Origin: an uncultured bacterium
Lineage (GTDB): Bacteria > Bacillota_I > Bacilli_A > RF39 > UBA660
Length of the DNA stretch: 44,360 nt
Assembly: GCA_947646655.1 (NCBI GenBank)
Contig: CANSHI010000012.1
Coordinates: forward strand, 1-44,360
Direction: 5' to 3'
Shown: positions 1 to 44,360 of the stretch, one piece after another
How positions within the stretch are numbered: the first letter of the stretch is position 1
Layout: every line of letters begins with the position of its first letter
Position numbers and translations under genes: made by a program
Notes under the pieces: model-generated
Told to the model about the DNA's origin: nothing
Seen by the model: the letters and a program-made list of their open reading frames with translations, nothing else
The model's database searches: none

Positions 1-64
1 CTGTTTTGAGCTAATATTTTTCCATAACTAAAATCTTACACTTTTCTCGTTTTTAAATAGGCAA

Positions 65-931
65 TCAATTATATATACTATGTACATGACTTTCTACTTC
101 TTCATATTTAATAGTACCATTTGCTAAATAAATCTTATACTTACTATATGGAGATACATTTTCTAACCCATATAGTCTTATAAAATCGTCAACTTGCCCT
201 ACTAAAATCAATAAGCTTTCTACATACTCTTTTTTATCTTCTTCTGTGATTCCCACTTCTATCTTATCATGAAATCTTTTATACTTATTCATATAAATAC
301 CCTTGATAGACGAAGGATCAATATCTTCTCCCTCTTTAACACCAAAAAATTGACCAAAATGTTCTATTACTACAGGTGAATTAAATAAGTAGTCTTCAAA
401 ATAACTTTCCAATCCCGCTAATTCTTTTTCGACCTCGTTCTTATCAGTCAAAACTTCTAATTTTATACGTTGACCTTGACACAAAAAGTCGTTCCTACTA
501 ATATTATTCAATTCGCATAATCTACCTATTGTATTACCAGTTTTCTCAGCAAGATATCCTAAACTATCACCATATTCGACTTCATAATTTTCAATTTTCA
601 CATTTTTAAGTATATTTGGTTTATTATCTATTATATGTTGAATTTGCCTTTTATTTCTTAAAATCTCTTCTTCACTTGTAACATCAAAAGCAACGCTTCC
701 ATTACTATGACCTGGTTTATTTTTGTTTTCATAAATATGTGTAACAATAGTTTTAGCACTTGTACCCACTAGTATCAATACACCAGCCACAGCTAAAAAG
801 CGTTGGAAATTTTTTATTCTCAACGTAAATCTCTCAGTCGCACCCCTTTTATTTTTATATGAACCATTATAAAGTCTCGATTGAGATGTTGCCTCCTTAA
901 AATGTTTGCCTTCATAAGACATTTTGATCAC
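65..931 (-). CDS. LysM-domain membrane-anchored protein
   Basis: A 288-residue protein with a basic cytoplasmic N-terminus, one hydrophobic segment at about residues 43-63, and a LysM-like peptidoglycan-binding domain at about 117-160 (YEVEYGDSLGYLAEKTGNT followed by a conserved NNIS-type segment). The C-terminal 125 residues are acidic, predicted alpha-helical, and match nothing I recognise. The topology suggests a cell-wall-associated protein tethered on the outside. It is the last gene of a minus-strand run behind mtaB, with 49 bp between them. LysM domains bind N-acetylglucosamine-containing glycans; no catalytic domain is visible. A role in envelope or spore-wall attachment is possible, but the sequence does not show it. 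Confidence 0.7.
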   Translation of the reverse strand: MIKMSYEGKHFKEATSQSRLYNGSYKNKRGATERFTLRIKNFQRFLAVAGVLILVGTSAKTIVTHIYENKNKPGHSNGSVAFDVTSEEEILRNKRQIQHIIDNKPNILKNVKIENYEVEYGDSLGYLAEKTGNTIGRLCELNNISRNDFLCQGQRIKLEVLTDKNEVEKELAGLESYFEDYLFNSPVVIEHFGQFFGVKEGEDIDPSSIKGIYMNKYKRFHDKIEVGITEEDKKEYVESLLILVGQVDDFIRLYGLENVSPYSKYKIYLANGTIKYEEVESHVHSIYN

Positions 932-980
932 CTTATTCCTCGTCTATTATAAGTATAATTTTTCCTCTTCGATAAATCAA

Positions 981-2261
981 CTAAAGTAGTTCACCATTTA
1001 CATTTACACCGTCAACAGAAACAATTTTTACTAAATATTCTTTACCACTTTCCAAATCAGCATTCACATTTACCAAAATATAATTAGAAGTATGACCTTT
1101 ACTAATACCATCTTTTACTGTTTCTATTATTACACTTACTTCCCTACCCAAAAATTCACGATAATAATTACTTTCTAGCTGTTTCGATAATTCTAAAACT
1201 TTTCTAACTCTCTCTTTTTTAATTGTATCATTAACAAAATAATCTTTCATTTCTTCTGCTTTAGTCCCATTTCTTAAAGAAAATGGAAATGTATGAATTT
1301 TAACAAAACCAACTTTTTTTAAAAATTCATAAGTCTCGTTAAAATACTCATCTTCTTCATGAGGAAAACCTAAAATCAAATCTGTTGTAATACTTATGTT
1401 AGGCCTAATCTGTCTAATCTGTTCGATTTTATTTAAAAAGTATTTTGTATCATATTTTCTATTCATAAAATTCAAGATAGCATCACTACCCGATTGCAGA
1501 GGAATATGTAAGTGATCGCATATTTTAGGATTAGTTTTCAATTCTTCCATAAACTTATCGTTCAACTCAGTAATTTCAATCGAAGATATTCGAATCCTTT
1601 TTAGTCCTTCTAAACTACTAATTTCTCTGATCAAGTCTACTAAATCATAAGCTTCTCCTCGACCATAAGAGCCCGTATGAATACCAGTAAGTACTACTTC
1701 ACTGTGCCCTGAATTTACGAGATCACTGATTTCCTTGACTGCCACATTAATTCGCTTACTTCTAATATTTCCTCTTAAATAAGGAATAATACAATAGCTA
1801 CAAAAATTATTACAACCATCCTGAATTTTTACAAAAGCTCTCGTCTTGTTCTCTTCACACATCAAAGTCATATCTTCAAAATCTTGTTTACTCATGTCAT
1901 AAAATTTCGAAATGGTTTTTTTAGATCCTTTAAATTCTTTTATCAGTTCTAAAATTTTAGATTTATCCTTCGTACCAATCAAAATATCTATACCTAAATC
2001 GAGCAACTTTTCTTTATGATTTTGAGCACTACATCCCATCACGACTAATATAGCATTAGGATTTTCCCTACGTGCTAGTCTAATAATTTGTCTACTTTTC
2101 GCATCACTCTGATTAGTAACTGAACAAGTATTCACGACCACTATTTCGGCACCCTCTTTAACGCCAACTTCCTTAAATCCACATGAATTAAACTGTTCTT
2201 TGACATAATCACTTTCATAACTATTGACCTTACATCCTAAAGTCAAAACACAATACTTCAT
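981..2261 (-). CDS. mtaB: tRNA threonylcarbamoyladenosine methylthiotransferase MtaB
   Basis: A radical-SAM methylthiotransferase of the MiaB/RimO/MtaB family that adds a methylthio group to t6A37 in tRNAs reading ANN codons. The 426 residues show the N-terminal UPF0004 domain with cysteines in LGCKVN, NTCSVT and GCSAQ contexts for one 4Fe-4S cluster. The radical-SAM motif CxxxCxxC follows at about residues 150-157 (CNNFCSYC), and a C-terminal TRAM-like domain starts near 365. Length and motif spacing are normal. KVNSYES after LGC, together with the lack of MiaB-type features, favours MtaB over MiaB. It lies 31 bp downstream of the unknown membrane gene at 2293-2826 and is probably co-transcribed with it. 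Confidence 0.9.
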   Translation of the reverse strand: MKYCVLTLGCKVNSYESDYVKEQFNSCGFKEVGVKEGAEIVVVNTCSVTNQSDAKSRQIIRLARRENPNAILVVMGCSAQNHKEKLLDLGIDILIGTKDKSKILELIKEFKGSKKTISKFYDMSKQDFEDMTLMCEENKTRAFVKIQDGCNNFCSYCIIPYLRGNIRSKRINVAVKEISDLVNSGHSEVVLTGIHTGSYGRGEAYDLVDLIREISSLEGLKRIRISSIEITELNDKFMEELKTNPKICDHLHIPLQSGSDAILNFMNRKYDTKYFLNKIEQIRQIRPNISITTDLILGFPHEEDEYFNETYEFLKKVGFVKIHTFPFSLRNGTKAEEMKDYFVNDTIKKERVRKVLELSKQLESNYYREFLGREVSVIIETVKDGISKGHTSNYILVNVNADLESGKEYLVKIVSVDGVNVNGELL

Positions 2262-2292
2262 ATAAAAACTCCCTTCAAAAAAAGATTAGAAT

Positions 2293-2826
2293 TTATCTAA
2301 CCAAATTTTTCTGCAAAACCCTAAGAGCACTTAAAAAGTCTTCCTCAGATTCATAACTCATCATAACTGCTGTAGGTAGATTGACAAGTTCTTGTGTATT
2401 GCTCATCTTATTGTCATCGATTTTTTGGACTAATACATCATCAAACCCACTGTCATAAGAGTCGTCATAATAAATATTATTAGAAGTTCTATTCACCAAC
2501 TCATCATAACTTATAATCGCTGTATCTTCTAATTCTTTTTCATAGTCACTCATGTCGATTGGTTTAGGCTTATAATCCATCTCAAGCTCATTTACTATCT
2601 TTGTAAGTGGTTTATCGATATCTGCTGGTCTAGTTTCATTTAATGTATTTGGATCAGCACCTTTGTCGGTGTGTTTTATAATCATCACATCTTCATTATC
2701 TAATTTAACCAAATAAATGATGTAAATCAGTAGCAATATTAAAAATAGAGTTACACCAAAGAAAAATAGATCGCTTAATGTAAATGATCGGAATAGACCA
2801 CCTATAGTTAAAATAATATCTTCCAT
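2293..2826 (-). CDS. Unknown single-pass membrane protein with acidic cytoplasmic tail
   Basis: The product is not recognised. The 177 residues begin with a hydrophobic segment at about 18-40 (LFFFGVTLFLILLLIYIIYL). A polar, strongly acidic tail follows, rich in Asp, Glu, Asn and Tyr and probably largely disordered (for example YYDDSYDSGFDD near 118-129). A short helical C-terminus (SEEDFLSALRVLQKNL) could be a protein-interaction motif. A promoter lies directly upstream (2868-2897), and mtaB and the LysM gene follow, so this is the first gene of a three-gene unit. A bitopic protein with a disordered tail could be an adaptor in cell-envelope or division machinery, but that is speculation. Confidence 0.65.
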   Translation of the reverse strand: MEDIILTIGGLFRSFTLSDLFFFGVTLFLILLLIYIIYLVKLDNEDVMIIKHTDKGADPNTLNETRPADIDKPLTKIVNELEMDYKPKPIDMSDYEKELEDTAIISYDELVNRTSNNIYYDDSYDSGFDDVLVQKIDDNKMSNTQELVNLPTAVMMSYESEEDFLSALRVLQKNLVR

Positions 2827-2867
2827 TTATAACACTTCCTTGCCTAAAATAATCCCCTATAGAAAGT

Positions 2868-2897
2868 ATTATAGCACACTCTACAATAACTTTGCAA
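2868..2897 (-). promoter_or_regulatory. Sigma-A-type promoter for the 2826-65 operon
   Basis: Read on the minus strand there is a TTGCAA -35 (2892-2897), an 18-bp spacer and a TATAAT -10 (2868-2873) preceded by TGC, making an extended -10. It lies 42 bp upstream of the start at 2826. Confidence 0.65.
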
Positions 2898-2923
2898 ATA
2901 TATTACAAAGAACTTTACACATA

Positions 2924-3235
2924 TCAAGACCACAACAGATTATAATATATTGTTTCTTTCATAATTTCTAAAGTGACTTCTATTATATTTGTAGTATCAA
3001 AGTATATTTCTTTATCCTGAGTATAGCTCATAATTCCATATGACTTGCTGATTAAGGCATCCATAGGAACTTCAAAAAATTTTGATAGTTCAATTACCGA
3101 ACTCACATGCATATCATAACCTTGCATCATTCTATTTAAAGTTGAATATGGTATACGAGTTTTATTTGACAATTCTCTAATACTTCTAATATATTTATCT
3201 TTCATCAATTTTTTTAGCTTATTTTTATTTAACAT
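2924..3235 (-). CDS. Small XRE-family HTH regulator
   Basis: A 103-residue protein with a Cro/CI-type helix-turn-helix over about residues 8-60: SIRELSNKTRIPYSTLNRM is the recognition region, and VIELSKFFEVPMDAL is the usual closing segment. The C-terminal 40 residues match nothing I recognise. I place the start at the ATG at 3235 because AGGGTG lies 7 bp upstream; the GTG three codons earlier would overlap that ribosome binding site. The gene is divergent from the S24 repressor at 3529 but lies outside the left copy of the tRNA-linked direct repeat (3388-3408). It therefore probably belongs to the chromosome or to an older insertion rather than to the element. Confidence 0.7.
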   Translation of the reverse strand: MLNKNKLKKLMKDKYIRSIRELSNKTRIPYSTLNRMMQGYDMHVSSVIELSKFFEVPMDALISKSYGIMSYTQDKEIYFDTTNIIEVTLEIMKETIYYNLLWS

Positions 3236-3387
3236 TTCTATCACCCTGTATTCATTTTAAACAAAAAAATATACTTTGTAAACAGACTTTAAGTGATTAC
3301 CAACCTTTTAGCAATTTTCCATTTTTGACAAAATTATAAAGTGAAATATTTCGCATAGCAAAATCTTATAAAAAATTTAAAAAACCA

Positions 3388-3408
3388 TTGAACTCAATTT
3401 GGTAACCC
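3388..3408. repeat. Left direct repeat (putative attL) of tRNA-Glu element
   Basis: TTGAACTCAATTTGGT (3388-3403) followed by AACCC repeats the sequence at 6639-6659, where it is followed by GACCC: 20 of 21 positions are identical. The right copy overlaps the 3' CCA end of tRNA-Glu. The left copy therefore looks like the displaced tRNA 3' end left by site-specific integration. Confidence 0.7.
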
Positions 3409-3423
3409 TAACTGTCCTTATTA

Positions 3424-3495
3424 AACTATACACATTTTCATAAGTCAAATGCCTAACTATACATTTTTTCATAAAAATGCTTGATTTTATGAAAA
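3424..3495. promoter_or_regulatory. Tandem and inverted operator-like repeats upstream of repressor
   Basis: Two related units, 3426-3452 and 3457-3480, share CTATACA, then TTTTCATAA, then AAATGC. The second unit also forms an 11-bp inverted repeat, TTTTCATAAAA (3466-3476) with TTTTATGAAAA (3485-3495), whose right arm overlaps the -35 box and spacer of the repressor promoter. This is the arrangement expected for an autoregulatory CI-type operator. The rest of 3236-3423 shows no gene. Confidence 0.55.
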
Positions 3496-3509
3496 TTCTC
3501 ATTTATAAT
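3481..3509 (+). promoter_or_regulatory. Promoter of the S24 repressor operon
   Basis: TTGATT (3481-3486), a 17-bp spacer and TATAAT (3504-3509). The gene's AAGGAG ribosome binding site and ATG at 3529 follow. Because the -10 box overlaps the upstream in-frame ATG at 3508, that ATG cannot be the start of a transcript made from here. Confidence 0.75.
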
Positions 3510-3528
3510 GTATTTGAAAAGGAGAATT

Positions 3529-4248
3529 ATGAATAATTATTTTTCAAAAAATTTAAAAAAGTTAAGAGAACTTAATGGATACTCTCAAAGCGAGCTTTCA
3601 AGAATAACACAAAGAATATGCGAAGAATATAACAAAAATGTTGATGAAAAGGATAAGATAACACCTATTACTCAAGCTTCGATAGCACGATGGGAGTTAG
3701 GAGAAAACTCTCCAAGTGTTGATAATATTGTGTTATTAAAAAATGCTCTCAAAGTAGAACTAGTTGACTTAATTGGGAAAGATTTAAATTTTGATAATGC
3801 TTCGTTCATAGAAACGAAAAGCGATAATGATACAGTGCAAATACCAGTCCTAGGAGTTATTAAAGCTGGCACGCCCATAGAAGCTCAGGAAAATATAATT
3901 GATTATGTAGATATACCAAAAGACTGGTTACGTGGTGACAAAAAATTCTTTGGACTTAAAATAAGTGGAAATAGTATGTTTCCTAAATATATACCAGGAG
4001 ACACTGTTATATTTGAGGCTACTGAAGATTTTGAAAGTGCTAATAATAAAGACTGTTGCGTTATGGTAAATGGCTTTAATGCTACTTTCAAGAAGTTTAA
4101 TCTTAACCAAAACGGGATAACACTCACACCTTTAAATTTAGATAATGAAGATGGATATTTGCCAACCTTCTATAATATAGAGCAAATACAAAATATGCCA
4201 GTTAAGGTTATAGGAATTGCGCGAAGACGAATATCAGATATAGAGTAA
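3529..4248 (+). CDS. CI/LexA-like repressor (XRE HTH plus S24 peptidase)
   Basis: The 239 residues hold an N-terminal XRE helix-turn-helix (about 5-75, with a slightly long insert in the middle) and a C-terminal S24 self-cleavage domain. Visible elements are an Ala-Gly cleavage site in VIKAGTPIEA (about 112-121), the catalytic Ser in SGNSMFPKYIPGD (about 146-158), and a Lys in the NATFKKF strand that would be the general base. This build is typical of prophage repressors that are inactivated through RecA during DNA damage. A host LexA is less likely because of the long HTH and the mobile-element setting. It is the first gene inside the tRNA-Glu element, with the next gene 16 bp downstream. 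The start at 3529 is chosen because AAGGAG precedes it. Confidence 0.88.
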   Translation: MNNYFSKNLKKLRELNGYSQSELSRITQRICEEYNKNVDEKDKITPITQASIARWELGENSPSVDNIVLLKNALKVELVDLIGKDLNFDNASFIETKSDNDTVQIPVLGVIKAGTPIEAQENIIDYVDIPKDWLRGDKKFFGLKISGNSMFPKYIPGDTVIFEATEDFESANNKDCCVMVNGFNATFKKFNLNQNGITLTPLNLDNEDGYLPTFYNIEQIQNMPVKVIGIARRRISDIE

Positions 4249-4264
4249 AAGAAAGATGTGAAGT

Positions 4265-5176
4265 ATGTACAAAAATATATTAGATGTAGAAATGAAATAT
4301 CACGTTATTTTTACAATTTTAAGCTGTGGTCTATGGTTAATTGTGTATTTTTATTGTAAATCAAAATATGAACAGGAACAATTAACAAAACTTTTTTATG
4401 AATCTTATCTTAATGATTTAAAAATGGAACAGAAAAAGAAAGAAGTAAAAGAAGAACCAAAATTAATGATAGACGAAGAACTACTACCATACTTACAAAG
4501 AGATGCTGAGTTTAGAAAAGAACACCATCATGATTTAGTTATAATAGTCGGTCATAATTGTTGCCCTGCTTGTGCACCGTGGGACAAAATCATTCTTATA
4601 GACGATGTATTTTGCGAGGGCAAACCAGATGGAAAACATTTATTGTTAAGTGATGCTATAAAAAAAGGCTTGTTGCACAAAGGGTGTATCTGTTCAATTT
4701 GTACTTATTATCCTGAAGTAGAAGACATAAACCGATCGTATGATAATTATAGTTATAATATGACCGAAACAAGTCAAAAATTAAGCTTTATATATGAAAA
4801 ATATAAAGATGTTTTTGACAAACACCATAAATATAAAGAAGAAATAGGTGTATCTTATGCAGTTGCAAGATATAGTGATATTGATAGTCCTGAATTTGAG
4901 GAATGTATAAAATTGTGTTATGAGGATATTTCATTAGTGAAAGATATATTTAACTACAATAAAGAATATAAAAAAATTTTACGGAATGATAATCTAGTTC
5001 AGACTTACAATTCTTTTAAACAGTTAGCTATATTATTAGAGAAAGCTAAAAGATATAATGAAGCTATTGAAGTATGTCAAACAGCAATTAATTATGGTTT
5101 TGTTAATGACGGAACTAATGGAAAAATGTTTGGCAGATTAGCGCGATTAAAAAGTAAAACAAATAAATATAAATAA
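4265..5176 (+). CDS. Membrane-anchored protein with phage minor-capsid-like Cys/His motif and helical repeats
   Basis: A 303-residue protein, not assignable with certainty. Residues about 12-30 form one hydrophobic segment, followed by a charged coiled-coil-like stretch to about 65. The region at about 90-155 has a HNCCPACAPW motif, then a DGKHLLLSDAIKKGLLHKGC-like segment and CICSICTYYP. This resembles the C-terminal part of phage minor capsid protein 2, where the family pattern is roughly a Cys pair plus Trp, 'aL..GLfHPnC', then a Tyr-Pro. The His/Cys set could bind zinc. The C-terminal 130 residues look like tetratricopeptide-type helices (AILLEKAKRYNEAIEVCQTAI). The gene sits between a repressor and a PemK/MazF-like gene, the position of lysogeny-accessory or immunity genes. 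An isolated capsid-derived domain on a membrane anchor is unusual. Confidence 0.6.
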   Translation: MYKNILDVEMKYHVIFTILSCGLWLIVYFYCKSKYEQEQLTKLFYESYLNDLKMEQKKKEVKEEPKLMIDEELLPYLQRDAEFRKEHHHDLVIIVGHNCCPACAPWDKIILIDDVFCEGKPDGKHLLLSDAIKKGLLHKGCICSICTYYPEVEDINRSYDNYSYNMTETSQKLSFIYEKYKDVFDKHHKYKEEIGVSYAVARYSDIDSPEFEECIKLCYEDISLVKDIFNYNKEYKKILRNDNLVQTYNSFKQLAILLEKAKRYNEAIEVCQTAINYGFVNDGTNGKMFGRLARLKSKTNKYK

Positions 5177-5202
5177 AAAATCCCCTACCACAGTAATGGT
5201 AA
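5175..5202 (+). repeat. Hairpin-containing repeat, copy 1
   Basis: The 28-bp unit starts with AAAAAATCC and contains TACCA-CAGTAA-TGGTA, a 5-bp stem with a 6-nt loop. It recurs at 5907-5934 with three substitutions, two of them in the loop and none in the stem. It falls between the stop at 5176 and the ribosome binding site of the next gene. Confidence 0.6.
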
Positions 5203-5226
5203 GGAATATAGAGAGGAATTGATGAA

Positions 5227-5754
5227 ATGAATGTAGATACACTAATCAAAGTCAAAGATAAAATTGATACTGCTTGCAAAACTTTTAAAAAAGTTCACAA
5301 ATCTAATTATGCCAAATTTAACACTTTAGATGAATGGTTAGAAAAAGAAAGTTTATTATTCGACAATGAAACAAAATCTACTAAAACTACTTATAAAAAA
5401 TATGAGAGAGGTCAAATTGTTAAAGTCGATTTTGGTATCAATATAGGTTCCGAACTCTGCTATACGCACTTTGCTATAATCGTTACCAAAAATGATAGTA
5501 TATACTCTGATATTTTAACCGTTGTACCGATTACTTCAAAGAATGGTAATAATAGATTAAATTTAGGAAAATTATTACATAAGATGTTGCCAAATTCTAT
5601 CAAATATAATTTGACGTGTTATGCTAACTTAACACAAATTACAACTATAAGTAAAGAAAGAATATTTTTAAGTACCAAGAAGTTTATATGTAACGATACC
5701 ATTTTAGATCATTTAGACTCGCAGATATTACTTCTATTTACAAAAGGCATATAA
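5227..5754 (+). CDS. PemK/MazF-family toxin-like protein with N-terminal extension
   Basis: A 175-residue protein. From about residue 57 it has the MazF/PemK SH3-barrel pattern: RGQIVKVDFGINIGSEL, then HFAIIVTKND, then LTVVPITSK, and a C-terminal region ending in a helix. Members are usually sequence-specific mRNA endoribonucleases of about 110-120 residues. Here about 55 helical, Lys-rich residues (DTLIKVKDKIDTACKTFKKV) precede the barrel. No separate small antitoxin gene is visible next to it, so the extension, the upstream membrane gene or the adjacent RNA locus may supply the control. The usual G-R-P-A/V motif is replaced by CYTHFAI, so activity is uncertain. GAGAGGAATT precedes the ATG. 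Confidence 0.72.
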   Translation: MNVDTLIKVKDKIDTACKTFKKVHKSNYAKFNTLDEWLEKESLLFDNETKSTKTTYKKYERGQIVKVDFGINIGSELCYTHFAIIVTKNDSIYSDILTVVPITSKNGNNRLNLGKLLHKMLPNSIKYNLTCYANLTQITTISKERIFLSTKKFICNDTILDHLDSQILLLFTKGI

Positions 5755-5760
5755 ATTTAC

Positions 5761-5789
5761 TTGATTCTTAACTTAAAATATGGTATAAG
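5761..5789 (+). promoter_or_regulatory. Promoter of the hairpin-array RNA
   Basis: TTGATT (5761-5766), a 17-bp spacer and TATAAG (5784-5789) preceded by TGG, giving an extended -10. No open reading frame of useful size follows. The predicted start near 5796 enters the hairpin series directly. Confidence 0.65.
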
Positions 5790-5795
5790 TAATAT

Positions 5796-5905
5796 GTAAT
5801 TTAATTACATTATTTTGTCCTATACGGACACATCAGTTCAGAAATGAACTGTACTTCGCTCTATACGAGCACTTTAGGTACCATATTGTGGTACCTATTT
5901 TATTT
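5796..5905 (+). ncRNA. Candidate small structured RNA: five consecutive hairpins
   Basis: After the promoter come five perfect inverted repeats in about 105 nt. They are ATGTAATT/AATTACAT around one T (5794-5810); TGTCC-TATAC-GGACA (5816-5830); CAGTTCA-GAAA-TGAACTG with a GNRA tetraloop (5834-5851); GCTC-TATAC-GAGC (5858-5870); and TAGGTACCA-TATTG-TGGTACCTA (5875-5897). The last is followed by TTTTATTTT and reads as an intrinsic terminator. Hairpins 2 and 4 share the same five-base loop. No coding frame runs through the region. The first hairpin overlaps the predicted start site and could instead be an operator. I know no RNA family with this layout, so function is open; control of the upstream toxin or of integration are possibilities. 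Confidence 0.6.
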
Positions 5906-5906
5906 T

Positions 5907-5934
5907 AAAAAATCCACTACCACGGCAATGGTAA
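5907..5934 (+). repeat. Hairpin-containing repeat, copy 2
   Basis: The second copy of the 28-bp unit at 5175-5202 (25 of 28 identical), with TACCA-CGGCAA-TGGTA. It lies just after the terminator of the hairpin RNA and before the truncated integrase. Confidence 0.6.
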
Positions 5935-5983
5935 TGGTTGCGTAGTCAAAGACTACTATAGAAAAAACTAAATCACGAAAGAA

Positions 5984-6573
5984 ATGGATTTTTTTACATA
6001 TGAAGAATATAAACAATTTGATTCTGCTATTAAAGAATTTGAATGGCATACTTTTTTTGAAGTTTTGTACTTTATGGGTTTTAGACAAGGAAAAGTGCAA
6101 GCATTAAATGGCATGACATTAACTTTGAAAAAAACACTATAAGAATTAATAAAACCTTAACAACTAAAATAAAAGGCGAAAAATATAGTATTTCAAGTCC
6201 AAAAACTAAAAACAGCATAAGACTCTTGCCTATCCCCAAACGTCTCTTAGAAGACTGAAAATGTCTCAAAAATAAAGCAGAAGAATACAAAGATTTTAAA
6301 GAAGAATGGTTTGTATTTGGGAATATTTATCCATTTCCTGAAACCACAATACAAAAAAAGAAAAATAATTATTGTAAGGAAGCAAATGTAAAACAAATTA
6401 GAATACATGATTTTAGACACAGTTGTGCTTCACTTTTAATTAATCCAGGAGCTAGTATTGCTCTTTTGTCAAAATATTTAGGTCATGGTAATATAACAAT
6501 AACTTTAAATACTTATACTCACTTATACAAAAGTGAGTTAGATAATATAACTAATATTTTAAATAAATTATAA
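5984..6573 (+). pseudogene. Broken phage-type tyrosine integrase (catalytic domain only)
   Basis: Read in the original frame this is the catalytic half of a tyrosine recombinase. It has GFR (first Arg), KTKNSIRLLPIP, HDFRHSCASLL (His-x-x-Arg), YLGHGNITITLNTYTHL (His and the nucleophilic Tyr) and a normal C-terminus. It is broken by a 1-nt loss near 6108-6111 (AAT-GG where AAT-TGG would restore Asn-Trp-His-Asp) and by a TGA at 6256-6258. The N-terminal arm and SAM-like domain, about 165 residues in intact relatives, are absent. It sits next to the tRNA-Glu 3' end, where such integrases normally lie. The element therefore cannot move on its own. Confidence 0.85.
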
Positions 6574-6577
6574 AAAA

Positions 6578-6610
6578 GTGTGTTTGGAAGTGTGTTTGGA
6601 AGTGTGTTTG
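6578..6610 (+). repeat. 12-bp tandem repeat after integrase
   Basis: GTGTGTTTGGAA occurs at 6578-6589 and 6590-6601, followed by a partial GTGTGTTTG at 6602-6610. It lies between the integrase stop and the right att repeat. Such arrays can be integrase arm sites or slippage products. Confidence 0.6.
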
Positions 6611-6617
6611 AAAAATA

Positions 6618-6640
6618 AAAAGCCCTCAAATAAAGGCTTT
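6618..6640 (+). terminator. Weak terminator-like hairpin before attR
   Basis: AAAGCC and GGCTTT form a 6-bp stem around a 10-nt A/C-rich loop. There is no strong T tract (TTTGAACTC follows), so termination is only plausible. Confidence 0.4.
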
Positions 6641-6659
6641 GAACTCAATTTGGTGACCC
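6639..6659. repeat. Right direct repeat (putative attR) overlapping tRNA-Glu 3' end
   Basis: TTGAACTCAATTTGGT followed by GACCC matches 3388-3408 at 20 of 21 positions. Positions 6651-6659 are the complement of the tRNA-Glu 3' end including CCA, so integration would have kept the tRNA intact. Confidence 0.7.
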
Positions 6660-6726
6660 GTACGGGATTTGAACCCATGCATGTATGCGTGAAAGGCATA
6701 TGTGTTAACCGCTTCACCAACGGGCC
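6651..6726 (-). tRNA. tRNA-Glu(UUC)
   Basis: The 76-nt cloverleaf on the minus strand has acceptor stem GGCCCGU/ACGGGUC, anticodon loop CUUUCAC (anticodon UUC), T-arm GGGTTCAAATCCC and an encoded CCA end. It is the first of three tRNA genes counted from the left. Its 3' end is the integration target of the 3388-6659 element. Confidence 0.95.
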
Positions 6727-6740
6727 ATGAACATAATTAA

Positions 6741-6817
<77 letters not shown>

Positions 6818-6824
6818 ATTAACG

Positions 6825-6900
6825 TGGTGTCCCCTTGGGGATTCGAACCCCAGACCCACTGATTAAGAGTCAGTTGCTCTACCAGCTGAGCTAAGGAGAC
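6825..6900 (-). tRNA. tRNA-Lys(CUU)
   Basis: The 76-nt cloverleaf on the minus strand starts GTCTCCTTAGCTCAGC. Its anticodon loop is CTCTTAA (anticodon CUU), the T-arm is GGGGTTCGAATCCCC, and CCA is encoded. It is the upstream member of the tRNA cluster. No separate promoter is obvious in 6901-6981. Confidence 0.95.
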
Positions 6901-6981
6901 ACAAATACCAAATTGCTATTCAATTATAACATAATAAAACTAATTTTCAAGTACTTTTAAATAATTTATGCAAAAAAAATC

Positions 6982-7027
6982 AAAAAAAGTACAACATTCG
7001 GCATATTATTTCAAACTTTGTACCTTT
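6982..7027 (-). terminator. Terminator after the division-cluster operon
   Basis: On the minus strand AAAGGTACAA pairs with TTGTACTTTT (10 bp including one wobble) around a loop of about 23 nt, and the T tract continues. It follows the stop at 7038 by about 10 bp. Confidence 0.6.
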
Positions 7028-7037
7028 TAGATTACTA

Positions 7038-7640
7038 TTAATTTGTTATTTTACTTATCTCTAATGGAACTTCCATTTTTACTTCATTACCTTTTTTATC
7101 CTTACCTTGAACTTTAAAGATCAATTTATCTAAGTTTTCTACATTGACATCTGATAAAAAGTTTGCATCTTTATGTGACTCTGTAAAACTGAAATCAGAA
7201 TTTTCAAAAATGCTTTTTAAACTTGCTCCTTTATCTTTCATATCCTCGATAGAATTTACAGCAACCAGTTTAATATCTCCCTCTTCACGTCTAATATAAT
7301 ATCCTATTTCAAATTCATATAATTCGATATCTTTACCATCATATTTGATCTTCGAATCTCCAAAATAATTCACGTCTCTTCCGATATAAATTGTTCCATT
7401 TAGAAAAGTTATATCGTCATTATAACCACCAAAAGAGTACAAAGTAACACTGTTTGCTATTATTTTTATATAAAGTAGTAATACCACTACCAATAAACCT
7501 AAAACAATTATTATGGGAATAGGACTGTTAAAAAACTTAAACAAAGAGGATTTATCACTCTTGCTGTTCTTCTCCATTTTCGGGTTCGTCTTTAATGTTT
7601 TCTCCTGTTTCTTCATTTTGAATATCACTTTCCTTTTCAT
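7038..7640 (-). CDS. Unknown single-pass membrane protein downstream of PBP
   Basis: Up to 200 residues with a Lys-rich N-terminus, one membrane span at about 51-71 (PIPIIIVLGLLVVVLLLYIK) and an extracytoplasmic beta-rich domain of about 125 residues that I do not recognise. The charge pattern suggests the C-terminal domain faces outside. The start is uncertain: Met codons at 7640, 7616 and 7577 are all in frame, and the first overlaps the PBP gene by 86 bp. The third, with a 23-bp overlap, is the most economical, although its ribosome binding site is weak. As the last gene of the mraZ operon it may have a cell-wall or division role, from context only. Confidence 0.6.
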   Translation of the reverse strand: MKRKVIFKMKKQEKTLKTNPKMEKNSKSDKSSLFKFFNSPIPIIIVLGLLVVVLLLYIKIIANSVTLYSFGGYNDDITFLNGTIYIGRDVNYFGDSKIKYDGKDIELYEFEIGYYIRREEGDIKLVAVNSIEDMKDKGASLKSIFENSDFSFTESHKDANFLSDVNVENLDKLIFKVQGKDKKGNEVKMEVPLEISKITN

Positions 7641-9777
7641 TATCTGTACTGATGCGAATCAAAGTAAAATCTATAATAGAACCTTTTTCTACTTGTGATC
7701 CCTCTGTAACTGATTGGGAAGTAACTCTTCCATATCCATTAATATTATAATCTATTTCTGCTAAATTGCAATAATTTCCTACTTCGTTCGAAGTCCACCC
7801 TATCATAGAAGGCATAATAATATTTTCTGAATTAGTTAACAAGAAAATTTTACTTCCCTTAACCGCTGTTGCTCCTTTTATAGGAAATTGATCGATGACA
7901 CGCTCCCCGTCACCTATCAAAATTGTTTCTAAGCCGAGGCTTTTAAGTTCTTCTTCTGCCGTCTTAGAATCTTTATTGATATAATTTTTAATATCGACTA
8001 TTTTTGTTTTGTCAGCTTCGACGACTAGCTGATCTAAGTTTTTATATTTTGCAATCGACTCTACGATCGATTTAACAGGTTTCGCAATTGCACTAGAAGA
8101 AGCTTCCAATTTTTGCACTGAAATATAAATTATATATTCGGGATCCTCATAAGGAAATAAACCTGCAAAACTTCTAATATTGTCATATTTTCCAGCCTCA
8201 TATCCTCCCGATTTAGAAGCAATCTGTGCTGTACCTGTTTTTCCTATCAAAGTAGTAGAAGCCGTTTTATATACACGACCAGTCGCATAAGGATCGTCAC
8301 TATTAACTGTTTTATACATAAGCTCGAGCATTTTATTGATTACTTCTTCACTTACTGTTGAACTAACTTCTGTTCTCTTGCCCTCATAAACCACTTCACC
8401 AGTATCAGGATTTATAACTTTATCTACTATATAAGGTCTTAAAAGAGTCCCTTTATTGGATAAGACAGTCATCGCTTGAACATTTTGAATCGGAGTAGTC
8501 GCGATACCTTGGCCAAAAGAAGCATTAGCGAGTTCTATGGCATAGTTAGGTTTTATAGTTCCATTCATTTCCCCAGCAATTTCGATACCAGTTTTATAAC
8601 CAAACCCAAACTTTTTATAATAATCGATCAACTTGTCTTTTCCCATTTCAAGTCCTAAATTAGCGGCTGCTATATTCGAAGAATAAGTAAACCCTACATC
8701 ATAAGATATCGTCCCCCAACCCTTCTTATTCCAGTCATAAATTCTATGTTCACCAATAGGCATACTACCTGATGAAAAAGTTTTACTTCCATCATATAAA
8801 CCCTCTTCCATGGCAGCCATAAAAGAAAATATTTTCATAGTAGAACCAGGCTCATAAGCTTCTGATACGATGGGATTATAATACTTTGTTATATTCATTT
8901 TATTAGGATCGAAGCTTGGAGTAACAGTACTACCTAATATAGCACCAGTTTTTGCATCCGCGATAGTAGCGTGTACCCATTCAAATTTACTCGTTTTAGA
9001 CATCTCTTCTATCGCATTATCTAAATACATCTGTATATTTGAGTCGATCGTCAAATAAATATCTAAGCCATTTTCCGCGGGCTCTGTTATTACAGGAGTA
9101 TCCGCGATTTGATAACCATAAGCATCTCTATCGTAAATTGTATAGCCATTAGTACCCGTTAGTTCATTATTATAATAACCTTCTACTCCTAATTCACCTA
9201 CGATTTCCTCGATGCCTTCCTCATTTTCTTTCTTTTTTGAATATCCGATTATATATGATGCAAAATCACCATAAGGATAGTATCTTTTTTTACCAGCAAT
9301 AAAATCGATGCCTGGCAAATCTAAAGCCTGTATTTCTAATTTAGTCTTCTCACTTAAATCTTTGCCCGCTGCACCAAACTCGACTTGATAAGCCCCATTT
9401 GTATTCAATCGTTCTAATATATACTCAGGTGAAACATTTAAATAACTGCTTAAAACGTTTGCCGTATATTCTTTATCTACAACATGCCTAGGTTTAGACT
9501 CATCTTGTGTCCTAGAAGGTTCCAAATAGGCAATCAGCTTATAAGCATTGACATCTTTAGCTAATACTTCCCCGTTTGTACTATAAATATTACCACGATT
9601 TGCAGTCAAAGTTCTTTTAGCAGTTGTTCTACTAGCAGCTTTTGCCTTTATATCGATACCATCAACCATGACAGAATTGCTAACATAAATCATTTTAGCA
9701 ATTATTAAAGCAAATAAAAGAACAATACAAATTATTCCTATATAACTTATCCTTATTGTACTGTTCCTCTTCTTCAT
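7555..9777 (-). CDS. Division/sporulation class B penicillin-binding protein with PASTA domains
   Basis: A 740-residue transpeptidase that cross-links peptidoglycan at the septum. It has an N-terminal membrane anchor (about 8-30), a PBP dimerisation domain (about 45-215) and a transpeptidase domain with EPGSTMKIF (SxxK nucleophile, about 308-316), YSSNIA (SxN) and IGKTGTAQ (KTG). Two PASTA-like repeats lie at about 585-715, followed by an acidic tail. Class B PBPs with PASTA domains directly after ftsL are PBP2B or SpoVD; in a spore former either is possible and the sequence alone does not decide. It follows ftsL by 8 bp in the mraZ-rsmH-ftsL-pbp order. Confidence 0.92.
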   Translation of the reverse strand: MKKRNSTIRISYIGIICIVLLFALIIAKMIYVSNSVMVDGIDIKAKAASRTTAKRTLTANRGNIYSTNGEVLAKDVNAYKLIAYLEPSRTQDESKPRHVVDKEYTANVLSSYLNVSPEYILERLNTNGAYQVEFGAAGKDLSEKTKLEIQALDLPGIDFIAGKKRYYPYGDFASYIIGYSKKKENEEGIEEIVGELGVEGYYNNELTGTNGYTIYDRDAYGYQIADTPVITEPAENGLDIYLTIDSNIQMYLDNAIEEMSKTSKFEWVHATIADAKTGAILGSTVTPSFDPNKMNITKYYNPIVSEAYEPGSTMKIFSFMAAMEEGLYDGSKTFSSGSMPIGEHRIYDWNKKGWGTISYDVGFTYSSNIAAANLGLEMGKDKLIDYYKKFGFGYKTGIEIAGEMNGTIKPNYAIELANASFGQGIATTPIQNVQAMTVLSNKGTLLRPYIVDKVINPDTGEVVYEGKRTEVSSTVSEEVINKMLELMYKTVNSDDPYATGRVYKTASTTLIGKTGTAQIASKSGGYEAGKYDNIRSFAGLFPYEDPEYIIYISVQKLEASSSAIAKPVKSIVESIAKYKNLDQLVVEADKTKIVDIKNYINKDSKTAEEELKSLGLETILIGDGERVIDQFPIKGATAVKGSKIFLLTNSENIIMPSMIGWTSNEVGNYCNLAEIDYNINGYGRVTSQSVTEGSQVEKGSIIDFTLIRISTDNEKESDIQNEETGENIKDEPENGEEQQE

Positions 9778-9785
9778 AATTCCTC

Positions 9786-10082
9786 CTAATTATTTATAAC
9801 TATTATATTGTCATTATTATAACTCAAACCGAACTCTTTGGCAATATCTTGAATATTAGAAAGGCTAGCTAGTTCATCTACTTGCATAGATAAACTTTGG
9901 TTTGCATTTTCTTGCTTTTTAACTTTACTTTTAAGTTTCTCAACTTCTATATTACTTTTAGATAATGTTGCTTGTGAAAACACTATCGATACTGGCACAA
10001 AAATACCTAACATTACTACTAACGTAACCATTATTTTATCTAACACTCTCATACTTTTTTTATTTTTTACATTTTTATTCAT
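9786..10082 (-). CDS. ftsL: Cell division protein FtsL
   Basis: A 98-residue bitopic protein with a basic N-terminus, one membrane span at about 17-37 and a leucine-zipper-like coiled coil (EKLKSKVKKQENANQSLSMQ). It ends in the short DIAKEFGLSY-type segment common in FtsL. It would act in the divisome with DivIB/FtsQ and DivIC/FtsB. Primary sequence conservation in this family is poor, so the call rests on size, topology and position between rsmH and the PBP gene, where FtsL is nearly always found. The rsmH stop is 2 bp away, suggesting translational coupling. Confidence 0.85.
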   Translation of the reverse strand: MNKNVKNKKSMRVLDKIMVTLVVMLGIFVPVSIVFSQATLSKSNIEVEKLKSKVKKQENANQSLSMQVDELASLSNIQDIAKEFGLSYNNDNIIVINN

Positions 10083-10084
10083 GT

Positions 10085-10993
10085 CTACACCCTTTCTATT
10101 ATTCGCAATTTAGCACTTTTACTGCGAGAATTTTTTTCCATTTCTTCATCGCTTGGAAGAATCGGCTTTTTATTGATTAATTTTATTTTTGGTTTAAATT
10201 CATCAGGAATATTTGGTAGTCCCTTAACGATATCAGGTACGCTACTAAATTTATTAAAAATTTGTTTAGTAATTCTATCTTCTAAAGAATGAAAAGTTAT
10301 GACAGAAATCCTTCCACCTGGATTTAACAAATTTATCGCTTCAGGCAGCACACTTTCCAAAACTTTTAATTCATTATTTACTTCGATTCTAATAGCCTGA
10401 AATATTTGTCTCTCGGGATGATGAGTAAGAAAATATTTTTTAGGCACAGAACCTTTAATTACATCTACTAATTCTAATGTAGTATTGATCGGTCTATTGT
10501 TTAATATATTTTTCGCAATAGCTTTACTATATCTTTCTTCTCCATATTGAAAGAATATATCGATTAATCTTCCTAAATCATAATTATTGACGACATTTTT
10601 TGCGCTAAAACTGTTATCTTTATTCATCCTCATATCTAATTCGGCATCCTTCATAAAGCTAAAACCGCGCGTTTCATCATCAATTTGTGGACTCGAAAGT
10701 CCGAGATCGAAGATAATGCCATCGACACCCGTTATTCCTCTAGAATTAAGCTCTTCTTTTAAATTCACAAAATTAGAATGTATTAAAATCACATTTTGTG
10801 AGTCTTTAAAAACTTTACTCGAGTATTCGATGGCTCTATCATCTTGATCGAAGGCGAATAGAAAACCCCTTTTCAATCGCTTATGAATCTCTTTGCTGTG
10901 TCCTGCATATCCTAAAGTCGCATCGACATAGACTCCATCTTCTTTAATGTTAAGCCCTTCTATGGCCTCTTCTAATAATACACTTATATGCAT
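10085..10993 (-). CDS. rsmH: 16S rRNA (cytosine1402-N4)-methyltransferase RsmH
   Basis: A 302-residue SAM-dependent methyltransferase that modifies C1402 in the decoding centre of 16S rRNA. The conserved N-terminus HISVLLEEAIEGL is followed by the SAM-binding DATLGYAGHS, then LGLSSPQIDD, and the C-terminal ISFHSLED-type motif (VITFHSLEDR). The end RSKSAKLRIIERV is the family's closing signature. I place the start at the ATG at 10993 with GGGGTG upstream. A longer reading to 11053 would run into mraZ and lacks family similarity. It lies 10 bp downstream of mraZ. Confidence 0.95.
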   Translation of the reverse strand: MHISVLLEEAIEGLNIKEDGVYVDATLGYAGHSKEIHKRLKRGFLFAFDQDDRAIEYSSKVFKDSQNVILIHSNFVNLKEELNSRGITGVDGIIFDLGLSSPQIDDETRGFSFMKDAELDMRMNKDNSFSAKNVVNNYDLGRLIDIFFQYGEERYSKAIAKNILNNRPINTTLELVDVIKGSVPKKYFLTHHPERQIFQAIRIEVNNELKVLESVLPEAINLLNPGGRISVITFHSLEDRITKQIFNKFSSVPDIVKGLPNIPDEFKPKIKLINKKPILPSDEEMEKNSRSKSAKLRIIERV

Positions 10994-11003
10994 ATTTACA
11001 CCC

Positions 11004-11426
11004 CTATTCATAGATGGTCTCCGCAATTTCTGCAAAAGAAGATAAGTTTTCATTTAAAAATTCATTGTAACTTTGTTCATCCCAAATCTCTAAATGATCA
11101 TCAAGTCCTAAAATGACTACTTCTTTTATGATGCCTGCATAACTTTTATGAGTTGCAGTTAATCCGATCCTACTTTGAGAATCGATTGTACAGGAAGTGG
11201 CTCCTGATAGAAAAATACGTAAAAATTTTCGTGTGTCCGACTTCGTAATAGTAAGCTCACTGAATTTATTCACCATGCTTTCCCACTTTTCAATAGGATA
11301 GACGAGTAGACATTTCTCAAAACCTCTCGTAACGATTACCTCTTTGCCGAGACTTTGAAGTAACTTACTAGGCATTACTAAACGACTTTTATTGTCTAAA
11401 TTATGATGAAACTCTCCAATCAGCAT
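11004..11426 (-). CDS. mraZ: Transcriptional regulator MraZ
   Basis: A 140-residue protein made of two SpoVT/AbrB-like swapped-hairpin domains. It starts at MLIGEFHHNLDNKSRLVMP, matching the family's N-terminus, and repeats the pattern near residue 80 (IDSQSRIGLTA). MraZ binds short repeats in front of its own operon and controls the division genes. The start at 11426 is preceded by GTGGGGGA; residues upstream of it do not fit the family. Its likely operator, three 7-bp repeats, lies at 11436-11462. Confidence 0.95.
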   Translation of the reverse strand: MLIGEFHHNLDNKSRLVMPSKLLQSLGKEVIVTRGFEKCLLVYPIEKWESMVNKFSELTITKSDTRKFLRIFLSGATSCTIDSQSRIGLTATHKSYAGIIKEVVILGLDDHLEIWDEQSYNEFLNENLSSFAEIAETIYE

Positions 11427-11435
11427 AGAAGTCCC

Positions 11436-11462
11436 CCACTTTCTACCACATTGTACCACTTT
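11436..11462 (-). promoter_or_regulatory. MraZ operator (three boxes)
   Basis: On the minus strand three 7-bp boxes, AAAGTGG, AATGTGG and AAAGTGG, are separated by 3-nt spacers, an exact 10-bp period. They occupy 11456-11462, 11446-11452 and 11436-11442. This agrees with the AAAGTG-type tandem box described for Mollicutes MraZ. The boxes lie between the promoter and the mraZ start. Confidence 0.75.
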
Positions 11463-11470
11463 CTATGACA

Positions 11471-11499
11471 ATAGTACAGCATAAATAATTTCTTTTCAA
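11471..11499 (-). promoter_or_regulatory. Promoter of the mraZ operon
   Basis: On the minus strand TTGAAA (11494-11499), a 17-bp spacer and TACTAT (11471-11476). Transcription would begin near 11464, immediately before or within the first MraZ box. The rest of the divergent region (11500-11623) shows a weak CATACA-like sequence at 11566 but no clear second promoter. Confidence 0.65.
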
Positions 11500-11623
11500 C
11501 ACATTTATTCCTATTTTTAGTTTTTTTACATTTTAGATGTAAAGAAATAAATATTCATACTTAGACATACACCCAATCAATTTTAATTTACTATTCATAA
11601 CTTATAACAGGGAGGAATTATAT

Positions 11624-12076
11624 ATGTTATTTGATAAAAACGGTTTTTACATGGTTGAACAAAGTAAAAACGATTATGATTTTGCAATCGACATTATAGG
11701 CGGAAAAGCATTAGAAGCTTCTACAAATCCAAAAATTTATGATTTAAAAGAAGCTTTAAGAAAAGGAAACTTATTTCCTAATTTATATCACCAGTACAAA
11801 AATTTTGTTCCTAGAGAAATTAAAGTTGGCACTGAAAGAGAAAAATGTTTACTCGAAATTCAAGAACTAGATTTTTCTATTGCTGATTTAAACTTATATT
11901 TAGATGTTTATCCTAATGACAAACAGGCCTATGAAATTTTTAAAAAATATACAGAAGAATGTAAAAGAAAAAAAGAATACTACACAAAAGTATTCGGTCC
12001 ATTGACTTTGGACGAATTAACTGATGATTATGAATGGTCTACAGGAGTTTGGCCATGGGAAGGAAGTGGTTTATAA
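11624..12076 (+). CDS. Fused spore coat protein CotJA-CotJB
   Basis: A 150-residue protein. Residues about 36-60 contain the CotJA hallmark (IYDLKEALRKGNLFPNLY). Residues about 72-150 are a complete CotJB-like protein: CLLEIQELDFSIADLNLYLD, a Lys-rich middle, then the aromatic end WSTGVWPWEGSG. In Bacillus subtilis cotJA, cotJB and cotJC are three adjacent genes expressed in the mother cell under sigma-E. Here the first two appear joined in one frame. GGGAGGAAT precedes the ATG. The stop overlaps the cotJC start as TAATG, so the two are translationally coupled. Confidence 0.82.
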   Translation: MLFDKNGFYMVEQSKNDYDFAIDIIGGKALEASTNPKIYDLKEALRKGNLFPNLYHQYKNFVPREIKVGTEREKCLLEIQELDFSIADLNLYLDVYPNDKQAYEIFKKYTEECKRKKEYYTKVFGPLTLDELTDDYEWSTGVWPWEGSGL

Positions 12077-12648
12077 TGTTTAAATATCAAAAAATGTTAC
12101 CATATCCACTTTCTATAAAAAAAAGAGATTTGAAAATGGCTAAATTGATCATAACTCAACTTGGAGGATATGCTGGAGAACTTGGAGCAAGTCTAAGATA
12201 TTTTAGCCATAAATTTAACATGCCTGATGATAAAGGAAGATCTTTATTAAACGACATTGCTACTGAAGAACTTGGACACGCAGAAATGATTTCTACCATG
12301 GTTCATATGCTTACTAAAGATGCAACTTTAGAAGAATTAAAAGAAGCTGGTTTAGAAGGAATGTACACTGAACATGGAAAAGGAATATATCCATCTGATG
12401 CAAACGGTGTGCCATTCTCAGCAGAAACTTTTGCCTCAACAGGTGATGTGTTCGCTGATCTATCAGAAGATATGGCTGCTGAACAAAAAGCTCGTGCGGC
12501 TTATGAGAGATTGATAAACCAAGCAACTGATCCTGATTTAATAAATCCTTTATTATTCTTACGTCAAAGAGAAATCGTCCACTTTAATAGATTTAAAGAA
12601 TTATATGACTTTTATAGAAAACAATGTAATGAAGGAAAAATGATTTAA
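12076..12648 (+). CDS. cotJC: Spore coat protein CotJC (manganese-catalase fold)
   Basis: A 190-residue protein related to dimanganese catalases. ELGASLRYF carries a Glu, ATEELGHAEMI carries the ExxH pair, and a later EDMAAEQKARAAYE plus REIVHFNRF supply the remaining metal ligands. The start at 12076 gives the usual N-terminus MFKYQKMLPYP; an upstream in-frame reading from 12034 lies inside the previous gene. CotJC homologues are incorporated in the inner spore coat. A hairpin terminator follows at 12654-12686. Confidence 0.93.
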   Translation: MFKYQKMLPYPLSIKKRDLKMAKLIITQLGGYAGELGASLRYFSHKFNMPDDKGRSLLNDIATEELGHAEMISTMVHMLTKDATLEELKEAGLEGMYTEHGKGIYPSDANGVPFSAETFASTGDVFADLSEDMAAEQKARAAYERLINQATDPDLINPLLFLRQREIVHFNRFKELYDFYRKQCNEGKMI

Positions 12649-12653
12649 TATTG

Positions 12654-12686
12654 AAAACTGTTAGATAACTATTTCTATCAGTTTTT
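12654..12686 (+). terminator. Terminator of the cotJ operon
   Basis: AAAACTG-T-TAGA pairs with TCTA-T-CAGTTTT around an 8-nt loop, followed by further T residues. It lies 5 bp after the cotJC stop. Confidence 0.75.
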
Positions 12687-12712
12687 AATTTAAATTTTTT
12701 ATGAGTGAATAT

Positions 12713-12741
12713 TTTACTTTTTACCTCTATTATGCTAAAAT
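12713..12741 (+). promoter_or_regulatory. Promoter of rnhC
   Basis: TTTACT (12713-12718), a 17-bp spacer and TAAAAT (12736-12741) preceded by TGC (extended -10). AAGGAGAG precedes the ATG at 12765. Confidence 0.55.
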
Positions 12742-12764
12742 ATTTTTCATAAGGAGAGAATATT

Positions 12765-13703
12765 ATGACAATTGTTTTTAAAATAAGTAACAATCTAAAG
12801 AAAGAAATTATAGAACATTATAAAGATACAGCCAAAGTCAATAAACCCCCTTATTCTGTTTTTCAAAGTGAAGACTGTGGCACAGTAGTAACATTATATG
12901 AATCGGGTAAAATTATGTTCCAAGGAATCGGTGCCGATATCGACTATTCCCTTTGGAGAGACCGAGAAAAATTTTTAAATAACAGAGATATCGATAAAGA
13001 ATTAAAACAAAAAGAGTTAAAAGATAACAAGAAAAAAGAGGAGCATAACGACAAAACATATAAATATGTTAGCACAGTTGGATCCGATGAAGTCGGCACA
13101 GGAGATTACTTTGGTCCCATCGTTGTAACTGCTTCATATGTAAGTGAAGAAAATATTAGTAAAATAGAAGCTCTAGGTGTTCGTGATTCAAAAAAAATTA
13201 CTGACGAGAAGATTAGAGAAATCGCACCCCAATTATCGAAATTAGTCCCTTTTGTATCATATACTCTATCACCTTTAGAGTATAATAATACAGGAATTAC
13301 TAATATGAATAAAGTTAAAGCTATATTACATAATAAAGTTTTAGTAAACCTTTTAAAAAAAGATAGTTTCGATTATAAATATATTGTAGTCGATCAATTC
13401 GCACTCATCCCAAAATATTTTGAACATATTAAGGATATACCAGAGAAAGTGACAAACATTTCTTTTACTACACATGCCGAAGACAAATGTTTAAGTGTCG
13501 CCGTATCGAGTATTATAAGCCGTTATATATTCCTAACTGAAATGGATAAAATGAGTGAAAAATATAATATGACAATTCCAAAAGGTGCAGGTGCGAATGT
13601 AGACGAACAAGCACGCGAGTTTGTTAAAAAATATGGTTTTAATGAGTTACAAAAAGCAGTAAAATTAAACTTTAAAAACACTTTAAAAATAAATGAAAAA
13701 TAG
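12765..13703 (+). CDS. rnhC: Ribonuclease HIII
   Basis: A 312-residue type-2 RNase H that cleaves RNA in RNA-DNA hybrids. The N-terminal 80 residues form the TBP-like substrate-binding domain typical of RNase HIII, with a Lys-rich linker to about 99. The catalytic domain starts SDEVGTGDYFGPIVV (about 107-121), with Asp and Glu of the active site, then GVRDSKKI and VVDQFA. The N-terminal domain and the DEVGTGD form (rather than DEVGRGP) separate it from RnhB, which is also present at 27776-28492. It is monocistronic between a promoter and a bidirectional terminator. Confidence 0.95.
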   Translation: MTIVFKISNNLKKEIIEHYKDTAKVNKPPYSVFQSEDCGTVVTLYESGKIMFQGIGADIDYSLWRDREKFLNNRDIDKELKQKELKDNKKKEEHNDKTYKYVSTVGSDEVGTGDYFGPIVVTASYVSEENISKIEALGVRDSKKITDEKIREIAPQLSKLVPFVSYTLSPLEYNNTGITNMNKVKAILHNKVLVNLLKKDSFDYKYIVVDQFALIPKYFEHIKDIPEKVTNISFTTHAEDKCLSVAVSSIISRYIFLTEMDKMSEKYNMTIPKGAGANVDEQAREFVKKYGFNELQKAVKLNFKNTLKINEK

Positions 13704-13720
13704 GCCGAAGCCTATTTTTA
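13696..13720. terminator. Bidirectional terminator between rnhC and holA
   Basis: AAAAATAGGC (13696-13705) and GCCTATTTTT (13710-13719) form a 10-bp stem around CGAA. Both strands end in T-rich arms. The stop codons of rnhC and holA lie inside the stem. Confidence 0.85.
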
Positions 13721-14650
13721 TAATATAAGTAAAAACTTTCTTAACTCTTCAAAACCCAAATTATCTTCGCTGATCAGTTTTCTATCTAAATCACACAAAT
13801 ACATAATTATTTTTTCTAAAGATTCTAAACTATACTTCATTGCAGTAGTACGTAGGAGTTGAACTCTATAAGGATGCATATTATTGAGAGTTTTACTTAT
13901 CATTTCATTAGTGTTATTTGCTTGTGCTAAAAGTTTTATATCATATAAAGTAATATACTCGCGTGCTAACATGACAACAATGGGCACCATTTCCATTTTT
14001 GAATACTCTAATTCATCGATCATCCGAGAAGCTACATTCAAATCTTTATTTATTACTTTATCTTTAAATGCAAAAATATCATTTAAATTATAATTGGACA
14101 CATATTCTAAAATATCCTTTTCATCGATAACTTTATTCTCGCCCTTTATACTTTTTAACTTTTCAAATTCGTTTATTGCAATATCATAGTTTATGGAACA
14201 CTTTTCTACAAAAATGTTTAAAGCGTTAGAATTTATTTTAAAACCTTCTCTTCTAATCACTTCACCAAGTTCTTTATATAGTTCATTAGCTTTAGTGAAT
14301 ATGGATGTTTCAATAACTTCTACATAATTTAGCATTTCTTTTTGAATACCTTTGGAAGGAAGCTTTTCTTTACTCACGATTATTAAAGTGGTCTCTTCAT
14401 TTGGTTCTTTTAAATAATCTATAAGTTTAAGCATATTTTTATCATCTTTTTTACTACTTAATATGCAAGATACATTTTTAAGTATAACATATTTTTCCTC
14501 ATCAAAAAGCGATTTATAATTTAAATCTATAAGAACATCTTCTAAAGTTACTTCCTCTAAATCATAAATTTGACATTTATGATTGTTTACTATTTTTTTA
14601 ATCTCTAAATCGACCAGTTTATAGCTAGTTCCATAAATTAAATAATTCAT
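13718..14650 (-). CDS. holA: DNA polymerase III delta subunit
   Basis: A 310-residue clamp-loader subunit that opens the beta sliding clamp. It has the expected three-domain pattern: an N-terminal AAA-like region (MNYLIYGTSYKLVDLEIKKI), the central YVEVIETSIFTKANELYKEL-like segment, and a C-terminal helical collar (VPIVVMLAREYITLYDIKLL; YRVQLLRTTA). Length is slightly below the usual 330-350. HolA next to comEC is the common Bacillota order. The promoter probably overlaps the comEC terminator region at 14650-14713. Confidence 0.88.
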   Translation of the reverse strand: MNYLIYGTSYKLVDLEIKKIVNNHKCQIYDLEEVTLEDVLIDLNYKSLFDEEKYVILKNVSCILSSKKDDKNMLKLIDYLKEPNEETTLIIVSKEKLPSKGIQKEMLNYVEVIETSIFTKANELYKELGEVIRREGFKINSNALNIFVEKCSINYDIAINEFEKLKSIKGENKVIDEKDILEYVSNYNLNDIFAFKDKVINKDLNVASRMIDELEYSKMEMVPIVVMLAREYITLYDIKLLAQANNTNEMISKTLNNMHPYRVQLLRTTAMKYSLESLEKIIMYLCDLDRKLISEDNLGFEELRKFLLIL

Positions 14651-14682
14651 ACAATCTACTCCTAATAAATCTACTATAACAC

Positions 14683-14713
14683 AAAATGAACCCTATCTGC
14701 AAGGATCCATTTT
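14683..14713 (-). terminator. Terminator-like hairpin between comEC and holA
   Basis: On the minus strand AAAATGGATCC pairs with GGGTTCATTTT (11 bp with two wobbles) around a 9-nt loop, then TTTTGTGTT. It lies about 47 bp after the comEC stop and 33 bp before the holA start. Confidence 0.55.
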
Positions 14714-14735
14714 ATGATAATTATCTTTATATTAA

Positions 14736-14749
14736 CACCCGGGCGGGTG
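14736..14749. repeat. GC-rich palindrome
   Basis: CACCCGGGCGGGTG, a 5-bp stem around GGGC, sits 12 bp after the comEC stop. It is strikingly GC-rich for this AT-rich region and lacks a T tract. Confidence 0.6.
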
Positions 14750-14760
14750 ACTAATATATT

Positions 14761-16815
14761 TTATGGTGGATAACTCTGAGATGTTACTTTTCCTGAATTT
14801 ATTTTAAAAGATATAGTTCCTTCTGTTTGGATACTTTTATAAGGAATATTTAAATTTTTCAAAGTCTCGATCGTTTCCCTATTTGGATGACCATATCTAT
14901 TATTTCTCCCTGCACTAATTATTCCTAACTTAACTTGCATTTTTTCTAAAAATGTTTTATCACTGCTGGTTTTTGATCCATGATGACCGAGTTTTAAAAT
15001 ATCTATTTTAGAAAATTTTATTTTTTTCAGCACATACCTTTCTGTCTGCTTATCGGCATCTCCCATGAATAAAAAGTTAATATCATCTATTTCTAAAGAA
15101 GCGACTATACTATTGGCATTTTCATTTCCCCAATCCTGATCATTCCAAAATCGAAAGTTCAAATTTCCTTTATATTCATATATCCTTTTAATACCACTTT
15201 CCAATATTTGTTTTTCTCTCTCGTTTAATTCACCTTCATTTAGCATTACTTCTTTTACTTTTAAACTATTAATTAAAAATAAAGCATCTCCCAAGTGATC
15301 CTGATCACCATGAGTCAAAATTAATGTATCTATTTTATTTAATCCGAGAGAATTTAAATATGTTATAGTATTGGATGATACATGGTATGTTATTTCTTTA
15401 TCTTTACCTCCTTCTATCCCGCCTGTATCTATTAATACTATTTCTTTGTTTTTTTTGCTTCTTATAAGAATCGAATCTCCCTGACCGACATCTAAAAACT
15501 CGACATAATAATGCTCGTCTAAAAAAGGTTTGATTTTACTTAGCAAGACTATACAAATTAATAAACAACTTACAAAATAAAACTTCTTTTTTAAAAATAT
15601 AACTAATATCAAATAATAAATTATTACTAAAACCAAAGACATTTTAGGTACAACCATATATAAAAAGCTTATTTTTGTACAAACAAAATTCAACAATTCC
15701 AATATATTTATACTTAAACTAAGTAATGGTTCTAAAAAACCAAATACAAAGCTCAAAAGACAAAGTGGATACACTATTACAGATACGAAAGGTACAAACA
15801 AAATATTAAAAAATACACTCAACAAATTAATTTTATAAAAATTATTGATCGTTACTGGCAAACTGTATAAATTTGCCACTAAACTAGTTCCAATAACTTT
15901 ATGTTTACTTAAGATACTGCTAGAATATAAAAGCCCAACTGTAGTTAAAAAAGAATATATAAATCCGATATCCATTACAATAAATGGATTAATACTTATT
16001 AGTAGGAATGCTGTGATAATCAAAGATTTCATCGAAGAAATATCAATTTTTAATATTTTAAATATAGTTATTACACTAAACAATAAACATGATCTTATTA
16101 CACTCGGAGAAAAACCAGCCAAAAAAGCATAAAACCATATAAAGCTAATCACTATTAAATATCTCCGCTTCTCTTTCACTTTTTTAAATAGTTTCAGTAA
16201 AAAAGCTACAAACAAACCTATGTGCATACCGGAAATCGCAAAAAGATGTGTAACGCCATTTTGCCTGTAATCTTCAAATGTTTCTTTGTCTAATAAAGAC
16301 TTGTCGCCAATAATCATAGTGTACATATAATCTCTATTGTTAAAATTCATAATTCTTTTTATGACAGCATTTTTAATTCTATAAAAAATATTTATGTTTT
16401 CATCTATTATTTCTATATCTTCAATATTACACGTATAAAAAGTATTGTGATAATACAAATATTTTTTATAGTTAAATGTATTAGGTACTGTATTATTCAA
16501 AGGTTCCAACAGTGTCCCCTTCACCAACAGTTTACTTCCCAATATATATTTTTCTCGAAAATCACTATTATCTTGATCTTCTTTAAAATAATAATTACAA
16601 ACAAGATTTTCACTACCAATATCTAATGTTAAACTAGCTTTCGTATCACTTATAACTAGCTTTTCCAATACGCCTTCAAATTTATTTTCATCCATATTTA
16701 AAGATGATTTTTTCTCAAAACTTAAATTTAAAAGTACCCACAATATCGTAAAACTTATTAACAAAGCATAAAAAATTTTATGATTTAGTATTTTTTGAAT
16801 TTTTTGTTTTACCAT
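14761..16815 (-). CDS. comEC: Competence DNA channel protein ComEC/Rec2
   Basis: A 684-residue membrane protein that moves single-stranded transforming DNA through the cytoplasmic membrane. After an N-terminal span and a DUF4131/OB-like domain (about 35-135) comes the Competence domain. It contains YRQNGVTHLFAISGMHIGLF (about 184-203) and several membrane spans to about 460. The C-terminal metallo-beta-lactamase-like domain shows YVEFLDVGQGDSILI, LTHGDQDHLGDAL and LGHHGSKTS. All three parts are present and full length, so competence is plausible. Its start overlaps the small ORF upstream by 38 bp. Confidence 0.95.
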   Translation of the reverse strand: MVKQKIQKILNHKIFYALLISFTILWVLLNLSFEKKSSLNMDENKFEGVLEKLVISDTKASLTLDIGSENLVCNYYFKEDQDNSDFREKYILGSKLLVKGTLLEPLNNTVPNTFNYKKYLYYHNTFYTCNIEDIEIIDENINIFYRIKNAVIKRIMNFNNRDYMYTMIIGDKSLLDKETFEDYRQNGVTHLFAISGMHIGLFVAFLLKLFKKVKEKRRYLIVISFIWFYAFLAGFSPSVIRSCLLFSVITIFKILKIDISSMKSLIITAFLLISINPFIVMDIGFIYSFLTTVGLLYSSSILSKHKVIGTSLVANLYSLPVTINNFYKINLLSVFFNILFVPFVSVIVYPLCLLSFVFGFLEPLLSLSINILELLNFVCTKISFLYMVVPKMSLVLVIIYYLILVIFLKKKFYFVSCLLICIVLLSKIKPFLDEHYYVEFLDVGQGDSILIRSKKNKEIVLIDTGGIEGGKDKEITYHVSSNTITYLNSLGLNKIDTLILTHGDQDHLGDALFLINSLKVKEVMLNEGELNEREKQILESGIKRIYEYKGNLNFRFWNDQDWGNENANSIVASLEIDDINFLFMGDADKQTERYVLKKIKFSKIDILKLGHHGSKTSSDKTFLEKMQVKLGIISAGRNNRYGHPNRETIETLKNLNIPYKSIQTEGTISFKINSGKVTSQSYPP

Positions 16816-17020
16816 TTAAAACCGTATCAAAAGTAACAAATTCAGCCTCCATGATTCTTAAGTTATCACTAGAAAACGGTTCCCCAAAGTCTTTTTGCAT
16901 GGATGATCCCAATTTAGCTAAAAACTTCTCATACTTATCATCTCCAAATTTTACGTAATAATTATGTAAAAACTTTCCCATTTCCATTCTCATCTTTCTA
17001 ATCTCTTTACTACTCTTCAT
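16778..17020 (-). CDS. Small unknown protein between comEA and comEC
   Basis: An 80-residue basic protein, probably helical (SKEIRKMRMEMGKFLHNYYVK), with no signal peptide, membrane span or motif that I recognise. It starts 10 bp after comEA with AGGAGG upstream (17030 region), and its end overlaps the comEC start by 38 bp. Its position inside the DNA-uptake operon and tight coupling suggest a real gene. No function can be read from the sequence. Confidence 0.6.
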   Translation of the reverse strand: MKSSKEIRKMRMEMGKFLHNYYVKFGDDKYEKFLAKLGSSMQKDFGEPFSSDNLRIMEAEFVTFDTVLNGKTKNSKNTKS

Positions 17021-17029
17021 AAAAACCTC

Positions 17030-17779
17030 CTATAATGTTAAATTATCTTTTATTTTTTCAAATGCTTTCTCTCCAATGCCGCTGACATTCATAATATCTT
17101 CAATCTTTTCAAAAAGCCCGTTCTCTTCTCGATAAGCTATTATAGCAAGAGCCTTAGATTCCCCGATACCATCGAGAGTCAAAAAATCTTCTTTAGTTCC
17201 CTTATTAAGAGAAACTTTTTTTATATCCTCAATTTTATTAGAGTCAGATTGATTATTAGAATTACTTGAATTATTTGAATTATCAAACTTTTCGTCCTTA
17301 CCTATATAACTGTCACAAAAAGACTTATCTACTACTTCGCATTCACATTTCGGCACTTCACATACGAGTTCGTTTTTTACTTCACGCTTTTTAATCTCAT
17401 CTTTAGTAAATACATACACGACCATCTCATCTTTCAATTTACGTGAAAGATTTAAATTAGTAGTCGATCCCTTAGAATTTAGTCCTCCAGCTTTAGTTAT
17501 AGCATCGAATACACACGAATTTTCGTCCATGACATACACGCCAGGTTTTTTAACGGCACCTTTAACGTCGACATTGATAGACTTTTTTTCTATTTGTTCT
17601 TTTTCTTCGTTAGTTACAACCGCTACTTCATTAGATTCATTTTCATTAGTTGATTCTTGTATCGTACTTACATGAACATAATAAACACTTCCTATTATCG
17701 AAATAATTCCAAACAAAAATCCTAAAATGGCAAATTTATTCTTAATTACTATGTCTTTAATGTATTCAAATTCTATCAT
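17030..17779 (-). CDS. comEA: Competence DNA receptor ComEA
   Basis: A 249-residue protein. One membrane span lies at about 15-36, then an SLBB domain (VDVKGAVKKPGVYVMDENS, about 72-130), a Cys/Lys/Ser-rich linker, and a C-terminal double helix-hairpin-helix DNA-binding domain (SLNKGTKEDFLTLDGIGESK, then NVSGIGEKAFEKIKD). It binds double-stranded DNA outside the membrane and hands it to ComEC. The linker contains CEVPKCECEV and a Ser/Asn run, longer than in most relatives. GGAGGTAAAAAA precedes the start. It is the first gene of the comEA-ORF-comEC unit. Confidence 0.93.
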   Translation of the reverse strand: MIEFEYIKDIVIKNKFAILGFLFGIISIIGSVYYVHVSTIQESTNENESNEVAVVTNEEKEQIEKKSINVDVKGAVKKPGVYVMDENSCVFDAITKAGGLNSKGSTTNLNLSRKLKDEMVVYVFTKDEIKKREVKNELVCEVPKCECEVVDKSFCDSYIGKDEKFDNSNNSSNSNNQSDSNKIEDIKKVSLNKGTKEDFLTLDGIGESKALAIIAYREENGLFEKIEDIMNVSGIGEKAFEKIKDNLTL

Positions 17780-17893
17780 TTTTTTACCTCCTTCTACTAA
17801 TTATTATACCGGACAGATTTTATTTTTCTCATGAATAATTAAAAAAAGACCAAAAATACAATACATATGTACTTATGCTAAACAAAAAAACAA

Positions 17894-17965
17894 TTTTGGC
17901 AAAAACATTAACTTTTAAAATCCAACTTTTGCCAAATCTTATGTCAAATTTTAATTTTGCCAAAA
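17894..17965. repeat. Three TTTTGGCAAAA/TTTTGCCAAAA arms
   Basis: TTTTGGCAAAA (17894-17904) is the exact inverted complement of TTTTGCCAAAA (17955-17965). A third arm, TTTTGCCAAA, lies at 17927-17936. They fill most of the gap between the rseP terminator and the comEA start, where otherwise no gene is visible. Confidence 0.55.
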
Positions 17966-17987
17966 AAAAGTTACTTATAAAAGTAAC
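17962..17987 (-). terminator. Terminator of the cdsA-rseP operon
   Basis: On the minus strand GTTACTT-TTAT-AAGTAAC is followed by eight T residues, directly after the rseP stop at 17988. Confidence 0.88.
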
Positions 17988-19052
17988 CTAGAAAAGATTA
18001 ATAACATCTTTAATCGAAATAATAATCATTAAAAGCATTAACAGAGCAAAACCGATAGCATTTATAGTATTTTCTACTTTTGGATTCATCTTTTTCTTTC
18101 TTATACCTTCGATAATAAGGAATAGAACTCTACCACCGTCAAAAGCTGGGAATGGTAATATATTTATAAATCCTAAATTCAAACTTAAATAGGCCATCAA
18201 GTATAAAACTGATTCTGCGCTAGTCTGTGCTGCTTCACCTACTACTGAATAAACACCTATTGGCCCTGATAAAGCATTGAGTGACAGTTGTCCTGTAACC
18301 AAAGACCAAATTATCGTACCCATCGAACTTAAAATCGAACCTGTCTTATAAAATGCATAAGAACAAGCTTGTCCAAATCCTTTTCTTCTTTCACTCGGTT
18401 GCCCTACTCCAAACACATGAGTAGTATTACCTTCTTCATCTGTTTCCTCCTTAGGAGTTACACTATATTCTTTAATTGTCCCATCTTTTTTTTCTACTTC
18501 AAAAATATAGTCATTCCCTTCATGTTTTAAATTGAGAGCCAAAGTAATTTTATCCCAAGTATTTGTTTTATGTCCATCGATTGAAAGGATCCTATCCCCA
18601 ACTTCAATTCCTGCTTGATAAATTGGATATTCTTCAGGTGCTGATCCGACAAAGCTTTTTTGTTCTGTCGAGCCCCATATTAAAGCTGAGACGAATAAAA
18701 TAATAATACCAACTAAGAAGTTCATAGTAACTCCTGCGATCAAAATCAGACATCTCTCCCATATCTTTTTATTGCACATATACTGATTTTTCTCTAACTT
18801 GACGTCTCCACCATCGTCTTCTCCAACTTCTCCCGCTATCGCACAATATCCACCTATTGGTAAAAGTCGCAAACTATAAACGGTTGGATCTCCTGTTTCT
18901 TTCTTTCTTTTAAAGCTAAACAACTTAGGACCCATACCTAATGCAAATTCATATACATATGCTCCTCTATTTTTAGCAGTAATAAAATGCCCTAACTCGT
19001 GAACAAAGATTAGTATTCCTAAAATTAATATTAATAAAATTAACGCTACCAT
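17988..19052 (-). CDS. rseP: Site-2 protease RseP/RasP
   Basis: A 354-residue intramembrane zinc metalloprotease that cuts anti-sigma factors and leftover signal peptides. HELGHF (HExxH, about 18-23) lies in the first membrane span. A PDZ domain (about 140-200; QAGIEVGDRILSIDG) lies outside. The second metal-binding span has NLGFINILPFPAFDGGR (about 289-305). Four membrane spans are visible. The cdsA-rseP order is conserved in bacteria; the cdsA stop is 13 bp upstream. Confidence 0.95.
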   Translation of the reverse strand: MVALILLILILGILIFVHELGHFITAKNRGAYVYEFALGMGPKLFSFKRKKETGDPTVYSLRLLPIGGYCAIAGEVGEDDGGDVKLEKNQYMCNKKIWERCLILIAGVTMNFLVGIIILFVSALIWGSTEQKSFVGSAPEEYPIYQAGIEVGDRILSIDGHKTNTWDKITLALNLKHEGNDYIFEVEKKDGTIKEYSVTPKEETDEEGNTTHVFGVGQPSERRKGFGQACSYAFYKTGSILSSMGTIIWSLVTGQLSLNALSGPIGVYSVVGEAAQTSAESVLYLMAYLSLNLGFINILPFPAFDGGRVLFLIIEGIRKKKMNPKVENTINAIGFALLMLLMIIISIKDVINLF

Positions 19053-19065
19053 AACGTACTCCCTT

Positions 19066-19866
19066 CTAAATAAATCCTCTTAATAGTATAAAGGCCAACG
19101 TAACAAAAGTCAAACTATCTATTCTATCTAGTATTCCACCATGCCCTGGAATTAAATTCGAAAAGTCTTTTATATTTTTTTCTCTTTTTATTGCACTAAA
19201 GAATAAATCCCCTAATTCACAAACGATCGAAAGTCCCAAAATGACTGGAATAACTTTTATAAGCGGTTCATTGCCTATCAATGTCATATAAAAAATAGAA
19301 GTTAGTATAGTGCTCATTACAGCCCCCCCGATGTAACCCTCTAAACTTTTTTTAGGGCTTATCTTTGTTACTTTATGTTTACCGATCATGATTCCAGTAA
19401 AAAAAGCAAATGTATCGGTTAATACTGTAACCAAAATGATTAAAATAAAGTACATCTTATCATATATCAAAATATTAGACAGTAAATTTAAAATAATTCC
19501 TAAAAACATTACAAAGCTCGTCAAATATAATGCATCACTAGTCGTATATTTATCTGTTCCATAATAAAACACAGTCGGCAAAAACATCAATAAAAACGAC
19601 AATGCTATATAGTTATAATTGAGACCGATCGTACTAAATGTGACATCTTTATTGGAAAATACTAATAGTAACATTACAAGTAGTCCCACTACTTGCATTA
19701 TTTTTGGATAATTTTTAAGTCCCTTCAGCTCTAACATTTCTATATATCCCAGTATACCTATGACTCCTGCCAAAATTCTAAACGGAATACCACCTATTAT
19801 AAGTAAAGGTATACACACAGCCATCATCACAACTGCACTGATAACTCTCTTTTTCATCATCTTCAC
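19066..19866 (-). CDS. cdsA: Phosphatidate cytidylyltransferase
   Basis: A 266-residue polytopic enzyme that makes CDP-diacylglycerol from CTP and phosphatidic acid, the branch point of phospholipid synthesis. It has about seven membrane spans, TDTFAFFTGIMIGKHK in the middle and the C-terminal signature ELGDLFFSAIKREKNIKD followed by IPGHGGILDRIDSL. The start is the Met-Lys-Met-Met-Lys-Lys cluster and could be one of two adjacent ATGs. It is followed by rseP in the classical order; the isoprenoid gene uppS usually found upstream is not next to it here. Confidence 0.95.
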   Translation of the reverse strand: MKMMKKRVISAVVMMAVCIPLLIIGGIPFRILAGVIGILGYIEMLELKGLKNYPKIMQVVGLLVMLLLVFSNKDVTFSTIGLNYNYIALSFLLMFLPTVFYYGTDKYTTSDALYLTSFVMFLGIILNLLSNILIYDKMYFILIILVTVLTDTFAFFTGIMIGKHKVTKISPKKSLEGYIGGAVMSTILTSIFYMTLIGNEPLIKVIPVILGLSIVCELGDLFFSAIKREKNIKDFSNLIPGHGGILDRIDSLTFVTLAFILLRGFI

Positions 19867-19907
19867 CTATTATTAATTATAATGTATAACAAAGAAAAAA
19901 TAAAGAC

Positions 19908-20660
19908 TTAATATTCATTTTTATCAAAAAGCTTAAATAGGACTTTCCTTTCATGTTTTCCATTTATATAGTTTATTCTATTTTTATACATATTTTTATA
20001 ATTACTTATATCTATTCTTTTATATTTAAAGTCGTGATTTACTCTTTCTAAGTAAAAACGATTCATAATATATTTTACATTTTTAATTTCTTCGATTGTC
20101 ATATATACGAGAAATACAAATATAAAAATATTATTTTTAATAAGGGAAACCTTAAGTACTGCCAATACCCCTATCACCATAAAGCTGACTGCTACTGATG
20201 TTGTAAAAGAAATTTTAAAAGGAATAAATATTTCAGATGCCAGTTTAAGCATTTTATATCCGTCTAAAGGACAAATCGGCAACATATTGAAAGCCATAAT
20301 CGTAATATTAAAATTTTTTAGAAACTCATAAGTTGAAGCACTTATAGTAAAATGCTCATTCATCCAATGTAAATATAGTCCAAATAACAGCTGTACAAAT
20401 ATTCCACCTGCTGCGATTAAAAGGTCTTCATATATATTAGTTGAAATAAGACTATCGATCTTTGTAAGTCCTCCAAACGGCAATATTTCAATTTTACTTA
20501 TTTTTCTTTTAAATATTTTAGCAAACAATACATGTCCCATTTCATGTATAAAAACGATTAAAAATACAAAAAACAAATATTTAGCATACCCAGTTAAAAA
20601 ACTTATGAAAAAGAATACCAATGTTAGAAAATGAATGCGAATCTTACTTGACAACTTCAT
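19908..20660 (-). CDS. spoIVFB: SpoIVFB-like sporulation site-2 protease
   Basis: A 250-residue M50 intramembrane metalloprotease. HEMGHV (about 40-45) supplies the zinc-binding HExxH, and MLPICPLDGYKM (about 125-136) supplies the third ligand in the NPDG-like motif. About five or six membrane spans are visible. In Bacillus SpoIVFB cleaves pro-sigma-K in the mother cell. Its partner spoIVFA lies directly upstream with a 17-bp overlap, as in known spore formers. The C-terminal 70 residues are basic and could form the regulatory tail; no CBS domain is seen. Confidence 0.88.
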   Translation of the reverse strand: MKLSSKIRIHFLTLVFFFISFLTGYAKYLFFVFLIVFIHEMGHVLFAKIFKRKISKIEILPFGGLTKIDSLISTNIYEDLLIAAGGIFVQLLFGLYLHWMNEHFTISASTYEFLKNFNITIMAFNMLPICPLDGYKMLKLASEIFIPFKISFTTSVAVSFMVIGVLAVLKVSLIKNNIFIFVFLVYMTIEEIKNVKYIMNRFYLERVNHDFKYKRIDISNYKNMYKNRINYINGKHERKVLFKLFDKNEY

Positions 20661-21291
20661 CGTACTCTAAAAAATCGTTTTCCTTTTTAAATGTTAAATA
20701 TAACTTATTATCTTTACTAGTCCCCAAATAATCCCCTTTACTAGTATAATCGTATAAATTAACAGATAAATTTTCTACATTGCTATACCAATAGTCTATA
20801 CCATCTATTCCTTGTATAATGACTGTATTCCCGAGATTATCTTTTTCACCAATAAACACTACTATTCCAGAATTGATAACGGGTACCAGGTAGTTATTTT
20901 GTACAGTTAATTCGTATCCATTTTGATAATTTTTAATTTCTTCATAAGTCATTTTTTCATTAAAGACTGTTTTTTCATCGCTCCCCATATTTTTAAGAGG
21001 AACTATGCTACCAAAATATTTATTATACATATCTGTAATTTTTGTAAAAGACATATTCTCTTTCAAAATCTTTTCATGAACAAAGTTATTTATACGGCCA
21101 TTAAAATTAGTTGCAATTAATATTCCAAAAAAAACGATTAGTCCTATTAACAGTCTAGCGATCAGTCCATTGACATAATTTTTCTTTTTTTCTTCTCCAT
21201 CCTCTAAAAATTCACACTTGTTATTAAAATAATTTTCACGTCTCTTTTTTATTCTTCTTTTTTCTTCCTCTAATGAATCCATTATTTTCAC
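20644..21291 (-). CDS. spoIVFA: SpoIVFA-like regulator with degenerate LytM/M23 domain
   Basis: A 215-residue protein. It has a basic cytoplasmic N-terminus (RRIKKRRENY), one membrane span at about 45-66 and an extracytoplasmic C-terminal M23/LytM-like fold (SGIVVFIGEKDNLGNTVIIQ, IDYWYSNV, SKGDYLG). The catalytic His residues of active M23 peptidases are missing, which is normal for SpoIVFA, an inhibitor and anchor of SpoIVFB. Pairing with spoIVFB, and the TM-LytM layout, support the assignment despite low sequence similarity. Confidence 0.82.
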   Translation of the reverse strand: MKIMDSLEEEKRRIKKRRENYFNNKCEFLEDGEEKKKNYVNGLIARLLIGLIVFFGILIATNFNGRINNFVHEKILKENMSFTKITDMYNKYFGSIVPLKNMGSDEKTVFNEKMTYEEIKNYQNGYELTVQNNYLVPVINSGIVVFIGEKDNLGNTVIIQGIDGIDYWYSNVENLSVNLYDYTSKGDYLGTSKDNKLYLTFKKENDFLEYDEVVK

Positions 21292-21338
21292 CTAATTAAT
21301 TTTATTAAAATTATTTTTAAAAAAGAACTATATATATA

Positions 21339-21370
21339 AAAAGATACCTTCTTCTTGCAAGGTATCAAAA
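21339..21370 (-). terminator. Terminator of the phosphohexomutase gene
   Basis: On the minus strand GATACCTT-GCAAGAAG-AAGGTATC is followed by TTTTTA and flanked by matching A residues. It lies directly after the stop at 21372. Confidence 0.85.
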
Positions 21371-21371
21371 A

Positions 21372-22751
21372 TTAACAATTAAACTTATCGACTAAGCTTG
21401 TATATTCGCGCTTCAGCTCTTCTAATCTTTCTTCATTTTTCGCTTCAAATCTCATAGTTAAGTTAGGACCAGTATTGGATGCTCTCACCAAAGCCCAACC
21501 GTCTTCATACTGTGCTCTAACACCATCAATTGTAATCATATTCATATTATTTTCTTGACAATATTTTTTTACTTCGTCGACAATCTTAAACTTTGTTTCT
21601 TCTTTTGCTGCTACTTTGATCTCAGGTGTACTATAATATTTTGGAAAGTTCGCATACAAACTGCTTAAATTTCCTTTTCTCGAAACGATTTCCATAAGTC
21701 TTAGACTAGCATAAATTCCTGAGTCAAATCCATCCCATCTATCTCTAAAGAAGACATGGCCTGATAATTCTCCTCCAAACGCTAAATCTAACTCTTTAAT
21801 TTTATTTTTTTGATATGAATTTCCTGTACGATATATGATAGGATTTCCACCTAGACGTACTATTTCGTCTTCTAATTGTTTAGAACACTTTACATCAAAA
21901 AGAGCATTTTTATTTTCTATATTAGGCATTATGTCGTTCCAAACGATAGCCATAAAAGTATCGATATTTACAAAATTTCCTAACTCATCGATTATTCCAA
22001 GCCTATCTCCATCTCCATCAAAACCGATTCCTAAATCTGCTTTCACTTCTAAAACTTTTTCTTGCAGTTCTAACATGTTAGATTGAACACTTGGATCGGG
22101 GTGATGGTTTGGAAATGATCCATCACTTACATCGTTTATATATATGACTTCTGCATTCAATTTATCGAAAATATCGTGAACTACTACACATGTAGTTGCA
22201 TTAGCGGGATCCACCACTATTTTTAATCTTTTATCTAACTTTATATCTCTAAGCATTCTCTCGACATACTCATTTTTTATGTCGACATTTTCGATCTTTC
22301 CATCACCTGATGAAAAGTTACCTTCTACTGCTATGTTATAAAGTTCCTGCACACTTTCACCACAAGCATTGTCATAATTTTCTATTGCAATCTTAAACCC
22401 ATTATCCTGTACAGGATTGTGACTAGCAGTCACCATAATACCAGTATCGATTCCTAAATGAAGACAGCCAAAATAGTACATCGGAGTAGTAACAAGTCCT
22501 AAGTATTTTATATTAACTCCTGCCTCAGTTACACCCTTCATCAAAGCTTCAGTTAAACTTTCTCCACTCAATCTATTATCGTGACCTATGACACAAGTAT
22601 CCTTTCCTAGTGACTTGATCTTGCTGCCATAAGCAAGCCCGATAGTATAAGCTGTATCTTCATCTATTTGAGTTTTATATTCTCCTCTTATATCGTACTC
22701 TCTAAATATAGTTTTATTTAAATCTTTTTTTACTTCCATCTTAACCGACAA
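21372..22751 (-). CDS. Phosphomannomutase/phosphoglucomutase
   Basis: A 459-residue alpha-D-phosphohexomutase interconverting hexose 1- and 6-phosphates for envelope glycan synthesis. The four family motifs are present: catalytic Ser in MVTASHNPVQDNG (about 103-115), metal loop GFDGDGDRLG (about 239-248), sugar-binding GGELSGH, and phosphate-binding RASNTGPNLTMRFEA near the C-terminus. Resemblance to the AlgC/ManB branch suggests dual specificity for mannose and glucose, which sequence alone cannot settle. It overlaps the COG2426 gene by 11 bp, indicating co-transcription. Confidence 0.92.
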   Translation of the reverse strand: MSVKMEVKKDLNKTIFREYDIRGEYKTQIDEDTAYTIGLAYGSKIKSLGKDTCVIGHDNRLSGESLTEALMKGVTEAGVNIKYLGLVTTPMYYFGCLHLGIDTGIMVTASHNPVQDNGFKIAIENYDNACGESVQELYNIAVEGNFSSGDGKIENVDIKNEYVERMLRDIKLDKRLKIVVDPANATTCVVVHDIFDKLNAEVIYINDVSDGSFPNHHPDPSVQSNMLELQEKVLEVKADLGIGFDGDGDRLGIIDELGNFVNIDTFMAIVWNDIMPNIENKNALFDVKCSKQLEDEIVRLGGNPIIYRTGNSYQKNKIKELDLAFGGELSGHVFFRDRWDGFDSGIYASLRLMEIVSRKGNLSSLYANFPKYYSTPEIKVAAKEETKFKIVDEVKKYCQENNMNMITIDGVRAQYEDGWALVRASNTGPNLTMRFEAKNEERLEELKREYTSLVDKFNC

Positions 22752-23256
22752 TTCCTTTCAAAATTCCATATGAGAAAATTAACATGATTATTCCAGCGAT
22801 CAATACTCCTAATAATGCCGCCAAAAAGCTCTTCTTTTTTTCCAATCCTAGAAGTACAGCGAGTAAACAACCTGTCCATGCTCCACTTCCAGGAAGTGGG
22901 ACAGCCACGAAGAATAATATTCCTAAGTACCCATACTTTTCGATTGTTTCTTTTTTCTTTAAAGTTCTGTTTCTTAGCCAATCGATTATTCTCTTAAAAA
23001 ATTTAAACTTAGAAAGAAAGTTCAAAATCCCTTCCATCAAAAATAATACAAACGGGATGATAAGAATATTAGACAAAAAACATACAACAAATGCCCAAAG
23101 AGCAGGAACATTTAATATAGCAGCTGCTATTAATCCTCCTCTTAGTTCTAAAATAGGCAAAAGTGAGATCAAAAACAGCAAAACATACTTTCCAAATATC
23201 GTTGCAGTTAATCCTCCAAACATTCCCAATATTACATTAACTAACTTTTCAGCCAT
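22741..23256 (-). CDS. COG2426 / 'small multidrug export' family membrane protein
   Basis: A 171-residue polytopic protein with four or five membrane segments and the family motifs LLPILELRGGLI (about 33-44) and VPLPGSGAWTGCLLA (about 118-132). The family (PF06695) is called small multidrug export protein, but the transport role is not well supported, and relation to the DedA superfamily has been suggested. It is the first gene of a two-gene unit with the phosphohexomutase. Confidence 0.85.
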   Translation of the reverse strand: MAEKLVNVILGMFGGLTATIFGKYVLLFLISLLPILELRGGLIAAAILNVPALWAFVVCFLSNILIIPFVLFLMEGILNFLSKFKFFKRIIDWLRNRTLKKKETIEKYGYLGILFFVAVPLPGSGAWTGCLLAVLLGLEKKKSFLAALLGVLIAGIIMLIFSYGILKGIVG

Positions 23257-23349
23257 ATCATCAACTCTCTCTATTAAACATTATACTATTTAATCACATT
23301 TTTTTGCAACTAAAAACTTTCAAGACTTTTTCTAATCTTTATCTATCAT

Positions 23350-23373
23350 GAAAAAAACTAGATTTTCTCTAGT
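23350..23373 (-). terminator. Terminator of topA
   Basis: On the minus strand ACTAGA-GAAAA-TCTAGT is followed by seven T residues. The topA TAG stop is part of the stem. Confidence 0.85.
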
Positions 23374-25396
23374 CATTATCTTCCTTCTTGCCACCTGTAC
23401 AATTAGGACAATATTCTTTATTACCTTTTTTCACGATCAATAGCCCACATTCACTACAAATAGCTCCAGTTGGCTCATCCCAAAGAGCATAATTGCATTT
23501 AGGATAATTATCGCATCCATAAAATACTTTACCTCTCTTAGTTTTTTTAGCAACGATCTCGCCTTCCCCACACTTAGGACACGTAGCAAAACTTTGTCTC
23601 TCAGTCGGCTTAATATACTTACATTCGGGATAATTTGAACAGGCAACAAATTCGCCATACTTACCTTTTCTAATAACTAAAGGATTACCACATTCTGGAC
23701 AATTTTCACCAGTTTCGACAGGTGCCTTTTTTTCCATAGTCTTAAAAGCATCTTCGACAAGTGGTTCAAATTTATTATAAAAATCTCTAAGTACTTTGAT
23801 ATTGTCATATTTTTCTTCTGCTATCTTATCTAAATCTGTTTCCATTTCAGCCGTATACTTAACATTAATAATATCGCTAAAACACTCTTGCAACTTATCA
23901 GTAATTTCAAAGCCGACCTCAGTTGGCACAAACTTTTTATCTTCCAACACACAATAATTTCTTAACTTTAAAGTATCCATCGTTTTAGCATAAGTACTAG
24001 GCCTTCCAATTCCTAACGATTCCATCTCTTTAATAAGACTAGCCTCTGTATATCGAGCAGGTGGTTTAGTGAAATGTTGCTCTCCAACAATATCGTCTGA
24101 TATTAAAACTTTAGACTTATATTCTGATAGATCAGGAAGTATCACATCTTCACTTTTCGAATAAGCACCATAAACTTTTAAATAACCATCGAAAATTAAT
24201 ACTGATCCATTTGCTTTAAATGTATAGCCATTATTTTCTAATATAATAGTAGTTGCATTTACCTTAGCATCGCTCATCAAAGAAGCTAAAGCTCTTGCAT
24301 ATATAATGCTATAAACTTTGTATTCTTCTAAAGTCAAAAATTTCTTAACTGACTCTGGTGTACGCATAATACTCGTAGGTCTAATCGCTTCATGAGCATC
24401 TTGTACATTATCGTTCTTTTTAGAAACTTTAACACTTCCAACATATTCTTTACCAAAGTTTTTAAGGATATAATCTTTTGATTCATCGACAAAAACGCCT
24501 GATAATCTTGTTGAATCTGTACGCATATATGAAATCAAACCGACAGTTTCTGTCCCTAAATCTACACCTTCGTATAGTTTTTGGGCAATTCTCATCGTCT
24601 TCGAAGATCCAAAGTTTAAAATATTGATACAAGCTTGTTGTAATGTCGAAGTAGTAAAAGGCATAACACCTTTTTTATTTTTAACTTTTTGAGTTACTGA
24701 GTCGATATTAAAAGTTTTAGATAAACTTTCAATTATTTTATCAGCATCGACCTTACCAGGAATTTTCACTTCTTTTCCCTGATACTTATCTAATAAAGCT
24801 TCAAAATCGGGAAAAATACCTTTAATAGTCCAATACTCCTCTTCTTTAAAGGCTTCTATCTCTCTTTCTCTATCAACAATAAGCTTTAAAGCAACAGATT
24901 GCACACGTCCAGCACTTTTTCCATCTGTTTTAGATTGCATTAACTTGCTAAGTCTAAAACCTATTATTCTATCGAGCATTCTACGAGTCTCTTGTGATTT
25001 TACTAAATCCATATCGATCTCTCTTGGAGTTTCAAACGCAGAGAGTAAAGCTGGCTTGGTAATCTCATTGAAGACCACTCTTTTATAATCTTTAAGACCT
25101 AATTCATCCATCAAATGCCAACTGATCGCTTCTCCTTCACGGTCAGGGTCGCTTGCTAAATACACTTCGTTACCCTTCGTAGCAGCTTTTAATTCTTTAA
25201 TAGTAGTTTTTTTATCTTTAAGAGGAATATAAGAAGGCTGAAAGCTATCATCGACATCTATTCCGAGTCCAAATTTTCCTGATGTAGCTAAATCTCTAAT
25301 ATGTCCTTTACTCGACAAAACTTCATAATCGCTTCCTAAATATTTACTGATTGTCTTAGTCTTGCTTGGAGACTCGACGATAACTATTTTCTTCAT
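23369..25396 (-). CDS. topA: DNA topoisomerase I
   Basis: A 675-residue type IA topoisomerase relaxing negative supercoils. The N-terminal Toprim domain has VESPSKTKTISKYL and SDPDREGEAISWH. The active-site Tyr is in GLISYMRTDSTRLS (about 290-303), and HEAIRPT follows. Three C-terminal zinc ribbons are visible from about 570 (CPECGNPLVIRKGKYGEF; CPKCGEGEIVAKKTKRG; CSECGLLIV ending CPNC). Length is normal. It follows the LtaS-like gene by 5 bp. In Bacillus topA lies between rnhB/dprA and xerC; dprA is not seen here. Confidence 0.96.
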   Translation of the reverse strand: MKKIVIVESPSKTKTISKYLGSDYEVLSSKGHIRDLATSGKFGLGIDVDDSFQPSYIPLKDKKTTIKELKAATKGNEVYLASDPDREGEAISWHLMDELGLKDYKRVVFNEITKPALLSAFETPREIDMDLVKSQETRRMLDRIIGFRLSKLMQSKTDGKSAGRVQSVALKLIVDREREIEAFKEEEYWTIKGIFPDFEALLDKYQGKEVKIPGKVDADKIIESLSKTFNIDSVTQKVKNKKGVMPFTTSTLQQACINILNFGSSKTMRIAQKLYEGVDLGTETVGLISYMRTDSTRLSGVFVDESKDYILKNFGKEYVGSVKVSKKNDNVQDAHEAIRPTSIMRTPESVKKFLTLEEYKVYSIIYARALASLMSDAKVNATTIILENNGYTFKANGSVLIFDGYLKVYGAYSKSEDVILPDLSEYKSKVLISDDIVGEQHFTKPPARYTEASLIKEMESLGIGRPSTYAKTMDTLKLRNYCVLEDKKFVPTEVGFEITDKLQECFSDIINVKYTAEMETDLDKIAEEKYDNIKVLRDFYNKFEPLVEDAFKTMEKKAPVETGENCPECGNPLVIRKGKYGEFVACSNYPECKYIKPTERQSFATCPKCGEGEIVAKKTKRGKVFYGCDNYPKCNYALWDEPTGAICSECGLLIVKKGNKEYCPNCTGGKKEDND

Positions 25397-25401
25397 TTAT
25401 T

Positions 25402-27825
25402 TCATCCTTCCGTATTTGTTTTTCCTTCACTACTACCTGATTCACTAGATTCATCTGGTCCAACAGGAACTTGATGGGCTTTTTCATATTCATTGAAATA
25501 ATTAAACAAGTATTTAAAGTAATTTTTCTTATAAACTTGCGTACTCATACTTCTCATACTATTTATCTCATTATTTATTTTTATGATATCTTCATCACTC
25601 ATATTGACAGATTCACTTGCAGGAATAAACTCTCCCTTACTGGTACTATAAAATCCTTCACTACTCTGCCAACTATTATCAGGGAAAACAGCATAATCCT
25701 TATATTCACTAAATATATCATGCCCCATATAATGACGAGGATCATAATCAACTCCTAATAAATTTAAAATCGTAGGTGTATAATCGACTGGAGTCGTATA
25801 CTTAAGTATCTTCTCAGGCTCAGTAGCACTATTATAAATTATAAATGGAGTTCTATCGACTTCCTGATTAGTTGAAACGTCATATGGACATAATTTTTTA
25901 TAATCTTTTTCACTTAAACCATATGGATAATGATCTCCGAATAGAACTATTACTGTATCGTCTAGTTTTCCTTGTTCACTCAAATTATTTATAAGATATT
26001 CTAAAGCTAAATCTAATTCTTTTACTTTACTCAAATATCTCTTAACAGTTGTAGGGAATCCACTATCTTTAAAGAGACTTAAATGTTTATCACCCATTTT
26101 ACTAGAATAAATATATGGAGTATGCGCAGATACTGTTATCATATAAGCAGCGAACTTATCTTTGCCAGTAATCTTTGGCAATGCATTTTGAACGAATGTA
26201 TAATCACTAGGCCATTCTTTATATTCCCACTCCCATGGTACATTTAAATCATCTACACCATAATATCTATAAGCACCGAATTTATACTCAAAGGTACTTC
26301 TAGAATAGTATTGTTCACTATAATCGTGATAAGTAGAAGTATAATATCCTTGTCTTCTCAAAGTATAAAGAAGAGCTTCCTTATATTCATTATTTTTATA
26401 AGTATTAACTGTACAAGTTGTTCCCATAGAATATAATCCCAGCTGACTTGTCATTTCAGATTCACCAGTAGCACAATTGTTTTTAGGACTATAGTTATTT
26501 ACACCAGTAATACCTTCTGTATAAAGTTTATAAAGTGTAGGAAAATATTCTTTATATTCTTCATGGAATACAGCCTCACTTATACTCTCCATCATGATCA
26601 TTATCAAGTTTTTACCTTCGAATTTTCCTGTATAATCATTTTTAGGAGTTATAGGTCTATTTATAAAATAATTATTTAAAGAATTAAGTGATTTATCTGT
26701 CTCTTTAGAAATAAGCTCTTTCCATGCCGTATCATCGATATCCCTAGATAAATCTTCAGGTATCACTTCGTTGTTACCGACAACGCTATTGTCATAGTCT
26801 ACACTATCTTCTCCACCAAATATTGTTGACTTAATATCTAACATTACATATACAGTAGTACCAAAATTTTTGATAGCTAATGCAGGACTAGATGGATATC
26901 TAAAAAGTCTCGCATTTGATACAGTTTGAAATTTGTTTTGCATAAATTTAACTTCGACAGTAACCATAAAGCCGAATATCAATAAACACAAATATACTAG
27001 CAACGCACCATCATGCAATAAAGACTTAAAAGGAATTTTCTTAGCAAATCCATCTTTAGTTAAACGTCGCTCAAATATTAAATATATAATTGTTCCAATA
27101 AAAGGCAAATACACTAAATGTAAAACAGGGTTATAAGAACACAAAAATTCTACTATATAACTAGTTATCTTTGTTCCTTGTTCGGCATTTCCAAGAGACA
27201 TGAAAGCCCCTAAAAAGTTCATAAATCCGAGCTGTAACCAAGCATAAAATGCTATTAAGAAATTAAATATTATTAACAATGTTCTTCTAAGCTTAATTGG
27301 CATATTTGTAGTAATCGTAGAAATTACTAAAGACAAAATACATGAACTCAAAAAAATTCTTAACAGTGAAAAATCCCAAGACAAAGTACCTAAAAATGCT
27401 TTAGTTAATAGCTCAACAGCAAATATAAATATGATCTCTAAAATATGTGTTGTCCAAAATTTATGTATACCTCTTAAATTTAACAGATCGTTCTTTTTCT
27501 TAGCCTTTGCTTCTCTCTTTTTAAGCTTATTATTTTTATCATTTAAAGGTTGTTCAATTTTGTTGTTATTTTCAACATTAACTTTTACTTCCTTTTTTGT
27601 TTTAGGCAAGTCATTTTTCTTTGGCTCTTGTATTTCTTTCTTCAAATTTTGATCTTTATTCGTATTTCCAGGCTTACTCTTATTAATTTCGGTAGTCTGT
27701 TTATTTATCTGCTTTTTGTTATTATTTTTATTGGTATTAGTATTGCTTTTATTTAATTTATCACTAGATTTCTTACTAGATTGTGATTTTTTCTTTCTTT
27801 GATTTTTGTTTTTTACTGCACTCAT
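25402..27825 (-). CDS. LtaS-like membrane sulfatase (phosphoglycerol transferase)
   Basis: An 807-residue alkaline-phosphatase-superfamily enzyme. The first ~110 residues are a Lys/Asn/Gln-rich, low-complexity cytoplasmic tail. Five membrane spans follow at about 128-290. The extracellular sulfatase domain (about 395-720) has [14 protein letters not shown] with a metal-binding Glu, NCATGESEM with the likely nucleophilic Thr, and [12 protein letters not shown] with Asp-His ligands. In Bacillota this build is lipoteichoic acid synthase or a related glycerol-phosphate transferase. A Ser/Gly-rich C-terminal tail follows. The first 50 bp overlap the end of rnhB. Confidence 0.85.
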
Positions 27826-28492
27826 TTAATTCACTCCCATTTAATATACTTTTTATCGGTTCAAAAGTCTTACGATGATTATCTAAAACGCCATATTTCA
27901 TAATGGCATCGATATGTCCCTTCGTCGCATATCCCTTATGATTCAAAAATCCATACTGAGGATATTTTAAATCATCTTCTTCCATCATTCTATCTCTTGT
28001 AACTTTTGCAATAACACTTGCTGCTGCGATAGATTCGGATTTTAAGTCTCCCTTAATAATACTTGTATAAGGAATACTTAAATTTTCCAATTTCATAGCA
28101 TCGATTAAGACATGCTCAGGTTTTACATCTAAATTATCAATCGCTTCATACATGGCTTCCTTAGTAGCTTCATAAATGTTAATCTCATCTATCCTTATAT
28201 GATCTCTCATACCAATCCCGACTGCAATGGCATCTCTCATAATGATTTCATAAAATAAATCGCGCTTTTTAGAAGTTAATTTCTTAGAATCTGTCAAGCC
28301 TTCTAATTTATAATCTTTAGGCAAAATTACAGCAGCCGTAACGACTGGTCCATAAAGTGGTCCTCTTCCAACTTCATCGACACCTGCAATCAAATTGACG
28401 CCTTGTTTATAAAGATTTTTTTCATATTCTAAATTATCATTCTTCAAATCTGTCAAAAGTAATACCTCTGATTCTTTCTTGCTTAATGTCAT
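27776..28492 (-). CDS. rnhB: Ribonuclease HII
   Basis: A 238-residue type-2 RNase H removing single ribonucleotides and RNA primers from DNA. The catalytic motif [16 protein letters not shown] (about 36-51) is followed by [17 protein letters not shown] and a late Asp in [10 protein letters not shown]. RnhB and RnhC (12765-13703) both occur, as in Bacillus. The predicted start overlaps the end of rbgA by 56 bp. A TTG at 28456 with AGAGG upstream would shorten the overlap and keep all conserved residues, so the true start is uncertain. The C-terminal tail is Lys-rich. Confidence 0.94.
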
Positions 28493-29306
28493 TTATGATA
28501 GCCAAACTAATCTTATTATAGTCTAATTCTCCATGTTTTGCTAAAGCTCCGACCTTTCCACCTATTACATTATAATTATATTCAAAGTCTTCGTCAAGTG
28601 TATCTAGCGCATATCTCGAAAAAAGTTTATCTTTATAATACTTATCCAGTTTTTTTAATATGTGCACTGCTACATCATCGACTGGTAAAATTTCTTGTTT
28701 TATTGCGCTCATACTGGCAAGATTTAAAGCTACTTCATTCGATTCAAACTTCGGCCAAAGAATACCTGGTGAATCTAAAAGAAGAGTACTGCCCGCTTTT
28801 AACCATACTAAACTTTTAGTAAATCCTGGTATATTTCCTACTCCTGCTACATTCTTTTTAGCTAATTTATTTATAAGTGTACTTTTCCCCACATTAGGAA
28901 TACCTATTACCAAGCCTCTGATTGTTTTTGGTTTTAACCCTTTTAATTTCCTTTTAGCATTTATTTCTAAAGAAATTTCATCGATTTTATTTATTAATTT
29001 TTTATAGTCATCTTGATTTTTTAAATTAACAATTATTACGTGTTCCCCATTCTTTTTATAATACTCCATCCATTTACTAGTTTCTTCTAAATCACATAGA
29101 TCACTTTTAGTCATGATTAAAAGTTTTGGTTTATTTTTAATTAAAGACTCTATTCCTACTACTTTAGAAGAATAAGGTATCCTAGCATCTACTAGCTCCA
29201 AAACAATATCTATTAAAGGATTTATTTTATTTATCTCTCTTTTAGTTTTCTCCATATGACCAGGATACCAGTTAATTGTCGAATTTTGCCCTTTATTATC
29301 TTTCAT
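28437..29306 (-). CDS. rbgA: Ribosome biogenesis GTPase RbgA (YlqF)
   Basis: A 289-residue circularly permuted GTPase needed for late maturation of the 50S subunit. The permuted order is visible: [14 protein letters not shown] (G4, about 52-65), then [14 protein letters not shown] (G1, about 134-147), then [12 protein letters not shown] (G3). The N-terminus [17 protein letters not shown] is the family signature. RbgA-rnhB is a conserved pair. The start has AAGGAAGTG upstream. Part of its 5' region (29267-29317) is repeated at 32347-32399, and an accessory HEPN gene now sits 22 bp in front of it, so transcription may come from the island. Confidence 0.95.
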
Positions 29307-29317
29307 TTATTTCACTT
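29267..29317 (-). repeat. rbgA 5'-end repeat, intact copy
   Basis: AGGAAGTGAAA, an ATG a few bases on, and CAAAATTCGACAATTAACTG are shared in order with 32347-32399. The 22-bp core 29267-29288 matches 32347-32368 with two differences. Confidence 0.7.
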
Positions 29318-29328
29318 CCTTTTTTTCA

Positions 29329-29877
29329 TTACATAATATTTTTATTAGATAAGACAGAATAATTTTTATTTAAAAATTCAGAACGTATTTGATTATATAA
29401 TTCACTATATTTATCAACAGGCGTTCTCACATATTTTATAAACAATTGAACTTGAATATCTAAATTAGACCGTTTTGTATTATTTATTAAATCTTTTATA
29501 TCTTGAGGATCATATATATTATAAAGCATCGATATATTCCAATAAATTAATAGAATTTCCCTTACATAATCTCTTAATTCACTTTCCTGTTTTTTAGTTA
29601 ATTGATATCCATCATTTCCATGAATATAACGTGAACGTATATCATAATAAGTTGATATTTTCCATTTAGATTTGATTCTTTCTTTGCTACTTAAAAATAA
29701 TATATTATTTGAATAAGTTAATATTTCTTTAGTTACTTCATTTCCACCAATATTAAATAGTGATTCCAATGCTGAAAATAATAGTGTAAATCTTATTCTA
29801 ACATCCTGTGATTCAAAAGAACTTAAATAAAAATTTAAAGCCCTTTTGTATCTTATATTTTTTTCTTCAAGATCAAT
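29329..29877 (-). CDS. Apea-type HEPN-domain protein without a standard start codon
   Basis: About 182 residues. The open frame contains RFTLLFSALESLF and, 65 residues later, RSRYIHG, the R-x4-H motif of HEPN ribonucleases of the Apea-like type. The first standard start in frame (a TTG at 29769) lies inside the conserved ALESLF helix and would destroy the fold. Homology runs upstream to about 29877, where AAGGAG (29886-29891) is correctly spaced from ATA/ATT codons but no ATG exists; a TAA lies just upstream in the frame. A 16-codon ORF starting 1 nt after the rhuM stop ends on this ribosome binding site. It either uses a rare ATT/ATA start or has lost its ATG. HEPN proteins are often toxin or phage-defence RNases. 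Confidence 0.65.
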   Translation of the reverse strand: MDLEEKNIRYKRALNFYLSSFESQDVRIRFTLLFSALESLFNIGGNEVTKEILTYSNNILFLSSKERIKSKWKISTYYDIRSRYIHGNDGYQLTKKQESELRDYVREILLIYWNISMLYNIYDPQDIKDLINNTKRSNLDIQVQLFIKYVRTPVDKYSELYNQIRSEFLNKNYSVLSNKNIM

Positions 29878-29934
29878 TATTATTACTCCTTTTTAGTGCA
29901 TTTTTGATAATTTATAATTTTTTCTTTTGCCATA

Positions 29935-30969
29935 CTAATCTATGCCACTTTTTTTAATGCTTGTTTCTTCTAATAATAAATCAAAATCTGATTTATATAA
30001 TTTATCCTGCTTTATTCTATATCTTTCAAACTCAGATAAAGCTTTATCACAAGCAATTTCATGAGATATTTTACCTGCATCTTTTAATACATCTAGATCA
30101 TCTGCCAACAAAAATTTATCTATTCTAACTGCCCAATCCTCCATTGTCATCGGAATATGTCTTTTAGCTCTATTTTCTGCCAAATCTAAAAATGCTGATA
30201 CTATAAGTTCTAAACTCTCTAGTTCTTCTTTATTTAAATAATTTTTTGCTATCACAACATCAGTTTCTAATATTTTACCATTTGGAGAATTTTTCCAAGA
30301 CGTTAATCCCATATATTCTTTGTCAGCATTTGCTCGATTATATATTATTTCTGCTGCTGTTTGACGAGATGCTGCATAGTGCATCTTATTTTGAACTTTT
30401 TTGAAAAATTTAATAGTAGTTGGAGATTTAGAATCATAATCTACACTTGTAGCGTATATATCGGTTACTTTTTGATAAAACCTTCTTTCGGACAATCTTA
30501 TTTCTCTTATTTCTGCGAGTAAAGAATCATAATAGTCTTCATCGAAAAAAGCACCATTTGCCATCCTTTTTTTATCAATTATATAACCTTTTTTAGAAAA
30601 TTCCTTCAATATATAAGTTGCCCATCTTCTGAATTGAATAGCTCGATCAGAATTAACTCTATACCCAATCGAAATAACAATATCCAAATTATAATACTGA
30701 ACCTTTCTTTTTACCTCTCTATTTCCCTCGACTTGAACTAGTAAGAATTTCTTACTAGTTGAACTTTCATCTAATTCATAAGTATTATATATTTCGTTAA
30801 TATGCATAGTTATATTATTTCTTGTTGTATTAAAAAGTTCTCCAATCGATTTTTGTGTTAACCATAAATCTCCATCTTCAAATCTTACCTCTACGCCTTT
30901 ATCATGTGTTTGCCTTTCAAAAATTAGGAATTCTGCACTACTACTTCTTATAATTAAATCTTTTAGCAT
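29935..30969 (-). CDS. RhuM-family protein
   Basis: A 344-residue, full-length member of the RhuM family (named after a Salmonella pathogenicity-island gene; biochemical role not established). It has an N-terminal winged-HTH-like region (DLWLTQKSIGELFNTTRNNI), the central YNLDIVISIGYRVNSDRAIQFRRWAT, then IREIRLSERRFYQKVTDIYATSVDYD and a C-terminal helical half with HYAASRQTAAEII. Such genes are frequent in restriction-modification loci, prophages and defence islands. A truncated paralogue lies at 31746-32149. The HEPN frame follows directly, separated only by a 16-codon ORF. Confidence 0.88.
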   Translation of the reverse strand: MLKDLIIRSSSAEFLIFERQTHDKGVEVRFEDGDLWLTQKSIGELFNTTRNNITMHINEIYNTYELDESSTSKKFLLVQVEGNREVKRKVQYYNLDIVISIGYRVNSDRAIQFRRWATYILKEFSKKGYIIDKKRMANGAFFDEDYYDSLLAEIREIRLSERRFYQKVTDIYATSVDYDSKSPTTIKFFKKVQNKMHYAASRQTAAEIIYNRANADKEYMGLTSWKNSPNGKILETDVVIAKNYLNKEELESLELIVSAFLDLAENRAKRHIPMTMEDWAVRIDKFLLADDLDVLKDAGKISHEIACDKALSEFERYRIKQDKLYKSDFDLLLEETSIKKSGID

Positions 30970-31019
30970 TATTTTTTCACCTCTTTTTCTTTCATTTTAG
31001 CTAAATGTGTAAAAACTTA

Positions 31020-31049
31020 TTTTAAATAAGCCCTTTATTTATAAGGCTT
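31020..31049 (-). terminator. Possible terminator upstream of rhuM
   Basis: On the minus strand AAGCC-TTAT and ATAA-(AG)-GGCTT form an interrupted 9-bp stem followed by ATTT. It would end the P-loop gene's transcript; the T tract is weak. Confidence 0.4.
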
Positions 31050-31080
31050 TTTACTATGGTTTTACATAAATCCCGATATC

Positions 31081-31632
31081 TCAGTTTATATTTGCCTGAT
31101 TTTGTCGGTTATTACCGTTCATTACTATCACTTCCTCCAATTCAATATTATTTTCTAATAAAACGCTTTCTAATGTTTCATTTTCATTTATAATATATAA
31201 ATTCTCATAATTTCTTTGCAAACAATCCTCATAGAATGGAACAAATACATCCTCCAATCTACTAATGAAATTTTCATTATTACCTCGATTTATACACTTT
31301 TTCTTTAGATCTTCCCAATTATTAATATTAGGATATGCTATACTGTATTTAATATTATTTTTATCGAAATAATCGAAGTGTTCTGGTTTTAATTGAACTA
31401 AAACAACATCATATTCTTTTATAGCCATTCGAATTGCTTTATAGTAATTATTTGGCCATTCGCTATTTATTTCCCTTTTCATTCCTTTTCTTGCTTCAAC
31501 AGGTATATCTTCAAGATTAGTATTATTATATTTAAAATTACTTGATTCTAAGTCAAGTACATTACCATATTTTTTTCCCAAAAAGCTTTTTCCACACGTT
31601 GCAAATCCTGCAATTATTATTCCCTTTGCCAT
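31081..31632 (-). CDS. P-loop nucleotide-binding protein (phage-type kinase-like)
   Basis: A 183-residue protein with a Walker A motif at the very N-terminus (GFATCGKSFLGKKYG, about 9-23) and a compact alpha/beta layout. The middle RMAIKEYDVVLVQLKPEHFD fits a Walker B strand (DVVLVQL) of nucleoside or nucleotide kinase-like proteins. The C-terminal 30 residues are Asn/Gln rich. Small P-loop proteins of this type occur in prophages, where they resemble nucleoside kinases; the substrate cannot be read. GAGGTAAATA precedes the start. It lies between the rhuM gene and its pseudogene. Confidence 0.65.
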   Translation of the reverse strand: MAKGIIIAGFATCGKSFLGKKYGNVLDLESSNFKYNNTNLEDIPVEARKGMKREINSEWPNNYYKAIRMAIKEYDVVLVQLKPEHFDYFDKNNIKYSIAYPNINNWEDLKKKCINRGNNENFISRLEDVFVPFYEDCLQRNYENLYIINENETLESVLLENNIELEEVIVMNGNNRQNQANIN

Positions 31633-31639
31633 TATTTAC

Positions 31640-31759
31640 CTCTTATCTATAAAGGATTCTTTGTCTTCATTAAAAACTCCAATATTCTTTCATTACTAGA
31701 CCATCTACATCTTCTAATTTTACATCATCAAGGGTTACATTTCTACATCTTTCTAATTC
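31640..31759 (-). pseudogene. Remnant of DUF6870-like gene, internally deleted
   Basis: Read on the minus strand it encodes ELERCRNVTLDDVKLEDVD, then jumps to NERILEFLMKTKNP. It matches the gene at 32999-33269 except that about 13 codons (EITDIKIDRRKPG) and the C-terminal third are missing. Nucleotide identity with the other copy is high on both sides of the deletion. Its 5' end merges with the rhuM pseudogene at CATCTTTCTAATTC (31746-31759). Confidence 0.7.
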
Positions 31760-32149
31760 TTTCTAATGTTCTTTCAAAATAATCTTCTCCAAAAAATATA
31801 ATTTGGTTTTTTTAATCTCTCATCATCCATAACAACACCAGTAATTAAGTATTCTTTTAAAACGGTACCCTACTGCAATAATCATATCTAAATTGTATAT
31901 TTTGGATTTTATCCCGCCTGTACTTTCGTCGGAAATTCCGACAGAAGTTTCTTCCTTAAGTTCACCACTATTTAATATATTATTAATATGTTCTGTTATT
32001 GTACTTCTTCCTACTCCAAATAGTTCAGCAATTAGGTTTTGTGTCAACCAAATATCATTATTAATTAATAATACATTTACTTTAATATCATTATTATCAT
32101 CACGATAAATTAAAAAATCATGAGTAGTTATTTGTAAACCATTTTTCAT
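31746..32149 (-). pseudogene. Truncated, frameshifted rhuM paralogue
   Basis: The first 95 codons encode an intact RhuM N-terminal domain (NDIWLTQNLIAELFGVGRST; YNLDMIIAVGYR). Then about 16-18 codons that are conserved in family members are missing. The sequence resumes in another frame with KEYLITGVVMDDERLKKPNYIF, shifts again, and gives GEDYFERTLERIRKM before ending. The catalytic or C-terminal half present in the paralogue at 29935-30969 is absent. It ends inside the DUF6870-like remnant, sharing 14 bp with it. Confidence 0.8.
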
Positions 32150-32346
32150 TTATATTCGCCTCTTTTCTATGTTCTTAAATGTCTTAATCACCTATCTAAT
32201 TCCTATTATAAATAATACCAAATTACTATGTTTTTATAGATTTTTAGTATTTTTAATCATTTTTTTATTAAAATATGCAAGATCTAAATTATATAATTTT
32301 CTTTATTTATAAGGATTTAATGATGTTCTTAATTAAATCGTAATCA

Positions 32347-32399
32347 ACCAATTGATTGTCGAATTTTGTCAATTATTTTCCATAACTTTTCACTTCCTT
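32347..32399 (-). repeat. rbgA 5'-end repeat, non-functional copy
   Basis: Read on the minus strand: AGGAAGTGAAAAGTT, ATG-GAA-AAT-AAT-TGA, then CAAAATTCGACAATCAATTG. This reproduces the ribosome binding site, start codon and first codons of rbgA (29267-29317) with a stop after four codons. The 32150-32346 interval next to it is AT-rich and holds no gene that I can see. Confidence 0.7.
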
Positions 32400-32949
32400 A
32401 TACACTTATTTTTAATTTTAGTTCTTTATCGCCTTCATCTGGAGTTTGATTTTCTTCCTGTAATAAAGATTTTTTACAATTTTCAAAAAAGTCTATCAAT
32501 CTGTTTTTTAAATCTGAATTTTGAATTTTGCTTCTAGCATCAGGACCAATGTTTTTTATAAATACACTGTATTTTTGGTGAGTTAATTCACTATCTATAT
32601 CCCCATGAAATATAACAACTATACTTTCGCCTGTTCTTATTATAGACATAAATTTTTTAAGTTTATCTAAAGTATTATCATCATCAATAATAATTTCACT
32701 ATCTTTATCTAATAAAATACTTAAGCTAGAATAAAGATAATCATCATTTTTAAATTCAAACAATAATTCACTATCGTTATCTTTTGAATATGCATCAAAT
32801 TGAAAATCATCCCACATTGAAAATGTTACTATTTTTTGTAAACCCGTATCATTTGTATACACCTTTTTTATAGAAATAAATGGTACATATCCACTATTAT
32901 CTATTTTGATTAAGAGTTTTCCATCTCTTGAATTAATTTCCTTTTCCAT
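32398..32949 (-). CDS. Unknown accessory protein
   Basis: The product is not recognised. The 183 residues are acidic and beta-rich at the N-terminus (GKLLIKIDNSGYVPFISIKK), with alternating strands to about residue 125. A helical C-terminus follows (LKNRLIDFFENCKKSLLQEE) with a polar tail. There is no signal peptide, membrane span or catalytic signature. Its stop codon abuts the non-functional rbgA 5' repeat. It could be an immunity protein by size and composition, but no toxin partner is evident, so this is only a possibility. Confidence 0.55.
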   Translation of the reverse strand: MEKEINSRDGKLLIKIDNSGYVPFISIKKVYTNDTGLQKIVTFSMWDDFQFDAYSKDNDSELLFEFKNDDYLYSSLSILLDKDSEIIIDDDNTLDKLKKFMSIIRTGESIVVIFHGDIDSELTHQKYSVFIKNIGPDARSKIQNSDLKNRLIDFFENCKKSLLQEENQTPDEGDKELKLKISV

Positions 32950-32998
32950 TTGTTTTCCTCACTTTTGTTAAATTTCAATCATCATTTTAACTACTTAA

Positions 32999-33269
32999 TT
33001 ATCTATATAAAGTTTTTAATACATTTGTAAGACAATCATCAGCAGTCTTATCAGTATCTGAAAATCTTATTCTAACTAACTTGCCATTTATTTTAAATAT
33101 ATATGGATTTTTTGTCTTCGTTAAAAACTCCAATATTCTTTCATTACCAGGTTTTCTTCTATCTATTTTTATATCTGTTATTTCGTCTACATCTTCTAAT
33201 TTTGCATCATCAAGATTTACATTTCGACAATGTTCTAATTTCTCCGCTAACTCTTCAATATTTTATCAT
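32999..33269 (-). pseudogene. DUF6870-like small protein gene with 1-nt frameshift near start
   Basis: With AGAG upstream, the ATG at 33269 begins Met-Ile but the frame stops after four codons. Removing one A from the AAAA run (33261-33264 region) gives MINIEELAEKLEHCRN and a continuous 89-residue protein. That protein contains DIKIDRRKPGNERILEFL, KNPYIFKINGKLVRIRFSDT and TADDCLTNVLKTLYR, the pattern of small mobile-element proteins I associate with DUF6870. The element may be genuinely broken or the run may be miscounted. The feature length, 271 nt, equals a multiple of three plus one. Confidence 0.7.
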
Positions 33270-33325
33270 AAAACACTCTCCAAATTAATTATAAATTTAA
33301 ATACAATTAATGTTAAATGTGTGAT

Positions 33326-34195
33326 TTAATCATTAATTTTACTCTCTATTTTTTGCTGTTCATCAACATATTGATAATTGAGTGCATTGTCTTTAGAAAT
33401 TGCAGATTTTTTTGTTTCCTTTTCATATAAATCTCTTGTACCTTTTGCAACGCCACCACCTCTTTTAGCAACTTTCAAATTTTCTGTTAGTCCTTGTGGG
33501 TGTTCTTGTCTTGCAATATCTCGTGTTGCAATCTCTCCTATGTTTGTAAGTGCTACTTCTATATCAGTCATATTATCGCGAAGTGATTCTTTTCTTAATC
33601 CTTTATATGATTTATACTCGCTCGCTTTCATTCCAGACCAGCCTTTATAGATTTCATTTGTAAGTAAAGCATATTCTATTGGTTTGGTTATGCCTCCTTC
33701 TTTCCAAACATCTGTTAGCTTAAACCTATCTACAATTCCCATTAGTCTTGCCTTAATCCATTCATCTGTATAACCTTTATTACGATAATAATTTACTGCT
33801 CGATTTATTGCGATTTCAGGATCAAATACTTCATCAATTCTCTCACTACCAAGATTCGCTAACCATAATTTAAAAGGTTCTGCTTTTGGACTAGAAACTG
33901 ATTCGATAAGTCTTAAAATTCCTTTTGTATCAAGTACATCCTGATTATAATATTTACCGTCACTAGATTTTAATTTCAGTTGACTACAATTTGTAGTCAA
34001 CTCTGACCCCTCCTTTTTTAATCTCAATTTTAATACAGACCAATACTTTCTCGCATCATTGCTTTCTGTCAATGCACTTACAACATCAACTACACTAAAA
34101 TAATACTCTTCTTTTTCACTATCCCAAATACTTCTTATTTCCCTATCTTCAAATAAATTTGATATTGTCTCTAATTTATTATTCAAATTTAACAC
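33326..34195 (-). CDS. Bro-N domain (phage antirepressor-like) protein
   Basis: A 289-residue protein. The N-terminal ~115 residues form a Bro-N domain (IRSIWDSEKEEYYFSVVDVV; YWSVLKLRLKKEGSEL; LLRLIES-type segment as ILRLIESVSSPKAEPFKLW). The C-terminal half follows the widespread Bro-associated pattern: GYTDEWIKARLMGI, GMKASEYKSYKGLRKESLRDNMT and a VAKRGGGVAKGTRDLYEKET segment. Relatives are prophage antirepressors or DNA-damage-inducible regulators. It is full length. A repressor target is not visible nearby, so it may be a stand-alone accessory gene of the island. Confidence 0.85.
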   Translation of the reverse strand: MLNLNNKLETISNLFEDREIRSIWDSEKEEYYFSVVDVVSALTESNDARKYWSVLKLRLKKEGSELTTNCSQLKLKSSDGKYYNQDVLDTKGILRLIESVSSPKAEPFKLWLANLGSERIDEVFDPEIAINRAVNYYRNKGYTDEWIKARLMGIVDRFKLTDVWKEGGITKPIEYALLTNEIYKGWSGMKASEYKSYKGLRKESLRDNMTDIEVALTNIGEIATRDIARQEHPQGLTENLKVAKRGGGVAKGTRDLYEKETKKSAISKDNALNYQYVDEQQKIESKIND

Positions 34196-34233
34196 CTTCT
34201 TTCTTATTTTAATTTCTTAGCCAGTTTTTCAGT

Positions 34234-35442
34234 TTATGGAGTTACTTCACAATCTTCTTTAATTCTAGCAACGTAACTTTCAGCGCTTAATTCTATTTTA
34301 TTTTTAAATTCATCATAACTTAAAACAAACACTTTTGGATTATCACTTTTTACATTAAAAACTCTATATATAAAATATTGATTCTTTAGAAATTCCATAC
34401 TTTTCAATTCATTTATGCTAATATGGAAAACATTATTATCACTACCCTCGGTAGTTTTTACTTCAATATACTTTTCAGAAATATTAAACTCCCCTATATC
34501 AAATGAAACAATATCATATCCTATATTGTCATTTTCTTTTAATACCCATTTAATTTTCTCTACTAAATCACTTCTCCCCAATTTAGTTAGTCTTTCTTTT
34601 TCATAAGCAATAACTAGTTCTTCACCAAGTAGTCCATTCTTAGCATTTGATTTTGCTTTCTTTAAATAATCTATCTTTTTAATAGTTTTTTTTGTTAATT
34701 CAGTATATTTATTTTTTCTTTTATATTCAGGAATATCAACTCGTTCAAGAAATATAGTTTTATTATCACTGTCATCAAGTCTTAAAGACTCTTTTATAAT
34801 TTTATCAGCTTCTTCAGCTGTGACATATGATGACTCAATATTTCCTAATACATTATCTACAATATCCATATATGTATGTTCAACCATATTTTCACAGATT
34901 TCATCATATATATCCTTTAGGTCTATTAAGTCGTCGATAAATTCTTTTTCAGAAAACCTATTTTTAGCATAATATTTTGAGATAATTGTTCCAGCCTCAT
35001 ATCCCTTAGCTAACTCCTTGGTGCTCTTTAAATCTATAGGATCTTTGCTAAACCTAGTATCTCCAATTAAAACTCTAAAGTATTTTGCTACTTTTTTAAT
35101 ATTTTCATATTTTTCTTTTTTATATAATTTTTCAAATGTAGTAATCCCTTGTCCCAGAACTAAATAAAAACCCGACATGTCACTTTTAAACAAATAACAA
35201 ATATAAATTCCTTTAGTAGCAGATGTTGTTATTCTTCGATTAAATATACATAACCATGGTATCTCACTTTTTTGTCCCGCTCCTATAGATGCTTTTATTA
35301 AATATTTTTCTTTATCAAAATAATTATATAAATATTTGGGAGCATTTTTAACAAATTCTATATAATAATCTTTACTTGAATTGACTAATAAATTGTCATC
35401 AATTGTATATTTATTTAATAGTAAATCAAATTTTTTCTTCAT
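34234..35442 (-). CDS. McrB-N/DUF3883 putative modification-dependent restriction enzyme
   Basis: A 402-residue protein. The N-terminal domain (about 5-165) matches the MrcB/DUF3578 pattern seen at the N-terminus of McrB-like proteins: IKASIGAGQKSEIPWLCIFN, then KGIYICYLFKSDMSGFYLVLGQG. That domain is linked to recognition of modified DNA. The C-terminal ~130 residues are a DUF3883 domain with GYDIVSFD and YIEVKTTEG, the PD-(D/E)xK-like nuclease core. One polypeptide would combine recognition and cutting, as in type IV systems. No McrC or AAA partner is next to it. Function is inferred; cutting of modified phage DNA is the simplest reading. Confidence 0.72.
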   Translation of the reverse strand: MKKKFDLLLNKYTIDDNLLVNSSKDYYIEFVKNAPKYLYNYFDKEKYLIKASIGAGQKSEIPWLCIFNRRITTSATKGIYICYLFKSDMSGFYLVLGQGITTFEKLYKKEKYENIKKVAKYFRVLIGDTRFSKDPIDLKSTKELAKGYEAGTIISKYYAKNRFSEKEFIDDLIDLKDIYDEICENMVEHTYMDIVDNVLGNIESSYVTAEEADKIIKESLRLDDSDNKTIFLERVDIPEYKRKNKYTELTKKTIKKIDYLKKAKSNAKNGLLGEELVIAYEKERLTKLGRSDLVEKIKWVLKENDNIGYDIVSFDIGEFNISEKYIEVKTTEGSDNNVFHISINELKSMEFLKNQYFIYRVFNVKSDNPKVFVLSYDEFKNKIELSAESYVARIKEDCEVTP

Positions 35443-35454
35443 TACTTTAACTCC

Positions 35455-35735
35455 TTTAAAAATTTTGCTAACGGCACACCAGCTGGATATAAATCGTAGT
35501 TTAATATTTCATTTTTTGATACAAAAATATATTCACTATGATCATGCAAATTAAATTATCCCTTTATATCTTTAGTCTCTCGTTTTAGATGAATACATAT
35601 ACTCATTATTTTTAATAAATTTTCTTACTCTTATATCTAAATCAAATTCTTCATTTATTTCTCTTTCAATCACATGTTTTTCGTTTTCTCTCTTTTTAAC
35701 TTTTCCCCCAGTCCATTTTCATTTACCTAGTATAT
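35455..35735 (-). pseudogene. Decayed Nudix hydrolase
   Basis: On the minus strand the fragments GK-stop-KWTGGKVKKREN, HVIEREINEEFDLDI, a stop, a frame change, then EYIFVSKNEILNYDLYPAGV and PLAKFLKEL can be read in order. They follow a MutT/CTP-pyrophosphohydrolase-type Nudix protein: Nudix box GGK...RE.NEEF, and the closing 'YPAGVPLAKFL' element. Multiple stops and at least one frameshift show that it is dead. It lies directly upstream of the McrB-N/DUF3883 gene. Confidence 0.72.
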
Positions 35736-35849
35736 CTAGACTTCCTGTAGCTCACTATCTTTTTATTAATCACTAAAACCTTATAATTCTATCATTAGTT
35801 TTCGCATTCATAATCCCATAAACTTAATTTACCATTTACTCTAATGGGT

Positions 35850-35966
35850 TTATTTTTCTAATTTAAAGACATATCCATGCCAATCATTCTTTTTAATTAA
35901 ACTTTTATATACAACAGGATTTTTTTTATACATTGCCCACGGTTGTTTAATCGTTATTACTTTCAT
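35850..35966 (-). pseudogene. Short ASCH-like remnant
   Basis: A 38-codon open frame begins MKVITIKQPWA, the typical N-terminus of ASCH-domain proteins (putative RNA-binding folds). It then runs into YKSLIKKNDWHGYVFKLEK, which resembles a C-terminal segment. The middle of the domain (about 80 residues) appears lost. GGAGAAGG precedes the ATG, so a short peptide could still be made. The remaining 35736-35849 and 35967-36019 hold no gene that I can see. Confidence 0.45.
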
Positions 35967-36019
35967 TTTTCCTTCTCCAATTTTTCAGCCAAGGTCAAGT
36001 ATTTAAAACATAAAGTTAA

Positions 36020-36649
36020 TTAAGCCACAGCCCTTTTGATCTCTTCCTCACTTATTTTGCCCTCTCTTAAAATGACAACTTTATCATCCTTTACTTCCAC
36101 AATTGTAGAAGTAACATCACTTTCTATATCGCCAAAATCTAAAATATAATCGACTTTTCCATTCAGTTCCTCGATAATTTTCTCTATTTTGATTCCAGTA
36201 GGACTTCCTGATAAATTTGCACTCGGTGCAACAATTGGAACACCTGCATATTGACTTAACTTAAATACGATACCCTCATTAATAAATCTAACTCTTACAA
36301 ATTCATCATGTGCAGAGACAATATCAGGAATGAAACCCAATTTCTTCTTAAATTTTATAGTTAAAGGACCCGGCCAAAACGCTTCGATCAATTTTTGTTC
36401 TAAAGGACCGATGTATTCTACCATAAGTTCTAGCATTTTTTTATCAGAAATTAAAACTATAAGTGGTTTTTCCTTAGGCCTTCCCTTTATTTCGTATATT
36501 CTTTCACAAGCATCACTACTTAACGCATTAGTACCTATCCCATAAACCGTATCGGTTGGAAACACTACAGACTTCCCATCTTTCAAAGCCTTAGATACTT
36601 CAATGATTTTTTCATCATCTAAAAACACTCTCTTAAAACATTTTGTCAT
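36020..36649 (-). CDS. Threonylcarbamoyl-AMP synthase (Sua5/YrdC/YwlC)
   Basis: A 209-residue enzyme making threonylcarbamoyl-AMP from Thr, bicarbonate and ATP, the first step of t6A37 in tRNA. The pattern is GKSVVFPTDTVYGIGTNA (about 25-42), then YEIKGRPKEKPLIVLI (about 51-66), FWPGPLTIKFKK and VPIVAPSANLSGSPTG. It lacks the extra C-terminal Sua5 domain, so it is of the short TsaC/YrdC type. Its product feeds the substrate of MtaB (981-2261). It marks the right-hand chromosomal edge of the accessory region. Confidence 0.93.
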   Translation of the reverse strand: MTKCFKRVFLDDEKIIEVSKALKDGKSVVFPTDTVYGIGTNALSSDACERIYEIKGRPKEKPLIVLISDKKMLELMVEYIGPLEQKLIEAFWPGPLTIKFKKKLGFIPDIVSAHDEFVRVRFINEGIVFKLSQYAGVPIVAPSANLSGSPTGIKIEKIIEELNGKVDYILDFGDIESDVTSTIVEVKDDKVVILREGKISEEEIKRAVA

Positions 36650-36673
36650 TTATTTTCATTTCCCTTTTATTAA

Positions 36674-37168
36674 TTACTTCATTAAACTTCTCAACCTATT
36701 TTTATATCTTATAGGATTTAATTTTTTAACGTGACCTTCCTCATCAACTGCAACTTCGGGAATATAAATCCCAGTCCTAAGCTCTATATAATCGGCGATT
36801 AACCTTCTATGACAAAATTCCCATATTTCTTCATGACATAAAAGAATAATTTTCTCTCCAAACTTTTCTTCGAAAAGACTTAATAATTCAAAAACATCTA
36901 AATCTTTTAATCTCATCTCATAAAAACTTAAAATATATTCGTCTTCTATTTTTTTCCTCTGAGCATCATATTCTTCTCTACTTAAAGTACTTCTAGCTTT
37001 CACAAGCTCTTCATACTTTTCAGCATAAGGCAAATAAGTGACTAATCTAGGAGCTAACTTTTTATAAGAAGGTCCAAAAAATCCCCAAGCATTACCTCCA
37101 TCACCCGTCACAGAAACTCTATTGCCTGATTTTACATTTTCATAACTACCTGTACCTAATATGATCAT
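36674..37168 (-). CDS. DUF488-family protein
   Basis: A 164-residue protein. The C-terminal half has KIILLCHEEIWEFCHRRLIA (about 112-131), the Cys-x-His...CHR hallmark of DUF488. A preceding FGPSYKKLAPRL fits the same family. The N-terminal 30 residues (ILGTGSYENVKSGNRV) are conserved in relatives. DUF488 function is unknown, though conserved Cys and His residues suggest catalysis or metal binding. AGGAG precedes the ATG at 37168, so the longer frame to 37201 is not needed. It lies 24 bp upstream of the sua5 gene. Confidence 0.75.
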   Translation of the reverse strand: MIILGTGSYENVKSGNRVSVTGDGGNAWGFFGPSYKKLAPRLVTYLPYAEKYEELVKARSTLSREEYDAQRKKIEDEYILSFYEMRLKDLDVFELLSLFEEKFGEKIILLCHEEIWEFCHRRLIADYIELRTGIYIPEVAVDEEGHVKKLNPIRYKNRLRSLMK

Positions 37169-37224
37169 AAATACGCTCCTCTCATAAACATTATAACACA
37201 CTAATCTAAAGGAAAAAAGATTAT

Positions 37225-37255
37225 AAAAAAAAGACTCGCTTTTTAGCCTCTTTTT
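37225..37255 (-). terminator. Terminator after the kinase-like gene
   Basis: On the minus strand AAAGAGGCT pairs with AGTCTTTTT around an 8-nt loop, with a following T run. It separates the kinase-like gene from the DUF488 gene. Confidence 0.7.
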
Positions 37256-37266
37256 AAAAAATCTTA

Positions 37267-38163
37267 CTACTTTCGACTCATCGTAACAAACTCTTTATAA
37301 AATTTTTCTATAGATTCAAATCTTTCTTCCCTTTTATAACTTGTAGCTTTTAAAAGAACATCGTACACCTCTTTTGACAATTCAAAATGTTCATATTCAT
37401 TATGGATAAATATTCCCTTTTCGTATCTCTCATCATTATTTACCACTTCACTAAACATATCGAATATGATTGCCCCCAAAGTAAATTCACTCGTTAACTC
37501 GTCGATATTTGCACCCTTTACATTTTCCTCAGGAGCTTTTAATCTCTTCGTACCAAAATAATCTTCCCCTAAATCGTTGAATGTAGGCATTTTTCTGAAC
37601 AAATCGATGTCACAAAATTTAACTGTATCGTTTTCAAAATCATAAATAATACTGCTATCGTAAAAATCTACTGCCACATATCCTAAACTTACAAAATGAT
37701 TAAAAAATGAAAATAGCTTATCTACCACATCGAGTTTTTTTTCTATGGGTAACATTTTAAATTTCATTATAGGAGTTATTTCCTTAGTTTCAAAATATCT
37801 ATCAAAATTCCAATGGTCGAATAGACAATCGCCCTCTACAAAATCGAATACTGCTACATAAAACTCATTTATAGAAAATTCATCTACCAAATTGATTAAA
37901 CACTCATGTTTCAAATCTTTGTATATATTTACCGCTTTTTTTAGAAGCTCGATTGACTCCTCCTCGCTTATCTCGGCTTTAACACTCTTAGCGCCAGCCA
38001 CTTTAAAAAAATATTTTTTACCATCTTTCTTTACTCCAAAAGATATACAGCCACTTCCAGTAGAATCGATAACCGAAAAAACTTCGCCATAACTATTTAA
38101 CCAACTAAAATCTTGATATTCTCTTAACTTAAACTCTACATTGTTTATTTTTAACCTAATCAT
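37267..38163 (-). CDS. Protein-kinase-fold protein
   Basis: A 298-residue protein with a eukaryotic-type kinase fold. There is an ATP-lysine strand in KYFFKVAGA (about 49-57), the acidic helix Glu region near 66-74, and a hinge VFDFVEGD. The catalytic loop is GYVAVDFYDSSI, where Asp is kept but HRD is VDF. A metal-binding DID occurs in place of DFG (FCDIDLF), followed by an APEE-like segment. Changes from the canonical motifs are typical for a clade in Bacillota that may phosphorylate small molecules or act atypically. The start overlaps the Nudix-HAD gene by 8 bp. Confidence 0.72.
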   Translation of the reverse strand: MIRLKINNVEFKLREYQDFSWLNSYGEVFSVIDSTGSGCISFGVKKDGKKYFFKVAGAKSVKAEISEEESIELLKKAVNIYKDLKHECLINLVDEFSINEFYVAVFDFVEGDCLFDHWNFDRYFETKEITPIMKFKMLPIEKKLDVVDKLFSFFNHFVSLGYVAVDFYDSSIIYDFENDTVKFCDIDLFRKMPTFNDLGEDYFGTKRLKAPEENVKGANIDELTSEFTLGAIIFDMFSEVVNNDERYEKGIFIHNEYEHFELSKEVYDVLLKATSYKREERFESIEKFYKEFVTMSRK

Positions 38164-39097
38164 TAATACCTCTTTTATAATCTAAAAAACTGCTGATATG
38201 CCACGAATTTATGCCTAGCCTCTCCGCTTCCCGCAAAATATTTAAAGAGTCGTCGATAAAAACTACATCCTTAATGTCGATACTATTCTTTTCACAATAT
38301 TCTAGTATAGCTTTGCCTTTAGAAGAACCTTTAATAAAAATTCTCTCTTCTATCATCGGAAAAAATCTATCTAACCAAACATTTTTATCTTCAATCGATT
38401 TATCACATAAGACATGCCCTAAGACGATATTCTTTCTAACATCTGCATTTTTTAAAATATTTTGCATAAATCTCGAAGGAACTCTTTTTAAAAAAATGCC
38501 TTCATTTATTTCATCTAAACTCATACCATTATCAGAACCATCCGAAGAGCTTACATGGCCATTAAATCTATATGAAGCCAAAGTCCCATCGATATCCCAA
38601 AAAACAATTTTATCTTTTAAAACATTATCAGTAATCGTTCCATCATAATACTCTTTGTACTCGATATACAAGTCTAAAACATAATTTTGCCAATTCCTTA
38701 AAAGCTTATTTCTAAAATCTTCTGGTTTAATCCAAACTAAATTGTGGTCCTTTTCAACTGGTTCTTTTACAAATTCGTTTAACTTAACTACATAAATACT
38801 TGCCAGTACCTCGATGTAACCTCTAGTCTTTGATTTTAAAAACTCTCCCACCTCAGTAAAAAAATTGATATCTTTAATAGAGTAACCGCATTCTTCTATT
38901 AACTCTCTTCGTAAAGCTTCCAAAGGTGTCTCTCCTTTTTCAATGCCACCCCCAAAATAATAACAATCTTTATCTTCATCACAAACAATTGCAATTTTGC
39001 CATCTTCACCTTCAACTATGGCATAGGCACCTGGTCTTTTGGTGTACTCTTTCTCATCTTTTTTATTTACATAAATCACTATTTTACACTTCCCCAC
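38156..39097 (-). CDS. Nudix hydrolase-HAD phosphatase fusion
   Basis: A 313-residue protein. Residues about 18-150 are a Nudix domain, with the box GGIEKGETPLEALRRELIEE (about 50-69) keeping all catalytic Glu. Residues about 163-310 are a HAD-like domain: FWDIDGTLASY (motif I DxDGT), a long cap-like insert, and VVFIDDSLNILREA (motif IV DD). The two halves suggest hydrolysis of a nucleoside diphosphate-type compound followed by dephosphorylation, but the substrate is unknown. It overlaps lepB by 19 bp and the kinase gene by 8 bp, so the three are probably co-translated. Confidence 0.8.
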   Translation of the reverse strand: MGKCKIVIYVNKKDEKEYTKRPGAYAIVEGEDGKIAIVCDEDKDCYYFGGGIEKGETPLEALRRELIEECGYSIKDINFFTEVGEFLKSKTRGYIEVLASIYVVKLNEFVKEPVEKDHNLVWIKPEDFRNKLLRNWQNYVLDLYIEYKEYYDGTITDNVLKDKIVFWDIDGTLASYRFNGHVSSSDGSDNGMSLDEINEGIFLKRVPSRFMQNILKNADVRKNIVLGHVLCDKSIEDKNVWLDRFFPMIEERIFIKGSSKGKAILEYCEKNSIDIKDVVFIDDSLNILREAERLGINSWHISSFLDYKRGIND

Positions 39098-39558
39098 TTA
39101 TTAAATGGAAATATTACAAAATTTGTTGTACCTAATATTTGTTTCCTTTTAACACATCCTATTATTCTTGAATCGATAGAATCCTCACGATTATCGCCTA
39201 AAACAAAGTACTCATCTTCCCTGCAATAATCTACAAAATCACCTGTATTTCCGATCCCAAACTCGCTTTCCATTAATTCACCGTTTATATAAAGCTTATT
39301 ATCATTGTATTCGATATCTTCTTTAGGTAGCCCGATTACTCTTTTAATAATTTTCTCTTTACCTGCTTTTACAACGACAATATCATTTCTCTCGATAGTT
39401 TTATCATATTTTTTTAAAATCATTAAATTGCCATCTTCTAAAGTGTTAAGCATGCTTCCGCCGTTTACTTTTATGGGTGTCGCAATAAAAATTCTCAACA
39501 AAATGACTACAATTATTATAATTATATAACCGATATATTCTTTAAACTTTTCTTTCAT
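39079..39558 (-). CDS. lepB: Signal peptidase I
   Basis: A 159-residue type I signal peptidase that cuts signal peptides of secreted proteins. One membrane span lies at about 7-28. The catalytic Ser is in VNGGSMLNTLEDG (about 32-44), and the catalytic Lys is in AGKEKIIKRVIGLP (about 68-81). The C-terminal GDNREDSIDSR block is present. I chose the ATG at 39558 because GGTGAT is spaced for it; the ATG four codons upstream has its Shine-Dalgarno only 3 nt away. It is the first gene after the rplS terminator. Confidence 0.94.
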   Translation of the reverse strand: MKEKFKEYIGYIIIIIVVILLRIFIATPIKVNGGSMLNTLEDGNLMILKKYDKTIERNDIVVVKAGKEKIIKRVIGLPKEDIEYNDNKLYINGELMESEFGIGNTGDFVDYCREDEYFVLGDNREDSIDSRIIGCVKRKQILGTTNFVIFPFNKWGSVK

Positions 39559-39582
39559 TATAATCACCATTTCCTCTTATCA

Positions 39583-39588
39583 ATTATA
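39583..39588 (-). promoter_or_regulatory. Extended -10 of a lepB promoter
   Basis: On the minus strand TGATATAAT lies 24 bp upstream of the start at 39558. No good -35 is seen at 17 bp. Confidence 0.45.
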
Positions 39589-39602
39589 TCATAAATTGAC
39601 AA

Positions 39603-39625
39603 TAAAAAAAGAACTTTCGTTCCTT
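39603..39625 (-). terminator. Terminator of rplS
   Basis: On the minus strand AAGGAAC-GAAA-GTTCTTT (7 bp with one wobble and a GNRA tetraloop) is followed by five more T residues. It lies 3-4 bp after the rplS stop. Confidence 0.85.
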
Positions 39626-39628
39626 CCA

Positions 39629-39967
39629 TTAATTTCTTTCAGGTACTTTATATTCTTTTCTCATACCTTTTAAGAATGTAAGTTTATTTCTTCTAACTTT
39701 ACCTTTCTTAACAACTTCGATTGAATCGATTACAGGACTGTTAACTGGGAAAGTTCTAGAAACTCCTACAGAGCCACTTTTCTTTCTAACTGTAAATGTA
39801 GCATTGATGCCACCTTCTTTTTTAGCAATTACAAGTCCTTCAAAAGCCTGGATTCTTTCTTTTTTTCCTTCTTTTACCCAAACATTAACACGAACAGTGT
39901 CACCACTTCTAAATTCTGGAATATTTGGATTTTCATGTTTTTTGTTGACTTTATCAACTAAATTCAT
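39629..39967 (-). CDS. rplS: 50S ribosomal protein L19
   Basis: A 112-residue ribosomal protein at the 30S-50S interface. The N-terminus IPEFRSGDTVRVNVWVKEG and the C-terminal RRNKLTFLKGMRKEYKVPER identify it. I place the start at the ATG at 39967 with AAGGAG upstream; the frame to 40021 would be leader sequence. It is monocistronic between a strong promoter and a terminator, with an 85-nt leader that may be an autoregulatory L19 leader. In Bacillus rplS follows trmD; trmD is not next to it here. Confidence 0.96.
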   Translation of the reverse strand: MNLVDKVNKKHENPNIPEFRSGDTVRVNVWVKEGKKERIQAFEGLVIAKKEGGINATFTVRKKSGSVGVSRTFPVNSPVIDSIEVVKKGKVRRNKLTFLKGMRKEYKVPERN

Positions 39968-40055
39968 GGATAACGTCTCCTTCCTTAAAAATAATATAAT
40001 GTCATGCAATCGTAATATCAACCAGCGGATTACACCAAGCTTTCCTTAAAAAGCA
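39968..40055 (-). promoter_or_regulatory. rplS 5' leader, possible L19 leader RNA
   Basis: The transcript from the promoter at 40061-40090 has an ~88-nt leader containing GTAAT-(12 nt)-ATTAC pairing and GCATGAC before the Shine-Dalgarno. Bacillota rplS genes often have an L19-binding leader, and the layout is compatible. I could not check it against a covariance model. Confidence 0.5.
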
Positions 40056-40060
40056 AAATC

Positions 40061-40090
40061 ATTATAACACATTGCCAGCTTAAATTTCAA
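40061..40090 (-). promoter_or_regulatory. Promoter of rplS
   Basis: On the minus strand TTGAAA (40085-40090), an 18-bp spacer and TATAAT (40061-40066) with an upstream TG (extended -10): one of the best promoters in the window. Confidence 0.8.
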
Positions 40091-40138
40091 GTATTTCTAT
40101 ATTTTTTTGCATACTTTATCAAAAAAAGTTTACAAAGC

Positions 40139-40912
40139 TTACCTATTTTTCTTATTATCTTTCATTTTTAGTGCTCGTCCTCTTGCACTTACAGGGGCTG
40201 CATCACTTTCTTCATCATCTTGTCTTTTACTTTCTAATAAAGACTCTCTTAAAGACTGCAAATAATCCATATCGTTTTGAGCATCTGATACGTCTTCTTT
40301 TTCACTTAAATCGATTGTACCCTCTTTAGCATCGTGAATAAAATCTTCCACATTATCATATTTCTCACTTATCGCACGGTTAATAACTTCTGATTCTCCC
40401 AGTATTTTGTTACGAAGAGCATGTGCTCCCATTTTTGCATCTTTCCCTTGAGAATATGAAACTTCAACATTTCCATCCTCTAACCTCTTAAAATAAGTTA
40501 CACTTCCATTTTGTATATTAATCATTCTAGATAATGGTTGTCCCTTTAATGCTTTATAAAGTTTTTTATTAAATTTTAAAACTGTTAAATAGCTAGGATC
40601 ATCTTCATAAACTTTCTTTTCAAGTGGTAATAACTCATATATTTCATCATCGATATCTTCTAAATAAGCATTTGCTTTCTCTTCAAAATTTAATGCTAAA
40701 TACCCTACTTCAAACAAATTGAGAAATGGGATGAAGAGATCAGTCCCTAAATCTATTATTAATCTACTAAAAAGTCCTTCATCATCTAAGTACTTTTTAC
40801 CACTATCTAAAAGCTTTTTTAACAATTTCAACTCTAAAAACTTTTTCGACAAGTAAGCTATAGAAACACTTACTACCTCTAAACCTAATAAAAACGTCAC
40901 CAATATTTCCAT
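40139..40912 (-). CDS. Unknown membrane-anchored protein
   Basis: A 257-residue protein, not recognised. A hydrophobic N-terminal segment (about 3-21, LVTFLLGLEVVSVSIAYLS) is followed by a second possible span near 54-75. A central region, acidic and Leu-rich, has EIYELLPLEKKVYEDD. The Lys/Asp/Asn-rich C-terminus (SLRESLLESKRQDDEESDA) is probably disordered. No catalytic motif is evident. It starts 4 bp after the 144-residue gene upstream, so the two form a pair that may work together. Confidence 0.6.
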   Translation of the reverse strand: MEILVTFLLGLEVVSVSIAYLSKKFLELKLLKKLLDSGKKYLDDEGLFSRLIIDLGTDLFIPFLNLFEVGYLALNFEEKANAYLEDIDDEIYELLPLEKKVYEDDPSYLTVLKFNKKLYKALKGQPLSRMINIQNGSVTYFKRLEDGNVEVSYSQGKDAKMGAHALRNKILGESEVINRAISEKYDNVEDFIHDAKEGTIDLSEKEDVSDAQNDMDYLQSLRESLLESKRQDDEESDAAPVSARGRALKMKDNKKNR

Positions 40913-40916
40913 ATTT

Positions 40917-41351
40917 TCACCTCATATTTTTACTGTTTTCTAATCCATCAATATATTCTAATATTTCTTGCATTTTATTCTCATCTAAAAATTTTGAATT
41001 GCTATCTCTAAACACTAGTCTTTCGAAATCGTGTAACGATAATGTCGTTTCAAAATCCGCTAAGACTTGATCACAATGTTCGTATTCTGCATCATATAAT
41101 TCGTCCAACTCATTTAAAATATCAATATAATCCTCATAACTAATACTAGCCTGATCTAATCTTTTAAGTATTATAGCTTCATTTTTCAAATGTACAAAAA
41201 ATCCTTTAGTCGCGACTATTAGTTGTTCTCTTAAGTCACTCCTTTTTGGAAACACCACTAAGTATTTTAAATAAATACATGCAATATCGAACCAAGTCGA
41301 AATTTTATTTTCTAAAGTTTTTCTTTTTGTATCCTTAATCTCAAATTTCAT
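40917..41351 (-). CDS. Unknown small helical protein
   Basis: A 144-residue, largely helical protein with no signal peptide or membrane span. Segments such as LENKISTWFDIACIYLKYLV and LNELDELYDAEYEHCDQVLA suggest a helical bundle. No family is recognised. It lies 4 bp upstream of the membrane gene at 40139-40912 and ends with an acidic helix. The 89-bp gap to the recombinase gene upstream contains no clear promoter. Confidence 0.6.
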   Translation of the reverse strand: MKFEIKDTKRKTLENKISTWFDIACIYLKYLVVFPKRSDLREQLIVATKGFFVHLKNEAIILKRLDQASISYEDYIDILNELDELYDAEYEHCDQVLADFETTLSLHDFERLVFRDSNSKFLDENKMQEILEYIDGLENSKNMR

Positions 41352-41440
41352 AATAGCTTATCTCTCATTTCATCCATTAAAATATGTTAAACTGTATTTT
41401 ATAAAAAATTTTAAATATTTGCAAGCAAAATTAAAAGTCA

Positions 41441-42334
41441 TCACTCACTTTTATGTGCTCTCGGATGACTGTTTAAATACACACGTCTCAGCTCTTCATT
41501 CGAAACATGAGTATAAATATTAGTTGTACTCAAATTAGCATGTCCAAGCAGTTCTTGTACTTCTCTTATATCCATGCCTTCATTTAACAATAAAGTTGCA
41601 AAAGTATGTCTCAACGTATGAGGACTGATTTTATGCTTTATAGCACTTTTCTTAATTAATTTCTCTAAAATGTCTGCAATACCTCGTCTTGTAATTTGAT
41701 TTCCCAAATGATTGATGAGTAAATATTCACAAGTTTTACCCTTTAAAAGATCTTGTCTAGCATTTAATACATAATTACTCATAACACTTTGACATACACA
41801 ATTAAAATATACTATTCGCATTTTATTGCCCTTACCAGTTATTTTAATCTCTCTTTCTTTAAAATTGATATCTTTAATTTTAATATTAACTGCTTCACTC
41901 ACACGAATACCTGTCGCAAAAAGAAGCTCTAAAATCATTCTATTACGAATACCTAAGTTAGTTTCATCACAAGCATTTACTAAATCGAGAAATTCTTCAT
42001 ACTGCAAATAATTGGGCAATTTTTGTTCTTTTTTGGGTCCCTTAACTAATTTAAAAGGTGTCGACTCTACAATATTTTCTCTAATTAAATAGTCATAAAA
42101 ACTTCTAATCGAACTTAAATGCCGAGCGATACTTGTACTTTTAAACTTTAAACCACTTAGTCGAATTAAATAATCAGTGACATCACTATATTTCATATTT
42201 TTATAGTTGATATGATTATTTTTCACATACTCATTAAAGCCTTCTAAATCTTTACGATAACTACTTATCGTATTTTCTGAATACTTTTTTTCAAACTCTA
42301 TATGTTCTAAAAACTTTTCTATTAACTCGTCCAT
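41441..42334 (-). CDS. Xer-family tyrosine recombinase
   Basis: A 297-residue recombinase. The N-terminal SAM-like DNA-binding domain (about 1-90; ENTISSYRKDLEGF) precedes the catalytic domain, which has FATGIRVSEAVN (Arg), ITGKGNKMRIV (Lys), HTLRHTFATLLL (His-x-x-Arg), LLGHANLSTTNIYTHV (His, Tyr nucleophile). Size and motifs fit XerC/XerD/CodV, which resolves chromosome dimers at dif. XerC and XerD cannot be separated by eye. Proximity to topA and rbgA in related genomes suggests the xerC/codV locus. It follows parE after 1 bp. Confidence 0.9.
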   Translation of the reverse strand: MDELIEKFLEHIEFEKKYSENTISSYRKDLEGFNEYVKNNHINYKNMKYSDVTDYLIRLSGLKFKSTSIARHLSSIRSFYDYLIRENIVESTPFKLVKGPKKEQKLPNYLQYEEFLDLVNACDETNLGIRNRMILELLFATGIRVSEAVNIKIKDINFKEREIKITGKGNKMRIVYFNCVCQSVMSNYVLNARQDLLKGKTCEYLLINHLGNQITRRGIADILEKLIKKSAIKHKISPHTLRHTFATLLLNEGMDIREVQELLGHANLSTTNIYTHVSNEELRRVYLNSHPRAHKSE

Positions 42335-42335
42335 T

Positions 42336-44249
42336 TTAATACTCTATATTATAACTATCCTCTAAAGTAAACTCGACGTTCTCATTAATCCACTCTTTAC
42401 GAGGTTCTACGACATCTCCCATAAGAACACTGACTCTTTTTTCTGCTAAAACAGCATCTTCGATATTTACACGAATTAAGTTACGAGTTTCGGGATTCAT
42501 TGTCGTTTCCCAAAGAGGAACAGGATTCATTTCTCCGAGTCCCTTATACCTTTGTACTTTATATCCTGATATTTTACTAGTATATTCCTGCATTTCCTCG
42601 GTAGTCCAAAAATACTTACCTTTCTTATCGCGTGCCGTTTCCACTTTATATAAAGGCGGCATCGCTATATACAAGTGACCTGTCTCAATCAAAGGCTTCA
42701 TAAATCTATAGAAAAAAGTTAAAAGTAAACATTGAATATGAGCTCCGTCATCGTCGGCATCGGTCATTATTATAACTTTATCATAATTAATATCGTTTAT
42801 ATCAAACTCTGACCCATAACCTGCCCCAATACAGTGTATCATGACATTTATTTCTTCATTTTTCATAATATCAGCCATATTAGCTTTCTCAGTATTGATA
42901 ATCTTACCTCTAAGAGGTAATATACCTTGGAACTTCTTATCGCGACTTTTCTTAGCCGTTCCACCCGCTGAATTTCCTTCCACTATAAACAGTTCATTCT
43001 TTTTAGGATTTCTAGATTGAGGTGGAGTCAGTTTACCACTTAAAATTCTCTCATTCTTTTTATTGCCTTTGCCATTTCTAATTTCTTCACGTGCCTTACG
43101 AGCAGCCTCGCGTGCAACACGACTTTTAGAAGCTTTTTCTATAATCTGCAAAGCTACTTCTCTATTTTCCTCTAAGAAATATTTCAATTGGTCACATACT
43201 ACATCTTGCACGGCACCCTTCGCCTCAGGTGTACCGAGCTTTCCTTTAGTCTGCCCTTCAAATTGCAATAGCTCCTCAGGGATACGTAAGTTGATGACAG
43301 CTGTTAATCCTTCACGAACATCGCTTCCATCAAAATTTGCTTCTTTTTCTTTTAGTAGTTTATTAGCTCTCGCATATTCATTAAAAACTTTAGTTATACC
43401 AGTCTTAAATCCGACTTCATGAGACCCACCATCCCCCGTTTTTACGTTATTAACAAATGATACTATAGATTCACTATAAGAGTCAGTATATTGCAAAGCT
43501 ACTTCTACTTCGATCTTATTTTTACTGCCTTGAAAGTATATAGCTTTATGTAAGGCTTTTTTATCTTCGTTCATATATTCTACAAAAGATAAAAGTCCAT
43601 CTTCGTAATGATATATTTCGGAAAGTCCATCTTCCTCATCTTTTATTTCTACAGTTAAATTTTTTAATAAAAATGCGCTTTCTTGCATTCTTTCTGCAAT
43701 TGTAGTAAAGCTGAATTTAGCATCTCCAAATACGTCTTTATCGGGCATAAAAGTTACACTAGTTCCCGTTTTATTCGTTTTTCCTATTTCGTGAAGCTTT
43801 TCTTCGAGATGCCCACCGTCTTTAAATTTTATATTGACTATTTTCCCATCGCGACAAACTGTTACATCCATCCATGAACTAAGTGCATTTACAACACTCG
43901 CTCCTACTCCATGTAATCCTCCTGAAACTTTATAGTTGCCTTCCTCAAATTTACCACCAGCATGCAATACTGTGTAAATTACCTCAGGAGTACTCTTGCC
44001 ACTCGGATGCATTCCAATTGGCACACCACGCCCATTATCAGTAACACTTACAGAGTTATCGGGATGAATGACGATTCGAATCTTATCACCATATCCATTA
44101 ATGATCTCATCAATCGCATTATCGACTATTTCCCAAACTAAATGATGCATGCCACGTTTATCTGTCGATCCGATATACATACCAGGTCTTTTTCTTACAG
44201 CCTCTAATCCTTCAAGTATTTTAATCGAACTTTCATCGTACTTTGCCAT
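42336..44249 (-). CDS. parE: DNA topoisomerase IV subunit B
   Basis: A 637-residue ATPase subunit. The GHKL region has EIVDNAIDEI and TDNGRGVPIGMH, then GGLHGVGASVVN. Toprim residues are in FIVEGNSAGGTA and MTDADDDGAHIQ. The end QRYKGLGEMNP is conserved. GAHIQ (rather than GAHIR), YRFMKPLIETGHLYIAMPPLYK and LRGKIINTEKANMADI favour ParE over GyrB. ATP hydrolysis drives strand passage to unlink daughter chromosomes. The start is the ATG at 44249, with AGGTG upstream; the GTG three codons earlier would overlap that site. parC is not next to it here. Confidence 0.9.
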   Translation of the reverse strand: MAKYDESSIKILEGLEAVRKRPGMYIGSTDKRGMHHLVWEIVDNAIDEIINGYGDKIRIVIHPDNSVSVTDNGRGVPIGMHPSGKSTPEVIYTVLHAGGKFEEGNYKVSGGLHGVGASVVNALSSWMDVTVCRDGKIVNIKFKDGGHLEEKLHEIGKTNKTGTSVTFMPDKDVFGDAKFSFTTIAERMQESAFLLKNLTVEIKDEEDGLSEIYHYEDGLLSFVEYMNEDKKALHKAIYFQGSKNKIEVEVALQYTDSYSESIVSFVNNVKTGDGGSHEVGFKTGITKVFNEYARANKLLKEKEANFDGSDVREGLTAVINLRIPEELLQFEGQTKGKLGTPEAKGAVQDVVCDQLKYFLEENREVALQIIEKASKSRVAREAARKAREEIRNGKGNKKNERILSGKLTPPQSRNPKKNELFIVEGNSAGGTAKKSRDKKFQGILPLRGKIINTEKANMADIMKNEEINVMIHCIGAGYGSEFDINDINYDKVIIMTDADDDGAHIQCLLLTFFYRFMKPLIETGHLYIAMPPLYKVETARDKKGKYFWTTEEMQEYTSKISGYKVQRYKGLGEMNPVPLWETTMNPETRNLIRVNIEDAVLAEKRVSVLMGDVVEPRKEWINENVEFTLEDSYNIEY

Positions 44250-44265
44250 TTTTATCACCTTTTTA

Positions 44266-44294
44266 ATCTTACCATACAGAGTTTAAGAATGCAA
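44266..44294 (-). promoter_or_regulatory. Promoter of parE
   Basis: On the minus strand TTGCAT (44289-44294), a 17-bp spacer and TAAGAT (44266-44271) preceded by TGG (extended -10), 16 bp before the start. The rest of 44295-44360 shows no gene that I can see. Confidence 0.7.
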
Positions 44295-44360
44295 GTTAGG
44301 TGGACTTTGAGTTTAGGTATTATCTAAAAAAATAGGAAAATTTGGAGATTGGAATAACAA

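Follow-up and report, generated by a model that had tools for sequence, protein, structure and literature searches.

A minor-capsid-type Cys/His domain behind a prophage repressor, a candidate lysogeny-linked immunity protein

Prophage remnant at a tRNA-Glu gene

The window, namely the whole stretch of 44,360 nucleotides analysed in this study, contains a 3.3-kb prophage remnant that is bracketed by a 28-nt direct repeat (Table 1). In order, it encodes a phage-type repressor, a gene with a minor-capsid domain, a MazF-like protein and a broken tyrosine integrase, which has lost its N-terminal half and is split across two frames in the remainder. With three open ORFs ahead of the damaged integrase, the element resembles a prophage eroded to its lysogeny genes. 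The initial annotation held that structural genes are absent from the element, which stands as far as could be seen: inspection between the two repeats (3381-3408 and 6632-6659) revealed no further structural gene, and across the 92.8%-complete assembly the capsid-domain profile matches the minor-capsid-domain gene (the window ORF) alone (E ≤ 0.001).

Left of the element, the small HTH gene at 2924-3244 keeps both of its neighbours in five out of six relative stretches, the sixth of which ends at a contig edge; it is a conserved host gene, not the cro gene of the prophage. The genus relatives L210-L213 possess the tRNA/ftsI block and show no trace of the element in ~1.5 kb on that side. A clean empty attachment site is not demonstrated, because the left flank is located elsewhere in these relatives. 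In addition, a 29-nt hairpin-forming repeat (5174-5202 and 5906-5934, 90% identical) lies on either side of the MazF-like gene.

Table 1. Features of the prophage remnant and modules of the minor-capsid-domain gene
Feature	Position	Strand	Details
Left copy of the 28-nt direct repeat, probable left attachment remnant	3381..3408	.	86% identical to 6632-6659
Phage-type repressor, HTH_3 and Peptidase_S24	3508..4248	+	246 aa; PF00717 E 2.9e-19, PF01381 E 3.8e-10, phrog_4 E 4.1e-30
Minor-capsid-domain gene	4265..5176	+	303 aa; start 16 nt downstream of the S24 repressor stop codon
Membrane span, residues 13-31	4301..4357	+	mean hydropathy 1.86
MuF2 (Phage_min_cap2) C-terminal domain, residues 75-159	4487..4741	+	contains C99, C100, C103, H138, C141
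TPR-like helical module, residues 171-300	4775..5164	+	relatives in other genomes
MazF/PemK-like protein	5227..5754	+	175 aa; PF02452 E 5.1e-10, phrog_1412 E 1.6e-40
Broken tyrosine integrase	5981..6570	+	tblastn matches: L022 integrase, E 9e-36; L038 integrase, E 2e-30
Right copy of the direct repeat, probable right attachment site	6632..6659	.	overlaps the tRNA-Glu 3' end
tRNA-Glu (ttc), probable integration target	6651..6726	-	3' end overlapped by the right repeat copy

Three-module architecture of the window protein

The window ORF was recovered at the position and on the strand given in the initial annotation, and its product is composed of an N-terminal membrane span, a MuF2-type Cys/His domain and a TPR-like tail, in agreement with the fusion that had been noted. 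Hydropathy reveals the hydrophobic span, the topology of which it does not fix; the span region matches phrog_1625 (E 0.0046, PHROG profile search), and DUF4234 (PF14018) is absent from the hmmscan listing for the ORF. The TPR-like array has about 130 residues with a weak match to TPR_1 (hmmscan E 0.014, below the cut-off), and a relative carries a TPR annotation. Residues 171-300 match sequences in G091 (E 1.1e-20), G068 (E 1.1e-8) and G220 (E 4.7e-6), in addition to gp51 of Erwinia phage 49 (tblastn E 2e-6), which is encoded directly downstream of the HTH gene gp52 of that phage. No receptor family of the RRNPP/AimR type appeared in the general family-profile listings for the window ORF.

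In the AlphaFold2 model of the window protein, the block-mean pLDDT is 92-98 for residues 71-150 and 75 for residues 151-160, and the tail is modelled less surely than residues 71-150. The domain modelled alone has a mean pLDDT of 87.8 and a pTM of 0.76. The CxxC and HxxC motifs, which are conserved in the group of the window ORF, are located in this confidently predicted region and provide four candidate ligands for the zinc site that the initial annotation considered. The initial annotation had also offered "nuclease-like" as a description of the domain, which finds no backing: the window ORF has no profile match to a nuclease or toxin family in hmmscan, PHROG, PADLOC and further family searches. 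PADLOC gave no match for the window ORF, L016, L149, L154 or L170, and viral_contigs, when queried directly with the window ORF, yielded no relative.

Homology to phage minor capsid protein 2

The three motifs HNCCPACAPW, AIKKGLLHKGC and CICSICTYYP are all present in the order found in minor capsid protein 2, as previously noted. Profile-profile comparison of residues 75-159 against an alignment of 22 capsid-only rows gave an hhalign probability of 99.5% with an E-value of 9.7e-23. A tblastn search of phage records with the window ORF returned 11 records at E ≤ 1, some of them via the tail only. The best minor-capsid match is an unannotated ORF of MT839968 (E 1e-10), which sits after a portal-like ORF as judged by eye, followed by minor-capsid ORFs of Anaerostipes phages (6e-8), Javan351 of the SPP1 gp7 family (4e-7) and the minor capsid protein of a Solobacterium phage (2e-5). 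Together, the tblastn and hhalign matches reject a chance resemblance of motifs and establish the minor-capsid-2-type domain that the initial annotation had suspected. Moreover, residues 85-158 match phrog_581, a "minor head protein" family (E 0.0011).

PF06152 itself is missing from the hmmscan results of the window ORF (E ≤ 10), and the genome that contains the window likewise had no PF06152 match at E ≤ 0.01. The nearest relative of the window ORF, L016, scores 32.8 bits against the cut-off of 26.3 bits, and L038, L155, L158, L169, L170 and L181 are also above it; L149, L154, L164, L165, L166 and L240 fall below the cut-off, and L232 is not listed. In relatives, the shared C-terminal Cys/His region corresponds to about positions 210-296 of the PF06152 model. 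Alignments showed that only this C-terminal region is common to the window ORF and the minor capsid proteins. Compared to the MuF2 capsid proteins, the window protein lacks the full-length N-terminal MuF region and possesses an additional span and a TPR-like tail, whereas the gene upstream is an S24 repressor instead of a portal gene, which places it outside a capsid operon and beside a prophage repressor, as the initial annotation stated.

Structural similarity search against BFVD gave two minor capsid proteins as the top matches (E 2.8e-6 and 4.6e-3); this agreement in fold is not independent of the sequence match, because capsid rows were included in the input alignment. Among solved structures, a search by sequence found no credible relative (one row at E 0.31), Foldseek against the PDB gave nothing at E ≤ 0.001 with the whole model or the domain alone, and VIA-align 2 of the domain against 19 chains gave no Z ≥ 2. 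The whole model yielded VIA-align 2 rows of up to Z 7.5, mostly on the helical tail (residues 241-303), which are too weak for a claim on the fold.

Stand-alone domains behind phage repressors

Virus contigs and genomes were searched with profiles built from three and then nine stand-alone domains (A7, A8) without repressor sequence. Stand-alone and capsid genes were separated by ORF length, absence of the N-terminal part and the upstream gene, with HMM checks added. Altogether, these sequence-only searches, with earlier finds included, gave 26 distinct stand-alone genes with a minor-capsid domain, including L229 (split over two frames), L234 (a truncated ORF) and L242 (no Cys motif), and excluding the code-4 family described below.

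A phage-type repressor is located upstream on the same strand in 20 of the 26 (window, L016, L038, L149, L154, L155, L158, L167, L169, L170, L172, L181, L231, L232, L235, L236, L239, L240, L242 and L243), so that homologues are not confined to capsid operons in this survey of gene neighbours. The stand-alone gene overlaps the repressor or starts within 40 nt of it in 11 cases, within 300 nt in three and at 629-810 nt in five; in L235 the distance is 1.6 kb with other genes in between, and another gene intervenes in several of the distant cases. ImmA/IrrE-like genes, recognised by eye, lie between or beside the two in L172, L158, L231, L235 and L236. Two further stand-alones (L229:2474-3484 and L233:2318-3430) are antisense among tail genes, near tape-measure-like genes, as judged by eye, and the remaining four (L164, L165, L166 and L234) were placed in neither setting. 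A blind tally found repressor linkage in six of nine stand-alones from the first profile searches and in 10 of 13 from the later search. Pfam search of 18 of these repressors besides that of the window gave an HTH match in every case, over the curated cut-off in all except L158; the repressor of L167 was identified by eye only.

By contrast, no HTH or S24 gene precedes any of 101 distinct capsid-context ORFs by up to 1,700 nt, a length of upstream sequence available for 66 of them. The upstream ORF is at least 240 aa long in 93 of the 101; at least 300 bases upstream are present in 98 and at least 900 in 79. In a second capsid set, which overlaps the first and was not added to it, no upstream HTH gene was found for any of 43 ORFs. 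With a repressor within 900 nt in 19 of the 26 stand-alones, Fisher's test gave p = 3.5e-17, a value that overstates the case because related sequences are not independent. The CxxC..C motif is kept in 23 of the 24 stand-alones with a full ORF; it is found in 77 of 101 capsids of the first set and 41 of 42 of the second.

Two of these loci illustrate the arrangement. In G186 (L016), an S24 repressor is followed by a 180-aa gene composed of a hydrophobic span and the minor-capsid domain. The L038 virus contig carries a repressor, a 136-aa domain gene and an integrase, with a full-length minor capsid gene (L045) elsewhere. An assembly artefact is unlikely, because the order of repressor and then domain recurs in these and other separate records.

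Membrane spans and TPR-like modules in relatives

The N-terminal hydropathy maximum is 1.86 in the window protein, 1.96 in L016, 2.83 in L232, 2.13 in L240 and 1.76 in L242, with a weaker one of 1.21 in L038. The remaining 18 of the 24 stand-alones measured reach 1.01 or less, which means that most are without a membrane span; the control, 14 hand-picked capsid proteins, reaches at most 0.84. PF14018 (DUF4234) matches L016 (E 1.5e-4), L021 (E 2.9e-4) and L027 (E 5e-4), all of which miss its cut-off of 25.3 bits (22.3, 21.3 and 20.6 bits, respectively). DUF4234-like anchors are also found behind repressors with other payloads, including a HIRAN-like domain (L021:7247-7861), a DEDDh exonuclease (L027:3965-4753) and a zinc ribbon (L036:1267-1698), as if lysogeny-linked membrane proteins were assembled from a set of modules.

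In L017, L022, L024, L182 and L183, likewise, a repressor is followed by the TPR-like module but not by the capsid Cys/His domain. In L182:1033-1686 and L183:982-1665, both repressor-linked, the TPR-like part is combined with a capsid-type C-terminal end that is without the Cys/His domain. In L006, L023 and L025, the module has settings that are not behind a repressor.

A chromosomal protein of about 225-234 residues in the code-4 family (L150-L153) combines a strong span (2.7-3.0) with the minor-capsid C-terminal domain. One of these proteins scores 27.4 bits against PF06152 (cut-off 26.3), reaching the model end, and a second scores 18.1 bits. The four proteins checked contain two to five in-frame TGA codons and no TGG, from which we infer that the family is Spiroplasma-like. 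Matches were found in 30 genomes among 395 of the class, 14 of which belong to the code-4 family. In the four read by eye, the protein adjoins a small CxxC protein and a PTS-like gene, and no obvious prophage context was seen.

Phylogeny and the second copy within the same phage

A tree of 65 domain rows over 112 columns, with 18 of its 62 inner branches open, places the window ORF, L016 and L038 in one stand-alone group (support 97/78), within which the window ORF pairs with L038 (98/91). A 15-row clade (96/99) holds this group together with 10 minor capsid ORFs, three of which come from the window's own family. The simplest account of this topology would be one capture from that capsid group, followed by inheritance with changed ends. 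L149 and L172 lie near the window group on long branches and are not placed with certainty. For L038, a recent self-copy was rejected, as its own capsid gene L045 belongs to a neighbouring group and not to the sister group.

All five whole virus or phage records with a stand-alone that were searched with PF06152 carry a full-length minor capsid gene in addition to the stand-alone; two of these stand-alones are below the PF06152 cut-off, and the five are the virus or phage records with a stand-alone known before L229-L243 were found. The stand-alone best matches the capsid of its own phage in three of the five. As the own capsid aligns poorly in the other two, a strict self-decoy was rejected as a general rule; mimicry of self is possible in individual cases.

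Discussion

Genes for MuF proteins are described as lying directly downstream of portal genes, with PF06152 as one of their domains (PMC5576092, in excerpt). The MuF protein gp7 of SPP1 is bound to the portal, enters the procapsid and supports the initiation of infection, and only about 25% of the virions are infectious without it; it is named as DNA-binding in a title cited by the same source (PMC6316719, in excerpt). Three exclusion or immunity systems invite comparison. Ltp of phage TP-J34 is a membrane-anchored exclusion protein from the lysogeny module of a temperate phage (PMC3952083, in excerpt), a setting similar to that of the window gene, which has a predicted membrane-attached product and is co-oriented with the repressor across the 16-nt gap, the lysogeny-module position expected of a superinfection exclusion gene. 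However, Ltp, to which the likeness is by description, is a lipoprotein that faces outwards and carries a repeat domain, and it is thought to bind the tape measure protein. Tab of Pseudomonas prophages blocks virion assembly (PMC10884400, in excerpt) and is a prophage gene aimed at the virion parts of other phages, as proposed here for the window gene; according to the excerpted text, Tab resembles no known domain, whereas the window protein is itself a virion fragment. The minor coat protein pVII of phage Pf4 is a virion protein with a role in superinfection exclusion (PMC11436027, in excerpt), but it comes from a filamentous phage and is a coat protein acting on type IV pili. The MuF2 domain, the lysogeny-module exclusion proteins and the exclusion role of a virion protein in a filamentous phage are known already. 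What appears to be new is a virion fragment kept behind a repressor across many phages, as no description of repressor-linked minor-capsid domains was found in the open-licence literature, so far as its text was available.

We tentatively favour the view that the window gene encodes a lysogen-expressed immunity protein, derived from a virion part, that acts on a superinfecting phage at entry or assembly. Immunity or superinfection exclusion, which was among the roles suggested in the initial annotation, appears to be the best reading. The gene would occupy the second place in a lysogeny operon. In this view, a temperate phage of the host group captured the C-terminal Cys/His domain of a MuF2-type minor capsid protein, which was then joined to a membrane anchor and placed behind the repressor, such that the protein would be made in the lysogen, where virion genes are silent. 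From its place at the membrane, this piece of a virion might recognise its counterpart in a superinfecting phage, namely the complex of minor capsid protein, portal and DNA during genome entry, or new minor capsid and portal subunits during assembly; with either target, the superinfecting phage would be blocked. Expression, membrane location and topology, metal binding, the partner and the anti-phage effect are all predicted properties of the protein. Lysogenic expression would suit both locations of the stand-alones: a gene just behind the repressor should be active during shut-down of the virion genes, and copies that lie antisense among tail genes are placed where lysogen-expressed genes are expected.

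Foremost among the rivals is a role as regulatory partner of the repressor, since some repressors are followed by the TPR-like module with no capsid Cys/His domain attached. The protein would then be a membrane or cytosolic sensor, in which the Cys/His region reads metal or redox state and the TPR-like part binds the repressor or a peptide, thereby setting lysogeny and induction. The linkage to repressors in 20 of 26 stand-alones and the ImmA/IrrE-like genes in five loci speak for such a role, yet it leaves unexplained both the minor-capsid origin of the domain and the two antisense copies among tail genes, and we regard it as rather unlikely. The two roles would be reconciled if the TPR-like module is regulatory or localising and the capsid domain recognises the target, as may be the case. 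It is less probable still that the protein is late-acting only, poisoning the portal and minor-capsid assembly of a superinfecting phage or restraining the lytic cycle of its own phage without a block at entry. SPP1 gp7 does bind the portal (PMC6316719, in excerpt) and Tab is a precedent for a prophage protein that blocks assembly (PMC10884400, in excerpt), but the MuF N-terminal part, which may be the portal-binding one, is absent here, and assembly poisoning needs no membrane tether.

The broken integrase and the absence of a remaining capsid gene from the assembly would also be expected of neutral mosaic debris in a decaying prophage. We consider this very unlikely: the ORFs for the repressor, the window protein and the MazF-like protein are all open, the order of repressor and then domain recurs in L016 and L038, and CxxC..C is kept in nearly all full-length stand-alones. 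Least likely of all is a toxin or nuclease that works together with the MazF-like neighbour or is delivered by some route. MuF proteins of temperate phages can bear toxin domains (PMC5576092, in excerpt) and a MazF-like gene does lie downstream; however, the matched region is the MuF2 core rather than an added toxin domain, the profile searches matched no toxin or nuclease to the window ORF, and no MazF-like gene was noticed by eye beside L016 or L038.

More broadly, temperate phages, mostly of Firmicutes, might repeatedly make the MuF2 C-terminal domain a repressor-linked, lysogen-expressed immunity protein, several of them membrane-tethered, in a manner reminiscent of mouse Fv1, a capsid-derived restriction gene, and a related stand-alone might have become a chromosomal membrane protein in Spiroplasma-like bacteria. 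This wider proposal is doubtful, and more so than the favoured reading of the window gene. If true, a recurrent unannotated gene of lysogeny modules gains an origin, the virion, and a testable job, virion-fragment mimicry joins the known ways by which prophages exclude rivals, and some "hypothetical" genes beside repressors are explained.

Other features of the window

The content adjacent to the tRNA-Glu-Ile-Lys cluster (6651-6900) varies among genus relatives, and the cluster may be an integration spot; in L210, a DinB/UmuC-like gene, recognised by eye, lies beside it. At 29935-35442, the window carries a cluster of fragments that resemble RhuM/BRO by eye, together with a gene that on inspection by eye resembles DUF3883/MrcB-type restriction proteins.
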